NCBI GenBank assembly: GCA_027487485.1
Contig: JAIYDN010000069.1
Location: forward strand, 33,197 to 97,196
Source: Planctomycetaceae bacterium
GTDB taxonomy: Bacteria; Planctomycetota; Planctomycetia; Pirellulales; Pirellulaceae
Direction: 5' to 3'
DNA: 64,000 bases
Below the pieces are notes generated by a model. That model had not been told where the DNA came from. It made no database searches and saw nothing but the letters and a program-made list of their open reading frames with translations. This document shows positions 1-64,000 of the stretch, piece after piece. Both the position numbers and the translations under genes were made by a program. Each line of letters starts with the position of its first letter. The first letter of the stretch is position 1.

Positions 1-304
1 ACTGCGATGATGCCACCGCCTGGATCGCTGTGCTCGGTGAAACTGCTTCGGCATAACGAAGCCGTTTGGCAAACGGCTTGGCGCTGGATCAAGGCTGCGC
101 TCGCTGTACAGCTGGATGGGCAAAGTTCGGTATAAGCCACCAGCGACTTAAAACCGAAGGTTCTTCCTTCGGAATTTTCTTCATTCCGAAAACACTTGCA
201 TATGGGCGGCGATCGGCTTACCATCGTCCCAAATTACCATCGTCCCAAAGTTCAGTTCATGGGAACGATTCAAGTTCATTCCATGCCATTCCGGATCGGG
301 AAAT

Positions 305-1240
305 ATGCCTAGCTACCATGTCGCTCGCGAAGTTGAAATCCTGGCTAGTCCTCAAAGAGTTTACGAAGTCTTAGCAGACTACCGAACCTGGAAGACTTGG
401 TCTCCTTGGCTAATTTCGGAGCCCGAGGCACTTGTCACGGTTTCAGACGACCCGTCGTCGGTTGGTTCTCAGTATGCATGGAAAGGGAACGTAACCGGGG
501 AAGGGGAACTTCAGCATCAGAAGCTTGTCCCTGCGAAGAGGATTGAAGACGAATTGCGGTTTCTCAAACCCTTCAAGTCGACTTGCCCTGTCGCATTCGA
601 ACTTCAGCCAAAGGGAGACGGCACGCTGCTTACCTGGACGATGGATGGAAATTTACCGTGGTTCTTGTTCTGGATGGTGCCCATGATGCGAACACTTCTA
701 GGCATGGATTTTCAGCGTGGGTTGAACATGCTCAAGGAATGGATTGAGACCGGTTCCATCCAATCGAAGATAAAGGTTCATGGTGTTGAAACCAGCGGCC
801 CCGTACGTATGGCCGGGATTTCAGGAACCTGCGATATCTATGAGATAGGTTCGGCGCTGGACAAAGCCTTTAGCGAAGCGCAAGCAGAATTCCGTCGATA
901 CAATCTAGCGACCGACGGAAAAATGATTTCCGTCTACACCGATTTTCGATTCAAAAAACAAGAGTTTGATTTCATCGGTGGCTTTGTCATTCCCGAAAGC
1001 GTAGAAGTTCCTAGCTCGTCCAAGCTGCAAGTTTGGAAGACACCAGCCTGCAAGTCATTTCGCGTGGAGCATATCGGAAGTTACCGCCATCTTGGAAATG
1101 GATGGAGCGTAGCGAATCAATTGGTTCGATTTAAGAAGTTAAAACAACCGCGAACCGGAACGTACGAGATTTATCAAACCACCCCGCCGGAAACTCCTGA
1201 AGCAGAGCTTTCTACCGACATTATCCTGCCGTTGAAATAG
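305..1240 (+). CDS. SRPBCC-family protein with C-terminal GyrI-like/effector-binding domain
   Basis: ATG at 305; N-terminal polyketide-cyclase-like pattern (REVEILASPQRVYEVLADYRTWKTWSPW); C-terminal half resembles GyrI-like (FRVEHIGSYRHLGNGW...YEIYQTTPPETPEAELSTDIILPLK). Confidence 0.8.
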   Translation: MPSYHVAREVEILASPQRVYEVLADYRTWKTWSPWLISEPEALVTVSDDPSSVGSQYAWKGNVTGEGELQHQKLVPAKRIEDELRFLKPFKSTCPVAFELQPKGDGTLLTWTMDGNLPWFLFWMVPMMRTLLGMDFQRGLNMLKEWIETGSIQSKIKVHGVETSGPVRMAGISGTCDIYEIGSALDKAFSEAQAEFRRYNLATDGKMISVYTDFRFKKQEFDFIGGFVIPESVEVPSSSKLQVWKTPACKSFRVEHIGSYRHLGNGWSVANQLVRFKKLKQPRTGTYEIYQTTPPETPEAELSTDIILPLK

Positions 1241-1564
1241 TTCGGATGAGGCACATGTGGTAACCTGCGCCGTGGGAATTAGGTGCCAATACCATCTACT
1301 TTCAAGCTGTTTTGAATGTCGAACACCGAATCAGGAATGTCGAATGTCGAAGTAGCGATTGTATTCCTTGGGATTTCGACGTTCCTTGTTCGAAATTCGA
1401 TATTGATTTTGATTGGTAAATGACAAAGTAGATGGCATTGGGCTAGCGCCCGCGGCTCAAGCAGAGGTAATCCGAGCTAGCGCAGAGAAGTTCGTTGGTT
1501 TATACTTGCTCTTTGGTTACTACCATTTTTGTTCCCTCGCAAGTTCCCTTTAGGAAGCGGTACC

Positions 1565-2530
1565 ATGCCCATTCATCGACGCGACTTTACTGGCAGTTTG
1601 AGTGCTTTAGCGGCATTAGGTGTACTGCCGAATTTGGCTCAATCCCAAGAATCAGGTCGCTCACCTCTTTTTATAGCGACATGGAACTTTGGACTTCCCG
1701 CGTGTCAGAAATCGCTTGAGACATTACAGAAAAGCGGATCTGTCTTGGATGCGATTGAGCTTGGGATTCACGTTGCTGAGGCCGATGTTCGCGTCGATTC
1801 GGTCGGCGTGGGTGGTGCTCCCAACGCTCAGGGAGTTGTCCAATTGGATGCATGCTTTATGGACGGCGCGACGCACAAGGCGGGCTCGGTAGCGGGTTTG
1901 GAACAATACCCTCACCCTATTTCTGTGGCTCGAAGGGTTATGGAAAAGACAAAGCACGTGATGTTGGTTGGCCATGGGGCTGCCGAGTTTGCTCGGTTGC
2001 AGGGCTTTGAAAAGCAAGAACTGCTGACAGAAGAACAACGTAAGAAGTGGATGGAATGGAAATCCAAGCAACCCGCCGATCCTGTTGCCGCTCCACCCAA
2101 CCACGATACGATCGCTTTGGTAGGCATGGATACGAACGGGCATATTGCCGGCGGATGCTCCACCAGCGGACTTGCCTACAAATTACCCGGTCGAGTTGGA
2201 GACAGCCCTATTCTTGGAGGTGGGCTCTATGTCGATGGTGAAGTGGGAGCAGCCGGGGCCACCGGTATTGGCGAAAACATCATGCGTTATTGCGGATCCT
2301 TTGCCATCGTGGAACTGATGCGAACCGGAATGGACCCAACCGCTGCATGCAAATCGGTCATCGAGCGGATTGCTCGGACAGAAAAGAAGCCACCTTCTGA
2401 ATTGCACATTAACTTTCTGGCGATGGATAAACAAGGCCGTTGGGGCGGCGCTGGGACCGATGCCGAATTTCAAATCGCAGTCGTAGACTCCCGTTCTGCA
2501 AGACTTGAAACGCCTTTGTTGGTTAAGTAG
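1565..2530 (+). CDS. N4-(beta-N-acetylglucosaminyl)-L-asparaginase (glycosylasparaginase), Ntn hydrolase, with Tat-like signal
   Basis: ORF 1529..2530, start chosen at MPIHRRDFTGSLSALAALG (1565); HDTIALVGMD-NGHIAGGCSTSGLAYKLPGRVGDSPILGGGLY is the glycosylasparaginase autoproteolysis region. Confidence 0.9.
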   Translation: MPIHRRDFTGSLSALAALGVLPNLAQSQESGRSPLFIATWNFGLPACQKSLETLQKSGSVLDAIELGIHVAEADVRVDSVGVGGAPNAQGVVQLDACFMDGATHKAGSVAGLEQYPHPISVARRVMEKTKHVMLVGHGAAEFARLQGFEKQELLTEEQRKKWMEWKSKQPADPVAAPPNHDTIALVGMDTNGHIAGGCSTSGLAYKLPGRVGDSPILGGGLYVDGEVGAAGATGIGENIMRYCGSFAIVELMRTGMDPTAACKSVIERIARTEKKPPSELHINFLAMDKQGRWGGAGTDAEFQIAVVDSRSARLETPLLVK

Positions 2531-2555
2531 ACGATGGAACCTGGAGTTCGTTAGA

Positions 2556-3392
2556 ATGCACAACTGGCCATTGAGACCGTGGTGGATCGTGTCTGGACTA
2601 ATCTTGATGGCGACCGCGACGAGTGTCTTGTCGCAAGAATCGGATTTGGACCTGCCAAGTTTCAATGCCGACCGATTCACTTTCGTTCGAATCGTCTATG
2701 ACAGTGCGGGTGGCCAAAACGAAGCCTTCTACCGAGGCGACTCCGGTTGGATTCCACGATGGGCTACGGACCATCCGGTTGGGGCCAAAAATTTGACTTG
2801 GCGTTTGAGACAACTAACCACCATAGAGACCAACCAAGGAACGCTGCTTCTTCGGCTAACAGATCCGCGGCTAACAGACTTTCCTTTTATTTTCATGAGC
2901 GATCCGGGATGGCAAGTCTTGGATGTTGCCGAACAACGAGCACTGAAGAGCTACCTAGATAATGGCGGCTTCCTTTGGGTGGATGATTTTTGGGGACAAG
3001 CGGAATGGGACAATTGGGAAGCGAACATGCAGCAGGTCGCGCCCCAGTGGAAATGGTTCGACATTCCCCCGGATCACCCGATCATGTCCTCCGTCTATCC
3101 ACTCACTGAATGTCCGCAGATAACCGCCATCCAGTTCTACCGAAGAGGCGGCGTTACCTATGATCCATGGCAATTCCATCGACAGCCCAACGGCGGCACC
3201 ACCGACATGATGCAAGTTCACTTTCGAGGGCTGCAAGACGATCATGGACGTCTTGTTGCGGTCGCGACTCACAATACCGATATCGCAGATGGATGGGAGC
3301 GCGAAGGTGACGATGAAGAGTTCTTTCGTCGCTTCTCGATCAAAGCTTATGCACTAGCCATCAATATTCTAACCTACGCGATGACACACTGA
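2556..3392 (+). CDS. DUF4159 domain-containing secreted protein
   Basis: Start at MHNWPLRPWW (2556); FNADRFTFVRIVYDS... LRQLTTIETNQ...LRLTDPRLTDFPFIFMSDPGWQ...LKSYLDNGGFLWVDDFWG typical of DUF4159. Confidence 0.8.
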   Translation: MHNWPLRPWWIVSGLILMATATSVLSQESDLDLPSFNADRFTFVRIVYDSAGGQNEAFYRGDSGWIPRWATDHPVGAKNLTWRLRQLTTIETNQGTLLLRLTDPRLTDFPFIFMSDPGWQVLDVAEQRALKSYLDNGGFLWVDDFWGQAEWDNWEANMQQVAPQWKWFDIPPDHPIMSSVYPLTECPQITAIQFYRRGGVTYDPWQFHRQPNGGTTDMMQVHFRGLQDDHGRLVAVATHNTDIADGWEREGDDEEFFRRFSIKAYALAINILTYAMTH

Positions 3393-3439
3393 TCTTGGGG
3401 CCATTCGGCGTAGGTTCCAGCTGGTAACGACACCATCGT

Positions 3440-4039
3440 TTATGGTTTCGTACAACCGCCTGCGATGGCACAAACGGCGCAGCCGCCTGAAGTACCACAG
3501 CCCGCCTTTTCTTTGGTGCCGCAATCCGGGCCACAACCATTTTGCAGTAGTTCTGCGAACCGCGATGAAGCTACTTTCTTTTGGTAGACATCCGAAAGGG
3601 CTTGAACGAAGGTATCCGTTGTCGATGTGGGGTCACCTAGAAAATGAAAATAAAGAGTTCGACCATCCAGCAAAGGCTCCACTTCAATCAAGACGTCTGG
3701 CGAGCCGCTTTCCGAAAGAAACTTTTGGCATTCGCCAGATGCTTCGGCGCTCAATAACTTCAGCTGGCGCCATAGCAGTTGATCTTCAGGACGCGTTCGT
3801 CTCAGATACTTTCCAGCATTTGGTTCGGACAAATAGCTGGGTTCCGTGGGAGCCAACACCTCGCCAATCTCGATCCCTCGGTAAGTCCGACATACCACTT
3901 CTTCGCCTCGGGCCAATTCTACGGTGCCTGATTGAATTGGGATAATATCGCGTTGGAAGCCAAAGCGAATCAGATAGAAGCCGGTGCTGGCATTCGATTC
4001 GGTACTAGCCGAGTTAGCGTCAAGGAATGTGCCGCTCAT
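3440..4039 (-). CDS. PSP1-like (YaaT/RicT C-terminal-like) domain protein with Cys-rich tail
   Basis: RGEEVVCRTYRGIEIGEVL...RRTRPEDQLLWRQLK..CQKFLSESGSPDVLIEVEPLLDGRTLYFHFLG resembles PSP1; tail CGPDCGTKEKAGCGTSGGCAVCAIAGGC. ATGA overlap with the upstream gene (4036-4039). Confidence 0.6.
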   Translation of the reverse strand: MSGTFLDANSASTESNASTGFYLIRFGFQRDIIPIQSGTVELARGEEVVCRTYRGIEIGEVLAPTEPSYLSEPNAGKYLRRTRPEDQLLWRQLKLLSAEASGECQKFLSESGSPDVLIEVEPLLDGRTLYFHFLGDPTSTTDTFVQALSDVYQKKVASSRFAELLQNGCGPDCGTKEKAGCGTSGGCAVCAIAGGCTKP

Positions 4040-5211
4040 GAAACTTTCGCCAAACTGAATTCACGGACCATCTCAATCGACTCTTTCATGGCAACTTGAT
4101 CGATCGAGTGGACGTTGATACTTTGTCCGACAGCTCGAAGCATCGTGACGGTCAGTCTACCACCAAGATGCTGCCGGAACTCTTCCAATCCATCAAAAAT
4201 CGTTTGTGCATCGAGTTCTTGATCGAACAAGGGAAGCTGTAAATCACGAAGTACTTGAAGGGTGCGTTGCATATCCGCCCGGTCAAGTCCATGGACTAAA
4301 TGCGAATAGACGGTATCCAATGCGACCCCTATGGAGACCGCTTCGCCGTGTCTCAAGCGAAACTGAGACAAGTGCTCCAGTTTATGCGCCGACCAATGCC
4401 CAAAATCTAGCGGCCTAGCTTCCTGCATTTCAAACGGGTCGCCACCATGAGTGATGTGATGCAAGTGCATGAGTACGCTTGAACGGATGGCCGGCAGCAC
4501 TGCATTCCAATCGCGAGCAACAATGGCGTGCGCTTGTTCGCACAAGAATCGAAAAGCAGCTGGACTTTTCAGGAGCGATACTTTCACGGCTTCGGAAAAG
4601 CCGGCTCGGAAGTCGCGATCAGGCAAGTGTTCCAGGAGCGACTGGTCGTTGACCACGGCCCATGGGACCGAAAAAGTCCCCTTCCAGTTTTTCTTCCCGT
4701 AGGCATTGATGGCATTTTTGACGCCGACCCCAGAGTCCGCCTGGGCAAGTGTGGTCGTTGGGAAGCGAACAAGTCGAATTCCGCGGTGCGCGATTGCGGC
4801 CGCGTAGCCGACCGCGTCCAGCACGGCCCCGCCGCCAATTACCAAAATGTAACTGCGCCGATCCAGTCCATCACGATCGATGGCTTGAAAAATGGACTCG
4901 ATCGCATTGGGATCATTCTTGATTTGTTCGCCACCATCGACCAGGGCGATTGGGGCTACCAGCTCCAGCGAATCGCTCGATTCCGCAATCCTGCGCGATA
5001 GATTGGTCAAGATGGCGGGGTTGGTGTCGACCACATTCCGGTCCACCCAAATTTGGACTCTGGCTTGGCGGGAGTCGCTTTTCAGCAGAGGCAGAACCTG
5101 ATCCCAGTCGTCCAGAAAACAATTTCGAGTGCAGCGGAGCCGTAGCTGCAGCGGAACCGAAAAGTTGACGTCGAGCGACTCTTCAGCAACGGACCAAGGA
5201 ATAGAAGCCAT
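4036..5211 (-). CDS. eboD: 3-dehydroquinate synthase-like protein, EboD type
   Basis: SYILVIGGGAVLDAVGYAAAIAHRGIRLVRFPTTTLAQADSGVGVKNAINAYGKKNWKGTF...DFGHWSAHKLEHLSQFRLRHGEAVSIGVALDT...LEEFRQHLGGRLTVTML: sugar-phosphate cyclase fold, closest by recall to EboD. Confidence 0.75.
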   Translation of the reverse strand: MASIPWSVAEESLDVNFSVPLQLRLRCTRNCFLDDWDQVLPLLKSDSRQARVQIWVDRNVVDTNPAILTNLSRRIAESSDSLELVAPIALVDGGEQIKNDPNAIESIFQAIDRDGLDRRSYILVIGGGAVLDAVGYAAAIAHRGIRLVRFPTTTLAQADSGVGVKNAINAYGKKNWKGTFSVPWAVVNDQSLLEHLPDRDFRAGFSEAVKVSLLKSPAAFRFLCEQAHAIVARDWNAVLPAIRSSVLMHLHHITHGGDPFEMQEARPLDFGHWSAHKLEHLSQFRLRHGEAVSIGVALDTVYSHLVHGLDRADMQRTLQVLRDLQLPLFDQELDAQTIFDGLEEFRQHLGGRLTVTMLRAVGQSINVHSIDQVAMKESIEMVREFSLAKVS

Positions 5212-5403
5212 GCGCCTAGAGCTTAGATAGGTGGGATAGGGAGGGGATGAATTCTATTTCGAATTGTAGTCCAAACCCTTTCGCTGTGCATTCCGATTTT
5301 TTACCGGCTCAACGTTCTCGACGGGTAGGCTCCCGGCCCGTTCGAGGCCCTTTGTCGACGCGAGCTGATCGAGCTAACCACCAAAAAGTCCTACGGAAAT
5401 TTC

Positions 5404-5559
5404 TATAATTGAAGGTCGGGCAGGGCAAAACTGGGTAGCTTTCCGAGCGATTGCGTTGTTAAACTGGGGGGCTAAGTCCTAGGACTAATCCGCTTTATTG
5501 GACAGTTTTCCCTGTCTTGCCCATTCATTTGTATTGTCTGTCGTGAGGTAACAACCTAA
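5404..5559 (+). promoter_or_regulatory. Candidate promoter and structured 5' leader of the giant cadherin/subtilisin gene
   Basis: TATAAT at 5404-5409; imperfect inverted repeat 5418-5433 / 5503-5522 enclosing the 12-bp perfect palindrome AGTCCTAGGACT (5475-5486); ATG at 5560. Confidence 0.35.
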
Positions 5560-8500
5560 ATGCGTCATCGTCGTTCGTCTCAACGTCAATCGTCTCGATC
5601 TTCGAAATCTAACTCGCAAAGGCTGATCCCACGGATTGAGCGACTTGAGATACGAACGCTTTTAGCAAGCGATATTATTTGGAACGATTCCAATTGGGAC
5701 GCGGCAGCCGATGCACCTGATGACAGCACGATAGTGAAAGGGGCCGATGCGTTTTACTTCGGCGGCCATCGAAACGTTGGCCTGAATTTGAGCATGAATC
5801 GAGTCGCCATTGCGACAGAGAATGCTTCCGTACAATTACCGGATGGGCTAACAAAGCTTTGGGGAATGGCTAATAAAGCAGTTGTTTATCAAACGACTGA
5901 TGAGCTTACTCCAACGTTGATCGCTCAGTTGTCAGCGACGCCAGGGGTGCTTGATGTGAGTCCTGTGTATGTTGACATGGCGTCTGGGACCGATATGTCG
6001 GTGCTCAATGAAATTATCGTTGGATTTAAGCCAAACCAAAACCCTGCCGAGTTCTTCGCACGGCATACCGAGTTTGCTTCTTTCGAACCTGTTATGGGTA
6101 CGCAGAACCAATATGTCGGAAAAATGGCACAGAACGGAGGACGTGCTGCGATCGACTTATCGAATCGATTGCTTTCCGATGGTGCGACAGAATGGGTACA
6201 TCCCAACTTCTATGTCAACTTTGAGAAGCACTTTATTCCCAATGACCCACGGTTTAACAACCAGTGGCATTTGCGCAACCTTGGACAAAGCGGGGGCGTC
6301 GCGGATGCAGACTCAGATGTAGATCTAGCGTGGGATGTCAATCAAGGAGGATCTAGCTCGATCGTCGTCGCGGTGATCGATGATGGTGTTCAATCGGCAC
6401 ACCCTGACCTAAACGTTTGGATCAATGCGGGCGAAATCGCTGGGGATGGAGTTGATAATGATGGTAATGGTTGGGTGGATGACATCAATGGCTGGAACTT
6501 TGTGACTTTGACCAACGCTTCCGAACCGATTGGGTCCGATGCTCACGGTACCGCCGTGGCTGGTGTTGCGGCAGCGCGAGGCAATAACAATCTTGGGGTG
6601 GCGGGCGCAGCCTACAATTCGCGGGTGATGTCGATCAAGGTTTTTCATGATAATTCTGTAGCCGCTTTGGATGACTTTGCTTCAGCCCTGTTGTATGCGG
6701 CTGGAATCACTGCCGATGGTCGAGGAACCTGGCGTGCTGGTGACTTGGTCAATAATTCGTGGGGAGGTGGAGGACCGTTCCCTAGCATGAATGCAGCACT
6801 TGCCATCGGCGTGGTTGCGGGGCGAGGCGGAGTGGGTGCAACCTATTTCTTCTCCTCTGGCAATAATGGATCGGGTGTACTGGGGGAACCCTCTGGTCAA
6901 TCGGCCTTCACCCCTGGGGTTATTGCGGTTGGTTCCACCAACAATCAAGGAGTTCGGTCCAGCTATAGTCAATACGGTGCAGCCCTCGATATCTTGGCTC
7001 CAAGCAATGGCGGATCTCTAGCCATTGATACGACGGACCGAACAGGTGCGGATGGTTATGCTGCAGGCGATTACACGGGAACGGGCGGTACTGGCTTTGG
7101 AGGGACGTCATCGGCATCGCCGTTAGCTGCAGGAATCGGTGCTTTGGCACTGGCTCAAGCCCAAGCTTTGGGTGTGACTTTGCGCCCCGCTGACTTCCGA
7201 GCTCTGATTCGAAACAGCACCGACTTGATCGGCGGTGTCAATTACAACATCAATACTGGCAAGCACATTGAATATGGCTTTGGCCGAGTCAATGCCTTCA
7301 CTCTTGTGGATGGCGTAGGTAAAGCAGAAATTTCCGTCGTCGATACAACCCGGGAAATTCCGTCAGGCGGAACCGTGAATTTGGGATCTGCTTTGGTGGG
7401 TCGATTTGTGGAAACAACAGTACGAGTGCGCAATCAAGGGACTGAGGATTTAACGATCGACTCGATCACCATGCCGGCATCGTTTTCGGTTGTGAACTTC
7501 GTACCGACGACCCTTGCAATCGGTGAGGTTTTACTTGTAACCGTTCGATTCAGTCCGACCTTACCTGGCAACTTTGCTAGCGACATGTTCATCAATAACA
7601 ATGACACCAACGAGTCTGCTTATCGAATTCGTTTGGTGGGTACAGCAACTGCCCCAAGAATTGGCGGGACGGCATTCGAAGATTTCGATAACAATGGAAT
7701 CTACAATTCTTACGAAAGAGGGGTTTCGAGTCCAGGATTCGCTTATATCGATACTAACACCAATGGCTCCTTCGATATTGGGGAGAGTCAGGCCATGATC
7801 GATGCCGCTGGTGACTACGCATTTAACGCTCTTCCGAATGGAACGTACGATGTGCGTTTCGAACTCGCAGGATGGGACCGCACCTCGGCCGTTGATGTTT
7901 ATACAGTAACGCTTTCAAGTGCTTCGAGCTTTTCCATTGGCAACAACTTTGGTTACGGTAAAGATGATCGAATGTACGCCAGAGTCATCGAAGATCTGAA
8001 TGCAAACGGCACCTTGGACGGAATGGACTTGCCGCTGCCGGGTTTTGTTGTCAGCAGTGGTGGTACCAGCACGGACACTTTCATTAGTACAGGCTCGGTT
8101 CCGATTGATGACGTTGCCACCTCCCTGTCCACCATTACTATTCCTGTGGGTAGCGGCTTAGTTCGCGACATCAATGTACGTATTAATCTCACCCACACTT
8201 GGGTAAGCGATCTGGACATCACCTTGATTGCGCCCGACTCCACAGAAATAGTGCTCGCGAGTGGTGTCGGCCTGGACGGCGATAACTTTACCAACACCAT
8301 TTTTGACGATAGCGCAACAATCAGCATTTTCGCGGGCAACGCTCCTTTTACTGGTACGTTCCGCCCGGCTCAACCGCTCTCAAGTTTCAATGGGCTGCTT
8401 CTCGAGGGACCTTGGACTTTAAAGATTGACGATTTGTTCTTTGGCGATTTCGGAACATTGCTCGACTGGTCGATGGAAATTGAACGCGATCTCGCGGTGG

Positions 8501-11500
8501 TCTCAGATATTAATGGATGGGCTCCATTAGACTTACCAGGCGCTGCGACCACCGACGCCACAATGAGCTTGCAACCGAATTGGGAATACACCCTACCATC
8601 GAACGGTATTCATACAGTGACCACAACGGGAGTACCCGTTTTCGGACTGACTTACGGTGCAAGGATTTTGCCGGTACCACCTACAGATATCAGAATCTCC
8701 AATTCGATTGTATTTGAAAACGAACCAATCGGTACATTGGTTGGCAGCCTTACCAGTACAGACCCGAACCGGGGCGAAACGTTTTCTTACTCGTTGGTTT
8801 CCGGAGTGGGTGATACCGGCAACGCGATGTTTGTGATCGTTGGAGACCAAGTCTTCACGAATGGCGTTTTCGATTTCGAGCAAAATCAAAGTTTCGATAT
8901 TCGAATCGCCTCGACCGACTCAACTGGTTTGGTTTACGAGGAATCGCTCTCGATTTCGGTGATTAACGTCAATGAAGATCCACTTTTCATTGCCCTCTTT
9001 CCAGACAGCGTCGATGAAAACGCACCGAATGGACAATTGGTTGGAACGCTCCGCACCTTCGACACGGACTTCTTGACCGATTTTTTCTTTACCTACGAAT
9101 TGGTAGCTGGGCTAGGTGATGAAGACAACAGCACCTTTGCAATCCTGGGTAATACGGTTGTGGTGAACGGTCCGATGGACTTTGAAACCAAAAACGTTCT
9201 TTCGATTCGTATTCGCACCACCGATGATGGTGGTCTATTCGTCGAGCAAGCAGTCACCATTAATGTTCGAGATGTAAATGAGGCGCCATCTGATTTTGCG
9301 ATTTCGTCGTCTATTATCCCTGAAAACTCGCCTGCTCCATTCTTGGTTGGCAGAATGTCTGTCGTCGATCCAGATGCCGCAGACCAAGGCAACCATCTGT
9401 TTCGCTTTACCTCATCCGACCAGTTTCCCGACAATAACTTGTTCGAGATTCGTGGAAATGAGCTGTATACACGCGCTACGTTCAGTTTCGAGAGCCGCAG
9501 TTTGTACCTTGTTTCTATAAGGGCTCTCGATTCCTTTGACGCATTTGTTGATACGCTCGTTCCCATTACCATCACGGACCTAAATGAGGCTCCAACGCGC
9601 ATCGATGCGACTTCTGCCAGTTTCTTAGAATCGTTACCTGTAGCTTCGGTTGTCACCACCTTGGTGCCCGCAGATCAGGATATTGGAGACACGATTTCGT
9701 TTACTTTGGTTTCGGGAAGTGGATCCAATGATAACGGAGAATTTCTCGTTTCCGGAAATCAGCTCGTGTCGCGTAACGCTTTCGACTTTGAAACCAAGTC
9801 TTCGTACCTTGTTCGCGTTCGAGCCACGGACGCCTTAGGACTGTGGACGGAGACACCGTTTACGTTCACTGTTCAGAACGTCAACGAAGCACCTCTTACG
9901 CTGAACTTGTCTGCAACTAATGTTAATGAAGGACTTGTGATCGGATCGCGCGTTGGGAACTTTAGTGCATTGGACCCAGATACGCTAAGCACCTTCACGT
10001 TCGCGCCCAAGAGTTCTACTGCGTTTCCTGATAATGACGCATTTTCGATCGTAGGGAACGAGCTGCGCACCAACGAGGTTTTCCGATACGCACAAAAGAA
10101 CAGTTACTCCATCTTGGTTCAAGTGACCGACCAAGGAGGGCTTTCCATGGATCGAGTGTTTACGATCAATGTTGTTGATGTTAACGATAGCCCAACCGAC
10201 GTTGGATTAAGCGTTCGAGAAATTTCAGAGAGCGCAGCGGACGATAGCTTGGTTGGTCAGCTATCGACCGTAGATGCTGACGCAGCAGATTCCTTCGTTT
10301 ACAGCCTTGTTGCCGGGGCGGGGGCTGCGGACAACGCAAGCTTCAGAATCGTAGGTAATCAGCTTCGCACCAATTCTCTCTTGAATTTCGAAGCTAAGTC
10401 GAGCTATGCGATTCGTGTATCAAGTAGGGATGCGGCTGGTGCAAGCTTCGAGAAGAGTTTTGTCATCCAAGTTCTTAATGAGAATGAAGCTCCGACAGCA
10501 GTGCAACTATCCGCACTGACCATTCGGGAAAACAATATCCCCAACGCCCCGATTGGGTCATTAAGCTCAACCGACCCAGATGCTGCTCAATCGTTCACTT
10601 ATAGCCTAGTCAACGGTGCCGGCGATCGAGACAACAGCCTTTTTGTGATCGTAGGCACAACTTTGCGTACCACTGTGGCTTTCGACTTCGAAGCGAAGCC
10701 AGATTACCAAGTTCGAATTCGTACCATGGACGGCGGCGGCTTAAGCTTTGAATTGCCATTCGTCATTTCCGTTCAAAATGCGAACGAGTCCCCCTTTGGC
10801 TTGCAGTTGTTGGGAAGCTTAATGGAAAATGCACCGCTCAATTCAGTCGCTCTGAATGCGGTTGCTTCGGACCCTGATGCAAACGATCAGCTTACCTTCT
10901 CTTTGATCTCAGGCATCGGCTCGGACGACAACGGGAAGTTTACGATCAATGCAAACGGGGGATTATCGCCTGTTGCTGCCGTTAATTTTGAATCGCAAAG
11001 CTCCTACAGCATTCGAGTGCGAGTCGTCGATCGAGGCGGAATCGCAATCGAACGAGCTTTTTCGATTGCGATTGCAAACCAGAACGAAGCACCGACCAAT
11101 GTGATGCTTTCGGAAACGGGAATCGATGAAAATCAAAGTCCTAATGCAGTCATTGGTTTGTTCACAGCAGTCGATGAAGACGTTGCCGACTCTGCCAGTT
11201 TTAGCTTAGTTAGCGGAGCTGGTGACACAGACAATAGTCTCTTCGAGCTGTCCGGCAACACTCTGCGAGCTACTTCTAGTTTTGACTTTGAAACCAAGAA
11301 CACGTACTCCCTTCGAGTTCGTGCGACCGATGTCGGTGGGCTGTCTTTTGAAAAGAATGTACTTGTCTCAGTGAAAGACGTTAACGAACAGCCATTCGCC
11401 GTGAACCTATCGAGTTCCACGCTTTTGGAGAATTCGGCGGTCGGTTCGGCAATCGGCGAATTAAGAACGATCGATGTGGATGCATTGGATCGCTTCTCCT

Positions 11501-13230
11501 ATAGCTTGGTAGCCGGTGTGGGTGATTCCGATAACGGACGATTCGTTTTGGACGGAGCGACCCTAAGATCTAATTCCATTTTCGATTTTGAAAGTCGCGA
11601 AACCTATACTGTTCGTATTCGAACTCAAGATCAGGGGGGACTTTCTGTTGAGTCGCCCTTAACGATTTCGATTCGGGATATCAACGATCTGCCAACCAAT
11701 TTGCAGATTCAATCTAGCCTTATCAACGAAAACAGTCCCATCGGAACATCGATCGGTGCTTTCACAGCATTGGATCAGGATGCTGGCGACGTGATTTCGT
11801 ATCGATTGGTCGCTGGTAACAATGACAATTCGCTGTTCTCCATTGTGAATGGCCAATTGACGAGCAACACTTCCCTGAACTTCGAAAGCCGCTCAAGCTA
11901 CCAAGTGGCGGTACAAGCCTTCGATCGTTCTGGCTCAGGTCCAACCCAAACGTTTGCGATTACCGTGCGGGACGTGAACGAAACTCCCACAAACATTGCG
12001 TTGGATGCTTCGTCCATCAATGAAAATCGTGCTGCTGGTACCGTCGTCGGTCGATTGTCGGCCACGGATCCTGATGCTAACGAGCAATTCACGTTTACAT
12101 TGGTATCGGGCGATGGGTCCAGTGGAAACAGTCTTGTAACGATCAACGGCACTCAACTGGTGCTGGCAAGTGCATTGAACTTTGAGAGCAGCCCGGTTCT
12201 GAACGTCCGAGTACGTGCGACCGATGCTGCATTCAATACGTTTGAAAAAGCGTTGAACGTAACCGTTGTGGATCTCCCTGAGGCCCCGACCGAAGTTCGA
12301 CTGACTTCAGCAGGAGTATCGGAAAATCTTCCAGCCGGGACGGTGGTAGGAACATTGTCCACGATTGACCCCGACGCTGGTGGATCCTTCACCTATCAGA
12401 TTGTCGCAGGGCAGTCATCGCTTCCATTCGCGATTGTTGGTAATCAATTGCGAACAACTCGAAAGCTAAATTTTGAAGCTATTGCTTCCTACACAGTTTC
12501 CGTCCGAAGCACCGATGCGAGCAATCTTTCCGTAGTCAGTCCGATTTCGGTCAGTGTTTTGGATGTGAATGAACAGGCGATCATCACCGGTAGCGATAGT
12601 GCCACTACCCCAACCAATCGTACGGTTGTGATTGATGTTCTTGCAAACGATCGCGATCCCGATGGCACCATTGATCGCACCTCAGTTGTTATCGTGGCTC
12701 CACCGACCAAGGGGACCGTCCGAGTGCTTTCCGATGGACGTTTGGAGTACACGCCGCCGGCAGACGAACGAGTGGACGTGTCATTCTCCTACCGAGTCTT
12801 AGATAATGATGAAGTTATGAGTAACGTTGGCTCGGTCTCAGTGAAGGTGCTCTCTGCATTCCAAAATCCCAAAAACCGATTGGATGTGGATAACGACGGG
12901 GACGTTTCACCCCTCGATGTTTTACAGATCATCAATGACATCGAAGCGAATAAATTTCGAGACTTGCCCACCAATGTTGGTGAAACCGTTCCATACATTG
13001 ATACCAACGGAAATGGCAAGGTGGATCCTTTAGATGTGCTGGACGTAATCAATTTCATCAATCTTGGTGCGGGCGAATCTGCGGAAGGGGAACAATCGAG
13101 CTACGCAACAAGCTTGGACAGCCAAGTGGAATCGGAGTCCGAGTTTGGCGAATCCTTGCAAGCCGCGCACGCGTTGGCAATTGAAGCGTTTTACAGAGAG
13201 TTGGAAGTAAAGAGGGGGCGATCTCGATAG
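5560..13230 (+). CDS. Giant secreted S8 (subtilisin) protease with LEPR-XLL-like N-terminus, choice-of-anchor-D-like region, P-domain, 13 cadherin repeats and C-terminal dockerin
   Basis: IPRIERLEIRTLLASD; S8 triad motifs VVAVIDDGVQSAHPDL / DAHGTAVAGVAA / GTSSASPLAAGIGAL; P-domain VRDINVRINLTHTWVSDLDITLIAPD; 13 ~100-aa repeats with xxENxxxGTxVGxL...FDFExKxxYxxRVRATD...VxDVNEAPT; dockerin-like DVDNDGDVSPLDVLQIIN and DTNGNGKVDPLDVLDVIN. Confidence 0.93.
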   Translation: MRHRRSSQRQSSRSSKSNSQRLIPRIERLEIRTLLASDIIWNDSNWDAAADAPDDSTIVKGADAFYFGGHRNVGLNLSMNRVAIATENASVQLPDGLTKLWGMANKAVVYQTTDELTPTLIAQLSATPGVLDVSPVYVDMASGTDMSVLNEIIVGFKPNQNPAEFFARHTEFASFEPVMGTQNQYVGKMAQNGGRAAIDLSNRLLSDGATEWVHPNFYVNFEKHFIPNDPRFNNQWHLRNLGQSGGVADADSDVDLAWDVNQGGSSSIVVAVIDDGVQSAHPDLNVWINAGEIAGDGVDNDGNGWVDDINGWNFVTLTNASEPIGSDAHGTAVAGVAAARGNNNLGVAGAAYNSRVMSIKVFHDNSVAALDDFASALLYAAGITADGRGTWRAGDLVNNSWGGGGPFPSMNAALAIGVVAGRGGVGATYFFSSGNNGSGVLGEPSGQSAFTPGVIAVGSTNNQGVRSSYSQYGAALDILAPSNGGSLAIDTTDRTGADGYAAGDYTGTGGTGFGGTSSASPLAAGIGALALAQAQALGVTLRPADFRALIRNSTDLIGGVNYNINTGKHIEYGFGRVNAFTLVDGVGKAEISVVDTTREIPSGGTVNLGSALVGRFVETTVRVRNQGTEDLTIDSITMPASFSVVNFVPTTLAIGEVLLVTVRFSPTLPGNFASDMFINNNDTNESAYRIRLVGTATAPRIGGTAFEDFDNNGIYNSYERGVSSPGFAYIDTNTNGSFDIGESQAMIDAAGDYAFNALPNGTYDVRFELAGWDRTSAVDVYTVTLSSASSFSIGNNFGYGKDDRMYARVIEDLNANGTLDGMDLPLPGFVVSSGGTSTDTFISTGSVPIDDVATSLSTITIPVGSGLVRDINVRINLTHTWVSDLDITLIAPDSTEIVLASGVGLDGDNFTNTIFDDSATISIFAGNAPFTGTFRPAQPLSSFNGLLLEGPWTLKIDDLFFGDFGTLLDWSMEIERDLAVVSDINGWAPLDLPGAATTDATMSLQPNWEYTLPSNGIHTVTTTGVPVFGLTYGARILPVPPTDIRISNSIVFENEPIGTLVGSLTSTDPNRGETFSYSLVSGVGDTGNAMFVIVGDQVFTNGVFDFEQNQSFDIRIASTDSTGLVYEESLSISVINVNEDPLFIALFPDSVDENAPNGQLVGTLRTFDTDFLTDFFFTYELVAGLGDEDNSTFAILGNTVVVNGPMDFETKNVLSIRIRTTDDGGLFVEQAVTINVRDVNEAPSDFAISSSIIPENSPAPFLVGRMSVVDPDAADQGNHLFRFTSSDQFPDNNLFEIRGNELYTRATFSFESRSLYLVSIRALDSFDAFVDTLVPITITDLNEAPTRIDATSASFLESLPVASVVTTLVPADQDIGDTISFTLVSGSGSNDNGEFLVSGNQLVSRNAFDFETKSSYLVRVRATDALGLWTETPFTFTVQNVNEAPLTLNLSATNVNEGLVIGSRVGNFSALDPDTLSTFTFAPKSSTAFPDNDAFSIVGNELRTNEVFRYAQKNSYSILVQVTDQGGLSMDRVFTINVVDVNDSPTDVGLSVREISESAADDSLVGQLSTVDADAADSFVYSLVAGAGAADNASFRIVGNQLRTNSLLNFEAKSSYAIRVSSRDAAGASFEKSFVIQVLNENEAPTAVQLSALTIRENNIPNAPIGSLSSTDPDAAQSFTYSLVNGAGDRDNSLFVIVGTTLRTTVAFDFEAKPDYQVRIRTMDGGGLSFELPFVISVQNANESPFGLQLLGSLMENAPLNSVALNAVASDPDANDQLTFSLISGIGSDDNGKFTINANGGLSPVAAVNFESQSSYSIRVRVVDRGGIAIERAFSIAIANQNEAPTNVMLSETGIDENQSPNAVIGLFTAVDEDVADSASFSLVSGAGDTDNSLFELSGNTLRATSSFDFETKNTYSLRVRATDVGGLSFEKNVLVSVKDVNEQPFAVNLSSSTLLENSAVGSAIGELRTIDVDALDRFSYSLVAGVGDSDNGRFVLDGATLRSNSIFDFESRETYTVRIRTQDQGGLSVESPLTISIRDINDLPTNLQIQSSLINENSPIGTSIGAFTALDQDAGDVISYRLVAGNNDNSLFSIVNGQLTSNTSLNFESRSSYQVAVQAFDRSGSGPTQTFAITVRDVNETPTNIALDASSINENRAAGTVVGRLSATDPDANEQFTFTLVSGDGSSGNSLVTINGTQLVLASALNFESSPVLNVRVRATDAAFNTFEKALNVTVVDLPEAPTEVRLTSAGVSENLPAGTVVGTLSTIDPDAGGSFTYQIVAGQSSLPFAIVGNQLRTTRKLNFEAIASYTVSVRSTDASNLSVVSPISVSVLDVNEQAIITGSDSATTPTNRTVVIDVLANDRDPDGTIDRTSVVIVAPPTKGTVRVLSDGRLEYTPPADERVDVSFSYRVLDNDEVMSNVGSVSVKVLSAFQNPKNRLDVDNDGDVSPLDVLQIINDIEANKFRDLPTNVGETVPYIDTNGNGKVDPLDVLDVINFINLGAGESAEGEQSSYATSLDSQVESESEFGESLQAAHALAIEAFYRELEVKRGRSR
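8670..12577 (+). repeat. Tandem cadherin-repeat-coding array (13 diverged ~300-bp units)
   Basis: Counted on the translation from PPTDIRISNSIVFENEPIG to ...VLDVNEQ; boundaries approximate. Confidence 0.85.
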
Positions 13231-13368
13231 TAAAGAGGCGATCGCTGTCTGGTAGTGGATGATGGTACGTTTTTAATTGGTCGGTTGTTGTAAAGACTTG
13301 TGGCGATGTACTTGGCCGCTGGTACAATGCCGACCTGACTGTCACTCCGTATACACTTTCGATGCAAT

Positions 13369-14538
13369 ATGCCGCGCAAGAAGTCCAACAAGATCAGGAT
13401 CGAGTTTCGAAAGAAACATCAATCGCAAGCACGCAGCGCGGACCTGACGAACGATTACGCCGTTGACCAGGAAGATATCGATACGGTTGCATCGCAACGG
13501 GTCAGCGGCAAGGGGGACCAGACGCGGCACCGAACCGTCAAAGGAAATCTAATCAATGACGATGAGCCTGAATCCCTTGGCCAAGTTCAATTGGATGTGG
13601 ATGCCAGTCAAACATTGAGTGGACTGGTTTTGCGGGTTCATGGACGCGAATCCATTGTCCGGGTTGACGATGGACGGATTTTTCGATGCGCTGTACGTCG
13701 AGTTCTGAAAAACTTGGCGACGGACCAGCGGCATGTTCTTGTCGCCGGAGATGTCGTGCGACTCCTGCCAGAGGGGGAAGAGCAGGCTTGGGTTGTCCGA
13801 ATCGAACCTAGACGATCAACCTTGAGTCGGACCAGCAAACAACGCCGTCATGTTATTGTTGCCAATGTCGACCAATTGTTGATGGTAACTAGTGCCGCTC
13901 AGCCCTCCATTAAGCCCAATCTGATCGATCGCGTGCTGGCGACGGCGGAGCAAAATCAGCTCGATGCTTGCGTTTGTATCAACAAATGTGATCTGATTGA
14001 TACGACCATGCTGCAAGCGTTGATTGGAACCTACACTCAAATGGGCTACCGTGTGCTCATGGTGAGTGCAGCTCGAGGATGGGGAATGGACCGATTGAGG
14101 CTGATGACCCGCAATCGCAATAGCGTGGTCGTGGGGCAAAGTGGAGTAGGAAAATCGTCCATTCTCAACGCAATCGACAGCGGGCTTCGCCAGCGAGTTC
14201 AGGCGGTGAGCGCCGAAAATCAAAAAGGGAAGCACACCACGACCACCGCCGAGGTTTTTCCGCTCAGCTACGGAGGCTCGATTATCGACACGCCGGGCGT
14301 CCGCCAGTTCCAATTGTGGGATATTTCCCCCAGCGAAATGTCCGGCCTATTTCGAGATATTCGCCCCTTTGCGTCCAATTGTCGATATCCAAATTGTTCC
14401 CATATTCATGAAAATGACTGCTCTGTGAAGGATGCCGTGGCAGATGGCCGTCTGGACGGACGCCGATACGACAGCTATTGCCAAATGGTGGATAGTCCTG
14501 GGGACGTGGTTCGCGAGGAATTTGAAGAGTTCGAATGA
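13369..14538 (+). CDS. rsgA: Ribosome small subunit-dependent GTPase A (circularly permuted GTPase)
   Basis: G-motif order N-K-C-D (CINKCDLID), then GQSGVGKSSILNAI, then DTPGVRQF; C-terminal zinc motif C-x4-C-x-H-x5-C (CRYPNCSHIHENDC). Confidence 0.93.
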   Translation: MPRKKSNKIRIEFRKKHQSQARSADLTNDYAVDQEDIDTVASQRVSGKGDQTRHRTVKGNLINDDEPESLGQVQLDVDASQTLSGLVLRVHGRESIVRVDDGRIFRCAVRRVLKNLATDQRHVLVAGDVVRLLPEGEEQAWVVRIEPRRSTLSRTSKQRRHVIVANVDQLLMVTSAAQPSIKPNLIDRVLATAEQNQLDACVCINKCDLIDTTMLQALIGTYTQMGYRVLMVSAARGWGMDRLRLMTRNRNSVVVGQSGVGKSSILNAIDSGLRQRVQAVSAENQKGKHTTTTAEVFPLSYGGSIIDTPGVRQFQLWDISPSEMSGLFRDIRPFASNCRYPNCSHIHENDCSVKDAVADGRLDGRRYDSYCQMVDSPGDVVREEFEEFE

Positions 14539-14657
14539 GTCTGAGGGCATTTGGCAGATTGTCGCCAAGCGTCCTTCCGGCTACACTGCTTTTGCAAATT
14601 TCCCCCCACCTTTTTTGGAGCTGCGAACAGCCTATTTGGGCCGCAGCGGAGTAATTC

Positions 14658-15974
14658 ATGAGCGCCACCAACGCTTTGCCGAAAGTTGATCCCACCCCCG
14701 CTAAACTTACGGTTGGCGGAAAAGAAATAGAACTTCCCGTCCTTGTGGGAACCGAAAATGATCGGGCGATGGATATTTCGAAGTTGCTCCGGGATACAGG
14801 GCATACTACGATCGATGACGGTTTTGCCAATACTGCAAACACATACAGCTCCATCACGTACCTCGATGGCGATCGGGGGATCCTTCGCTACCGTGGTTAC
14901 CCCATTGAAGAGCTAGCGGAACATTGCGATTTTCTTGAAACAAGCTATCTGCTGATTTATGGGGAGCTTCCGACCCATGAACAACTCGAAAACTTCAAGG
15001 ATTCGATCGAAAAGCATACGATGCTCCACGAGGACATGCGGTCCTTTTACAATGGGTTCCCTCGGGATGCACACCCGATGGCAATTCTTTCAAGCGTTGT
15101 TGGCGCGATGTCGACCTTTTACCAGGACGCACTGGATCCGCATGACCCTGATGAAGTGGAGGTTTCCATCCATCGCTTGATCGCCAAACTTCCAACGATT
15201 GCTGCATACAGTTACAAAAAAGCTTTTGGTCAGCCATTTATCTATCCCGATAACAGCTTAGATTACTGCCAAAATTTCTTGAGCATGATGTTTGCTTTGC
15301 CAAGCGAACGCTACCAACCCGATCCGGATTTTGTACGAGCTCTTAATCTCTTGCTGATTGTGCACGCGGATCACGAACAGAACTGTAGCACGTCGACCGT
15401 TCGCTTGGTTGGCTCTTCCAATGCCAACTTGTTTGCTTGCATCTCAGCCGGAATCTGTGCCTTATGGGGCCCGCTTCATGGTGGAGCCAACGAGGCTTGC
15501 GTCAACATGCTCAAGCAAATCGCTGACGATGGCGGAAATGTCAAAAAGTATGTCGATATGGCCAAAGATAAATCCAGTAATTTCCGTCTGATGGGTTTTG
15601 GACATCGCGTTTATAAGAACTACGACCCGCGTGCCAAGATCATCAAAGCGGCCAGCGATGTTTTGCTGAATAAATTGAACTTAAAAGACCCGTTGTTTGA
15701 TGTGGCTCAGGAATTGGAAGCTGTGGCGTTGAAGGACCCTTACTTCGTCGAACGCAAGCTTTACCCCAATGTGGATTTTTATTCGGGCGTGATCTATCGT
15801 GCGATGGGTATTCCTGTCCAGATGTTCACGGTGCTTTTTGCCATTGGGCGATTGCCAGGTTGGATAGCGCACTGGGTCGAGATGCAAAATTCGCCGAACA
15901 CGCGGATCGGTCGTCCTCGCCAGGTCTACACAGGGCCTGTCAAACGTGAAATCGTTCCTATCGAGAAGCGATAA
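14658..15974 (+). CDS. gltA: Citrate synthase
   Basis: ADHEQNCSTSTVRLVGSSNANLFACISAGICALWGPLHGGANEACV...MGFGHRVYKNYDPRAKIIK...VDFYSGVIYRAMGIP. Confidence 0.96.
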   Translation: MSATNALPKVDPTPAKLTVGGKEIELPVLVGTENDRAMDISKLLRDTGHTTIDDGFANTANTYSSITYLDGDRGILRYRGYPIEELAEHCDFLETSYLLIYGELPTHEQLENFKDSIEKHTMLHEDMRSFYNGFPRDAHPMAILSSVVGAMSTFYQDALDPHDPDEVEVSIHRLIAKLPTIAAYSYKKAFGQPFIYPDNSLDYCQNFLSMMFALPSERYQPDPDFVRALNLLLIVHADHEQNCSTSTVRLVGSSNANLFACISAGICALWGPLHGGANEACVNMLKQIADDGGNVKKYVDMAKDKSSNFRLMGFGHRVYKNYDPRAKIIKAASDVLLNKLNLKDPLFDVAQELEAVALKDPYFVERKLYPNVDFYSGVIYRAMGIPVQMFTVLFAIGRLPGWIAHWVEMQNSPNTRIGRPRQVYTGPVKREIVPIEKR

Positions 15975-16913
15975 TTGAGGGTTCGAGTGTTACCTGATTC
16001 GAAGTCCCATTTGCCTGAATTCCAGAATGCCCTGCAAGAAGGGCAACTAGGACCTAATGGCGAAGCGGCTTCCACAGGTCCAGGGGCTCAAAAAATCTCT
16101 TTTGTCCTCGACAAACCCGTTTCGCAACTTTCATGGATCAAAAAGTCCCTGCTGTTTGCGCAGCTTTCGCGATTGTCTTATGCCAATCCTGAACCAGTCG
16201 AAAAGCAAGCTTACGCAGCAGGCTTGGATGAGTGCATTTTTGTCGCGCGCGACGGCGCGGAAGCGTACATTCTTGGCAACCGGACCGATTGCATGGTGGT
16301 CTGTCGTGGAACCGAACCGAACCAGTGGAATGACATCCGGGCGGACGCAAACGCATGGACAGTGTCCACCGATGTGGGCCGAGTTCACAGCGGGTTCCAT
16401 TCCGAAGTGAATGAATTGTGGCCCAAGCTGGAGCAGCTTTTAAAAGAGAACCAAAGAACGCTTTGGTTTGCCGGTCATTCGCTTGGCGGAGCTATGGCAG
16501 CTGTTTGCGCTGTCCGATGCAAAATCTCTTCGATCCCTTCCAATCCCGCGGCTATTTTCACGTACGGTGCGCCTCGGGTTGGCAACAGGTCCTATGCATC
16601 TGTGCTAAAGATCAAGCATTACCGATGGGTGAACAACAATGATATTGTGCCGCGTGTTCCGCCAAGGTGGTTGGGATACCACCATATGGGTCAGGAAATT
16701 TATCTCAACCGCCGAGGCAAAATCAGCTCCTTGAGAGCTTGGTTTCGGGTTCGCGATCGATTTCGAGGACTTTTGGCATCTCTTCGCGTAGGAAAGCTGG
16801 ATTATTTTAGCGACCATTCGATGGTGGAGTACATTAAGCATATCCACAATATCTACGACGACGAGCTCAAAGGCTTCCCAGTCAAAACCCCGTCCCACAT
16901 ACCCGCTGAATAG
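15975..16913 (+). CDS. Lipase family protein (class 3 lipase-like alpha/beta hydrolase)
   Basis: GHSLGGAMAAVCAVR nucleophile elbow; FTYGAPRVGNRSYASVLK...HYRWVNNNDIVPRVPP. TTG start directly after the gltA stop. Confidence 0.85.
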   Translation: MRVRVLPDSKSHLPEFQNALQEGQLGPNGEAASTGPGAQKISFVLDKPVSQLSWIKKSLLFAQLSRLSYANPEPVEKQAYAAGLDECIFVARDGAEAYILGNRTDCMVVCRGTEPNQWNDIRADANAWTVSTDVGRVHSGFHSEVNELWPKLEQLLKENQRTLWFAGHSLGGAMAAVCAVRCKISSIPSNPAAIFTYGAPRVGNRSYASVLKIKHYRWVNNNDIVPRVPPRWLGYHHMGQEIYLNRRGKISSLRAWFRVRDRFRGLLASLRVGKLDYFSDHSMVEYIKHIHNIYDDELKGFPVKTPSHIPAE

Positions 16914-16916
16914 TTT

Positions 16917-18287
16917 ATGCTCACTGCGATTATTGTTGTCTTTGTTGTCGGCTACTTGGCCATTGTTTTCGAGCACCAGATTCATGTGAACAAAGCGGCA
17001 TCCGCAATATTGACGGGGGTGCTTTGCTGGTCCATTTATGCAATTGGCTACGAGCAGCTTGTGCCTCAAGCAGCGTTCGATGCATGGGCCCAGCTTCACC
17101 ACTCGGCCGGTGACGCGGAACATGCAGTGGGGCATTTGCCCGCCAAGTTGTTGTTTGTCACGGAGCATCAGCTCGGCCATAGCTTCAACGAGATTGCAGG
17201 CATTTTGTTCTTCTTGATGGGGGCCATGACCATTGTGGAACTCGTTGACGCTCACGAAGGATTTTCGCTTGTTACCAAATTCGTACGAGCTAGAAACAAA
17301 GTGACTTTGCTGTGGATCGTGGGATGGGTGACGTTTTTCTTGTCCTCGGTTCTGGATAATTTAACGACCACTATCGTTGTTGTGTCGCTTTTGCGGAAGC
17401 TGATTGCAGATCGCGAGACGCGGCTCATGTACGTTGGTATCGCAATCATTGCGGCAAACGCGGGTGGTGCCTGGACCGTTATTGGGGATGTTACAACCAC
17501 CATGCTATGGGTGAAAAATAAGATCGGAGCGGTCGAAGTGATGCGAGACCTGTTCTTAGCGAGCATTGTCTGTTTGTTAGTCCCGTTGCTAGCCGCATCC
17601 CGATGGATGAAAGGGGAATTGCCTGCAATCGAGCACAAAGTGGATGAAGAAGATGATCGCACTATCCAATCTTGGCACAAAGCATTGTTCCTGGTGCTTG
17701 GTTTGGCGGGGCTGATGAGCGTACCGATCTTCAAAGCATACACCCACTTGCCCCCATTCATGGGAATGGTGCTGAGCTTGGGTGTGCTCTGGCTGGCCTC
17801 GGAATTGGTAAGTCATACCATGGATGAGAAGACTCGAAGCTCGACCGGAGTTTTATCTGCTTTGCGCAGGGTGGACATGTCCAGCATTCTTTTCTTCCTT
17901 GGTATTTTGCTAGCCGTAAGTGCTCTTGGAAGTGTCGAAGTCTTAAAAAATCTAGCGGTAATGCTTCAGAACGCGATCGGAAATCAATCCATCATCGCTG
18001 TGATCATTGGGTTGGTTTCGGCTGTTGTGGACAACGTGCCATTGGTTGCTGCCGGCATTGAAATGTATTCAGAAACACCAGCCAACGATTCGTTCTGGAT
18101 GTTGTTGGCCTACTGTGCAGGTACCGGTGGAAGTTGTTTGATTATTGGTTCGGCAGCAGGTGTTGCAGCCATGGGCTTGGAAAAAATCGACTTCATGTGG
18201 TACGCTCGGAAGATAGGTTGGCTGGCGTTAATCGGTTACCTCGCCGGGGTAGTAGCATACATGATTCAGCACTCGATCTTTGGATAA
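16917..18287 (+). CDS. nhaD: NhaD-type sodium:proton antiporter
   Basis: EIAGILFFLMGAMTIVELVDAHEGF...FFLSSVLDNLTTTIVVVSLLRKL...IIAANAGGAWTVIGDVTTTMLW...AVVDNVPLVAAGIEMY typical of NhaD. Confidence 0.88.
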   Translation: MLTAIIVVFVVGYLAIVFEHQIHVNKAASAILTGVLCWSIYAIGYEQLVPQAAFDAWAQLHHSAGDAEHAVGHLPAKLLFVTEHQLGHSFNEIAGILFFLMGAMTIVELVDAHEGFSLVTKFVRARNKVTLLWIVGWVTFFLSSVLDNLTTTIVVVSLLRKLIADRETRLMYVGIAIIAANAGGAWTVIGDVTTTMLWVKNKIGAVEVMRDLFLASIVCLLVPLLAASRWMKGELPAIEHKVDEEDDRTIQSWHKALFLVLGLAGLMSVPIFKAYTHLPPFMGMVLSLGVLWLASELVSHTMDEKTRSSTGVLSALRRVDMSSILFFLGILLAVSALGSVEVLKNLAVMLQNAIGNQSIIAVIIGLVSAVVDNVPLVAAGIEMYSETPANDSFWMLLAYCAGTGGSCLIIGSAAGVAAMGLEKIDFMWYARKIGWLALIGYLAGVVAYMIQHSIFG

Positions 18288-18299
18288 CGCGGATACTTT

Positions 18300-18989
18300 A
18301 TGCCCTCTCCAAGTTCACCGATCCTGGTTGCAACCGAAATTCGCAAGGTCTACCAAACCCCTTCGGAAGAAATCGTCGTTCTCAATGGCGTTTCCTTCGC
18401 GTTGCAAGCCGGCGAAAATATGGCGATTGTCGGGCCAAGCGGAGCAGGAAAATCCACCTTGCTGCAAATTCTTGGGGCTCTAGATCGTCCAACCAGCGGG
18501 TCGGTTTCCGTGGGTGGTGTCGACCCCTTTACGATGAACGAGAATCAACAAGCCCGATTCCGAAATGAAAAGATTGGGTTCATCTTTCAGGACCATCATT
18601 TGCTTCCCCAGTGGAACGTTCTCGAGAACACTTTGTTACCCGCTTTAGCTAACGGGAATCCATCCGTCGAAGTTCGTGACCGTGCTGTTCGGCTCTTGGA
18701 ACGAGTCGGGCTCCAGCATCGAATGACCCATTTGCCAAGTCAGTTATCGGGTGGCGAGCGTGAACGCGTCGCCGTGGCTCGATCGTTGCTTCTGAAGCCG
18801 ATGGTTGTTCTCGCAGACGAACCGACGGGGAACCTAGATCGACACTCCGCAGAGAATGTTTCGCAGCTTCTGCTCGAAGTACCCCAAGAAGAGAATACGG
18901 TCCTGATCGTCGTGACTCACTCGAGTACGCTGGCAGCCAAAATGCAGCGATGCTACGAACTCAATGCCGGCAAATTGCAGCTCACTTAG
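18300..18989 (+). CDS. ABC transporter ATP-binding protein (LolD/MacB-like)
   Basis: Walker A GPSGAGKST, signature LSGGERERVAVARSLL, Walker B VVLADEPTGNLD. Confidence 0.9.
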   Translation: MPSPSSPILVATEIRKVYQTPSEEIVVLNGVSFALQAGENMAIVGPSGAGKSTLLQILGALDRPTSGSVSVGGVDPFTMNENQQARFRNEKIGFIFQDHHLLPQWNVLENTLLPALANGNPSVEVRDRAVRLLERVGLQHRMTHLPSQLSGGERERVAVARSLLLKPMVVLADEPTGNLDRHSAENVSQLLLEVPQEENTVLIVVTHSSTLAAKMQRCYELNAGKLQLT

Positions 18990-18990
18990 T

Positions 18991-19506
18991 ATGAAAAAGA
19001 AGATCTTCCAGGCAAAGCGGTTTTATGTGCAGGAAGTCACGGAGACCTTGGCAGATGGCTCGCATCTGGTTCGAAACATTGTCAGGCACCCAGGGGCGGT
19101 CGTCATATTGCCATTGGTCGATGAAAATCACGTCTGTTTGATTCGCACTTATCGAGTTGCCATCGATGCTTGGCATCTTGAGCTACCAGCAGGAACGTTA
19201 GACAAATCGCTTTCGCCATTGGAGACTGCACACTTAGAATTGCAGGAAGAAACAGGTTATCGCGCTGCTCGTATGAACTTGATCCATACGTTTGCGATGT
19301 CCCCCGGGATACTTGATGAGAAGATGTACTTCTATGCGGCTCATGGTTTGACTGCTGGTGAAGTTTCGCGAGAAGTCGGTGAACAGATGGATAACGTTCT
19401 TTTATCTTGGGCAGAGATCGACACGCTTCTGCGAGACAAAATGATTCGCGACGCTAAAACGTTAGCCGCTTTGCTCTGGTACATGCGCTATCGCGATTAC
19501 GCCTAA
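18991..19506 (+). CDS. NUDIX hydrolase (ADP-ribose pyrophosphatase-like)
   Basis: Start at MKKKIFQAKRFYVQ; ELPAGTLDKSLSPLETAHLELQEETGYRA NUDIX-box-like. Confidence 0.88.
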   Translation: MKKKIFQAKRFYVQEVTETLADGSHLVRNIVRHPGAVVILPLVDENHVCLIRTYRVAIDAWHLELPAGTLDKSLSPLETAHLELQEETGYRAARMNLIHTFAMSPGILDEKMYFYAAHGLTAGEVSREVGEQMDNVLLSWAEIDTLLRDKMIRDAKTLAALLWYMRYRDYA

Positions 19507-19564
19507 AGAATTGGCGATGCTTAGCACGTACGCAAGGCTCATTGGCAATTAGCTTTTCACTTCA

Positions 19565-19638
19565 TTGAGCCGCTGGCGCTAGCCGCGTTGAGTTTCAATT
19601 CGTTGGATACGTGGTCGCGGCTAGCGCCTGCGGTTCAA
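19565..19638. repeat. Inverted repeat (23-nt arms, 28-nt spacer), REP-like or bidirectional terminator
   Basis: ttgagccgctggcgctagccgcg (19565-19587) vs reverse complement of cgcggctagcgcctgcggttcaa (19616-19638), 21/23 match; between convergent genes. Confidence 0.75.
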
Positions 19639-19729
19639 GTTAGGGCAGAATCATTGCTCGTCAATTGGCGCCCAAGTAGCCGATGAGTGCGGTTTAGCTG
19701 TGCCGACGTGCCTAGCAACCGAAGCTGGC

Positions 19730-21091
19730 TTACTCGCCACGACCAAAATAGGACTGTAGATCTCCAGCGCCCACATTCAGCCAAGTCAGGTGGTTCCAGA
19801 ACACGACATTCTTTTCGTTCGTAGTCGATAAGGTTAGATCGACGCGAGGGCGTGTGCTGACAACCACAAGCTTCGGGACTCGTCCATGTTCGCGTTCAAT
19901 GAGCCGCAATGTGTCCCAGGTCTGAGTAGCCTTGTTGGAGGTCGCGATAGCCAGCCGATCCAAAAGCTGTGACGATTGCGACCGCGAACGAATTCGATCC
20001 GCTATCTCCGGCTTGGAATCGGAGATAGCCACGGTAATCACCCCTGAGTTTGTGCCGACGATATGGCTAACCAGAGTCGCAACAAACTCGATTGCAAGAT
20101 CTTCTAGATTGATCGTCGTATCCGTGATCTTGCCTACAGTCTTTGGGCGATGTAGATCCAAAAGGATGACATACTCTTGGCTATCTTCTTGTTGAAACTG
20201 CTTTACCACCAGTTCGTTGCGCTTGGCAGAAGATCGCCAATGGATTGCGCGTGGACTGTCGCCCGAACGATAGGAACGTAAGCCAAAAAATTCCCCTTCG
20301 TCCGATAGGGATCTCGTGCGGCGTTGCCGGTTGCTCAAGTTGCGAACGTCGAACAAGTCTTTCCATTCGGGAAGCAATCGTCCTATGGCTGGCTGAACAA
20401 TGAAGGTATCACCGCTGCGAGGAGGCAGGATACCCCGCATGAGGCCCATTGGGAATCGCGTGGTCAGCTCGGTTCCTAGGAACTGGTACTTTCCACGTCG
20501 CTGAGCTAGACAGCGATATTTTTGCGAACGGGTGGCATTCGGAGGAATCGAAGTAAAAAGCAAAGCGATCCCTTGAAAAACAGGAACGGATGCATCTTCC
20601 TTCGAGAGCAAGATCATTCGGTCATGAGCAAGAACCAACCAGCTACCCAGCCAGCGTTTTGGGTTGGTGATGCTGAGTTCAATATCGAACGGTTTCCTCG
20701 CATGGATAGATCTTGGTAATCGTCGGCGAGAATTCAGACCGTAAAGAGTTCTGCTGCAGACTCGCCATTGAACCAATAAAATTCCCAGCAGCGTCCCAGC
20801 TAGGATGATCAGCAGGTTGACGTCGCGCAGCACTGCACCGAGCAAGACAAAGGATGCCATGAACGCAACCTGCAAACCCTCGCGCGTCATACGTGTGGTG
20901 ACACGCTCCGACGAGTTGCTGATGGAGCGAAAAAATCGCAAAGGCCATTTTAGAATTTGGATTAGGATCGAAGCCCACCCTCTGGGCGCGGTTGTAGCGA
21001 TGGGTAGGCCCGATGATTTCGCCGAGACAGCGTTCCTGGTACGGGAGTCGATGGAGTTGTTTTGCATTGGAAAACTAACGCTTGCGATCAA
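19730..21091 (-). CDS. DUF58 domain-containing protein
   Basis: DEGEFFGLRSYRSGDSPRAIHWRSSAKRNELVVKQFQQEDSQEYVILLDLHRP is the DUF58 core; N-terminal TM segments. Confidence 0.9.
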   Translation of the reverse strand: MIASVSFPMQNNSIDSRTRNAVSAKSSGLPIATTAPRGWASILIQILKWPLRFFRSISNSSERVTTRMTREGLQVAFMASFVLLGAVLRDVNLLIILAGTLLGILLVQWRVCSRTLYGLNSRRRLPRSIHARKPFDIELSITNPKRWLGSWLVLAHDRMILLSKEDASVPVFQGIALLFTSIPPNATRSQKYRCLAQRRGKYQFLGTELTTRFPMGLMRGILPPRSGDTFIVQPAIGRLLPEWKDLFDVRNLSNRQRRTRSLSDEGEFFGLRSYRSGDSPRAIHWRSSAKRNELVVKQFQQEDSQEYVILLDLHRPKTVGKITDTTINLEDLAIEFVATLVSHIVGTNSGVITVAISDSKPEIADRIRSRSQSSQLLDRLAIATSNKATQTWDTLRLIEREHGRVPKLVVVSTRPRVDLTLSTTNEKNVVFWNHLTWLNVGAGDLQSYFGRGE

Positions 21092-22023
21092 ACTGGAACA
21101 GGAACCGTTTCAAGACATCGCGTGATGATAGACTCGGCAATCGTTCGTTCACTGCCCGCGGCAAAACCACGCGGTAGAACACGGTGAGATAAAACAGGGA
21201 CCGCCATTTTTTTGACGTCATCAGGCACCACATAGTTTCTGCCTGATAGCATCGCCAACGCTTGCGCTGCACGATAGAAGGCGATTGCGCCACGTGTGCT
21301 TACCCCTACTTGAAGCTCGTGGCTGTTGCGTGATTTTTCAACGATATCCTGTAAATAATCGACGATCGAATCTTCGACTTGAACAGTCCGCGTGATTGCT
21401 TGAACGGCAGACACTTCTTCCAACGTGACGACCGGTTTTAATGTGTCAACAGGTTCGCCTGTTCGGTGCGATCGCAAAACACCTCGCTCCGCTTCACGAT
21501 TCGGGTACCCGACCTCAATCCGCATCATAAACCGATCCAGCTGACTTTCGGGCAATACGTAGGTACCTTCGAATTCGAAGGGATTTTGAGTCGCGATCAC
21601 AAGGAATGGGTCCGGCATAGAATATGTCTTGCCATCGACGCTCGCTTGACGTTCGCTCATGGCTTCTAGCAAAGCACTTTGGGTTCGCGGCGGCGCTCGA
21701 TTGATCTCATCACCCAAAATCACGTTGGCAAAGATTGGACCTTGATTGAACTTGAATTCGCCATCGTGAAAAACACTGCTACCGATGATATCGCTAGGCA
21801 GCAGGTCCGGTGTGAATTGCACCCGCGTGAACTTGCCATCAATACTTTTGGCAAGAGCTTTGGCGATCAAGGTTTTACCGACGCCTGGCACGTCTTCTAA
21901 TAAAATGTGCTCGCCGGCCATCAAGGCAACCAATGTCTTCCGGACCGCTTCTATTTTTCCGAGAACTACCGATTCTATGTTGGTTTGTAAACGTTTCAGT
22001 ACCGCCTGAGTCGACTCATTCAT
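21088..22023 (-). CDS. MoxR family AAA ATPase
   Basis: LLEDVPGVGKTLIAKALAKSIDGKFTRVQFTPDLLPSDIIGSSVF...NVILGDEINRAPPRTQSALLEAMSERQ...VIATQNPFEFEGTYVLPESQLDRFMMR; overlaps the DUF58 gene start (21088-21091). Confidence 0.95.
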   Translation of the reverse strand: MNESTQAVLKRLQTNIESVVLGKIEAVRKTLVALMAGEHILLEDVPGVGKTLIAKALAKSIDGKFTRVQFTPDLLPSDIIGSSVFHDGEFKFNQGPIFANVILGDEINRAPPRTQSALLEAMSERQASVDGKTYSMPDPFLVIATQNPFEFEGTYVLPESQLDRFMMRIEVGYPNREAERGVLRSHRTGEPVDTLKPVVTLEEVSAVQAITRTVQVEDSIVDYLQDIVEKSRNSHELQVGVSTRGAIAFYRAAQALAMLSGRNYVVPDDVKKMAVPVLSHRVLPRGFAAGSERTIAESIITRCLETVPVPV

Positions 22024-22060
22024 TCAATTTGTCCGGTTGTTGCAAATGCGTGTAGCTAAA

Positions 22061-22345
22061 CTAGGATTTCGTTCGGCAATAATGTCCGTAGATGCCCGCA
22101 ATAACTAAAGCTAATCCGATTAGCCCGGCACCGTACCAAACTGTCGCAGGAACTCCGACAAACCGAAGGTTCGCGAACCAAGTATTCGCGAAAACACATA
22201 GACCAATAAAACCAAAATAAACCGTGGAGAAGACGGCGAGCAATTGCAACCCGATGGATTGGCGACGCTGAATCTCGGAACCAGATTCCGCTTCGACTTG
22301 GTTTTTGGAATGATGCATTTTTTGCAGTTGGGCGGATGACGACAA
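22061..22345 (-). CDS. Small two-TM hypothetical membrane protein
   Basis: 94 aa with two hydrophobic segments; immediately upstream of moxR. Confidence 0.5.
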   Translation of the reverse strand: MSSSAQLQKMHHSKNQVEAESGSEIQRRQSIGLQLLAVFSTVYFGFIGLCVFANTWFANLRFVGVPATVWYGAGLIGLALVIAGIYGHYCRTKS

Positions 22346-22538
22346 ACGGGAGACAAGGTTCGAAACGGGGGGAGAGGCCGACTGGGTTCCGATGATACCG
22401 ATTGTATCAGCAGGGCAGACTAAAATGTAGCCGCTAGGTCCTTTGCATGCACCGATTTCAAGACCTAGACTGAGTAATCTCCTCGAACCACTGTGTTTTG
22501 CTGTTCGATGGGCTCAACTACCCTCTCTCAGGCCATCC

Positions 22539-22883
22539 ATGAGCTTAAGCTTACTGATTGACCAACTCAGTGAACAACTGCCAAACGCATCAGAACGTCG
22601 CTTGGCTTGTTTGGCCATGCTTGTTTGCGATCGTTCCCCAACCTTGGCATGCCTCAACGACAAACCGAGTTTTTTGTCGCTTTTAGACGATATCAACTTG
22701 AAGATACAGTCGTTGGACGATCAGCATGCTGCGGTTGCTTTGGAGCTTGACTCGCTGGCACAAACGGAGCCATGCGAATTTGAGCCGAAGCATATTTGGA
22801 CGTTGATTCGCGCGATTAAGGTCCAAAGTCAGTTTGTCGACCTGCTAACCGGGGTCAAAACTGAACAAGAAGTAAGCAATTAA
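22539..22883 (+). CDS. Hypothetical protein
   Basis: ORF 22443..22883; start taken at MSLSLLIDQL. No family recognised. Confidence 0.45.
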   Translation: MSLSLLIDQLSEQLPNASERRLACLAMLVCDRSPTLACLNDKPSFLSLLDDINLKIQSLDDQHAAVALELDSLAQTEPCEFEPKHIWTLIRAIKVQSQFVDLLTGVKTEQEVSN

Positions 22884-22947
22884 GCCACCAAAAAACCGGA
22901 ATCGACATGCCGATTGCATCAACACGTTTGCAATTGGCTTCCTGGGT

Positions 22948-23571
22948 TCATCGCTCCATTGCACCCTTGCCCGCTAAAATTTTGTCGCGAAACTTGTTGA
23001 TTCTGGAAACTCGCGTTCCTGAATTTTTGGCCGAGTTGAGGTTGATGACGTAACTTCTCTGTCGTCCCGGAGTAAGACGGTGAAAAGCGTCAGCAAGTTC
23101 TGCATCACACTTCATGGCTTCCATAAGTTCCTCCGGCAATACGATCGGCCCAACTTCCGTCTTGACTGGCTGGTCACCAGTCTCCGCATAACGCATCGCC
23201 TCTTCGAGATAAGACTTGATGACTTCCTCCCTGGCCGTAACTTGAGCGTTCTCGATAAATCGGATCATATCCGGGTGGGGTGTATTCGGTCCCGATTTTT
23301 CTAATAGCCCGTGCTCGTCTTTCAAAAGAGCAGCGTGGAAGAAACTAATGCGAAAGTCTTTGCGGAGCGCGCCAAAAATCACAATGTTCTTTTCGCAATG
23401 CATGTAGCATGGATGTCCCCATTTCAATGTCTCCGTCAGCCCAACTTCGAGACAAATTCGCCGGAGCTCCTGAAGACCAACGTTCCATGGCCGAGTCGAA
23501 CAGTCTGGCGTCGCAAATCGACTGCAACGCCCACATCCTTTTGAAAAATAATCTTCAATGTCAAGAATCAT
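22948..23571 (-). CDS. YdeI/OmpD-associated (DUF1801-like) family protein
   Basis: ETLKWGHPCYMHCEKNIVIFGALRKDFRISFFHAALLKD...PEELMEAMKCDAELADAFHRLTPGRQRSYVINLNSAKNSGTRVSRINK; start at MILDIEDYF. Confidence 0.8.
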   Translation of the reverse strand: MILDIEDYFSKGCGRCSRFATPDCSTRPWNVGLQELRRICLEVGLTETLKWGHPCYMHCEKNIVIFGALRKDFRISFFHAALLKDEHGLLEKSGPNTPHPDMIRFIENAQVTAREEVIKSYLEEAMRYAETGDQPVKTEVGPIVLPEELMEAMKCDAELADAFHRLTPGRQRSYVINLNSAKNSGTRVSRINKFRDKILAGKGAMER

Positions 23572-23751
23572 GTCATTAACTCTTCTTTGTTTTCGTTGCC
23601 CCAAAGGGTAGCACGTTCACTTTGAGCCTTCAATGCAGCAGGAATTGTTGACAAATGGTACGTTGGCTAATACTCTGACCGATTGATTTTACCTTCCCAC
23701 CTGTCTTTCAAGCTCTCCTTCCCTCCCACCCCTTCCTTAGGAAGTTTCAAC

Positions 23752-24969
23752 ATGATTCAACTCGCCTTCATATTCTACATGGGTTTCGTCGGCGAGTGGT
23801 CTCAGTTTCGCGGCAACAATTCGGACGCTCACGCGGTAAATGTTCAAGTTCCCATGGAATGGTCCGATACCAAAAACGTGGATTGGAAGATCAAGATCCC
23901 AGGGTTGGGTTGGTCTTCTCCTGTCGTAGTCAACGACAAAATCTTTGTAACGACTGCCGTTGCCAATGGCGAAGGGCTTTCACTGCGAGCGATGTCGATC
24001 GATGCAAACACCGGGAAAACTCTTTGGGATCAAGAAATCCAGTCGGTTGCCAAAGCACCCTCGATTCATTCCAAGAACAGCCATGCGAGCCCAACCCCCA
24101 TCGTGCGGGATGGATCTGTTTTCGTCCACTTTGGGACACTCGGAACCGCCCGTTTGGAGGCATCGACTGGAACGATCCAATGGTTATGCAACGAGCTCGA
24201 TTACCCACCCATGCACGGCAGCGGCGGCTCGCCCGTCTTGCGAGATGGCAAACTGGTGATTGTTTGCGATGGCAGTACCAATCCATTCGTGTGCGCGATC
24301 AACGCAGAAACAGGAAAGGTAGCATGGAAAACACCAAGATCGGTTCCAGCCAAAATCAGTCATTCCTTCGTCACTGTGAATATTGCTGATGTGGATGGCA
24401 AGCCACAAGTCCTGGCCCCGGGACCAGATCATTTCGCAGCCTACGATTTGCAAACAGGAAACGAGCTCTGGCGAGTCATGGCCCCCGGTTGGTCGGTCTG
24501 CCCCCAGCCAGTTCTTTTTGAAGATCTTGTTATCTACAATCATGATTATGACAACCCCGAACTCATGGCGGTCAAGCTAGGTGGAAAAGGGGATGTAACG
24601 GAATCGAATGTCGTCTGGAAATCGCAACGCGGTGCTCCCAGCACCCCAACACCTCTCTTGATTGGTGGTGACCTTTACTTTGTGTCGGACAACGGCGTTG
24701 CGAGCTGCGTCGATGCAAAAACCGGCCAAAGGCACTGGATGGAACGATTAGGAGGTAACTATTCAGCCTCGCCCGTTTACGTGAATGGATTGGTGCTGTT
24801 TATGAACGAGACAGGTGTTGCAACCTGGATTCAGCCCAAACAGACCTTTCAAGTGGTCGGGAAAAACGAAGTTTCAGGAAGAACCTTTGCAACGCCTGCC
24901 TTCTCGAACGATGCCATGTACTTGCGGACCGACGAACACCTGCTGAAGATCCGAACGAGCACGCCCTGA
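23752..24969 (+). CDS. PQQ-binding-like beta-propeller (BamB-like) secreted protein
   Basis: EWSQFRGNNSDAHAVNV..., repeated AINAETGKVAWKT / AYDLQTGNELWRV / VDAKTGQRHWMERLGG blades; start at MIQLAFIFYMGF. Confidence 0.85.
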   Translation: MIQLAFIFYMGFVGEWSQFRGNNSDAHAVNVQVPMEWSDTKNVDWKIKIPGLGWSSPVVVNDKIFVTTAVANGEGLSLRAMSIDANTGKTLWDQEIQSVAKAPSIHSKNSHASPTPIVRDGSVFVHFGTLGTARLEASTGTIQWLCNELDYPPMHGSGGSPVLRDGKLVIVCDGSTNPFVCAINAETGKVAWKTPRSVPAKISHSFVTVNIADVDGKPQVLAPGPDHFAAYDLQTGNELWRVMAPGWSVCPQPVLFEDLVIYNHDYDNPELMAVKLGGKGDVTESNVVWKSQRGAPSTPTPLLIGGDLYFVSDNGVASCVDAKTGQRHWMERLGGNYSASPVYVNGLVLFMNETGVATWIQPKQTFQVVGKNEVSGRTFATPAFSNDAMYLRTDEHLLKIRTSTP

Positions 24970-25030
24970 ACATAAAATTGCAATGCTGCACGACAGTGCT
25001 CTAGCAATTCTGCAAGGTAATATCCTTGAA

Positions 25031-26395
25031 CTACTGTGCGATGAAAATTTGCAAATAGCGTTCGGCACCCGTCCCCACATAGGCATTGCAAGCGAACCGG
25101 TCGTTGCTCAAAAAATGAACAGCACCGGTGAGTTGCATATTGTTAGACTCGATGTCGCTTCTGTCTGTGACAAAGCGGCTTATTCCAGTTGCAAGATCGA
25201 TGCAGACGATTCTTTGGTCGCTCAAGAATGCACATCGGCTTCCATCTTGGCTTAGCGAGATTTGACTATCGATAGATGTTGCGAGCTCACTGACTTGGTC
25301 CAGTCGTCCGCCTGCCGTTTCGACACAACACAACTGCACAACCGATCGTTCGTCTTTCATCGGAAAGTAAAGTCTGTCACCCGAAGGGGAAGAAACCAGC
25401 CAGCTCCGAGGTCCTTGGATGCCGGGATACGTTCTCTCTGCGGTGAAGGTGAGACGCCGTTGACGGCAACCCGCAATCGGAGCCAAGCGATCGCTCATTC
25501 TTGTAACGCGTTGATCTGGATGGTCGCTCGTCAAAAGCAGCTCCGCTTCGTCTGGTAAATCGCAAAGGAAGACTTCCTGGAACTCCCGTCCTGAATCGGA
25601 AACAATGGTTCCTTGGAACGCGAGAGCAAGCGTCGGAACCGCTGCTTCTGATTTTTGATATCCCTTGCTACCTACCCAACACTCTTCAACCGCTTGGCAG
25701 ATCTCATCGGATCCTGGAGATGGGCGGGGTTGAATCGTCGCAGCAAGAAAAGCGGAGAAACTGCCGTCGAAGTTATGCTCGTCGCATCGACCGAACTCGG
25801 GGGATTCAATCTGTTTGAACGAGCTATAACGCTTCGGAACCATAAACCCCACGGTACGAGCATCGCGAATCGCAGGGTCTATCTGAGATTGCGATTCCAA
25901 ATGGTAATCGTTGTACGTGAAGCTAATCCAGCCAAGATCGTTCCAGCTATGTGCGTGTGTTCCGCCACTCAGAACACCCCATGAATCAAAAGAGGGGTGA
26001 TGGTGTTGGACAACTCGTGGTTCCGCATGCATCCAGTGAACGTCCCCTAAGGAGCGCTGATGCCAATTCAAGATGGCACCGAATCTTCGAGCGGCTGTGT
26101 ACGGAAAAGCTTCCGTGCAACATTCAAGACCATGAATGAACACGATCTGATTCATGCTCGGATGAAATGCTGCGGCCCCCACCCCCGGTCCAGCGATGGT
26201 GGGTTTTACGGTTTCGTATAACCGAGATATCTCACCCGAATCGACAGATACCATTTCGATCGCATGGGTGCGAGCGATATGCGAATCCTCATTGCGCGTA
26301 TCGTAAACAATCCATTTTCCATCTGGAGAGATTGACTGTCGACGATTCAGCGTGTGACCGTAATTGCCAAAGGTAATTTGTCGAAAGCGAAGCAT
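25031..26395 (-). CDS. DUF3748 (YidR-like) beta-propeller protein
   Basis: FRQITFGNYGHTLNRRQSISPDGKWIVYDTRNEDSHIARTHAIEMVSVDSGEISRLYE...GGTHAHSWNDLGWISFTYNDYH. Confidence 0.7.
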   Translation of the reverse strand: MLRFRQITFGNYGHTLNRRQSISPDGKWIVYDTRNEDSHIARTHAIEMVSVDSGEISRLYETVKPTIAGPGVGAAAFHPSMNQIVFIHGLECCTEAFPYTAARRFGAILNWHQRSLGDVHWMHAEPRVVQHHHPSFDSWGVLSGGTHAHSWNDLGWISFTYNDYHLESQSQIDPAIRDARTVGFMVPKRYSSFKQIESPEFGRCDEHNFDGSFSAFLAATIQPRPSPGSDEICQAVEECWVGSKGYQKSEAAVPTLALAFQGTIVSDSGREFQEVFLCDLPDEAELLLTSDHPDQRVTRMSDRLAPIAGCRQRRLTFTAERTYPGIQGPRSWLVSSPSGDRLYFPMKDERSVVQLCCVETAGGRLDQVSELATSIDSQISLSQDGSRCAFLSDQRIVCIDLATGISRFVTDRSDIESNNMQLTGAVHFLSNDRFACNAYVGTGAERYLQIFIAQ

Positions 26396-27936
26396 TAACG
26401 TGCCATTTTGGGACGGCTTTTTCCTTCCGCTCGCTCATTCTTCGTTGGCTGCGACACGAGCACCTTTTTATCTTCCGTCTGTTTGGCTGCCTGCGCGGCT
26501 GCATCCAACGATTTTTCGTCCACTTTCGTGGGCCAATTGACCAGCTCGAACGAATCCGTGATTTGCGCGTCCTCCTGAGAGAAGGCCTCCATATTCGATT
26601 CGTTCAGCGTGAATGCAAGAACCACTCGCCGACCAGTATCGTTGGAAAGATGGTAGTGAATCCAGAGAATGCCGACTCCTTGGACACTGCCACGTGAAAC
26701 GATTCGCAACATTCGCAGCTTGTTGCTGGTCAATCGCTCCGTACCTTCAATCATCTCCGTAAGACTTGATCCAAGCCCTGCCTTTACATCAGACCGAAAC
26801 CCTTCCAAGCTCAGCTGGCGTCCTGGCTCCAAGTCAATCATGTTCGTGACATTGCACTGACAAAGCACTCTGTCATTGACTACATAACGCAGCGTTGCTT
26901 CCTCCCCATTATCACGATAGGTTGACCATTTTCGGTTAGCCAAAAAGCGATAATATCCCAGGTCCGATTGGAACTGAAGAAGACTCGCGGCCTCTTGGTT
27001 TGTAATCCGTTGTGCAACTTCATCGAGAGTTAAACCAGACACCATCGATTCAATACCGGATCGGAGGATTTTCACTTGAGCATTAACGTGAAAGCCCGGC
27101 TCCGCTTCGCTGATCTCCCGCGTCTCTTCCAAGTTGACGGCAAACCATGAAATGCTTCCCGTAGATCGATCCAACAGCAACTTGCCTTCGAGGACGATCG
27201 TTGTCGGGACTTGCCGAACCGACGCCGCAATCGTGCCATTCAGTTCAAGCTGGGCCTTCGAATCGTCGGCTTCGACGAGACACATCACCAGCTTGCCGTC
27301 TTGAATTGCATCTACATTCAGCAAGCGACAAGCGACTTCCCGTTCCACTGTCCATTTGTCGGCGATGTTCACTTCACGCTCGGTTAACAGTTGGTCCAAG
27401 AACATCGAATTGATTGGGCATTCAATCAGGTCGCGCTCGGCGGCAAAGAGTGGATTGTCTGGACATGCTGTTACCAACCCTTGGTCACTGCCGAACCGAA
27501 CAATGTCTTTGCATTGCTCGCGCAAGGCCGTCTTGGTCACATGCCGGTCGACTTGGATTTCCGAGGTTGCTTCACGGAAGTGTTGGTAGGTTCGACATTG
27601 CAGAATATTCGGCGACGATTCATAGTGTTCGTCATACTCCAAAGTCGAACTCGCTTTCATCGGCGCCGTCTTGGCAGCGATCAACTTTCCATTCTTAGCC
27701 TTAGCGTCGTTGATCTGGCTCTTCAACCGGATCTCGCCACTAACCTCGCTGACCGCGCGGATGCGAAACTTGCCCGTTTCTGTCGATTTCGGCGCTATAT
27801 TCTTGGACTCTGCAAACGAGGGCCTTGTCAGCGATACCGTACCGGCAGCGACCAAGCTTGCAATCAACCATTGCCGTCGATCCAAAAGAGTGACATTTCG
27901 ATTGCTAGCAACGGTTTTGATCTGAAGCGAATCCAT
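26395..27936 (-). CDS. Hypothetical secreted protein (Tat/Sec-like signal)
   Basis: Start at MDSLQIKTVASNRNVTLLDRRQWLIASLVAAGTVSLTRPSFA; stop overlaps the next start (TAATG). Confidence 0.65.
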   Translation of the reverse strand: MDSLQIKTVASNRNVTLLDRRQWLIASLVAAGTVSLTRPSFAESKNIAPKSTETGKFRIRAVSEVSGEIRLKSQINDAKAKNGKLIAAKTAPMKASSTLEYDEHYESSPNILQCRTYQHFREATSEIQVDRHVTKTALREQCKDIVRFGSDQGLVTACPDNPLFAAERDLIECPINSMFLDQLLTEREVNIADKWTVEREVACRLLNVDAIQDGKLVMCLVEADDSKAQLELNGTIAASVRQVPTTIVLEGKLLLDRSTGSISWFAVNLEETREISEAEPGFHVNAQVKILRSGIESMVSGLTLDEVAQRITNQEAASLLQFQSDLGYYRFLANRKWSTYRDNGEEATLRYVVNDRVLCQCNVTNMIDLEPGRQLSLEGFRSDVKAGLGSSLTEMIEGTERLTSNKLRMLRIVSRGSVQGVGILWIHYHLSNDTGRRVVLAFTLNESNMEAFSQEDAQITDSFELVNWPTKVDEKSLDAAAQAAKQTEDKKVLVSQPTKNERAEGKSRPKMAR

Positions 27937-28056
27937 GCTTGTACCCTGGTTTGGCCAAAAAGTTGTTCCATGTGTCCATTGCATCGGATCGATTCATGCG
28001 CAAGACTGAGACGAACCCAGATAATCCGCATATCTTGCCTAAATTAACAATCTGCA

Positions 28057-29157
28057 ATGCCGGATCGTTTTGCTAGCAAACGTCAATGTCGGTGTTTGGC
28101 TGGGGGATGCATTGCGTTGCGGTCGTCAGAATCGGCGAAATCGCTATACTTTTCCGACATTGCTCTTTGCTGGAACCCGGCAAAAGGAGCCTGGACATGC
28201 CTGCTATCCCATATTTGGCTGATTCCGATGGAAGTCGACCCTACATTTGAACAGGCTTCTACTACCGCAAAACCGCGTTCCGACGACGGATTTGAGTTAT
28301 CTGAAATGTCCACTGTTTCCCCATCCCAATTTCTACTGCAGCAAGAACAGAGCGAGCTCGTGCGACATCACGATTCGTCCTGGGATGCTTGTGCTTACTC
28401 CAGGAAGAGCCCGGCCAAGGACTCTCCCAACGAAGATGCGATCGGGATTTTTCAGTTTGATGCCAACACCACTATTTTCGCAGTTGCCGATGGTTGCGGC
28501 GGAATGCGAGGCGGAGAGCAAGCATCCAGTATCGCCCTTCAAATGCTGGCGGATTCCATAGAACGCCATCAAGATGGGCCGGAACGCTTGCGGTTCTCGA
28601 TCATCGAAGGGATTGAGTTAGCGAATGCAGCAATCCAGGAATTGAAAATAGGCGCCGCTTGTACCATCGCGGTCATCGAATGCACCCAAGGCACCATTCG
28701 CCCCTACCATGTGGGAGACTCCATGATCCTGGTCACCAGCAATCGGGGAAAAGTCAGGTACCAATCTGTCAGCCACTCGCCTGTCGGATTTGCTGTGGAG
28801 TCTGGAATGTTATGTGCCAACGAAGCCATGCATCACGAGGATAGGCATATTGTTTCCAACGTCGTTGGTGATCCTAGAATGAGGATTGAGATGGGGCCTG
28901 TGTTGACACTCGCACCGCGCGATACTGTTCTTATTGCGAGCGATGGACTGTTCGACAATCTAAGTGTTGCCGAAGTCGTGGAACATGTCCGAAAAGGAAA
29001 TCTTCGTGATTCGGTGAAGGCCGCTTGCGAATTGGCGTACGATCGCATGCTTGGCATCAAGGGCCAACCCTGCAAACCTGATGATCTGAGCGTCGTCGCA
29101 GCCCGTTCATCGAGACTTAGACAACCTGACAATCAAAAAAGCACTGACTGGAACTAG
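28057..29157 (+). CDS. PP2C-family serine/threonine phosphatase
   Basis: SPNEDAIGIF..TTIFAVADGCGGMRGGEQASSIALQML...YHVGDSMILVTSNRGKVRYQSVSHSPVG...IASDGLFDNLSVAEVVEHV. Start uncertain, possibly MEVDPTFEQ further downstream. Confidence 0.85.
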   Translation: MPDRFASKRQCRCLAGGCIALRSSESAKSLYFSDIALCWNPAKGAWTCLLSHIWLIPMEVDPTFEQASTTAKPRSDDGFELSEMSTVSPSQFLLQQEQSELVRHHDSSWDACAYSRKSPAKDSPNEDAIGIFQFDANTTIFAVADGCGGMRGGEQASSIALQMLADSIERHQDGPERLRFSIIEGIELANAAIQELKIGAACTIAVIECTQGTIRPYHVGDSMILVTSNRGKVRYQSVSHSPVGFAVESGMLCANEAMHHEDRHIVSNVVGDPRMRIEMGPVLTLAPRDTVLIASDGLFDNLSVAEVVEHVRKGNLRDSVKAACELAYDRMLGIKGQPCKPDDLSVVAARSSRLRQPDNQKSTDWN

Positions 29158-29184
29158 CCAAAGGGAATGAGGCGAAGGTTGTTG

Positions 29185-30534
29185 CTATGGTTTTGCAACC
29201 CAGGCGTGAACCAATGCTCCGTCGGTCGCATTCCAAATCTTCACTTCTCCATTTAGGCTGCCAGAAGCGTATCGCGAGGAGCCTGCATGATAGGCACAGG
29301 ACAGCACCCATTCGGAATGCCCCTTCATCACCTGGGCGTTAGAATTGTTGCTCAAGTCGATGCGATGAAGTGACTTGTCCGCGGAAGGAACAAGTACAAA
29401 GCCAGGACCTTGAACGACTCGGAAACCATCCAAACCGATACCTGCTTCTGCAACTTTCTTCGCTCCATCGATGTCCCAACGATGAAGCTTTCCGTCAGCA
29501 CCGACGGAAACCACTTGTTTCGATTCAGGAAGGATCGAGATGCCTCGGACTGCGGCTGCGTGCCCTGGGTAACTAGCGATCAAATCCCCTGTTTCTGCGT
29601 CGCAGACCTTAGCGGTCTTGTCGCGACTGGCCGACGCGAGCTTGGTTCCATCATCGCTCCACGATACCGCAGTCACCCAATCCGCGTGGCTTGCGATCAG
29701 CTTTCGTTCGCTCATGGTGGTTAGATCGAACAGTCGAATCGTGCTGTCTGCGGAAGCTACAGCGAGTTCATTTTTGTTGGAACGCATCGCTAGATCAAGC
29801 ACCATATCGTACGACCGAGCGAACGTCGCTTGGACTTGCCCAGATGCATAGTCGATCCATCGCACCTCACCCAGTTTACCAGGCGAACCTCCGCCGGCGG
29901 CGAGATGCGTCCCGCTGGAATTCCAAACGAGCGCATAGGTTCTCTCATCTAAATTGGTAATCCGTCGAACAAGCGAGCCATCCGCAACATTCCAAACGAG
30001 GAGCTCATAATGCCCACCCGTAATCAATTGGCTTCCATCGGGTGAAAAAACCATCGAGGTAACGGGCACTGGCAATGCGTACGATGCGGCTGGCGGTGGG
30101 TAGTTTATTGGCGGGATCACTTTGAATAATGGGTCGGAGGTTTTCTCGCCATCGAAGGCTGCTCCTTCAGAAATCCACTTTCGAACAATGGCAATTTGAT
30201 CCGGCGGTATAGGCTCGCTCTCTGCGGGCATACGTTCGGAGTGATCGGAAGTCGTTAGGCGTCGAAGGAGCTCATTCGCTTCCAGATTGGCGTTGCCCAA
30301 CGGGGGCAGGCCGCTGTCTCCCGCTTTCTGCAATGATTCAAACGTGTCGACACGGTAGCCACCTTCCGCCCGCTTAGCTCCATGACAAGCAAGGCAATTC
30401 TCCAACAACACGGGAGCTAACTGTTGGCGAAAGCTGGTAACATCCTTTGAAATCGCGGGAGTATAGCCAAGGACGAACCAACTTAATCCTAGGAGCATGG
30501 ACGTGAAATACGGTCTTGAAATCATAGGATTCAA
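29185..30534 (-). CDS. c-type cytochrome (planctomycete type) plus WD40 repeat protein
   Basis: LAPVLLENCLACHGAKRAEGGYRVDTFESLQKAG (CxxCH); WD40 repeats (LIASHADWVTAVSWSDDGTKLASASRDKTAKVCDAETG). Confidence 0.9.
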   Translation of the reverse strand: MNPMISRPYFTSMLLGLSWFVLGYTPAISKDVTSFRQQLAPVLLENCLACHGAKRAEGGYRVDTFESLQKAGDSGLPPLGNANLEANELLRRLTTSDHSERMPAESEPIPPDQIAIVRKWISEGAAFDGEKTSDPLFKVIPPINYPPPAASYALPVPVTSMVFSPDGSQLITGGHYELLVWNVADGSLVRRITNLDERTYALVWNSSGTHLAAGGGSPGKLGEVRWIDYASGQVQATFARSYDMVLDLAMRSNKNELAVASADSTIRLFDLTTMSERKLIASHADWVTAVSWSDDGTKLASASRDKTAKVCDAETGDLIASYPGHAAAVRGISILPESKQVVSVGADGKLHRWDIDGAKKVAEAGIGLDGFRVVQGPGFVLVPSADKSLHRIDLSNNSNAQVMKGHSEWVLSCAYHAGSSRYASGSLNGEVKIWNATDGALVHAWVAKP

Positions 30535-30917
30535 ACCAATCTAGCTGGTAACACCGTTCCAAAAGCAAGCAAGATCCAAAAAGTACAGAGTTGCTTTACT
30601 TCAGAACGAATCAGCAGAATGTGGGGTGGGGAAGCTAGGCAGGAAGTGGGGAAGGTGGCCAAAACGACCGAAGTCTCAGTGAAATGTGTAACCCTATTTT
30701 ACACCAAGATAGTTTCCACTTCACCCACAAAACGCATTGAAAGTTGAGCCAGCACGGATGCTCAAATACAAACGGTGCCTCCCGCCGGTTGCTTTGGTTT
30801 TGGGAATATGATAGCTACAAACGGTACCACCTGTTAGCTACAAACGGTATCACCCACCTATTGTTTTTGCTACGTCACCTACCTTGATGAGGGTTCGCGT
30901 TAACGGACCAGTGAGAC

Positions 30918-31043
30918 GGTCACACAAAGGCACGAAGACACAAAGGAAGAACTCGTCAAGACCATCACAAAACCCTTGGTTTGAAACTTGTTCCAGCATA
31001 TATTGAATTTGCCTACTTCGTGCCTTTTTTTCGTGCGAGAACT
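30918..31043. repeat. Palindrome-ended unit A, upstream of the GxxExxY gene
   Basis: Left cacacaaaggcacgaagacacaaaggaag and right acttcgtgcctttttttcgtgcgagaa are near reverse complements; same architecture as the two downstream copies. Confidence 0.7.
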
Positions 31044-31048
31044 AGAAA

Positions 31049-31438
31049 ATGCGCCCCCCAATCCCTGAAGAACTGGAACAGATCGCCAAAGATGTAGTCG
31101 ATGCTGCGATTAAACTGCATGTTGCTCTCGGGCCAGGTTTACTCGAAAGTGTCTATTCTGTCTTGCTCGCGAAAAAGCTCACGGAACGGGGATATCGAGT
31201 CGAGCGTGAGAAAGATATTCCGATCATCTTCGAAGGCGTTTGCTTCGAGGCAGGATTCCGGGCTGATCTAGTAATCAGCGAATGTTTTATCGTTGAACTC
31301 AAATCGGTTGAAAAGCTTGCTCCAGTCCACGCCAAGCAACTGCTGACCTATCTCAAGCTTTCCAACATGCGACTTGGATTGCTGATCAACTTCGGCGAGG
31401 AGCTACTGAAAAACGGGATCAAGCGCATAGCCAATTGA
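31049..31438 (+). CDS. GxxExxY protein (PD-(D/E)XK-like, TIGR04256-type)
   Basis: VVDAAIKLHVALGPGLLESVYSVLLAKKLTERGYRVEREKDIPIIFEGVCFEAGFRADLVISECFIVELKSVEKLAPVHAKQLLTYLKLSNMRLGLLINFGEELLKNGIKRI. Confidence 0.93.
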   Translation: MRPPIPEELEQIAKDVVDAAIKLHVALGPGLLESVYSVLLAKKLTERGYRVEREKDIPIIFEGVCFEAGFRADLVISECFIVELKSVEKLAPVHAKQLLTYLKLSNMRLGLLINFGEELLKNGIKRIAN

Positions 31439-31809
31439 TTTCCAACACGCACCGGAAAATCACACACAAAGACACGAAGACACAAAGGAAGAATGGTCGA
31501 TTTGGGAATACAAACTTGCCGTTGTTGAATCGATTCTCTTTTCAGCTTCATTGCCAATTGAACTTCGTGCCTTTGTGCCTCCGTGCGAGACACTTTTGCT
31601 CGGGGGGACGAACGGGATCAAGCGCATAGCCAATTGATTTCCAACACGCACCGGAAAATCACACACAAAGATACGAAGACCCAAAGGAAGATTGGTCGAT
31701 TTGGCAATATAAACTTGCCGTTGTTGAATCGATTCTCTTTTCAGCTTCATTGCCAATTGAACTTCGTGCCTTTGTGCCTCCGTGCGAGATACTTTTGCTC
31801 GGGGGGACG
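31412..31809. repeat. Exact-period 199-bp tandem duplication (two copies) carrying palindrome-ended units B and C
   Basis: Copy 1 31412-31610, copy 2 31611-31809 (aacgggatcaagcgcatagcc...cggggggacg); about 7 substitutions by eye, no indels; copy 1 begins within the GxxExxY 3' end. Confidence 0.92.
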
Positions 31810-31886
31810 AACGGTGCCACACACCGGTTGCTTTGGTTCTTTCAATGTTGAGCCGCAGCAATGAAGGCTGCTGCGTTCGCAGAATG

Positions 31887-32975
31887 TTAGGGCTTCACAC
31901 CCAATCGGATGGTGTTAGTTGCTGCGTCGCGCTGGATCAAGTCATGCACTTCTTCTAGCGAGTGCCACGAAGTAACGAGTTCAGCCAAGGGAAAATCGAG
32001 CCCGTATTGATCCAAAAACTGAACAGCTTGCACCAAGTGTTGCGAAGTGTAATTGTGAACGCCGTGCAAGTTGAGTTGGCGACGCACTATCTGCTCTGGA
32101 AAAATGGAAATCGCCGGTGTTGGAAAGACCGTTCCAACGAGAATAAGCTGGCCACCGATTCGTAAGGATTCGATCGCTGGAGCGATCATCGAAGATGCAC
32201 CGGACAATTCCAGGACGGCATCACAACCATATCCGTGGTTGTCCTTCGTTGCGTCGATCCAATCCTCAGCAGTCAAAGTGTGACTTGCACCAAAGCGAAG
32301 GGCCATCGCTTGCTTGCTCGTTGATGGTTCTACCACAACGATTTTTTCCCAGCCCTTTTGCTTCGCAACCGCACAAGCAGTAAGTCCCAGCATGCCAGCC
32401 CCCAAGATCACAATGTGGCTTTGATGCGATGGGGGTGAAGCAAGGCGGTGCATGGCGGCCATGACGGTTGCGGTTGCGCAACTTGCGGGCGTAATTAGTT
32501 CCAAGGGCATCTTGTCAGGCACCTTGATGGGGCTCGTGCCCGGAGCCAGCATGCAGTATTCAGCAAGACCGCCGCTCAGGGCATATCCCGATTCGAATCC
32601 CATATGGCCATACTTGCATGCATGTTCGCATTTTTGTTCAAGGCCTCGTTGGCAGTAGAAGCACTTTCCACAATGAGCTACGATCGACCAGGTTATTCGA
32701 GATCCAATCGAAAGGGGCTGACCCAAGATATCGAATCGCGGAAATAGATCTCCTAGCTCAACAAGCGTGCCAACAATCTCGTGTCCAAGAACCGTTGGGA
32801 CGGGAACCTTTCGCCTTCCGTGAAGCGAATGCAGATCGCTACCGCACAACGTACAGCCATCCACTCGTACAAAAGCTTGATCGTTCCTGAGAGATGGAAT
32901 TTTTAGTTCTACCAATTCGAGCGTACCCGGCACTCCGGAATAAACCAACGCCTTCGATAAATGTGGTCTGCTCAC
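31887..32975 (-). CDS. Zinc-binding alcohol dehydrogenase, phosphonate-catabolism-associated (HpnZ/TIGR03366-like)
   Basis: VDGCTLCGSDLHSLHGRRKVPVPTVLGHEIVGTLVELG...CGKCFYCQRGLEQKCEHACKYGHMGFESGYALSGGLAEYCML; adjacent phosphonate genes. Confidence 0.85.
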   Translation of the reverse strand: MSRPHLSKALVYSGVPGTLELVELKIPSLRNDQAFVRVDGCTLCGSDLHSLHGRRKVPVPTVLGHEIVGTLVELGDLFPRFDILGQPLSIGSRITWSIVAHCGKCFYCQRGLEQKCEHACKYGHMGFESGYALSGGLAEYCMLAPGTSPIKVPDKMPLELITPASCATATVMAAMHRLASPPSHQSHIVILGAGMLGLTACAVAKQKGWEKIVVVEPSTSKQAMALRFGASHTLTAEDWIDATKDNHGYGCDAVLELSGASSMIAPAIESLRIGGQLILVGTVFPTPAISIFPEQIVRRQLNLHGVHNYTSQHLVQAVQFLDQYGLDFPLAELVTSWHSLEEVHDLIQRDAATNTIRLGVKP

Positions 32976-33014
32976 GGTGCGGAACTTAGGGTAGAGAAGG
33001 TGCGTTCGAGTTGA

Positions 33015-34430
33015 CTATATGGTTTGGACGAAATCATTCTTGGAACGAAATCGCGTCGCATAGTGCCAAGCAGACCAGGACAACGAAGCCAAGGAAATCA
33101 CACCGGCGATGATGCAAGCTCCGATAAAGAACTGCAAAATATTTCCTTCCAGTTTGATCATCTTTCGAACCAACAGAACGATCACATAACCAAGATAACC
33201 GCTGGAATCAACCAACGCCATCAGGTAGCCCAAGTTCCCTCTTTCTCGCGTCAGCGCGATAAACCGTTCGAGAACCGTCGTGTGAATTGCGACATAAGGC
33301 ATGTACAAACCCAAACCGACCAAGACCATAAATGTCATGGGCGAAAGAGCCTCTTGCGTTTGAAGATAGCATGCCGCAATGAGGAGTAGGATACCGGCCC
33401 CACAAATGCTGAGAGAGCTAACATAAGCTCGGCCGTTGTTACGAAACAAAACACAACTTCCGTTAACAACCAAAACGAAAAGACCAACCCAAACTTCAGA
33501 TCGTGTGTAGCGATCCGAAAAGTCGGCCGCATCAACGCCTAGATCGGTCCAAAGCTCTCTTGCGAAGTCACCTCGAATGCTACGCAAAATGTTGGCCAGA
33601 AGATAAACAACAATAATTGGAGATAGCCCCAAAGCATATTTCTTCAAGTATTGCCAACGAGATTTGCCATCCATAACGGTTCTTGCCTGTCGGTTGTGTT
33701 CGTCCGCTTGGGATGGATGAGGTATTCTCGTTAGCATCCAAACAAAGATGAGCAAAGGGATGACAAAGATACTTCCAGCTGCGGCTGGCATCCATGCTTC
33801 TCCAAACGACTTCAGCAACTCTTGTCCAATCGACTTCATTAGTCCGTCTGCAAGAATGAAACTAGTGCATAATCCCGCGGCCAATAACTCGGTTGTTTGT
33901 CTTCCTTCTAGAAAGCCTAAGACCAATCCGAACACCATCCCAAGAGGTAGTCCGTTTAAGAAAATGAAGAGTATGTTCCATGGGCGACTGGCAGCTCCAA
34001 ATCCAATCAGAGCGATCTCAGCAAATCCGATCAGTCCTAAAATCGCTATAGCTCGGCGCTCTGGCGGTAACTCGGAAACTATTTTGATTCCAAGAAACTT
34101 GCTGATGGTGTATCCAAGGACCTGCGCGATGACAAAGACGCTCTTTTCGTCGAGCTGGAAATCGCCGGAAAAAGTGTACTGATATGCGTAACCACCTGCT
34201 TTGTACGGAACTCGAAAACCATACATGCAAAAGTACGTTCCAAAAGCTGCAACAATGGACCAAACGGTCCAACCAAAAGCTTCAACCTCAGAAGGTAGTG
34301 GGACTCTGGCTTGAGGTATGCGAGCAACAAAGGACCAAAGGGTCCGACCAAAAGCTGCAACAATGGACCAAAGGGTCCAAGCCCAAGATGGCCAGTTCCA
34401 CTTGTTAAGCGACGAGTTCGGTTGCGACAT
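33015..34430 (-). CDS. MFS-like transporter of the DUF5690 family
   Basis: FGTYFCMYGFRVPYKAGGYAYQ...SVFVIAQVLGYTISKFLGIKIVSELPPERRA...GLPLGMVFGLVLGFLEGRQTTE; multiple TM segments. Confidence 0.8.
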   Translation of the reverse strand: MSQPNSSLNKWNWPSWAWTLWSIVAAFGRTLWSFVARIPQARVPLPSEVEAFGWTVWSIVAAFGTYFCMYGFRVPYKAGGYAYQYTFSGDFQLDEKSVFVIAQVLGYTISKFLGIKIVSELPPERRAIAILGLIGFAEIALIGFGAASRPWNILFIFLNGLPLGMVFGLVLGFLEGRQTTELLAAGLCTSFILADGLMKSIGQELLKSFGEAWMPAAAGSIFVIPLLIFVWMLTRIPHPSQADEHNRQARTVMDGKSRWQYLKKYALGLSPIIVVYLLANILRSIRGDFARELWTDLGVDAADFSDRYTRSEVWVGLFVLVVNGSCVLFRNNGRAYVSSLSICGAGILLLIAACYLQTQEALSPMTFMVLVGLGLYMPYVAIHTTVLERFIALTRERGNLGYLMALVDSSGYLGYVIVLLVRKMIKLEGNILQFFIGACIIAGVISLASLSWSAWHYATRFRSKNDFVQTI

Positions 34431-34563
34431 AGAAGATCAATATGAACATTTGATGAATGGAATTGCTGAATTGGGTTGGCAGTATATGCTGTTGCACGTT
34501 CTGTTAAAGTTAAGATTTCGTTAGATCAGATGATATCGCTTTTCGTTGTTCAAGGAGACTCCC

Positions 34564-35142
34564 GTGGAACCTACTCGTGAAAACCTAGATCCTGTATCGC
34601 ATGTGATGGAGTGCTTTCGATTGCGAGGCGATTCCGGTTACGGGAAAGAGGCCGTATCGCAACTGGAACATGCTTTGCAATCCGCGTATGCGGCGGAACA
34701 AGCGGGCGGATCGCCACAATTTGTAGCTGCTTGCCTTCTGCATGACGTGGGACATCTACTACATGATCTTCCCGAAGATGCTCCGGACCACGATATCGAT
34801 GACGAGCACGAGCAGCTTGGTGCGGCTTGGTTGACCGATCATTTTGTTCCGGAAGTCGTAGAACCTATACGATTGCATGTTGCAGCAAAGCGTTATCTTT
34901 GCGCTGTGGATGGTGACTATTTCTCAATGCTCAGTCCACCCTCGGTTCAAAGTCTGCATTTGCAAGGTGGGCCCATGACCCCTGCTCAAGCGGCTCATTT
35001 TGAAAAGCATCCTCATTTTCAAGAAGCGATTCAGTTGCGGCGTATTGACGATCAAGCGAAAATACCGAATCTATCAACTCCTCCCCTTACTCATTATCGC
35101 GACCACTTATCTCAATCCCTGATCGCTCGCGGCAGTAACTAA
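34564..35142 (+). CDS. HD-domain phosphonate-degradation protein (PhnZ-like, TIGR03276 'Phn-HD' type)
   Basis: GTG start with AAGGAG 5' of it; [26 protein letters not shown]...[15 protein letters not shown]...[14 protein letters not shown]...[66 protein letters not shown]. Confidence 0.9.
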
Positions 35143-36266
35143 TGGCATCATCCACGATCATTGTTGGCGGTGGAATTGTTGGATTGGCTCAGGCTTGGTT
35201 AGCTGCTGAATCGAATCATCAAGTCACCGTATTTGAACGAAGCGGGGTCGCTTCCGGCGCATCGGTTCGTAACTTTGGAATGGTATGGCCGATTGGCCAG
35301 CCTGCTGGCGAGTCCTACGAAACGGCGATCCGCAGTCGCTTACGATGGTTGCGTCTGGCCGACGAATCTGGACTGTGGGTCAATCCATGCGGGTCGATCC
35401 ATTTAGCCCATCAAGCGGACGAGTGGGCGGTTCTCAATGAGTTCTTTTCTCAAGCAAAAGACTTGGGAGTCGATTGCCAGTTGCTCACCAAAGAACAAGT
35501 CTTAGAGAAGACTCCCGCTGCCAATCCTGTGAATCTGCTGGGTGGACTGTCGAGCCCGACCGAAGCCTGTGTGAATCCACGAAAGGCAAGCAGCGTTCTG
35601 GCCCAATGGCTTCAAGAGAAACATGGTGTGCGATTCCATTGGAACACGTCGGTAAGCCATATTGAAACCGGGCGAGTGGTTACCTCTTCGGGCCAAGTCC
35701 ACTCGTGCGATCGGGTTGTTGTTTGCTCGGGGGCAGATTTTGAAACACTTTTTCCCGTCGAGTATGCAGCCTCGGGCATGAAGAAATGCAAACTGCAAAT
35801 GTTGAGAACAGATGCACAAGCAAATCGCTGGAACATTGGGCCTCATCTTGCAAGCGGTCTTACGATTCGCCATTACGGCAATTTTGCTGCTTGTCCCAGC
35901 TTGGCTCAATTGAAAGAGCGAGTGGCACGTGAGACCCCCGAACTCGATCGATTCGGAGTCCATGTCATGGCTTCTCAAAATGAATTGGGGCAAGTCATTC
36001 TAGGTGACTCGCATGAATACGACCAAGACATTACGCCGTTTGATCGCCAAGACATTGATGAGATGATCCTTCGTGAGCTACGCAAGATTATCGTATTGCC
36101 CGATTGGACGATTGCCGAACGATGGCACGGAATTTATGCCAAGAATCCGAATCATTCCCACTGGACGATCGAGCCCATGCCGGGTGTTCGAATTGTTAAT
36201 GGGCTTGGCGGGGCGGGTATGACGATGGCATTTGGTGTTGCTGAAAATCTCTGGAAGGCAGATTAG
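35142..36266 (+). CDS. TIGR03364 (HpnW-type) FAD-dependent oxidoreductase, phosphonate-associated
   Basis: [51 protein letters not shown]...; TAATG overlap with the HD gene. Confidence 0.9.
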
Positions 36267-36270
36267 CGGA

Positions 36271-37074
36271 ATGAAAATTCAAGCGGTGTTGTTCGATTGG
36301 GCAGGTACTACGGTAGACTACGGAAGTCGAGCGCCCGTCCAAGTCTTTCTCGAGATCTTCCGTCGCATTGGGATTCCGATCTCTGAAGCGGAAGCACGCG
36401 GCCCTATGGGGCAAGCCAAGCGAGAACACATCGCCAGCGTTCTCAGTCTTCCTCGAGTCGCCGGCTTATGGAAAGAAAAATTCGGCTCGATTCCGGAAAG
36501 CGCAGATGTGGATCGGTTGTATGCAGATTTCCTGCCCTTGCAACTGTCGGTTCTCTCCCAAGGGTCCGATGTGATTCCGGGTATCCCTCAGTTGATCGAT
36601 GATTTGCGAGCTAGAGGCTTGAAGATAGGTTCATCGACTGGGTACACGCGGGCGCTGATGGCGGCTGTGATTCCGAATGCACTCGAACAAGGGTATGCAC
36701 CGGACGTCGTCTTGTGCTCCGACGAGGTGCCTGCTGGACGACCGATGCCATGGCTTAACCTGCGGGCATGTGAAGCCTTGAATGTTTATCCTCCCGCCAG
36801 TGTCGTGGTTGTCGACGATACGCCCATTGGAATCCAAGCGGCTCGAAATGCGGGCATGTGGGCCGTGGGAATCACCATGACAGGAAACGGATTGGGGCTG
36901 AGTCAAGCAGATACAGAATCCCTACCAAGCGACGAATTAGAACAACGGCTTGGCCAATTGGAAGCCGATTATCTAGCCGCAGGGGCTCATTTCGTTCTCA
37001 AAAAAGCGACCGATCTTATTCCCGTTTTAGATGAAGTGAACAGCCGTATGGCCAGCGGAGTTCGGCCACTTTAG
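36271..37074 (+). CDS. phnX: Phosphonoacetaldehyde hydrolase
   Basis: IQAVLFDWAGTTVDYGSRAPVQVFLEIFRRIGI...ARGPMGQAKREHI...GSSTGYTRALM...EVPAGRPMPWLNLRACEALNVYP...VVVVDDTPIGIQAARNAGMWAVGIT. Confidence 0.95.
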   Translation: MKIQAVLFDWAGTTVDYGSRAPVQVFLEIFRRIGIPISEAEARGPMGQAKREHIASVLSLPRVAGLWKEKFGSIPESADVDRLYADFLPLQLSVLSQGSDVIPGIPQLIDDLRARGLKIGSSTGYTRALMAAVIPNALEQGYAPDVVLCSDEVPAGRPMPWLNLRACEALNVYPPASVVVVDDTPIGIQAARNAGMWAVGITMTGNGLGLSQADTESLPSDELEQRLGQLEADYLAAGAHFVLKKATDLIPVLDEVNSRMASGVRPL

Positions 37075-37190
37075 CCGTAAAAACTTCTTTTTTTCAAGGC
37101 TCCCTAACGCGTTCTTCACTAGTTCAACATAACTGGTGCTTAGAATTTGCACATTGCTAGCAATCTCAGCCTCTCTTCCAGGAGTAGATT

Positions 37191-37805
37191 ATGATCGCGA
37201 TTAGGGACAGGAACCTGGTTCGAATCGGAGCGAACCAGATATCGGCGGCGCAGTTGTTTGAGCTTTTGCAAGCTGGTAGCGAACATTGGGACCCTTCTGT
37301 TTCCGGGTTGTTTTTGAAAGCAAGACAACTTGCTTCGAATGCCGTTTCGGAAAACTCAGAGACGAGTCTTGTCGTATCCGCGCTGTTGTTTCACCCTTGC
37401 CAAGCGTTAGCCAGCGGCGAATTAAGAGCTGGGCACTGGACGAGCGATTCGCTGTTGAAGACAGGAACCTACGACTGGCTCGAGGAGAATTTCGGCGAAG
37501 AGGTTGCAGAAACGATTCGACTGCAGCCCTACGCCAAGCGGTTTTTAGCGACAGTCGTTCCCAGGTACTTTAGCAAGCTGGATTCGGAGTGCCAGCAGTG
37601 TGTGTTTTTAGAAGGTGGTTTCATGACGTCGTTTGAGACGACTGCCTTCAGCGAACATCGGTGCCACTTCAATTCCATGAAGATCGCCCGATGGTTGGAT
37701 CAAGGAGTGAATCGATGCTTAGAGGTCCCGGAGATGGACTTCTTCAAGCCATTTGTTGAACGAGCCCTATATAGCATTCACGGTGGTGTCGCACGATCGG
37801 CATAA
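37191..37805 (+). CDS. Degenerate HD-family (PhnZ-like) protein lacking most metal ligands
   Basis: Aligns with the 34564..35142 product: SLVVSALLFHPCQ / [65 protein letters not shown] / [54 protein letters not shown]. Confidence 0.8.
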   Translation: MIAIRDRNLVRIGANQISAAQLFELLQAGSEHWDPSVSGLFLKARQLASNAVSENSETSLVVSALLFHPCQALASGELRAGHWTSDSLLKTGTYDWLEENFGEEVAETIRLQPYAKRFLATVVPRYFSKLDSECQQCVFLEGGFMTSFETTAFSEHRCHFNSMKIARWLDQGVNRCLEVPEMDFFKPFVERALYSIHGGVARSA

Positions 37806-37890
37806 CGCCTCGCACGTATCGCACTTAGATTGATCCGCCGGTGCCGTTCTGGCTTGAGACCACGGCATTGCTCAAGCTATACTAAGTACG

Positions 37891-38649
37891 ATGAATGCCA
37901 AACGAATAGATCCGACCTATGACACCGCGAAATTGTTGTCAGAATTGGACCTTACGGACACTCTTTTGTTGTTGGACTGTTTGCGAGAAGTGCAGTTTTG
38001 GATTAAGGATTTCAACGGTCGCTATCTCCGTGTCAATCAAACGTTTCAATTGGATTACTCTCTTGCTTCGATGGCTGAAGCGAACGGCAAGACGGACCAC
38101 GATCTATCCCCACCTTGGATTGCTGAGGCTTTCCGAGCTGACGACTTGTTGGTGTTACGTGGCCAACGAATCATCAACCGAATCGAGCTAATCAGCGGTC
38201 ATGACCGCATGCTCCGTTGGTATCAGACCAACAAAATCCCTCTGAAAAATCATCAAGGGGATTTTGTGGCTACCGCGGGGATTGCAACACTCCTTCCAGA
38301 TCTCAAGGGGCCATCGTTTCCTCTACCTAGATTGGCGCCGGCCTTGGAGGTAATGCAGGATGAGACCAAGACGTCGGTGACAAATTCCGGGCTTGCAAAG
38401 CTGGTTGGACTTTCTGTGAGCGCTTTTGAGCGGCAATTCCGATTGCATCTCCATACGTCCCCTATGCAGTTCCACCGCAAGCTACGATTAGCGAGAGCTG
38501 CTGCTTCATTAATTCAATCGCAAAACTCCATTGCCGAAATCGCCCAACGATTTGGATTTAGCGATCAGGCTCATCTATCACGGCAGTTTAAGGATGTGTA
38601 CGGTTCGACGCCCAGCTGCTGGCGGGACAAACACGCCAGATCAAAATAG
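37891..38649 (+). CDS. PAS-domain AraC-family transcriptional regulator
   Basis: VQFWIKDFNGRYLRVNQTF PAS-like; C-terminal AraC HTH (FHRKLRLARAAASLIQSQNSIAEIAQRFGFSDQAHLSRQFKDVYGSTPSCWR). Confidence 0.88.
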   Translation: MNAKRIDPTYDTAKLLSELDLTDTLLLLDCLREVQFWIKDFNGRYLRVNQTFQLDYSLASMAEANGKTDHDLSPPWIAEAFRADDLLVLRGQRIINRIELISGHDRMLRWYQTNKIPLKNHQGDFVATAGIATLLPDLKGPSFPLPRLAPALEVMQDETKTSVTNSGLAKLVGLSVSAFERQFRLHLHTSPMQFHRKLRLARAAASLIQSQNSIAEIAQRFGFSDQAHLSRQFKDVYGSTPSCWRDKHARSK

Positions 38650-38770
38650 CCGTAAACGCCGCAATTATTCAACCTTTCTGGGGCTCCGTTCAAGACCGTA
38701 ATTAGTCAACGAGTCAGAATACAATCGCGTGACAGTTCCGTCTGAAAATACCCTGAGAGAGCCTTGTTGA

Positions 38771-40546
38771 ATGATCAAGCCCTTCGAAGCAATACTGTTG
38801 TTTGCGTTGATTTTTGTCTCTTCGTCCTCGAGCGATTTTGTTTGCGCGGGGAGCTCAACAACCGAAGAACCGGAGCATCAAGATACAAAAGAAAACAATC
38901 GGCAATACAGCGATCATATAAAAGTCTGTCAGGTTGGCTACCTGGTCGACGAAACCAAAATAGCTATTCTGACATCGGAAACTCAGGGCAACGTGGTTGT
39001 TCATAATTCGGATAGCGATGAAATTGTTGCATCGCTTCCTGTAGGAGCTATTTCGTTGGATTCCGACACGGGTGACAGTACACGAGTCATTGATCTGACG
39101 GAGGTTTCAAAACCTGGTCGATATTACTTGATGGTGCCTGGCGTGGGAAGAAGTTTCGACTTCAGTGTGGGTAACGATGTTTTTTCTCGTACCTTTCAAC
39201 TGTCTATGTTTTTCTATACCGGCCAACGTTGTGGCACGGCAGTCCGACTCGGCGGCGAATTTGGGAACTACCGCCATGCAGAGTGCCATGTTTCTGAAGC
39301 GCACTTCGATGTATCAACAGGTCGAACGGGAAAAAGATCGCTGGCTGGAGGTTGGCACGATGCGGGAGACTTCGGTCGATACAGCATCAACTCAGGTATC
39401 TCGATGGGGACTCTTTTGTGGGCGTATGAATTGAACTCGGAGAAGCTCCGCGATGTCGATTTGATGCTACCTGAGAAAACTGGTTCGCTACCGGACATGC
39501 TTACCGAAATCCGTTGGAATTTGGACTGGATGCTGAAGATGCAAGACGAAAGTGGAGGTGTTTGGCATAAGGCAACTACCGCCAAGTTCCCTGGATCAAT
39601 TCTTCCCGAGTCAGATAGTGCACGGATGCTAATCGTTGGAAGCGGTGAGGCTCCCTATTTGACTACTCAAGCAACTTGTAATCTGGTTGCTGTCGCAGCG
39701 ATTGCTGCACGAGTCTATCGACCATTTGATCCCGACTATGCAAATCGTTGCCTTTCTGCCGCAAGGCTCGGATGGGCTTGGCTTGAAAAGTCTCCTGACA
39801 GTCATTTTCGGGCAAATCCAAAAGGTATCGAAACGGGCGCTTACGAAGACGACGATGCTAGCGACGAAAGGTTGTGGGCGGCTGCGGAGTTGTTCCGAAC
39901 GACGGGTGATGCAAACTACCATGAGTACTTTCTAAGCAACTTTCGTCGCTTTCAGCCGATGTTTAATTCGGGTTTTCCTCATGAATGGAGGAAGGTGCAT
40001 GCTTTGGCACTTTACGGCTACGCATTAGAAAGCCGGAAGGAAGTGGATCCGAAAGCTCAACAAGTCATCCGACAGGAGGCATTGACGGCTGCCGATGAGA
40101 TCGTAGCGAGGGTTCTAAAAAATGACTATCGAGTTCCTCTTAAAACAGATAACTACATCTGGGGTTCTAATGCTTTAGTAGCAAACTACGGTATGATGCT
40201 CAGGCTTGCGAATCGAATCTCCCCGAAACGAGAGTACGTTGACGCCGCTCAAGATTCCCTTCACTATTTGCTTGGTAGGAATACGTTCAACACGAGCTTC
40301 GTAACACATGTAGGCAGTCGATGGCCCATGAATCCTCATCATCGCCCTAGTGAAGCGGACGATGTCCAGGAGCCTTGGCCAGGCATGTTGATTGGTGGCC
40401 CCAATGCACAGAATACGAATGATAAAAGGCCTCCCGCCCGACAGTGGGACGATGTCAAACAGAGCTTCACAACAAACGAAGTTGCAATCAACTGGAATGC
40501 TCCACTTGTATTCTTGCTTGCAGAAGCTTTGCCAAACCCAAATTGA
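38771..40546 (+). CDS. Glycoside hydrolase family 9 protein with N-terminal Ig-like (CelD_N) domain, secreted
   Basis: KVCQVGYLVDETKIAILTSE; GGWHDAGDFGRYSINSGISMGTLLWAYEL; DSLHYLLGRNTFNTSFVTHVGSRWPMNPHHRPSEADD; AINWNAPLVFLLA. Confidence 0.9.
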   Translation: MIKPFEAILLFALIFVSSSSSDFVCAGSSTTEEPEHQDTKENNRQYSDHIKVCQVGYLVDETKIAILTSETQGNVVVHNSDSDEIVASLPVGAISLDSDTGDSTRVIDLTEVSKPGRYYLMVPGVGRSFDFSVGNDVFSRTFQLSMFFYTGQRCGTAVRLGGEFGNYRHAECHVSEAHFDVSTGRTGKRSLAGGWHDAGDFGRYSINSGISMGTLLWAYELNSEKLRDVDLMLPEKTGSLPDMLTEIRWNLDWMLKMQDESGGVWHKATTAKFPGSILPESDSARMLIVGSGEAPYLTTQATCNLVAVAAIAARVYRPFDPDYANRCLSAARLGWAWLEKSPDSHFRANPKGIETGAYEDDDASDERLWAAAELFRTTGDANYHEYFLSNFRRFQPMFNSGFPHEWRKVHALALYGYALESRKEVDPKAQQVIRQEALTAADEIVARVLKNDYRVPLKTDNYIWGSNALVANYGMMLRLANRISPKREYVDAAQDSLHYLLGRNTFNTSFVTHVGSRWPMNPHHRPSEADDVQEPWPGMLIGGPNAQNTNDKRPPARQWDDVKQSFTTNEVAINWNAPLVFLLAEALPNPN

Positions 40547-40699
40547 CCTTTTTGGTTAGCTTATTCCGTTTCAGACTCAATCGGAAGAAGCTAATTTTGT
40601 GAAAATCTGGCAAAATATTCTTACGCCGTGCAAGATTTCGACCCTCGAGTCAGTCTTGCTGTTAGAGGTGGACCGATAGAACATTTAGCCGATACGCAC

Positions 40700-41299
40700 A
40701 TGCGACCAAGTTACGAACCAACCCGAGCCAGCCTTATTCTGAGGCTTCAAGACGCAGAAGATATGGCTGCGTGGGATGAGTTCGCGGCGATTTACGCTCC
40801 CGTCGTTTTTAACGTTGCTGCGAGCCGTGGGTTTCAAGCTGCAGATGCCGACAACTTGGTCCAAGAGGTTCTAATGGCGGTTGCCGCCTCGGTTTCCAAT
40901 TGGCTGCAGCGGGATGACCGAGGAAGTTTCCGTGCCTGGCTATTGCGAATCGCTCGTAATGCCGCGGTCGACATGATCACTCAGAAAACGACTCGATCGT
41001 TCGGGTGTGATGGTAGCGAGGCCCAGGTCCATTTGGCGAGTGTTCCCGCACCATCAGATTTGTCCAGTGTTTTGGACATGGAGTACGAGCGAACAGTTTT
41101 TCGATGGGCCACGCAGCGCGTGCAAGAGTCCGTAGCGGAGAACACTTGGCAAGCATTTTGGCTAACTACCATTGAGGGATTATCCATAGAGACAGCTGCG
41201 AAACAACTCAACACTCGTCCTGGTAATATCTATTTCGCTCGTAGTCGTGTCATGGCACGGATCAAGGAGCTTGTCCAGCGGTATCAGGATCAACAATGA
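40700..41299 (+). CDS. ECF-type RNA polymerase sigma factor
   Basis: TRASLILRLQDAEDMAAWDEFAAIYAPVVFNVAASRGFQAADADNLVQEVLMAVA...RAWLLRIARNAAVDMI; start taken at MRPSYEPTRAS. Confidence 0.9.
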   Translation: MRPSYEPTRASLILRLQDAEDMAAWDEFAAIYAPVVFNVAASRGFQAADADNLVQEVLMAVAASVSNWLQRDDRGSFRAWLLRIARNAAVDMITQKTTRSFGCDGSEAQVHLASVPAPSDLSSVLDMEYERTVFRWATQRVQESVAENTWQAFWLTTIEGLSIETAAKQLNTRPGNIYFARSRVMARIKELVQRYQDQQ

Positions 41300-43647
41300 A
41301 CAAGGATCAACTTACCTGTGATGTTGTCGCGTTAGAGACGATTCTTCGAAGCGACCAGTCGATGGAGCCTAGCGAGGAGCAGCTCGCGCATGTCGAAAAC
41401 TGTACTCGTTGCCAACAGCGAATCTTCGAGTTGGCGGGGTCGCAGGCGATGTGGCAAGGTGTGAAAGATGCGATCTCATGTGCAGCCAGTTCGGATCAAC
41501 AGCGACGTGTTCCTTCCGTGACGCTCCATCACTCAGCAATTCACTGGAGTGAGTCGATGGCCAAGCAGTTACTTTCACCGCCAACACATCCGGAAATGCT
41601 CGGGCGAATCGGGCGGTATGAAGTGGAACGGTTGATCGGTTCCGGAGGAATGGGAGTTGTCTTCAAAGCATTCGATACAGAATTGAATCGACCTATTGCT
41701 ATCAAATTGTTGGCTCCCTATCTGGCTAACAGTGGACCAGCAAGAAAGCGATTCGCCCGGGAAGCACGCGCGGCTGCTGCGGTTGTTCATCAACACGTTG
41801 TGCCGATTCACAATGTCGAAACAGAGCGTGATTTGCCATTGATCGTCATGCAATATGTCTCCGGCGAATCATTGCAGGCACGTATTGACCGCGAAGGCTC
41901 GCTAGAATTGTGCGAGATCCTGCGGATCGGAATGCAGATTGCTTACGGCCTATCCGCGGCGCATCAACAAGGCCTTGTCCATCGCGACATCAAGCCATCC
42001 AACATCCTTCTTGAAGAAGACGTCGATAGAGCGCTCATCAGCGACTTTGGACTCGCACGCGCAGCCGATGATGCCAGCCTGACTCGCACTGGATTCCATC
42101 CCGGCACACCACAATATATGTCGCCGGAACAAGCGTCCGGTCAAAGCATCGATGCCCGAAGCGATTTGTTCAGCATGGGCAGTATGCTTTATACGATGTG
42201 TACTGGGCAGCCTCCGTTCAGGGCAGAAAGCAGTTTGAGCGTCATGCGCCGTATCACGGACACCGAACCTCGGCCTATTCGCGAACTCAATCCGAGTGTT
42301 CCAGATTGGCTGGAACGACTTGTGGCCATGTTGATGGCCAAGCATGTAGACGATCGACCAAAGTCGGCTGCGTTCGTAGCAAAACTGCTGCAACAGTGTC
42401 TTGCCCATATCGAACAACCTCATTCGGTGTCACTTCCGAACGAGTTACGCAATCTCCAAGTGACATCTTCTCCAAAGAGCAAGAGGAACATTTTTATGTT
42501 GATTTCGATATCGACGATGACTGTATTTTTCGCTTGGGCGGCACTAAGCTTCTTGACGGATGATCCGGTGCAATCGGACCAAGTCAGAAATGCTGCTGCA
42601 AAAGGGATTTCAAAGGCGGCAAAAATGAAGGGTTCCACATCGGTCGCTGGATACAAGATTGCACTCGAAGGTGTTGGTGAACTCGGCGATATCAGTGAGC
42701 GGGTAATAAAGTTTCGCCCGAAAATGAACACACAAACTACAAGCCAAGGCTCTTTCGATATTTCTTCCGATCAGTTTGCAACGGGCCAAACATTTGGTAA
42801 TGGCAATGGTGTCGGCAGTGCAATAGGCGGTTCTGGTACGGCAACGGCTGGTGGCGGCGGCGGCGGTTTTACCAGCGGTGGCGGATCTGGGTTTGGAACT
42901 ACTTTCACAAAGCCAACCTATGGGATTGCGTTGAAGATCACCGAAGAAGCCGTGAAAGGGAAACGCGATAAGAATCGCTACGCTCAGCTTGGCTCAGCTG
43001 TCAAAATCATAGAACTTGACGGTACCGTGGAAGAAGCCAAAGACTCTGGCCCCATCAGCGCAACATGGCCCAAATTTGATAGCCAGTTTCCTGGAACGTC
43101 AGGCTTGTATGTTCCTCGCCAGCAAAGCATCGAAGTACCACTGAAAGAAATTCAGGGTGAACTCAAAATCACAACGGGTCGACGCGTTGAAGCGGTCTTC
43201 GAAGGAGCTCGTCCCCAAAAGAAGAAAGTGGCTGGTGAAGAGTTTGCGATCAAGTCGATCGACGAAAATTCTGAAGGATTAACAGTGGTCGTATCCTTCC
43301 CTCCAACCACCGCTATGAAGAATGCAAAGAACATATTCGAGCGAATGCAGGTCATGATGACATCGATGAACTGTTATGAACTGGAGATTGAAGACAAAGA
43401 GGGAAACGTATACCTACCATCAGGCGCATCTGCGACGGGCAGCGGTGGAGGAAGTTCGCAAAGCTTCAGCTTTAATGGTAATACACAAAAACGCTCTTCG
43501 CAGTCATCCGAACCCGAGCTATCGACGGTAGCGTTTCGGTTCAAACCGCTCTCAGGTTACTCGATTAAGAACATTACCGCCCGAATTGTGGAAGCCGATG
43601 GCGAACCGGAGACGGTGCCTTTTACCATCGAAGTTCAATCGGAGTAA
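41296..43647 (+). CDS. Ser/Thr protein kinase with N-terminal anti-sigma-like zinc motif, TM helix and Gly-rich/unknown C-terminal region
   Basis: HVENCTRCQQRI (Hx3Cx2C); RYEVERLIGSGGMGVVFKAFD; HRDIKPSNILLEEDVDRALISDFGLARA; GTPQYMSPEQ; TM FMLISISTMTVFFAWAALSFL; ATGA overlap with the sigma gene. Confidence 0.92.
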   Translation: MNKDQLTCDVVALETILRSDQSMEPSEEQLAHVENCTRCQQRIFELAGSQAMWQGVKDAISCAASSDQQRRVPSVTLHHSAIHWSESMAKQLLSPPTHPEMLGRIGRYEVERLIGSGGMGVVFKAFDTELNRPIAIKLLAPYLANSGPARKRFAREARAAAAVVHQHVVPIHNVETERDLPLIVMQYVSGESLQARIDREGSLELCEILRIGMQIAYGLSAAHQQGLVHRDIKPSNILLEEDVDRALISDFGLARAADDASLTRTGFHPGTPQYMSPEQASGQSIDARSDLFSMGSMLYTMCTGQPPFRAESSLSVMRRITDTEPRPIRELNPSVPDWLERLVAMLMAKHVDDRPKSAAFVAKLLQQCLAHIEQPHSVSLPNELRNLQVTSSPKSKRNIFMLISISTMTVFFAWAALSFLTDDPVQSDQVRNAAAKGISKAAKMKGSTSVAGYKIALEGVGELGDISERVIKFRPKMNTQTTSQGSFDISSDQFATGQTFGNGNGVGSAIGGSGTATAGGGGGGFTSGGGSGFGTTFTKPTYGIALKITEEAVKGKRDKNRYAQLGSAVKIIELDGTVEEAKDSGPISATWPKFDSQFPGTSGLYVPRQQSIEVPLKEIQGELKITTGRRVEAVFEGARPQKKKVAGEEFAIKSIDENSEGLTVVVSFPPTTAMKNAKNIFERMQVMMTSMNCYELEIEDKEGNVYLPSGASATGSGGGSSQSFSFNGNTQKRSSQSSEPELSTVAFRFKPLSGYSIKNITARIVEADGEPETVPFTIEVQSE

Positions 43648-43664
43648 ATGTTAACCAGTTTCGC

Positions 43665-43825
43665 GTAGGCCGTAACAAGCCAGCTTTGGGGCGCAGTTAC
43701 GGCAGTGCGTTCCAACAAACATTAAGACATATCAAAAGATACGTTGAATGTGAATACGCCTTCATGCCGTAACTGCGCTATCGCTAGTTACGGCCTACGG
43801 TTTACGGCCTGCTGTTTGTTACGGC
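43665..43825. repeat. GCCGTAAC...GTTACGGC palindromic repeats (REP-like), downstream of the kinase and at the sulfatase 3' end
   Basis: Units at 43669-43703 and 43766-43796 plus a half unit gttacggc at 43818-43825. Confidence 0.88.
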
Positions 43826-45414
43826 GTTGCGCGCTTGATCTCAACATCGTTCTTTTGAGGCGTTCCAGGTGTGCTGCGGCCGTCGCGGATGTACTTTTCT
43901 AAAACCTCTTTCAGCTCCGTCACCAACTCGGGTTTGTGTTCGTACTGATTGTAGCGCTGAGCAAGGTCCTCGCGAACGTTGAAGAGCTCTCCCGGTTTTG
44001 AATGCACGGTATAGCCACGCTCTTTTTTGAGCCACTCGGGTTCACCGTTGCCTCCATTGTCGTCACCGCTGGGTGCATCGATAAGAACCCAATCCCCTTT
44101 GCGAATGGCAAACTTGCCCCGAGCACTATGATGCACCGTCGCTTCTCGAATCGGTGTGGTGAGCTCCTCACCAAGAAATGCGGGTAACATACTCACGCTA
44201 TCTTCTGCCGCATTGTCGGGTAATTCATGTCCCAAAATTGCAGACACCGTCGCCATGAAATCTACATGGCACATTGTTTCGTCGCTAACGGTTCCCGATG
44301 GAATCTTCCCAGGCCATCGAGCCATAAACGGAACACGATGCCCACCCTCCCACGCATCACGCTTGGCACCGCGAAGGTCCCCCGAGCTGCGATGCCCGAA
44401 TTGTTGAACGCGATCGTAAGCGCCCGGTCGTACCTCGCCAGTCACTTCAGCACCGTTGTCGCTGGTAAAGATCACAAGCGTATTGTCGGCAACTCCTGCA
44501 CGATCGAGTGCATCGAGCAATTGCCCGACACTCCAGTCCGTCTGATGAACAAAGTCACCATAAAGTCCGACTTGTGTCTTACCGACAAAATCAGCAGATG
44601 GAACAACCGGGTAATGAGGTGAAGTCAGCGCGAAGTAAAGGAAGAATGGCTTCTTGGTTTGCGCTGTTGTCGTAACCCAGTCTACGGCATGGGTAGTAAG
44701 CCCAGGTAGGATATCTTCCAGCTTCCACCCAGGTACCATTGGGCCAGGGATATTGAAGAGGCCGCCTTGACTGGGCACCGTTGGAATACCGACTGTTCGA
44801 TCGTTATGGATGAAACAGTAGGGAGGGTAGTTCGGGACGATGGTCCCAAAGTAATGATCAAAACCTCGAGCAAGCGGCCCATCGCTAATCGGCTTGGTAA
44901 AGTCGACATTGCTGAGGGGGTTCTTCGCTCCACCCATGGGCGGCTTGCCATCGTTCGTGGCATAGTTCTGACCTAAATGCCACTTGCCGATACAAGCGGT
45001 GGCATAACCATGTTGCTGGAGCATTTCGCCGACCGTCAATCGATCTGCTGAGATAAGCGGTTTATCCCAGGGGCCGAGAACGTTGCGTTGCAATCGCGTG
45101 CGCCATGCATAACGACCTGTTAGCAATGCATAACGAGTCGGAGTGCAGACGGATGATGGCGAATGGGCGTCGGTAAATCGCAATCCTTGACTTGCCAGCT
45201 GATCCAATCGTGGCGTAGGAATCTTGGACTCCGAGTTGTAACAACCGAGATCACCATAACCTAGATCGTCTGCGAGAATGTAGACGATGTTGGGCTTTTC
45301 AGAAGCCTGGTTCGCATCAGCCATGACAACGCAAAACAAAACAATCGCTGCAATGCTGTTCACGTTTCCGTGGAGCATAAGCAAGACAAGTTTCCAAATC
45401 GTGTTCATTTTCAT
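43819..45414 (-). CDS. Sulfatase (arylsulfatase-like)
   Basis: KPNIVYILADDLGYGDLGCYNSES; SSVCTPTRYALLTGRYAWRTRLQ (CxPxR formylglycine site); LVIFTSDNGAE; ATACIGKWHLG. Confidence 0.96.
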   Translation of the reverse strand: MKMNTIWKLVLLMLHGNVNSIAAIVLFCVVMADANQASEKPNIVYILADDLGYGDLGCYNSESKIPTPRLDQLASQGLRFTDAHSPSSVCTPTRYALLTGRYAWRTRLQRNVLGPWDKPLISADRLTVGEMLQQHGYATACIGKWHLGQNYATNDGKPPMGGAKNPLSNVDFTKPISDGPLARGFDHYFGTIVPNYPPYCFIHNDRTVGIPTVPSQGGLFNIPGPMVPGWKLEDILPGLTTHAVDWVTTTAQTKKPFFLYFALTSPHYPVVPSADFVGKTQVGLYGDFVHQTDWSVGQLLDALDRAGVADNTLVIFTSDNGAEVTGEVRPGAYDRVQQFGHRSSGDLRGAKRDAWEGGHRVPFMARWPGKIPSGTVSDETMCHVDFMATVSAILGHELPDNAAEDSVSMLPAFLGEELTTPIREATVHHSARGKFAIRKGDWVLIDAPSGDDNGGNGEPEWLKKERGYTVHSKPGELFNVREDLAQRYNQYEHKPELVTELKEVLEKYIRDGRSTPGTPQKNDVEIKRATP

Positions 45415-45464
45415 CTTGATACTAGTTCCACAGAAATAAACTCAAACTACCATCAAGCCTCAAC

Positions 45465-45634
45465 GCCGTAACTTCGCTAGCGCTTGTTACGGCCTACAAG
45501 GCCGTGTAGGCCGTAACAAGCCAGCTTTGGGGCGCAGTTACGGCAATGCACGCCAGCGAACATCAACCCAAATCAATATACGTCAAACGTGAATAAGCCC
45601 CCACTGCCGTAACTTCGCTAGCGCTTGTTACGGC
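45465..45634. repeat. Three GCCGTAAC...GTTACGGC palindromic units between the sulfatase and metallopeptidase genes
   Basis: Units 45465-45493, 45510-45544, 45606-45634; the 45510 unit is a near-direct copy of 43669-43703. Confidence 0.9.
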
Positions 45635-46430
45635 CTACAACAGGCACGCCCCATAGCTTCCCTAATAAAGCATGCATCTCGGGGTCATGCCGAAAGAGTT
45701 CCTCGCGAGTAAAAGGAAAGAAATCGTTTCGGAAGAAGTACGCTTCGGTCGCTTCGGCGAAATACTCCATCGCATTGGTCATTGCGTAAGCCCTTTCGAA
45801 TGTGCCGGGCTTGTCGTTACCAAAAGTGCGTTCGACACGATCATATTTTCCACTTTGCTTGGCTCGTGTATATGCCGCTTGGATTTCTGCATTGTCAAAA
45901 CTGTCTGGCAGCGATCGAAAATGATACGCGTGAGCCAATTCGTGCAGTGCGAAGTTTGGCATTCTCTGCATCTCCGCTTCGAAATCATGAACACCGGAAA
46001 ACTCGACAGCTTGCGCCATTGCAGGGTCTCTACCATTGTCCCGCAACCAACCCGCCCCTGGATGAAACTCCGCTCCGCTTTGCCCCTCCTTGTAGGACGG
46101 TGAAAAATAGAGCGGAACCTTCTTCATCTCAGCCACCGCTTCCGCCGGTACATCTCGTACGATCTCATCTAACATCTTCTTCAAACCCTGGATCGCTTTC
46201 TCTGTATCGTCAGCCTCATTCTCAAGAAGCTTCCTCGCAATGTGAACTTGCCATCCAGAGATGTCGCGAGTCTCGCGATCGATCGGTTTCGAATTATCAA
46301 TTGGCGGACTCGTTGTTGTTGTATCTTCCGCTTGCACCCGAACGCAAAGAGGTGACATGCCTAGCATGAATGCCAATACAACTGCCCTTACCCTAAAATC
46401 CAATGCAACTTTGTTCATTAAGTTTTCCAA
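45618..46430 (-). CDS. Secreted HExxH zinc-metallopeptidase-like protein
   Basis: N-terminal signal MNKVALDFRVRAVVLAFMLGMSPLCVRVQA; NFALHELAHAYHFR; AMTNAMEYFAEATEAYFF downstream Glu. Confidence 0.75.
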   Translation of the reverse strand: MENLMNKVALDFRVRAVVLAFMLGMSPLCVRVQAEDTTTTSPPIDNSKPIDRETRDISGWQVHIARKLLENEADDTEKAIQGLKKMLDEIVRDVPAEAVAEMKKVPLYFSPSYKEGQSGAEFHPGAGWLRDNGRDPAMAQAVEFSGVHDFEAEMQRMPNFALHELAHAYHFRSLPDSFDNAEIQAAYTRAKQSGKYDRVERTFGNDKPGTFERAYAMTNAMEYFAEATEAYFFRNDFFPFTREELFRHDPEMHALLGKLWGVPVVGRNKR

Positions 46431-46511
46431 TCGGCAAGAAATGGTGTCACCCCAATCGAAGATGGATTGTACGAGGTAAGTCTACCAAGTTTAATTCAAC
46501 TTCTGGATCGC

Positions 46512-46850
46512 GTAGCCGGACTGGCCCCAGTTCGGTTGGCGTGTGCGCCCGAAGTCTGGCGACTCCGGCTACGAAGGTTGGCACGCTGGGTGAAGTGATT
46601 TGTGAGAATCTGGAAGTCCTGAGTCCTGAAATGTAAAATCAAAAACGGTAGCCGGACTGGCCACAGTTCGGTTGGCGTGTGCGCCCGAAGTCTGGCGACT
46701 CCGGCTACGAAGGTTGGCACGCTGGGTGAAGCGATTCGCGAGAATCTGGAAGTCCTGAGTCCCGAAATGTAAAATCAAAAACGGTAGCCGGACTGGCCAC
46801 AGTTCGGTTGGCGTGTGCGTCCGAAGTCTGGCGACTCCGGCTACGAGTTA
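46512..46850. repeat. 136-bp tandem repeat (two full units plus a palindromic partial third)
   Basis: gtagccggactggccc/acagttcggttggcgtgtgcg...ctccggctac starts at 46512, 46648 and 46784. Confidence 0.92.
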
Positions 46851-46898
46851 AAGTCGAACTTTCGTCCCCGATTCAATAACATAACTGGAGTGGAAATC

Positions 46899-47393
46899 AT
46901 GAAAATCAGTGGTTGGGTGCGTGGAACATTGCATGCCGGATTTTGGCTGTGTGGAGTTTTCTTCTTGTGCGGGATGGTTGAAGCGGCGGACCACCCTGCG
47001 TTTCAACCGGTGAAAGAACTTTTTGCCGCGATGTCCAAACATGACGGCATGGCAATGCAGGAGACTTCAACACAGGACTTCCAACTACTCGAACATGGCG
47101 AGGACTGGACGATGCTACAACTTGTAGATGCGGTCCAGCCCAAGGGGAAACCCTATGTGCGCAAAAACTTCTTTAACCAGATTCGAGCTCTTCAAAAAGG
47201 GGATGTCGCATGGGTGAGCTATTGGAACAAGGCTGAGATTACTCGTGATGGCGGACTTCGGACCGTCGTGTGGCTTGAAAGCGCCGTGGTGGTCAAAGAG
47301 GACGACCGCTGGAAAGTTCAACTGTTGCATTCGACTCGTTTGGAACCAGACAACCACCCAAAAAATATGGAATGGGTTCAGTTCGAAGAATAA
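46899..47393 (+). CDS. NTF2-like/SnoaL-like secreted protein
   Basis: Signal-like MKISGWVRGTLHAGFWLCGVFFLCGMVEA; HPAFQPVKELFAAMSKHDGMAMQETSTQDFQLLEHG...VVVKEDDRWKVQLLHSTRL. Confidence 0.65.
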   Translation: MKISGWVRGTLHAGFWLCGVFFLCGMVEAADHPAFQPVKELFAAMSKHDGMAMQETSTQDFQLLEHGEDWTMLQLVDAVQPKGKPYVRKNFFNQIRALQKGDVAWVSYWNKAEITRDGGLRTVVWLESAVVVKEDDRWKVQLLHSTRLEPDNHPKNMEWVQFEE

Positions 47394-47592
47394 TGCGGAA
47401 AGAGTTAAAAACCGTAGCTATTAGTGCCGCAGCTTGGAAATGACCTTGAGTAGGGAAACCCCAAAATCACAACCCGCAGCGTGAGCAAGGGGCAGAATCA
47501 CAAGGACTTCCCTCACTTCCCGACTTGTTGATTAAAAGCTCTTTCAATTGCATTTCGATTACCGGGCAGCCATTGGTGCGGCAAGTTGATGG

Positions 47593-48507
47593 TCAGATCT
47601 CCACTTGCCCGTCGATACAAGTGACGCTGTGCCCACCGATCCAGATATTTCCCTCGTCATCGCGTTCCACAAAGACTCGTCCTCGTCGGGCGAGTGCTGT
47701 GCCTTGAGCGGCGACGTAACGCTCTGGGGCCAAACCAGCTTCGATGAACCACTGCGCCAGAGCTGCATTCAAACTTCCCGTCACGGGGTCTTCGGTCATG
47801 CCATTGTTGCCAGGGAAGAACGCTCGCACTTCAAACTGTGTGTCCCCTTCTGCTCTTGGCCCGACCACTCCAATATCCAACCCAGAAAGCAAAGTTAGTT
47901 CGGGCTTGATTGCCAAAACGTCTTCTGCACTGCGAAGCATTACTGCACGCCAATTCGGGCCGTTGTCGCACCAAGAGTGTGCCGTGATCTCGGCTCTCGA
48001 AATCCTCAGCCCACGGGCTATCTGTTCCACGTCACATTCATCCAGCGGGCCGCTCTTGATTCGCGGAGGCGCTGCGAATGCTAGTCGCGAACCCTCTCTG
48101 CGAATTCTTACCAAACCTGCGCCACACTCCTGAATGATGGTTGCCCCCTTCGGCGAACCACCACTCTCCAGCCACGCATGGCAAGTGCCCAAGGTAGGAT
48201 GCCCCGCAAAAGGAAGTTCGCGACCAGGGCAGAAGATACGGACACGGTAATCTGCACCGGCGGCTGCACCTTGCGGAGTGGGAGGGAGCAAGAACGTGCA
48301 TTCAGAAAGATTCGTCCAATTGGTGAAGTGCTGCATGGCGGCCGTTTCGAGTCCTTCGCCATCCATGACAACAGCCAAGGGGTTGCCGAGATAAGCCTCA
48401 TCCGTAAAGACATCCATCTGTTTGAATCTTCGCTGCACCATTTTGACTAGCTCCAGGATCGTGAAAACATTCATTGTACGATTTTCAAGATCACCGTCAC
48501 GTAGCAT
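47593..48507 (-). CDS. PhzF family phenazine biosynthesis-like isomerase
   Basis: FKQMDVFTDEAYLGNPLAVVMDGEGL..MQHFTNWTNLSECTFLLPP...YRVRIFCPGRELPFAGHPTLGTCHAWLE...GMTEDPVTGSLNAALAQWF. Start likely internal to the ORF. Confidence 0.93.
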   Translation of the reverse strand: MLRDGDLENRTMNVFTILELVKMVQRRFKQMDVFTDEAYLGNPLAVVMDGEGLETAAMQHFTNWTNLSECTFLLPPTPQGAAAGADYRVRIFCPGRELPFAGHPTLGTCHAWLESGGSPKGATIIQECGAGLVRIRREGSRLAFAAPPRIKSGPLDECDVEQIARGLRISRAEITAHSWCDNGPNWRAVMLRSAEDVLAIKPELTLLSGLDIGVVGPRAEGDTQFEVRAFFPGNNGMTEDPVTGSLNAALAQWFIEAGLAPERYVAAQGTALARRGRVFVERDDEGNIWIGGHSVTCIDGQVEI

Positions 48508-48637
48508 GATGCTGTGTTTAGGACTCTCAGCAGAAGTTACAATGCTGCGAGCTTGAGATGGTTGACGGCACTGTGATTAGGTGGGCGGAGCCTCCAAGGC
48601 AGTGCGTGCCCAGGCAGAGCCAGGGTACGAGAGCAAT

Positions 48638-48865
48638 TCATTTGCTAGCTGAGACAGACAACTGCTCGACTTTGGTTATACATACCAAGGCCAGCCACAG
48701 GGCGCGGTATCGTCCGTCTTCGCCACGCCTCATAAGGTAGCACGTGGTGCTGTCGACGGCCACATCTCTCAAGCTTTCGATTTCGTAACACGATCCATCA
48801 TTCATGGTTACACGCACGGGTCCGTGTTCAATCGCCTGCAGGAGCGTTTCGCGATCCATATTCAT
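48638..48865 (-). CDS. Small hypothetical protein
   Basis: MNMDRETLLQAIEHGPVRVTMNDGSCYEIESLRDVAVDSTTCYLMRRGEDGRYRALWLALVCITKVEQL. Confidence 0.5.
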   Translation of the reverse strand: MNMDRETLLQAIEHGPVRVTMNDGSCYEIESLRDVAVDSTTCYLMRRGEDGRYRALWLALVCITKVEQLSVSASK

Positions 48866-48966
48866 TCCACCGGAGCAACAGAATCGATCTAGAAGGGAAA
48901 CCAACTACATTACAGTATTGTACGCCAAGTTTTCGGATGGGGCAACAAATCAGATCTTCCCTCGTT

Positions 48967-48999
48967 CCCTCGTGCCCAGGCTCCGTCTGGGTACGAGGG
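48967..48999. repeat. 13-bp-stem hairpin (REP-like or terminator) downstream of the methyltransferase gene
   Basis: CCCTCGTGCCCAG-gctccgt-CTGGGTACGAGGG. Confidence 0.8.
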
Positions 49000-49006
49000 T
49001 GAACGA

Positions 49007-49861
49007 TCAATTTTTCCAACCCTGACTCAACTTGCGGATGTGTTCCGGGTTCGAACCGCAGCAGGCACCGATGATTTGTGCAGACCAGGTTTGTGCTTGT
49101 TGGAGATAGCCTTCGGGGTCGGTGGAGTCGGTGTTGGTCCAGCCTTGTTCATCGTCTACGTAGCCGATGTTACCATAGGCCATGAGCGGGAAGTCTTCAC
49201 CACATACGGTGCGTAACTCGGTGAGTGGCTGAGCAATGGTATGGGCCGGCATGCAGTTCACACCCAGTGCTTTGACTCCGAGTGGCATGAGCAATTCGGC
49301 GGCATGAGTGAGTGTCTCACTGGAGAGAACGCGGCCTTTCTTATCGCAGACAAATGTGACCCATGTGGGTAGGCCAGTGGCAATAGCGATCTTGGCGGCA
49401 ATCACCGCTTCGCCGATGGAATTCATCGTCTCGATGAGAAGTAAGTCAACGCCACCGTCCACTAAATGTTCAATGCGTTCGGTATGCTCGTCGAGGCATT
49501 CTTTGGCGGGCGGCACGAGATCGGGGCGATAACAATCCTCAAGTGTAGAAAGGGAGCCGGCGATGAGCGCTGGCTTTCCAAATTCAGCAACTGCCTCTCT
49601 GGCTATGGCTACTGCGCGCAAGGTTAGCTCTCGAGCGGAGAAGCCTTTGCCAGCCAGGACTCGTCGGTGGGTGCGAAAGGTATTGGTGGTGATGATGTCC
49701 GCACCGGCGAAGAGGTAATCCAGATGAACCTGGCGTAGGACATCTAGCCCTGCGTCCGTGGTGAGCGCATTGGCCGACCATAAAGGCAAACCGGTGTCTA
49801 TACCACGGCGATTGAGTTCAGTGCCAGTGGCACCATCTAATAGAAGTCGTTTCGAGTTCAC
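49007..49861 (-). CDS. Homocysteine S-methyltransferase family protein
   Basis: LLLDGATGTELNRRGIDTGLPLWSANAL...ITTNTFRTHRRVL...LLLIETMNSIGEAVIAAKIA...GVNCMP...IIGACCGSNPEHIRKL. Confidence 0.92.
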   Translation of the reverse strand: MNSKRLLLDGATGTELNRRGIDTGLPLWSANALTTDAGLDVLRQVHLDYLFAGADIITTNTFRTHRRVLAGKGFSARELTLRAVAIAREAVAEFGKPALIAGSLSTLEDCYRPDLVPPAKECLDEHTERIEHLVDGGVDLLLIETMNSIGEAVIAAKIAIATGLPTWVTFVCDKKGRVLSSETLTHAAELLMPLGVKALGVNCMPAHTIAQPLTELRTVCGEDFPLMAYGNIGYVDDEQGWTNTDSTDPEGYLQQAQTWSAQIIGACCGSNPEHIRKLSQGWKN

Positions 49862-49863
49862 GA

Positions 49864-50331
49864 TCAGGTATTATCCCTTCGGGAAAACAATCGTTCGAAA
49901 ACCACATAGCACGTTTCGCTGAAGCCGAGTCGCCGGTAACTTTCTCGCGCGGTTTCGTTTTCTCGCTCCATGTACAGGCGTATGCCGCAGCAATCTAGGT
50001 CCGCTTCACCGAGATCCTTAATGTGCGTGAAGAGCGTGCGGAACACTCCCTGGCTGCGAAAATCGGGATGAAGATAAACGCTTTGAATCCACCAAAGCTC
50101 GCCATTTCTCCAATCGCTCCACTCGAAGGTGTGCGCGGCTTGCCCTACGACTTGGCCATCAATCACGGCTACGAAGTACCTTCCCCTTTTGGATTCGGAA
50201 ACAAAACGACTGACTCCGTTGGTTACCGTCACGGGATCGAGTTCCCGTCCTTCGGTTTCACGGCACAGGGCGACATTAAACTGAGTGATGGTGTCCACGT
50301 CGGTGGATAAGGCCTGTCGGATCTCAATCAT
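49864..50331 (-). CDS. GNAT-family N-acetyltransferase
   Basis: Start at MIEIRQALSTDVDTITQFN; WWIQSVYLHPDFRSQGVFRTLFTHIKDLGE; RLYMERENETARESYRRLGFSET. Confidence 0.88.
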   Translation of the reverse strand: MIEIRQALSTDVDTITQFNVALCRETEGRELDPVTVTNGVSRFVSESKRGRYFVAVIDGQVVGQAAHTFEWSDWRNGELWWIQSVYLHPDFRSQGVFRTLFTHIKDLGEADLDCCGIRLYMERENETARESYRRLGFSETCYVVFERLFSRRDNT

Positions 50332-50401
50332 GGTTTGTTTCGTAAGTACCTGTTGTGCATTGGAAATCTCTAAGACAGGTTTTGAAACTTCTCGCCGATC
50401 G

Positions 50402-50481
50402 CCACCAACTTCACCCTCCCCAAACAGCGTTTGGGGAGGGGCAGCCCGCGGTAGCGTGGCTGGGGAGGGGCGTCCGCATCG
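50402..50481. repeat. Dispersed ~78-bp element with CCCTCCCCAAA..TTTGGGGAGGG hairpin, copy 1
   Basis: ccaccaacttcaccctccccaaacagcgtttggggaggggcagcccgcggtagcgtggctggggaggggcgtccgcatcg. Confidence 0.88.
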
Positions 50482-50619
50482 TTTGCAACTCGATGAACCG
50501 CGACCAGCTCTCCCCGGCAATCTCGCTTTTGGCTCGATTGACGACCCTCCCCGACCGCTTCGCTGGGAGGGTGAAGAGTGATTTTTGTGGTGATCAACGA
50601 GAATGGCCCTGATTTCACA

Positions 50620-53600
50620 CTACTTCTTAATGAGTTTTAGGTTTGCTTCGGCAAAGCCTTTGCCCATCTGAGCAAAGATTTTTGCGCTGCCAAAATAGTG
50701 GTAGCCGCCATTGGATGCGCCCTTGAGTGCTTCTTTATCTTTGGGTGAAAGGACTTCCTCTAAAGCGAGGTCGAGCTCCTTCTGATCCGTTTTGGTGATT
50801 CCCTCGATCCATGCATCGAGAGCAGCATAATGTGCAGCATCATGAGCGGCATCATGTTCTGGGGAGTCCGGTGAGTATTGGTCATTGGCATAGACCGCCA
50901 AGACGTTCTTTCCTTTCTTTAAATGTTGAGTCTGTTCTTGATCGAGAACGATAGATCGGTATTGAGGCTTGTCGTTCCACCAGATGTAGGTGTGAATCTT
51001 GTGGCCATTCAAGTAAACATGAAACCCTTGCCTCGCCAAAATCGCGATGCGGTAGGAATCGTAGTCGAGGTTATCTACTTCGAAAGTGGAACGCATGAGC
51101 AAGAATTCTTCTTTGCCCCATTTGGATGCATGTTTGTCCAACTTGATTCCGCTGTGGTTCCATACGCCCTTGCCGATGGGCGCTTTGCCTTCTGTCCATT
51201 GGCTGTCGTCGAAGTCAGGCTTAGACCAAGCCTCCATTCCGGCTGGTAGCGTGATGTCACGGAATCGCCTGTCGGTGAACTCTTCCAGTTTGTCTTTCTT
51301 TTCGGTGGCATCCACCGTGACGAAGCGCCAGTTTCGCTCCTGTGGCAAAGGCTCACCAATTGGCTTCCAGTACTTATCCCATTTTCGTTTCGTATTGAGC
51401 GTACCATCTGCTTTCAATGTGTGAGCGGTGCCGACGATATCGTTATACTCGCCTTGTTTGGGTTCTGCTGCTTCGATGTCACGATCCCAAAAAGGGGCGG
51501 TATCGACAGCAACCACATTTTCCTGGAACTCGGGCATGGAGGCGGGAGCGGCCATGGCTTTTCGGAAGTTGACGTTCTTTTCGCCATCGACACCGAGTAC
51601 GCCGATAACGAATGGCATCTGCGGGGCGTCAAGGTCGTTGCGCACGTCGCGGATGAAGTGTGCCAAGAGCCGCGAGTATTCGTCATAATTGCCATTCGGA
51701 TAAGTCTGGCCATCAACAAGATCATTGAAACCCTGAAGCCATACAAAACCCGCAACTTCATAACCCACTGCGGGATCATAAGCGGGGCAGACTCGAGCTG
51801 GATCTGCGAGCACCTTTTTCACGTGCTCGACCATCATTCGGTAAAACACACCTGAGGCAGCTTCCTTGTCTTCCTGCCATTTCTTTCGATCCTTTAGTTT
51901 GGGAATACCGTGGGCTCCGTTCGGGTGTTTGTCCCACTCCTCTTGTACCTGCTTGGGCAGTTGGTATGTCCCGGCACTGGGGGGACGAAATTCGGTATTG
52001 AGCGACCTGCCGCCCCAAGCGGTCTTGATGATCAGGATTGGTTCCTTCAGTTCCTTCTGCATTATAATCCCAAAGGTGAACTCAGGCCCGATCTTTCCAC
52101 CATCCTTGGTGGGTTGGTCTCCGCGTGCGCCAAAGCCTGCGGTCAATTTCCCCAAGCCTTCACCATTCGCGCTGCCATCATAAGGCCCGGTCAGATAGGA
52201 CATCCAGACCTTGTCACAGACGCGAGGCGTTCCATCGGGATTGCGCATTTCTTTGAGTAAGGGTGCGGTGGCTGGATCTTTGCCGATGTAGTCAAAGGTC
52301 CGGATTTCAGCATGCCCTTCCATGTTCGATTGGCCAGCAAGGATGAATACTTTGAGAGGGGTTTTCGCGGAATTACTCCCCTGCCCATTGGCTTTCTGCT
52401 GCTTTGCTACCGGTTCCGTTTGGTTGAGCCGGATGAGTTTGGGTGTGTCGGTCGATAGCTCAATGGCGCGAATCGTATCCCGTACCGACTTAGCTTTCCG
52501 CTTCATCAGTTCCGCTGGGAAGTCCTGTTCGTCCTTCTCGTAGTAGTCGGCGAGCTTAGTCAGTTCAGGTATAACCGACTTTGCATGGGTGCCATAGCTG
52601 AGAAGGATGGTCATCAGTTCCGGCGTCCGCAACTCGCTTGCCCATGGGTTTTGCTCCCTTGCATAACGGACGCATGCCTGGATCCCTTCTTCGATGCGAT
52701 GCGTGGCAAAGATGCGAAGCCCCTCTACTCGAATACCGTCAGCAAACATCTCACCACTCGGGGCTGGTTCGATGATCGCCTGATAGATGGCGGGGAATAG
52801 CGGCTTGATGTCTCGGGCAGAAAGGTTTTGGTAAACCGAACTGAAACTTCCTCGGGCATGGCCGTCTTCATTCTTTAGGCCAGCTCGCACCGCTTTGTAT
52901 AGCGATTCGCGGTCAACGCCATCCAGAGAACCACCGAGCATTCCGTCACCATCGAATAAGGCAAACGCGAGATAACGTTGTTGCATGCCGCGGGGATCGT
53001 TGACCTTGTCCACTTCAGCCAATAATTCCAACAGCTTCGGGACAGCGACTTTAGCTGCTGGCCCGATCTTGGCTAATGCATCTGCCGCTCTGACGCGGAG
53101 CCAAAGGTCCTTGTCGTCAAGGCATTTCTGCAACAAATCCACCGCCGGTTCGGCCCGCTGGCCAAGACTGCTAATGGCTTGGCATGCACCATAGCGTGCG
53201 TCGAGATTGGAAGCGTCGAGCAGTTTGACTATCGCTGGAATCGGCGCCTCTTTGCGACGGCCGAGCGCCATGGCGGCCCGCTCTCGAACGACTGGCGACC
53301 AACTGCCGAGCCGCTCAATAAGCTGATCGACAGTGAGTTTGTCGTACGTGCTAGTTCGGTCTTTGTTATCCCATCCACGGCCGTCGGCGATTAGAGATTC
53401 TGCAGCCCCCGTGTCCAGGCTCGGGACGAAAGACTTGCCAGCGCCGGTCAGCCGAATCTTCTTCAGCGGCATGGCGTAGGCCAACAGGTAAGTACCCGTA
53501 GCATCGAACCCGGCAAAGCTATCGTTGTCGGGTTCGGGAGGACCTTGGTGCGGGTAGCTTTCGTCCCAGCGACGTGCTAGGTCAAAGTACCATGTGCCGA

Positions 53601-54828
53601 ACTCGTTCATCCATGCTCCGGTGGCTTTTGGGCCGGAGAGCGCGACGCTCGGCATGGCCCAAAGCATGTTGAAATAATTACCGCAATGCCCGCAATCGCG
53701 CTCCGGCCCATGCGCCGCAACACTCATTCGCGAGAAGAACTCGGCACCGTTGGCTTCCCCCAGTGTATTGAACAGAACCGAAGCCATACCACACTTGCCG
53801 TTATCTTCGTGGCCCTCCATCCAAGGCGAATGATCGCCATAAGGGACCGACCCCTTGCCGATGTAGAAACGCAACAGCTTGGCGCTCCGTTCGATCGCTT
53901 CATCTACCACGACGTCCTTCACCCCGGCCTCGCGTGCCAGCGCCAAGCTGATTGTGAGAACCACGCCAGGTGAGTTCATCATGCCGTAACCACCCAAGCG
54001 GCCGTCCGGGATGGCGAATCCGTGGCCCCACGATCCAACCGCACTTTGCCCTTTAGCAGCTTCCAGTGCGAGTCGCTTCAGGCCCGGCAACACTGACTCA
54101 TCGCCAGTCGCCAGAACGTATTCAGAAAGGAACAACATGCAATAGCCGTAATACCAAGTTTGCATCGACTTGTCTGAATAGCTGGCTGCCCACTGGGCTT
54201 CTTTCTTCACCAACGGTAGGTGCTCGGGAATCCCGCTTGCCAACAAAGCGAGTGCATTCAGCGACCGTGGAATCGCGTCCATGTTGTCGTAACCGGAATC
54301 GGACATCCGCGACGCCAGCGCCTTACATCCCTGATCGAGCAGAAGTTTCGATTTGTCACAATCGAACGGAGCCGTTGCGCTGTAGCTACCGAGCACACGC
54401 AGATTGATCGCTACCTCTTCCGACGTACCAGCTCGCCAGCGAGTGAGGATGAGTTTGCCATTCCCCTCTTTCGTTTCGGCCATGGTGATCGCTTTACCGA
54501 GTTCTGTTCGAGGGTCGAAGGTGAACGGCTTGCCCCCCGCGCCGAGAATCACGTCACCAACTCGAAATGTGTCTGCGGCCGGAGACCCCTTGTCAACTTT
54601 CGTGACCAAAATCTGGCGTGCGTCTGTGGTCACCAACCTATCGCAAAAGATCCAGCCGCGAAGGCCAGTCGGGCCGAGGTTCCATTTATGCCGCGAGTCC
54701 TTCGGAATCTTCGCACCCTTTGTGAAGTCAGGAACGACGACTTGGTCTTGCGCAGTAGCTATTGTGAAATGCGAAAACACCAACATTAGGAGGATCGTTG
54801 CTATTCGCACCAGAGGGTTGATCATCAT
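50620..54828 (-). CDS. 1402-aa secreted multidomain protein: PDZ/DUF6288-like + HEAT repeats + sialate O-acetylesterase-like (SASA)
   Basis: ILVTKVDKGSPAADTFRVGDVILGAGGKPF (PDZ-like); HEAT (RYGACQAISSLGQRAEPAVDLLQKCLDDKDLWLRVRAADALAKIG); SASA KVFILAGQSNMEGHAE...AWGGRSLNTEFRPPS...GFVWLQGFNDLVDG. Confidence 0.85.
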   Translation of the reverse strand: MMINPLVRIATILLMLVFSHFTIATAQDQVVVPDFTKGAKIPKDSRHKWNLGPTGLRGWIFCDRLVTTDARQILVTKVDKGSPAADTFRVGDVILGAGGKPFTFDPRTELGKAITMAETKEGNGKLILTRWRAGTSEEVAINLRVLGSYSATAPFDCDKSKLLLDQGCKALASRMSDSGYDNMDAIPRSLNALALLASGIPEHLPLVKKEAQWAASYSDKSMQTWYYGYCMLFLSEYVLATGDESVLPGLKRLALEAAKGQSAVGSWGHGFAIPDGRLGGYGMMNSPGVVLTISLALAREAGVKDVVVDEAIERSAKLLRFYIGKGSVPYGDHSPWMEGHEDNGKCGMASVLFNTLGEANGAEFFSRMSVAAHGPERDCGHCGNYFNMLWAMPSVALSGPKATGAWMNEFGTWYFDLARRWDESYPHQGPPEPDNDSFAGFDATGTYLLAYAMPLKKIRLTGAGKSFVPSLDTGAAESLIADGRGWDNKDRTSTYDKLTVDQLIERLGSWSPVVRERAAMALGRRKEAPIPAIVKLLDASNLDARYGACQAISSLGQRAEPAVDLLQKCLDDKDLWLRVRAADALAKIGPAAKVAVPKLLELLAEVDKVNDPRGMQQRYLAFALFDGDGMLGGSLDGVDRESLYKAVRAGLKNEDGHARGSFSSVYQNLSARDIKPLFPAIYQAIIEPAPSGEMFADGIRVEGLRIFATHRIEEGIQACVRYAREQNPWASELRTPELMTILLSYGTHAKSVIPELTKLADYYEKDEQDFPAELMKRKAKSVRDTIRAIELSTDTPKLIRLNQTEPVAKQQKANGQGSNSAKTPLKVFILAGQSNMEGHAEIRTFDYIGKDPATAPLLKEMRNPDGTPRVCDKVWMSYLTGPYDGSANGEGLGKLTAGFGARGDQPTKDGGKIGPEFTFGIIMQKELKEPILIIKTAWGGRSLNTEFRPPSAGTYQLPKQVQEEWDKHPNGAHGIPKLKDRKKWQEDKEAASGVFYRMMVEHVKKVLADPARVCPAYDPAVGYEVAGFVWLQGFNDLVDGQTYPNGNYDEYSRLLAHFIRDVRNDLDAPQMPFVIGVLGVDGEKNVNFRKAMAAPASMPEFQENVVAVDTAPFWDRDIEAAEPKQGEYNDIVGTAHTLKADGTLNTKRKWDKYWKPIGEPLPQERNWRFVTVDATEKKDKLEEFTDRRFRDITLPAGMEAWSKPDFDDSQWTEGKAPIGKGVWNHSGIKLDKHASKWGKEEFLLMRSTFEVDNLDYDSYRIAILARQGFHVYLNGHKIHTYIWWNDKPQYRSIVLDQEQTQHLKKGKNVLAVYANDQYSPDSPEHDAAHDAAHYAALDAWIEGITKTDQKELDLALEEVLSPKDKEALKGASNGGYHYFGSAKIFAQMGKGFAEANLKLIKK

Positions 54829-55115
54829 CTCATTGTTCTTGGAGTTGGAGGAATACTTTTAGGAAAATTGATTTCCCTCGGAGTGGTTGTGATTGCCTAG
54901 CCGTGGCCTGGACGGCAAGTTATTGTTCAAGTAGCAAAGAAGGTGCATCTGCCGAGAAGCGATACCTGTGTGCACCGATTTGACCTTAGGTGAGGCTCAG
55001 CATCGGAACGACTACCCGTCGTATTGGACAGTCGTAATGGAACGCTACGTTTTGACCCAAGCTCAATTGTCGTCTCACTGAGGCATTTCGCAAGTACGCC
55101 TTCCTGGTTGCAATA

Positions 55116-58055
55116 ATGCCGATTGTGCGCATTTCAACGCGAAATTGTCCCGCTTGTGCAAGCATTTATGCCGCCAAAGAGTTGAGTTACACTGTGAAGG
55201 TCGCCACGAACGAGCAATCGTCGGTGGTGTCGATGAGATTTCCTACTCATTTGGGGCACTTGATGAACATAGCTGTGATGGATTCTCTTGTAAGGGTATT
55301 GGTGGTGGTATGCTTATTGCCAATAGCATTCTTCCATTCGTCGCTGGCAACGGAAGAGATAAACGCTCCAACCGAAGAATCCATCGCGGAAAAGAACACC
55401 GTCGAAGCAAATGACTCTTCGGCCGCAAGGCTTGATCAGCTCAAGCGTACGGGAATCAATCGTTCTCAGTATGGATCTGCACAAAACGTGCTCTTCGCAA
55501 ACAACACAGGTCCGGAGGCTCCTCCTGAACCGAAGCTTGAAGAGTTCAAGACCGTGATTGAGCCGATCTTAAGGAAAGCCTGTATCGATTGCCACGGTTC
55601 TGAAGATCCACAAGGCAATATTCGAATCGATACTCTTGATCCAAATCTGCATACCGGTGGTGATGTCGATTGGTGGAACGAGATCTTTGCGGTAGTCAGC
55701 AAAGGAGAAATGCCACCACCTGACAGTTCAGAGATGTCGGATGAAGAGAAAAAGAAAATCGTCGAATGGCTTTCGCATGAGTTGCAATCTGCATCGATTG
55801 CAAAACGCAATTCTGCAATCCATTCGTCTTTCCGACGAATGACTCGCTACGAATACAACTATGCGCTTCAGGACCTGTTGGGGCTCCCATGGGATTTCGC
55901 AAAAGATCTTCCCCCAGAAGCAAATTCCGAAGATGGTTTCCAAAACAGTTCGGAGTACTTGCATATGTCGGTGACCCAGTTCGAAACCTACTATCGATCC
56001 GCTCATGCAGCTTTGACTCGAGCGATCCACTTCGGTCCAAAGCCGGAAGCACTTTGCTGGGGTATCTCGATGACAGACGTTTCCAAACTGGAATGGGCGA
56101 AGCAAAAAGAAGAGGAAGCGAAGATAAGACAGGAGTTGAAAGACACCCCAGATAAACTAAAAATTGCACTTAAAAAACTAGAGAAGAAATTTCAGCATTC
56201 TCACTCTCGCAGCTTTTTCAGGGATTTAATCAATGGCCGTACGGTAGTCGCAGAATGGGATTACGACGAAGCGAAGTACGCAAACTTGCCCAGCAGTTCT
56301 CTTCCAAAACGACCCCATGACTTCAATCACATCGCGATCTTACCCGCAGGCCAATGGATCAATATCGAGCTTGGAGACCAGCTTCCCGACCAAGGTCCGA
56401 TGCGGGTCCGAGTTCGGGCTTCGCGAGCCGACTCGAAGAAAGACAATCCTCCAAGCCTACAGCTCTACTTTGGCTGGCAAGCGAGCAATGAGGGACGTGC
56501 CTTGCTTCCCGTAGGCCGGCACGATTGGGAAATCGCAGCGACAACGGTCGCACCGGCGTATTACGAATGGGAAATTGAACTCGGCGAAATCTATCCTCGC
56601 AACTCGGTTCGAGGTGATTCGCCCATGGGTGCTATGCCGAGCCCCTCCGAATACATTCGTTTGATGAACAGCTCCGCCTCAACGAACGACATCCAAATTG
56701 ACTACGTCGAGGTTCAATCTCCCGCTTTTGATCAATGGCCACCTTCATCTCACACTAACATCTTTCCAAGTCGGGAAGCAAACGAACTCGAATTGGACTA
56801 TACGAACCGCGTCTTTTCCAAGTTCATGGAGAGAGCTTGGCGTCGCCCAATCTCCCGTGATGAAATCGCACAAAAGATAAAGAGATATACCGAGATTCGA
56901 CCTAACTGTGAAAATGTGGAATCAGCAGCTCTCGAGATTCTCGCATCGGTCTTAGCGTCGCCTCATTTTCTTTATGTTGTTCCCGATCGATCTGCTGGAA
57001 GTCAACGAACTGAAAGCAAAGCTGAATCGGTTACTCGTGAAATGATCCCAAACCAAGAGCTAGCGACTCGTTTAGCATTATTTCTCTGGAGCAGCATTCC
57101 AGACGAAGAACTACTGCAAAGTGCACGCGATGGATCGCTCGGCACAACCGACGTGCTAAAAGCTCAAGTAGCCCGCATGCTCGCGGACCCGAAATCCAAA
57201 CGCTTCGCAGACCACTTTGTATCGCAATGGCTCAACATGGAGCTTCTCGACTTTCTTAATATTCAACAGAATGTTCCTGGATTTGATCCGTTGTTGAAAC
57301 AGGCCATGCGACAAGAGCCTGTGGAGCTGTTTCGAGAAATCCTGCGTTCTAATGCAAGCGTGTTAGATTTTCTGCACAACGATTACACGGTCGCTAATGA
57401 ACGTTTGGCGAGACATTATAGAATCGATGGCGTTTACGGGAACCATTTCCGGCGAATTTCATTAGACCCAAGCGACGTTCGGCGCGGTGGCTTGTTAACG
57501 CAAGCTGGATTGCTTGCGATGAATTCCGACTATCCGGACTCTCATCCCTTAAAGCGTGGCAAATGGGTCCTGGAAAGTTTGCTGAATGATCCGCCCCCGC
57601 CTCCGCCACCTGCTGTTCCTCAAATTGACTTGGCGAACCCTGAGATCGCCAAAATGACGTTAAAGGAACGAATCGAAGATCATCGTAATCACCCAGCCTG
57701 CATGGCATGCCATATGAAAATAGATCCATGGGGAATTGCGTTCGAAAACTACGATGCGATTGGCCACTGGAGAGACCAAGTCAACGGGAAGCCTGTCGAT
57801 GCTTCGAGTAAGCTCTACAACGAACAAACCCTGGATGGTATCGCTGGTTTAAAGCTGTTCCTGCTGGAGAACCGACAGGATCAATTTGTACAAGCTATGG
57901 TCCACAAATTGTCCACCTATGCCTTGGGCCGCCCCATAAAATTCGCAGACCGAGCCGACATCGAACGAATCACATCCCAAGTGCGATTGAAGGGTGATGG
58001 CCTTCAGACCATGGTGACGGAAATCGTATGCAGCGAATTGTTCCGAAGCCGATAA
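55116..58055 (+). CDS. DUF1592/DUF1588/DUF1585-type cytochrome-like protein
   Basis: CIDCHGSEDPQGNIRIDTLD; FRRMTRYEYNYALQDLLGLPWDFAKDLPPEANSEDGFQN; RRGGLLTQAGLLAMNSDYPDSHPLKRGKWVLESLLNDPPPPPPPAVP; HPACMACHMKIDPWGIAFENYDAIGHWR. Start probably internal (MNIAVMDSLVRV...). Confidence 0.92.
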   Translation: MPIVRISTRNCPACASIYAAKELSYTVKVATNEQSSVVSMRFPTHLGHLMNIAVMDSLVRVLVVVCLLPIAFFHSSLATEEINAPTEESIAEKNTVEANDSSAARLDQLKRTGINRSQYGSAQNVLFANNTGPEAPPEPKLEEFKTVIEPILRKACIDCHGSEDPQGNIRIDTLDPNLHTGGDVDWWNEIFAVVSKGEMPPPDSSEMSDEEKKKIVEWLSHELQSASIAKRNSAIHSSFRRMTRYEYNYALQDLLGLPWDFAKDLPPEANSEDGFQNSSEYLHMSVTQFETYYRSAHAALTRAIHFGPKPEALCWGISMTDVSKLEWAKQKEEEAKIRQELKDTPDKLKIALKKLEKKFQHSHSRSFFRDLINGRTVVAEWDYDEAKYANLPSSSLPKRPHDFNHIAILPAGQWINIELGDQLPDQGPMRVRVRASRADSKKDNPPSLQLYFGWQASNEGRALLPVGRHDWEIAATTVAPAYYEWEIELGEIYPRNSVRGDSPMGAMPSPSEYIRLMNSSASTNDIQIDYVEVQSPAFDQWPPSSHTNIFPSREANELELDYTNRVFSKFMERAWRRPISRDEIAQKIKRYTEIRPNCENVESAALEILASVLASPHFLYVVPDRSAGSQRTESKAESVTREMIPNQELATRLALFLWSSIPDEELLQSARDGSLGTTDVLKAQVARMLADPKSKRFADHFVSQWLNMELLDFLNIQQNVPGFDPLLKQAMRQEPVELFREILRSNASVLDFLHNDYTVANERLARHYRIDGVYGNHFRRISLDPSDVRRGGLLTQAGLLAMNSDYPDSHPLKRGKWVLESLLNDPPPPPPPAVPQIDLANPEIAKMTLKERIEDHRNHPACMACHMKIDPWGIAFENYDAIGHWRDQVNGKPVDASSKLYNEQTLDGIAGLKLFLLENRQDQFVQAMVHKLSTYALGRPIKFADRADIERITSQVRLKGDGLQTMVTEIVCSELFRSR

Positions 58056-58100
58056 ACGAATTACCATTTAGCATATACGACAAGCTTGCAAGGAAATGCC

Positions 58101-59498
58101 ATGCCGATAGATCTTAACCGAATTGACCGTCGCCGGTTTCTGAGAGGAACTGGTTTAGCGCTCGCGATTCCCATGATGGGATCCCTTCATCGGACCTCCC
58201 GCGGTGGTGAAGTATCCAATCCTCGAAGACTAGGATGTTTCTATTTTCCTGACGGCGTTCCGATGCCGCTCCCGAACGATCCAGCCTATCAAGATTGGGC
58301 TTGGTTTCCACATGGCAATGGCAACGACTTCACATTTTCTAAATGCATGGAGACATGGACCCCTTTGCGGAATGAACTGACCGTACTATCCGGCTTTTCT
58401 CACATTGCAGCAAGAAACGTGCACGGGCATAACAACGGCGATCAGTTTCTCACCGCCGCTCCAACCGGAGATGGGGATCGAGACTACGCAAATACGATTT
58501 CGCTAGACCAAGTGTATGCCAGTCACATCGGCGACCAAACGAGATTTTCGTCTCTCGTGATGTCCACCGACGGTGGCACGGGAACAGCCCGAGGAACACA
58601 TACGATTTCGTTCGATAAGAATGGACGCCCAATTCCTGCAGAACACAGGCCCAAGCAGATTTTCGATATGCTGTTTGTGAAAACGGATTCGCAATCAGCA
58701 AAGCGATTGGCAATGAGTCGTAGCGCGCTGGACGAAGTACTTTTGGACGCAGCGACGCTGAAGCATTATCTCTCTGCAGAAGATCGCAAGAACTTGGACG
58801 AGTATATGGAGTCAGTTCGTCAGGCGGAGCTCAAAGTTGAAAAAGCTAAGAAATGGCTCGATGCTCCTTTACCCAATTTAGAACGGGAACCGATTAATCT
58901 AGAACTCACAACGGATGAGCCTCGCGAGTATTTACAAACCATGTTCGAGATGATTTACCTCGCGTTTCGAACTGATTCCACGAGGATTGCCACCTACCAG
59001 ATCGGTCGGGAGAATGGAATTGGCAGAAGTGATCACTTGTCGAGAGCCGTAGGCTTTAACTTGGCTCATCAATTATCGCACGAAACGAAGAACCCAGACG
59101 GCTGGAAGAACTTTGGAATCTATTGCCGTTTTTTGAATGAAGAGTACGGCCGTTTCGTTGAAAAGCTTCGGAGCACACCAGAGCCCAACGGCACCGGTTC
59201 TATGTTGGATAACTCGTTGCTTTTTTATGGATCGGCGTCGAGCGCGTTCCACCTTTCTCGCAATTATCCACTCATGCTCGCGGGAGGAAAGAACATGGGC
59301 TTTGTGCATGGGCGGTACATTAATGCTGCAGGAGAAAATTTCCAAGGTGGAGCATGGATGGGAGACCGGGAACCATGGCAGGACAAAGCCACTCGAGAAG
59401 ACATTCCCCTCTCCAACCTATTTGTCACCATGCTACAAAAGCTAGGGGTTCAAACTCATTCCTTTGCCGACAGCACGGGAATCTTCGAGGAGATCTAA
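58101..59498 (+). CDS. DUF1552 domain-containing protein with Tat-like signal
   Basis: MPIDLNRIDRRRFLRGTGLALAIPMMGSL; LGCFYFPDGVPMPLPND...; GSMLDNSLLFYGSASSAFHLSRNYPLMLAGG. Confidence 0.92.
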   Translation: MPIDLNRIDRRRFLRGTGLALAIPMMGSLHRTSRGGEVSNPRRLGCFYFPDGVPMPLPNDPAYQDWAWFPHGNGNDFTFSKCMETWTPLRNELTVLSGFSHIAARNVHGHNNGDQFLTAAPTGDGDRDYANTISLDQVYASHIGDQTRFSSLVMSTDGGTGTARGTHTISFDKNGRPIPAEHRPKQIFDMLFVKTDSQSAKRLAMSRSALDEVLLDAATLKHYLSAEDRKNLDEYMESVRQAELKVEKAKKWLDAPLPNLEREPINLELTTDEPREYLQTMFEMIYLAFRTDSTRIATYQIGRENGIGRSDHLSRAVGFNLAHQLSHETKNPDGWKNFGIYCRFLNEEYGRFVEKLRSTPEPNGTGSMLDNSLLFYGSASSAFHLSRNYPLMLAGGKNMGFVHGRYINAAGENFQGGAWMGDREPWQDKATREDIPLSNLFVTMLQKLGVQTHSFADSTGIFEEI

Positions 59499-59579
59499 AC
59501 TACGTCGAAGATACGTTAGTTCGCTGCACAAATTGACTGCGTTCTATGGTATCGTAGACCCTGTTTTTATCCTGGACGC

Positions 59580-60374
59580 ATGAAACCACGACCTGTAGCA
59601 ATGCGCATAGCCGCCCCCTCGAACTCCTTAAGCTCTGTTCCTGTTACTGCGTTGGAGCAGCTGTTCGACCATGTTCACGATGTCGCCTTTTTCATTAAGG
59701 ATCATCAAGGAAAATACATCGCCGTGAACCAATCGTTGCTTGCGAGGCATGGACTGTCAAGCAAGCAGGAAGCCATCGGAAAAAGGCCATTGGACATTTG
59801 TAGCGGAGATTTTGGGAAACTACCTTCGGAGCAAGACAATCTGGTGCTTCAATCCGGTGTTCCCATTATCGATCATTTGGAGATGCAGTGGGAAATGCCG
59901 GGGCGGCCCGTATGGTGCCTGACGACCAAATTACCACTGAAAGACAGCTCGGACAAAACGATTGGGATCGTTGGTTTCTCCAGAGACATTCGAACAACGG
60001 TTGCACCTTCGGTTGTTTCGGACACGTTCGCACGCGCGCTTGAACAATTTGAGCGAGATCTACCCGCGGAGGCCTCGCCTAGTTGGCTGGCTAAGCTGGC
60101 ACAAATGCCCAACCATCGATTTGCAAGAACGATGAAACTAATCTTTGGCCTCACGCCGACACAATACATTTCCAAGAGCCGACTTGGGAAAGCGTCGAGC
60201 CTGTTACTTCAAACAGAAAAGTCCGTAGCCGCGATCGCACAAATCTGCGGATTTTTTGACCATAGCGCTTTCTCGCGAGCTTTCAAAAAAGCTACCGGTA
60301 CGACCCCAATCGATTTTAGACGCCAATGGAAAACCGCGGTACACTTGCAACGCAAGGACGACAGTGGCGAATGA
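59580..60374 (+). CDS. PAS-domain AraC-family transcriptional regulator
   Basis: DVAFFIKDHQGKYIAVNQSLLARHGL (PAS); QYISKSRLGKASSLLLQTEKSVAAIAQICGFFDHSAFSRAFKKATGTTPIDFRRQW (AraC HTH). Confidence 0.9.
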   Translation: MKPRPVAMRIAAPSNSLSSVPVTALEQLFDHVHDVAFFIKDHQGKYIAVNQSLLARHGLSSKQEAIGKRPLDICSGDFGKLPSEQDNLVLQSGVPIIDHLEMQWEMPGRPVWCLTTKLPLKDSSDKTIGIVGFSRDIRTTVAPSVVSDTFARALEQFERDLPAEASPSWLAKLAQMPNHRFARTMKLIFGLTPTQYISKSRLGKASSLLLQTEKSVAAIAQICGFFDHSAFSRAFKKATGTTPIDFRRQWKTAVHLQRKDDSGE

Positions 60375-60446
60375 GTATTTGTCCTCCCTCCAGGGCCCAA
60401 ACCTTGATTGGGCTTTAACGAGCTGACTTGACGACGAAAGTTGTTT

Positions 60447-61190
60447 TCAGCATGACGCTCGTCCTTCGGAACCTTTCGCGATATGGCGACTGACGAAGCA
60501 CTGTCGCAAAGAAACGACATGAAGAAAAATTGCAGTCGGAGCAAGAAAGGTCGGAAGCCAGATAAGCGGCCAGGTTGCAATCGAAGTAAACGGTTCTCCA
60601 GGCCAATTGAGGTGTTGTGGGCCAGGGCTTGATGTGGCTGCCGTTAAGATTGCATTGGCAAGTAACGCAAGCCCTACAAAATTCCAAACTACCAATGTTT
60701 TGGGACCAAACCATTTTCTCCCAGTCCCTAACGCAACCAAGGGCGCTGATAGGCCAATGACCATATCGAAATTTCGTCCCTCCACGGTAAACTGGACAGG
60801 CACACTTCCTTCTCGAAACATTTGCCAAAGAGCAATTTCTACACCAGTACGCATCGTTTGAAAAAGAATAGGTAGCCACATAGGCGTCACAGCCAACGTG
60901 ACCTTGGCCACTTGCGAAGATGAAACCAAAACATAGGTTGCAGTCGCAATGACAAGCAAAATAGGAACTCGTGGTGGAAACGAATCCCATTCCGAAGTCC
61001 ATCCAGAAAGGGAAAGCGTGGAAACCGATACTAACCACAGCAACATCGCTAGGCAAAAAAATGCTGCAACGATGGACGCGTTTTCCACCTTGGCCTTGTT
61101 CATCAACTGAAGCGATCCCCCAGCGATCGCAATCGCCAGGGAGATTCCTAGTATGAAAAGAATGCTTTCTCCCATAGTAATGTCGCTCAT
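60447..61190 (-). CDS. Polytopic membrane protein of unknown function
   Basis: Start at MSDITMGESILFILGISLAIAIAGG; several hydrophobic segments. Confidence 0.6.
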   Translation of the reverse strand: MSDITMGESILFILGISLAIAIAGGSLQLMNKAKVENASIVAAFFCLAMLLWLVSVSTLSLSGWTSEWDSFPPRVPILLVIATATYVLVSSSQVAKVTLAVTPMWLPILFQTMRTGVEIALWQMFREGSVPVQFTVEGRNFDMVIGLSAPLVALGTGRKWFGPKTLVVWNFVGLALLANAILTAATSSPGPQHLNWPGEPFTSIATWPLIWLPTFLAPTAIFLHVVSLRQCFVSRHIAKGSEGRASC

Positions 61191-61462
61191 CCTGAATCTC
61201 GGTGTACCCAAGGCAATTGCTTCCTTGCACAATTTAAAATCCCGAAGACCTCACGATGGGTCATTGTCGCTCAAGTGTGTTGATATGAACCTTTATTGTC
61301 AAGGACTTGGTCATCGCTGAAGTCAAGACATAAACGAAGACTCAACTTCAACCCACTAGTTTAGTCTTGCAGAAATGCTAGCCGTCACCTAAGTCAGGTG
61401 AGCGCATGCACCACTTGTGAATGGCATCCGAACAAAAATTCATGATGTTAACGGTCTTTGCC

Positions 61463-62002
61463 CTAGTGCGAAACTCCGTCCAGTCGACGCTTGATGATCT
61501 CCGCATGATGTTCAACGTGACCAGCCAAGATGAAAAGATTCGCGCGAGCGCTTGTCGTGTGGCCGGAAGCCACGCCCAGACGCTGAAGGGCTTCCGAGGA
61601 GAGTCTTCTAACTAGCAAGACGTTGGCCATGCGAAGATGCTCCAGCTCATCAAGCAGACTTGACATGCTTACAGTCTGGTAGTCGCTGTTGGATACATAA
61701 GAATCCTGTTCGTAGCCGGGAATCGGAGTCTGGTCTCCTGAAGCAATGCGAAGCATTCGATAACTGAAGATTCGCTCCACGTCGATCAAGTGGCCGATGA
61801 CTTGTTTGAATGTCCATGTGTAAGGTGGGTGAAGGCAGTTGACTTGGTCGTCGGGTAGATTGCCAAGTTGGTTGCGAAGTTGTCGGACTTGGTCCTCGAA
61901 CACTTGCAGGAAGTCACTGTTAGGCGCCTTAGAAATGTATTGGTGGTAGTAATGAAAGTATTCATCAACACGAGGGGGTTCAATACAAATGGGTTCGTTC
62001 AT
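61463..62002 (-). CDS. DinB family protein
   Basis: WTFKQVIGHLIDVERIFSYRMLRIASGDQTPIPGYEQDSYV...FILAGHVEHHAEIIKRRL. Confidence 0.9.
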   Translation of the reverse strand: MNEPICIEPPRVDEYFHYYHQYISKAPNSDFLQVFEDQVRQLRNQLGNLPDDQVNCLHPPYTWTFKQVIGHLIDVERIFSYRMLRIASGDQTPIPGYEQDSYVSNSDYQTVSMSSLLDELEHLRMANVLLVRRLSSEALQRLGVASGHTTSARANLFILAGHVEHHAEIIKRRLDGVSH

Positions 62003-62700
62003 TTCATCTCCGCATCAAGAAAAAGGTTATCGTTCCAGTAAGTTTCTATCGCTCGATCATCCGAGCCCATCGCACATCGAACCCATGCGTCTCGCTCATG
62101 CTTAACGACCTCCAACTCCCACACGCAGCCGCACATTCCGTCCGACCGAAGAGGAACGAAGTCTACAAGTTTCGAAAGTGTTGCCTGATAGGCGAATTGA
62201 ACCAGAATGTCAGATTGCCATAGGTGAACCATGAGCCACATCGCGTCTTGGCCACGATGAATAATGACGAAGCCTGCATTATTGCTTACGTTAGACGCAA
62301 GAGGCCAAGGTACGTTATTCTCAGCGAAAGCCAGGGTCGCGGCGACTTGATCCGACGGAATGGAATGAGAATCGAAACAGATTTCGTAAACCTTGAGCCT
62401 CCACCCACCATATTCATGGATCGAGACCAGCCGAGTGTCCCGAGGTAGGTATGGAGTCACCACTCCGCGAGGTGCTGAGAACGGACTTGCGACGAACGGA
62501 ACCGTTGCGTGCGAATTCGATGGTTCTTTGGTTGGCCGCCGTGGTCGCAGCATGAGCTCGCCTCCACAATTAGGGCAAACTTTAAGTCTCGCCCGACACG
62601 TTGGACAGAATGTGCATTCGTAGCTGCAAATGTAAGCAACGCTAGAGTATTCGATGCCACGATCGCATGATTCGCAGGCTCTCTTCATTTCCAAAGCCAC
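61999..62700 (-). CDS. DUF1272 domain protein with uncharacterised C-terminal domain
   Basis: MKRACESCDRGIEYSSVAYICSYECTFCPTCRARLKVCPNCGGELMLRPRRP is DUF1272; about 180 aa of unrecognised C-terminus; 4-bp overlap with DinB. Confidence 0.8.
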   Translation of the reverse strand: MALEMKRACESCDRGIEYSSVAYICSYECTFCPTCRARLKVCPNCGGELMLRPRRPTKEPSNSHATVPFVASPFSAPRGVVTPYLPRDTRLVSIHEYGGWRLKVYEICFDSHSIPSDQVAATLAFAENNVPWPLASNVSNNAGFVIIHRGQDAMWLMVHLWQSDILVQFAYQATLSKLVDFVPLRSDGMCGCVWELEVVKHERDAWVRCAMGSDDRAIETYWNDNLFLDAEMK

Positions 62701-62817
62701 AATTTCAGTCTCCGATGGATTCGTATTTACGGCCTTTGTTTACCGCTCTGCTATTTTGCTCGAAAACTAGGATGAAATGAAAGTGGCAGAAATGTCATTT
62801 TTAGTTACAATTATGCC

Positions 62818-63798
62818 ATGAGAAGAAAACGCATTGCAGTCGCTATTTACGATGGGTTACTTGGCTACGAATATGGCATCGTAGCTGAGATGTTTGGGCT
62901 CGTTAGACCTGGTCTTGAGAAGATTTGGTACGACTATAAATCATGCAGAGTTGAAAAGGGGACGATCACTTCGAGCCATGGCTTGATTATGGAACCACGC
63001 TTTGGGACGCGTGAACTCTTGGAGGCAGACACCATTATCATACCGGGTTGGCGGTCACCAACTCACGTTCCCCGTCCTTCGTTTGTCAAAGCGATTCGCA
63101 GCGCCTACGAAAAGGGCTCGACGATCATCTCGATCTGTTCAGGTGCGTTTGTCTTGGGGCATGCAGGACTCCTGGATGGTCGCCGATCGACAGCACATTG
63201 GCTCCATACAGATGAACTACAACGTTTGTTCCCAAAGACCGCGGTCATGCGTGACCGACTCTATGTGAAAGATGGCCGGATTTCAACTTCAGCTGGCTCC
63301 TCGGCGGGCTTGGATCTTTGTCTATCCGTCATTCGAGATGACTTTGGAGTCGAGGTCGCCAACTTGGTTGCTCGGCGAATGGTCGCTCCCAGTCACCGGG
63401 AAGGAGGTCAGAGCCAATACGTTCAGCCCGCCGTGCTGGCTATTGAGAACGACGAAATGGGACCCGTTTTGGACTGGATGACCAAACACATCGCCGAACC
63501 GATTACCCTTGAGATGATTGCGGACCGATTCTCAATGTCGCTTCGAACATTCCAGCGGCGGTTTCAAGCCTTGACCGGATTAGCTCCTTTGAATTGGCTA
63601 AATGAAAATCGCCTGAATCGAGCTCGTGCTTTGCTCGAAACAACCGATTTGTCGATCGAGCAAGTGGCTTATCGCTCTGGGCTGGGCTCAACGGCCAACT
63701 TGAGAAAGCACTTCGAAAGACGATTGAAAACAACACCGAGCGTCTACCGCTCAACCTTTAAACTCAATCCTACTAAGCCAGAAAAGTGCGAGGCTTGA
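62818..63798 (+). CDS. GlxA/FtrA-family transcriptional regulator (DJ-1/PfpI + AraC HTH)
   Basis: RIAVAIYDGLLGYEYGIVAEMFGL; STIISICSGAFVLGHAGLLDGRRSTAHWLHTDELQRLFP; SMSLRTFQRRFQALTGLAPLNWLNENRLNRARALLETTDLSIEQVAYRSGLGSTANLRKHF. Confidence 0.92.
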   Translation: MRRKRIAVAIYDGLLGYEYGIVAEMFGLVRPGLEKIWYDYKSCRVEKGTITSSHGLIMEPRFGTRELLEADTIIIPGWRSPTHVPRPSFVKAIRSAYEKGSTIISICSGAFVLGHAGLLDGRRSTAHWLHTDELQRLFPKTAVMRDRLYVKDGRISTSAGSSAGLDLCLSVIRDDFGVEVANLVARRMVAPSHREGGQSQYVQPAVLAIENDEMGPVLDWMTKHIAEPITLEMIADRFSMSLRTFQRRFQALTGLAPLNWLNENRLNRARALLETTDLSIEQVAYRSGLGSTANLRKHFERRLKTTPSVYRSTFKLNPTKPEKCEA

Positions 63799-63876
63799 GC
63801 TGGTCAGCCTTCCTGCGGAATTTACTGAAGCGATTCGTTTCTCTCAGGGCTAAATTGTGGTCGATTGGCCTTCAGG

Positions 63877-63952
63877 CGATGCGGACGCCCCTCCCCAGCC
63901 ACGCTGGCGCGGGCTGACCCTCCCCAAACGGGGCTTGGGGAGGGTGAAGTTG
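63877..63952. repeat. Dispersed ~78-bp element, copy 2, inverted relative to 50402-50481
   Basis: cgatgcggacgcccctccccagccacgctggcgcgggctgaccctccccaaacggggcttggggagggtgaagttg: reverse complement matches copy 1 over nearly its whole length. Confidence 0.88.
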
Positions 63953-64000
63953 CTGGCAATCATACGATCGTGGTTGGTGGCGTTGCCGCGATTGTTTCGC

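What the first reader, a model, noticed from the sequence alone, without database searches (positions are those of the whole stretch)
30918..31809. Three palindrome-ended units around the GxxExxY nuclease-like gene: one abutting its start, two just after its stop
Each unit has a left end cacacaaagRcacgaagacMcaaaggaag and a right end acttcgtgcctttgtgcctccgtgcgaga (degenerate in unit A), whose inner cores are reverse complements (CACAAAGRCACGAAG/CTTCGTGCCTTTGTG). Unit A ends only a few nt before the ATG at 31049; units B and C follow the stop. The left arms resemble sequences I associate with GxxExxY loci in other environmental genomes (memory only). The arrangement suggests a mobile or self-templating element in which a PD-(D/E)XK-like protein acts on its own hairpins, somewhat like RAYT/REP.
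Basis: partly seen in the sequence, partly recalled or inferred. Interest (0 to 1): 0.75.

Follow-up and report, generated by a model that had tools for sequence, protein, structure and literature searches.

The report
Nuclease gene bracketed by mobile palindromes
A small DNA-cutting-enzyme gene found across many bacteria is repeatedly bracketed by its own characteristic palindromic repeats, which also lie scattered through the same genomes and in one genome have clearly spread as miniature jumping elements; this looks like an unrecognised counterpart of the known RAYT/REP system built on a different kind of enzyme.

Summary
In detail: three palindromic units flank a GxxExxY gene (31049-31438). 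Units B and C are a 199-bp, 97% tandem duplication that begins inside the last 27 nt of the ORF. In the genome, exact cores occur only here and in an orphan three-unit array 41 kb away. Across 142 GxxExxY loci from many phyla the same architecture recurs: arms are three copies of an 8- or 9-nt word starting CAC/CGC. In 60 related genomes palindromes lie within 400 nt of 18/32 GxxExxY genes, versus 2/30 PIN and 4/30 four-helix-bundle genes; RAYT genes (16/30, positive control) carry different palindromes. Word length follows protein subfamily. Up to 183 arms per genome are dispersed away from the gene, mostly in genomes that have GxxExxY. In a congener (G021), a 557-bp element, [TIR - arm - GxxExxY - arm - TIR] flanked by TA, has spawned over 25 internally deleted MITE-like copies. 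The protein is a Cas4/lambda-exonuclease-like PD-(D/E)XK nuclease under strong purifying selection. Best reading: a RAYT/REP-like mobile system using a PD-(D/E)XK nuclease. That the nuclease itself moves the palindromes is inferred, not shown; a TA-targeting transposase acting in trans remains possible.

The parts
30918..31043 (.). Palindromic unit A: left arm 30921-30951 (CACACAAAGGCACGAAGACACAAAGGAAGAA), right arm 31015-31043 (ACTTCGTGCCTTTTTTTCGTGCGAGAACT, degenerate)
   Evidence: (I3, D2); ssDNA fold z -2.5
31049..31438 (+). GxxExxY protein, 129 aa, PD-(D/E)XK nuclease with conserved E33, D73, E83-x-K85, Q97 (window protein numbering)
   Evidence: AlphaFold pLDDT 94, Foldseek best matches Cas4/LHK-Exo/MGME1
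31412..31610 (.). First copy of the 199-bp tandem duplication: last 27 nt of the ORF plus palindromic unit B
31463..31590 (.). Palindromic unit B (arms 31463-31493 and 31562-31590)
31611..31809 (.). Second copy of the 199-bp tandem duplication: remnant of the ORF 3' end plus palindromic unit C
31662..31789 (.). Palindromic unit C (arms 31662-31692 and 31761-31789)
   Evidence: ssDNA fold z -2.6

Best explanation
GxxExxY genes and their word-palindromes form a mobile genetic system that works like RAYT/REP. A short autonomous unit, [palindrome or split-palindrome arms + GxxExxY gene], moves or amplifies. Its palindromic parts, alone or with a remnant of the gene's 3' end, spread as non-autonomous MITE/REPIN-like copies. 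The PD-(D/E)XK protein most likely recognises the repeated words of its own palindrome and cuts it (as a hairpin or cruciform); repair or re-insertion then yields new copies, tandem arrays and internally deleted derivatives. SHOWN by sequence: bracketing of the gene, dispersal, deleted derivatives with shared junctions in G021, the word-length/subfamily match, gene plus palindrome found together in unrelated flanks, conserved catalytic residues. INFERRED: that GxxExxY binds and cuts these palindromes and is the enzyme that moves them.
For: Bracketing: word-palindromes near the gene in many phyla (22 loci on both sides). Same-genome controls: 18/32 GxxExxY loci vs 2/30 PIN (p 2e-5) and 4/30 four-helix-bundle (p 4e-4); RAYT positive control 16/30 but with word-type arms in only 2/30. 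Intergenic-only word-IR density is 3.5-5 times higher near the gene (p 9e-4 to 1e-6). Word length follows protein clade: 14 of 15 GFLE-clade loci have 9-nt words and none 8; 20 of 27 GPGLLE-clade loci have 8-nt words; fewer changes than all shuffles. Genome level: median 11 arms with GxxExxY vs 1 without (p 1.6e-4; p 0.001 outside the genus). G021: 557-bp element with 18-bp TIRs, TA ends, single GxxExxY ORF, 56 TIR sites (controls 0), at least 25 deleted copies, shared deletion junctions. L050/L058 and L049/L055: homologous gene plus palindromes in unrelated flanks. Tandem partial gene copies beside palindromes in several loci, reversed-query control 0. Window protein and unit most like a Verrucomicrobial locus, 76% aa identity. 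Purifying selection, omega 0.03-0.13.
Against: Two GxxExxY-lacking genomes carry many arms (G010 42, G029 29). In G005 the listed arms of the abundant type lie far from its four GxxExxY genes. About 20 Sphingomonad loci lack palindromes. The G021 element has TA ends, as in IS630/Tc1-mariner MITEs, so another transposase could move it. No precise empty site was found. All functional steps lack experiment.
Confidence: 0.6

Rival explanations
1. GxxExxY is a passenger: the palindromes/TIRs are MITEs moved in trans by an ordinary DDE transposase (IS630/Tc1-mariner type, TA target), and the nuclease gene was captured inside them.
For: In G021 the outer ends are TA + 18-bp TIRs, typical of IS630-derived MITEs. 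MITEs can carry ORFs.
Against: In G021 24 of 28 TIR loci contain the GxxExxY-derived word arm at a fixed offset; the longest intact element found encodes only GxxExxY; no paired TIR enclosing another gene was seen in the loci read, though a collapsed IS may be missing from a MAG. It does not explain the match between word length and protein subfamily, nor the constant bracketing of GxxExxY in phyla where no such TIR was seen.
Confidence: 0.22
2. The palindromes are ordinary REP sequences moved by RAYT (HUH Y1) transposases and merely collect near GxxExxY genes.
For: Most of these genomes also encode Y1 transposases (50 of 60), and REPs are known in Planctomycetes (PMC3733652).
Against: RAYT genes in the same genomes are flanked by different, GTAG-like palindromes (word-type in 2/30 against 13/32 for GxxExxY, p 0.002). 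Arm-rich genomes such as G003 and G029 show no Y1_Tnp hit.
Confidence: 0.06
3. GxxExxY is a domesticated palindrome-processing or defence nuclease; the palindromes are its operator/regulatory sites or substrates and do not move by its action.
For: Units abut the start codon; PD-(D/E)XK relatives such as Rpn act in phage defence (PMC10327210) and recombination (PMC5350276); the fold is Cas4/MGME1-like.
Against: Units lie on both sides and in tandem arrays, are dispersed in tens to hundreds of copies, and carry remnants of the gene 3' end, which suggests mobility or amplification rather than an operator.
Confidence: 0.12

Closest known systems
RAYT / REP (REPtrons, REPINs; IS200/IS605-like TnpA-REP)
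   Same: Single-domain nuclease-type gene bracketed by palindromes; many dispersed palindromic copies, few genes; tandem clusters; match between protein lineage and repeat class. Enrichment beside the gene is similar in size.
   Different: Enzyme is PD-(D/E)XK, not HUH-Y1; no GTAG tag was recognised; arms are about three 8- or 9-nt words; gene remnants travel with the units.
MITEs of PD-(D/E)XK (YhgA/Rpn, Transposase_31) elements, proposed for Ca. Thiomargarita (PMC4853749)
   Same: Miniature inverted-repeat elements suggested to derive from an element that encodes a PD-(D/E)XK protein.
   Different: Rpn is a different PD-(D/E)XK family (PF04754), shown to be a largely sequence-nonspecific endonuclease (PMC5350276); in the passages read, word grammar and a cross-phylum GxxExxY association are not described.
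IS630/Tc1-mariner-type MITEs
   Same: TA ends and short TIRs in the G021 family.
   Different: No DDE transposase found in the element; internal sequence is GxxExxY-derived with word arms.
Cas4 / lambda-exonuclease-like / MGME1 nucleases
   Same: Closest solved folds (Foldseek E 3e-3 to 2e-2); weak Cas4 profile hit.
   Different: 129 aa, no conserved cysteines in the alignment, no CRISPR or recombination genes noted beside it here.

Membership tests
GxxExxY / PDDEXK_3 | Profile match above curated cut-off | tested here: met
   TIGR04256 133.8 bits (cut-off 35), PF13366 128.4 bits (cut-off 22)
GxxExxY / PDDEXK_3 | Intact PD-(D/E)XK catalytic residues | tested here: met
   E33, D73, E83, K85, Q97 invariant in 32 sequences
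RAYT/REP | HUH-Y1 tyrosine transposase (PF01797) as the associated gene | tested here: not met
   The gene's only Pfam match is PDDEXK_3
RAYT/REP | GTAG- or CGTC-tagged short REP | tested here: not met
   Arms read in full carry CAC/CGC words and no GTAG tag was seen; RAYT loci of the same genomes carry the different, GTAG-like type
RAYT/REP | Gene flanked by palindromes also dispersed in the genome | tested here: met
RAYT/REP | Protein binds and cleaves its palindrome | not testable with these tools
   needs biochemistry
MITE | Short non-autonomous copies with TIRs, derived from a coding parent by internal deletion | tested here: met
   G021: shortened copies from 139 bp, 557-bp parent; not shown with TIRs for the window's own family
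MITE | Target-site duplication | tested here: inconclusive
   TA at both ends of most G021 copies, but TA could be part of the TIR; no empty site compared
IS630/Tc1-mariner element | DDE transposase between the TIRs | tested here: inconclusive
   none found between paired TIRs in the loci read; the MAG may lack collapsed IS copies and no DDE profile was searched
Cas4 | Four Fe-S cysteines and CRISPR context | tested here: not met
   no conserved Cys in A1; no cas gene noted around the locus

The most novel reading that the evidence does not exclude
GxxExxY is the sole mobilising enzyme of a previously unrecognised class of bacterial mobile elements: a PD-(D/E)XK nuclease that reads the word length (8 or 9 nt) of its own palindrome and spreads it within and between genomes, making minimal elements of about 0.55 kb and their MITE/REP-like offspring in several phyla.
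Probability: 0.42. Interest if true: 0.87.

Novelty: new variant of a known kind. Interest (0 to 1): 0.75.

Why it matters
GxxExxY proteins are annotated in many environmental genomes, but only two open-access papers in the library mention the name, both in passing. The palindromes they travel with are abundant. If the link is causal, it gives a function to an orphan nuclease family, explains a large class of dispersed repeats, and offers a second RAYT-like system, with an unrelated enzyme, to test how bacterial palindromic repeats arise and spread. The word-length/subfamily match makes a simple prediction testable in vitro.

Tried and rejected
Rfam: no match. PDB by sequence: no match. PHROGs: none. 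Phage records: none; viral contigs: 5 loci of 2.9 million contigs; so not phage-borne in the main. Plasmids: 8 records, all predicted non-mobilizable. Literature searched with the repeat sequences as strings: no relevant paper. Palindromes as intrinsic terminators: loops are mostly 20-150 nt, and short-loop repeats were not enriched near the gene. A first intergenic control with short ORFs (70 aa) masked the repeats themselves and gave no significant enrichment; with 110- and 150-aa ORFs and word-type repeats it was significant. L048/L056 looked like an empty site but differ only in the loop.

Full report
WHAT IS THERE. The window lies in G000:C82:33197-97196 of a 7.49-Mb planctomycete genome; a congener's contig matched by length is titled uncultured Pirellula. 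The ORF 31049-31438 is a GxxExxY protein. The three units are real. Each arm is about three 8-nt words (CACAAAGR CACGAAGA CACAAAGG), outer end CAC, inner end AAG; the other arm is the reverse complement. The word grammar hits 8 times in the window, all here, against 0.11 expected. Single-strand folding is only moderately better than shuffles (z -2.5, -1.4, -2.6).

A TANDEM DUPLICATION WITH A PIECE OF THE GENE. Units B and C are two 199-bp copies, 97% identical, starting in the last 27 nt of the ORF. The only other exact cores in the genome form an orphan array at C82:22165-22690, 41 kb away: three further units of about 200-212 bp, two of which carry the same remnant GGGATCAAGCGCATAGCCAATTGATTT (one with a single change). 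A comparable arrangement (palindrome, then a partial gene copy one unit away) occurs in L285, L055, L064/L065, L052 and L084; reversed-query control 0 in 142 loci. So [palindrome + gene] appears to duplicate in tandem and then lose most of the gene copy.

THE ASSOCIATION IS GENERAL. In 80 GxxExxY loci from many phyla, inverted repeats with 12-180 nt loops are 5-8 times denser within 300 nt of the gene than beyond 1 kb (7.3 and 5.2 against about 1 per 10 kb). The arms share the grammar: CTCAC/ACCAC at the outer end, words CRC-purines inward. In 60 relatives, 18 of 32 GxxExxY loci have such repeats within 400 nt, against 2/30 PIN and 4/30 four-helix-bundle loci. RAYT genes, the positive control, have palindromes in 16/30, but of another type; word-type palindromes occur at 13/32 GxxExxY, 2/30 RAYT, 1/30 PIN and 4/30 four-helix-bundle loci. 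Restricting to intergenic sequence lowers the enrichment of word-type repeats to 3.5-5 fold, still significant; a cruder mask that hid the repeats gave none. About 20 Sphingomonad loci have none.

WORD LENGTH FOLLOWS THE PROTEIN. Among 42 loci with clear words, the GFLE clade has 9-nt words in 14 of 15 and the GPGLLE clade 8-nt words in 20 of 27 (Fisher 2e-6, which treats related loci as independent). On the protein tree the period needs 9 changes against 16.2 shuffled, none of 200 as low. The window genome shows both kinds of gene: its second GxxExxY (C22) carries ATCAGTG-type repeats. The window protein groups with a Verrucomicrobial (Chthoniobacter) protein, 76% identical, whose unit ends in GCCTTTGTGCCTCCGTGTGAGA against GCCTTTGTGCCTCCGTGCGAGA here: the gene and its palindrome appear to have travelled together.

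DISPERSED COPIES. A stringent arm pattern finds up to 183 arms per genome with about 1 in the control. Genomes with GxxExxY have a median of 11 arms, those without 1 (p 1.6e-4; 0.001 outside the genus); G010 and G029 are exceptions. Most copies are far from the gene, often in tandem arrays of about 199 bp. The window's own genome also holds at least ten scattered CACAGAG-type units of about 90 nt with related loops, without GxxExxY remnants within 1.5 kb; congeners carry GxxExxY genes bracketed by CACAGAG words (L061-L063).

A CLEAR MOBILE FAMILY. Congener G021 has 35 GxxExxY matches, mostly fragments. Most of them belong to one element family: 18-bp TIRs (left end AAGCACCTGTACATAAGT; right end, read inward, AAGCACCTATGCATAAGT), TA at the ends, word arms inside, and in the 557-bp full-length copy a single ORF, GxxExxY, whose start overlaps the left arm (MDLQDLQDDR). 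There are 56 TIR sites (control 0), copies from 139 to 557 bp in different flanks, and several copies share the same deletion junction, as expected if a deleted copy moved again. 24 of 28 TIR loci read carry the word arm near a fixed offset.

THE PROTEIN. Residues E33, D73, E83, K85 and Q97 are invariant; the model (pLDDT 94) is nearest Cas4, lambda-exonuclease-like and MGME1 nucleases, weakly. Omega is 0.03-0.13 where it can be computed. A published RT survey reports a place where its pipeline gave GxxExxY and not the expected cas4 (PMC8934634), consistent with this kinship.

HOW IT LIKELY WORKS. The anatomy matches RAYT/REP logic: an enzyme tied to a palindrome class, few genes, many palindromes. 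The economical model is that the nuclease recognises word-palindromes, cuts them, and repair or re-insertion copies them. This last step is inference. The main rival is a TA-specific DDE transposase moving the G021 family in trans; it would not by itself explain the word-length match or the recurrence across phyla. Rpn proteins (PD-(D/E)XK, RecA-independent recombination, PMC5350276) and the Thiomargarita proposal of PD-(D/E)XK-derived MITEs (PMC4853749) are precedents, hence the rating 'new variant of a known kind'.

LIMITS. Many genomes are MAGs; multicopy IS may be collapsed. Thresholds for inverted repeats were chosen by me. Loci taken as best hits are not a random sample, and related loci are not independent. 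No precise empty site was recovered, and TA duplication is suggested, not proven.

Noticed in passing
window 30768-30799, 30840-30871, 31807-31838: A second short repeat, AACGGTGCCNCNCRCCGGTTGCTTTGG, lies on both outer sides of the GxxExxY locus; similar AACGGTGGGTGGCACC-type and GGTGGGTGCC-type repeats occur around palindromic units elsewhere in this genome (C42) and in G005.
   Followed up: partly
window 46512-46846: 136-bp tandem array (2.5 copies) with GTAGCC...GGCTAC ends, which looks like a classical GTAG-type REP array, a different palindrome class from the one studied.
   Followed up: no
L240, L251, L252 (four-helix-bundle TIGR02436 loci): Some four-helix-bundle genes sit beside their own, different word repeats (ACCAAGAACCAAGAACCA, AGGAGAAAGTAGAGAGTAGAA, GGTTTAGGGTGGAGGGT); a separate repeat-gene link may exist there.
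   Followed up: no
L050 (G023:C41) and L287 (G021:C146): The sequence downstream of the GxxExxY gene reads like the start of a type I restriction specificity (HsdS) gene, suggesting insertion into restriction-modification operons; judged by eye, no profile run.
   Followed up: no
G010 and G029: Genomes with 42 and 29 word arms but no GxxExxY match; candidates for recent loss of the gene or for another mobiliser.
   Followed up: no
G000:C44, C42 (L035, L037): Another dispersed palindromic repeat, GCCGTAACTGCGTCC...GACTTGTTACGGC, lies near the CACAGAG-type units.
   Followed up: no
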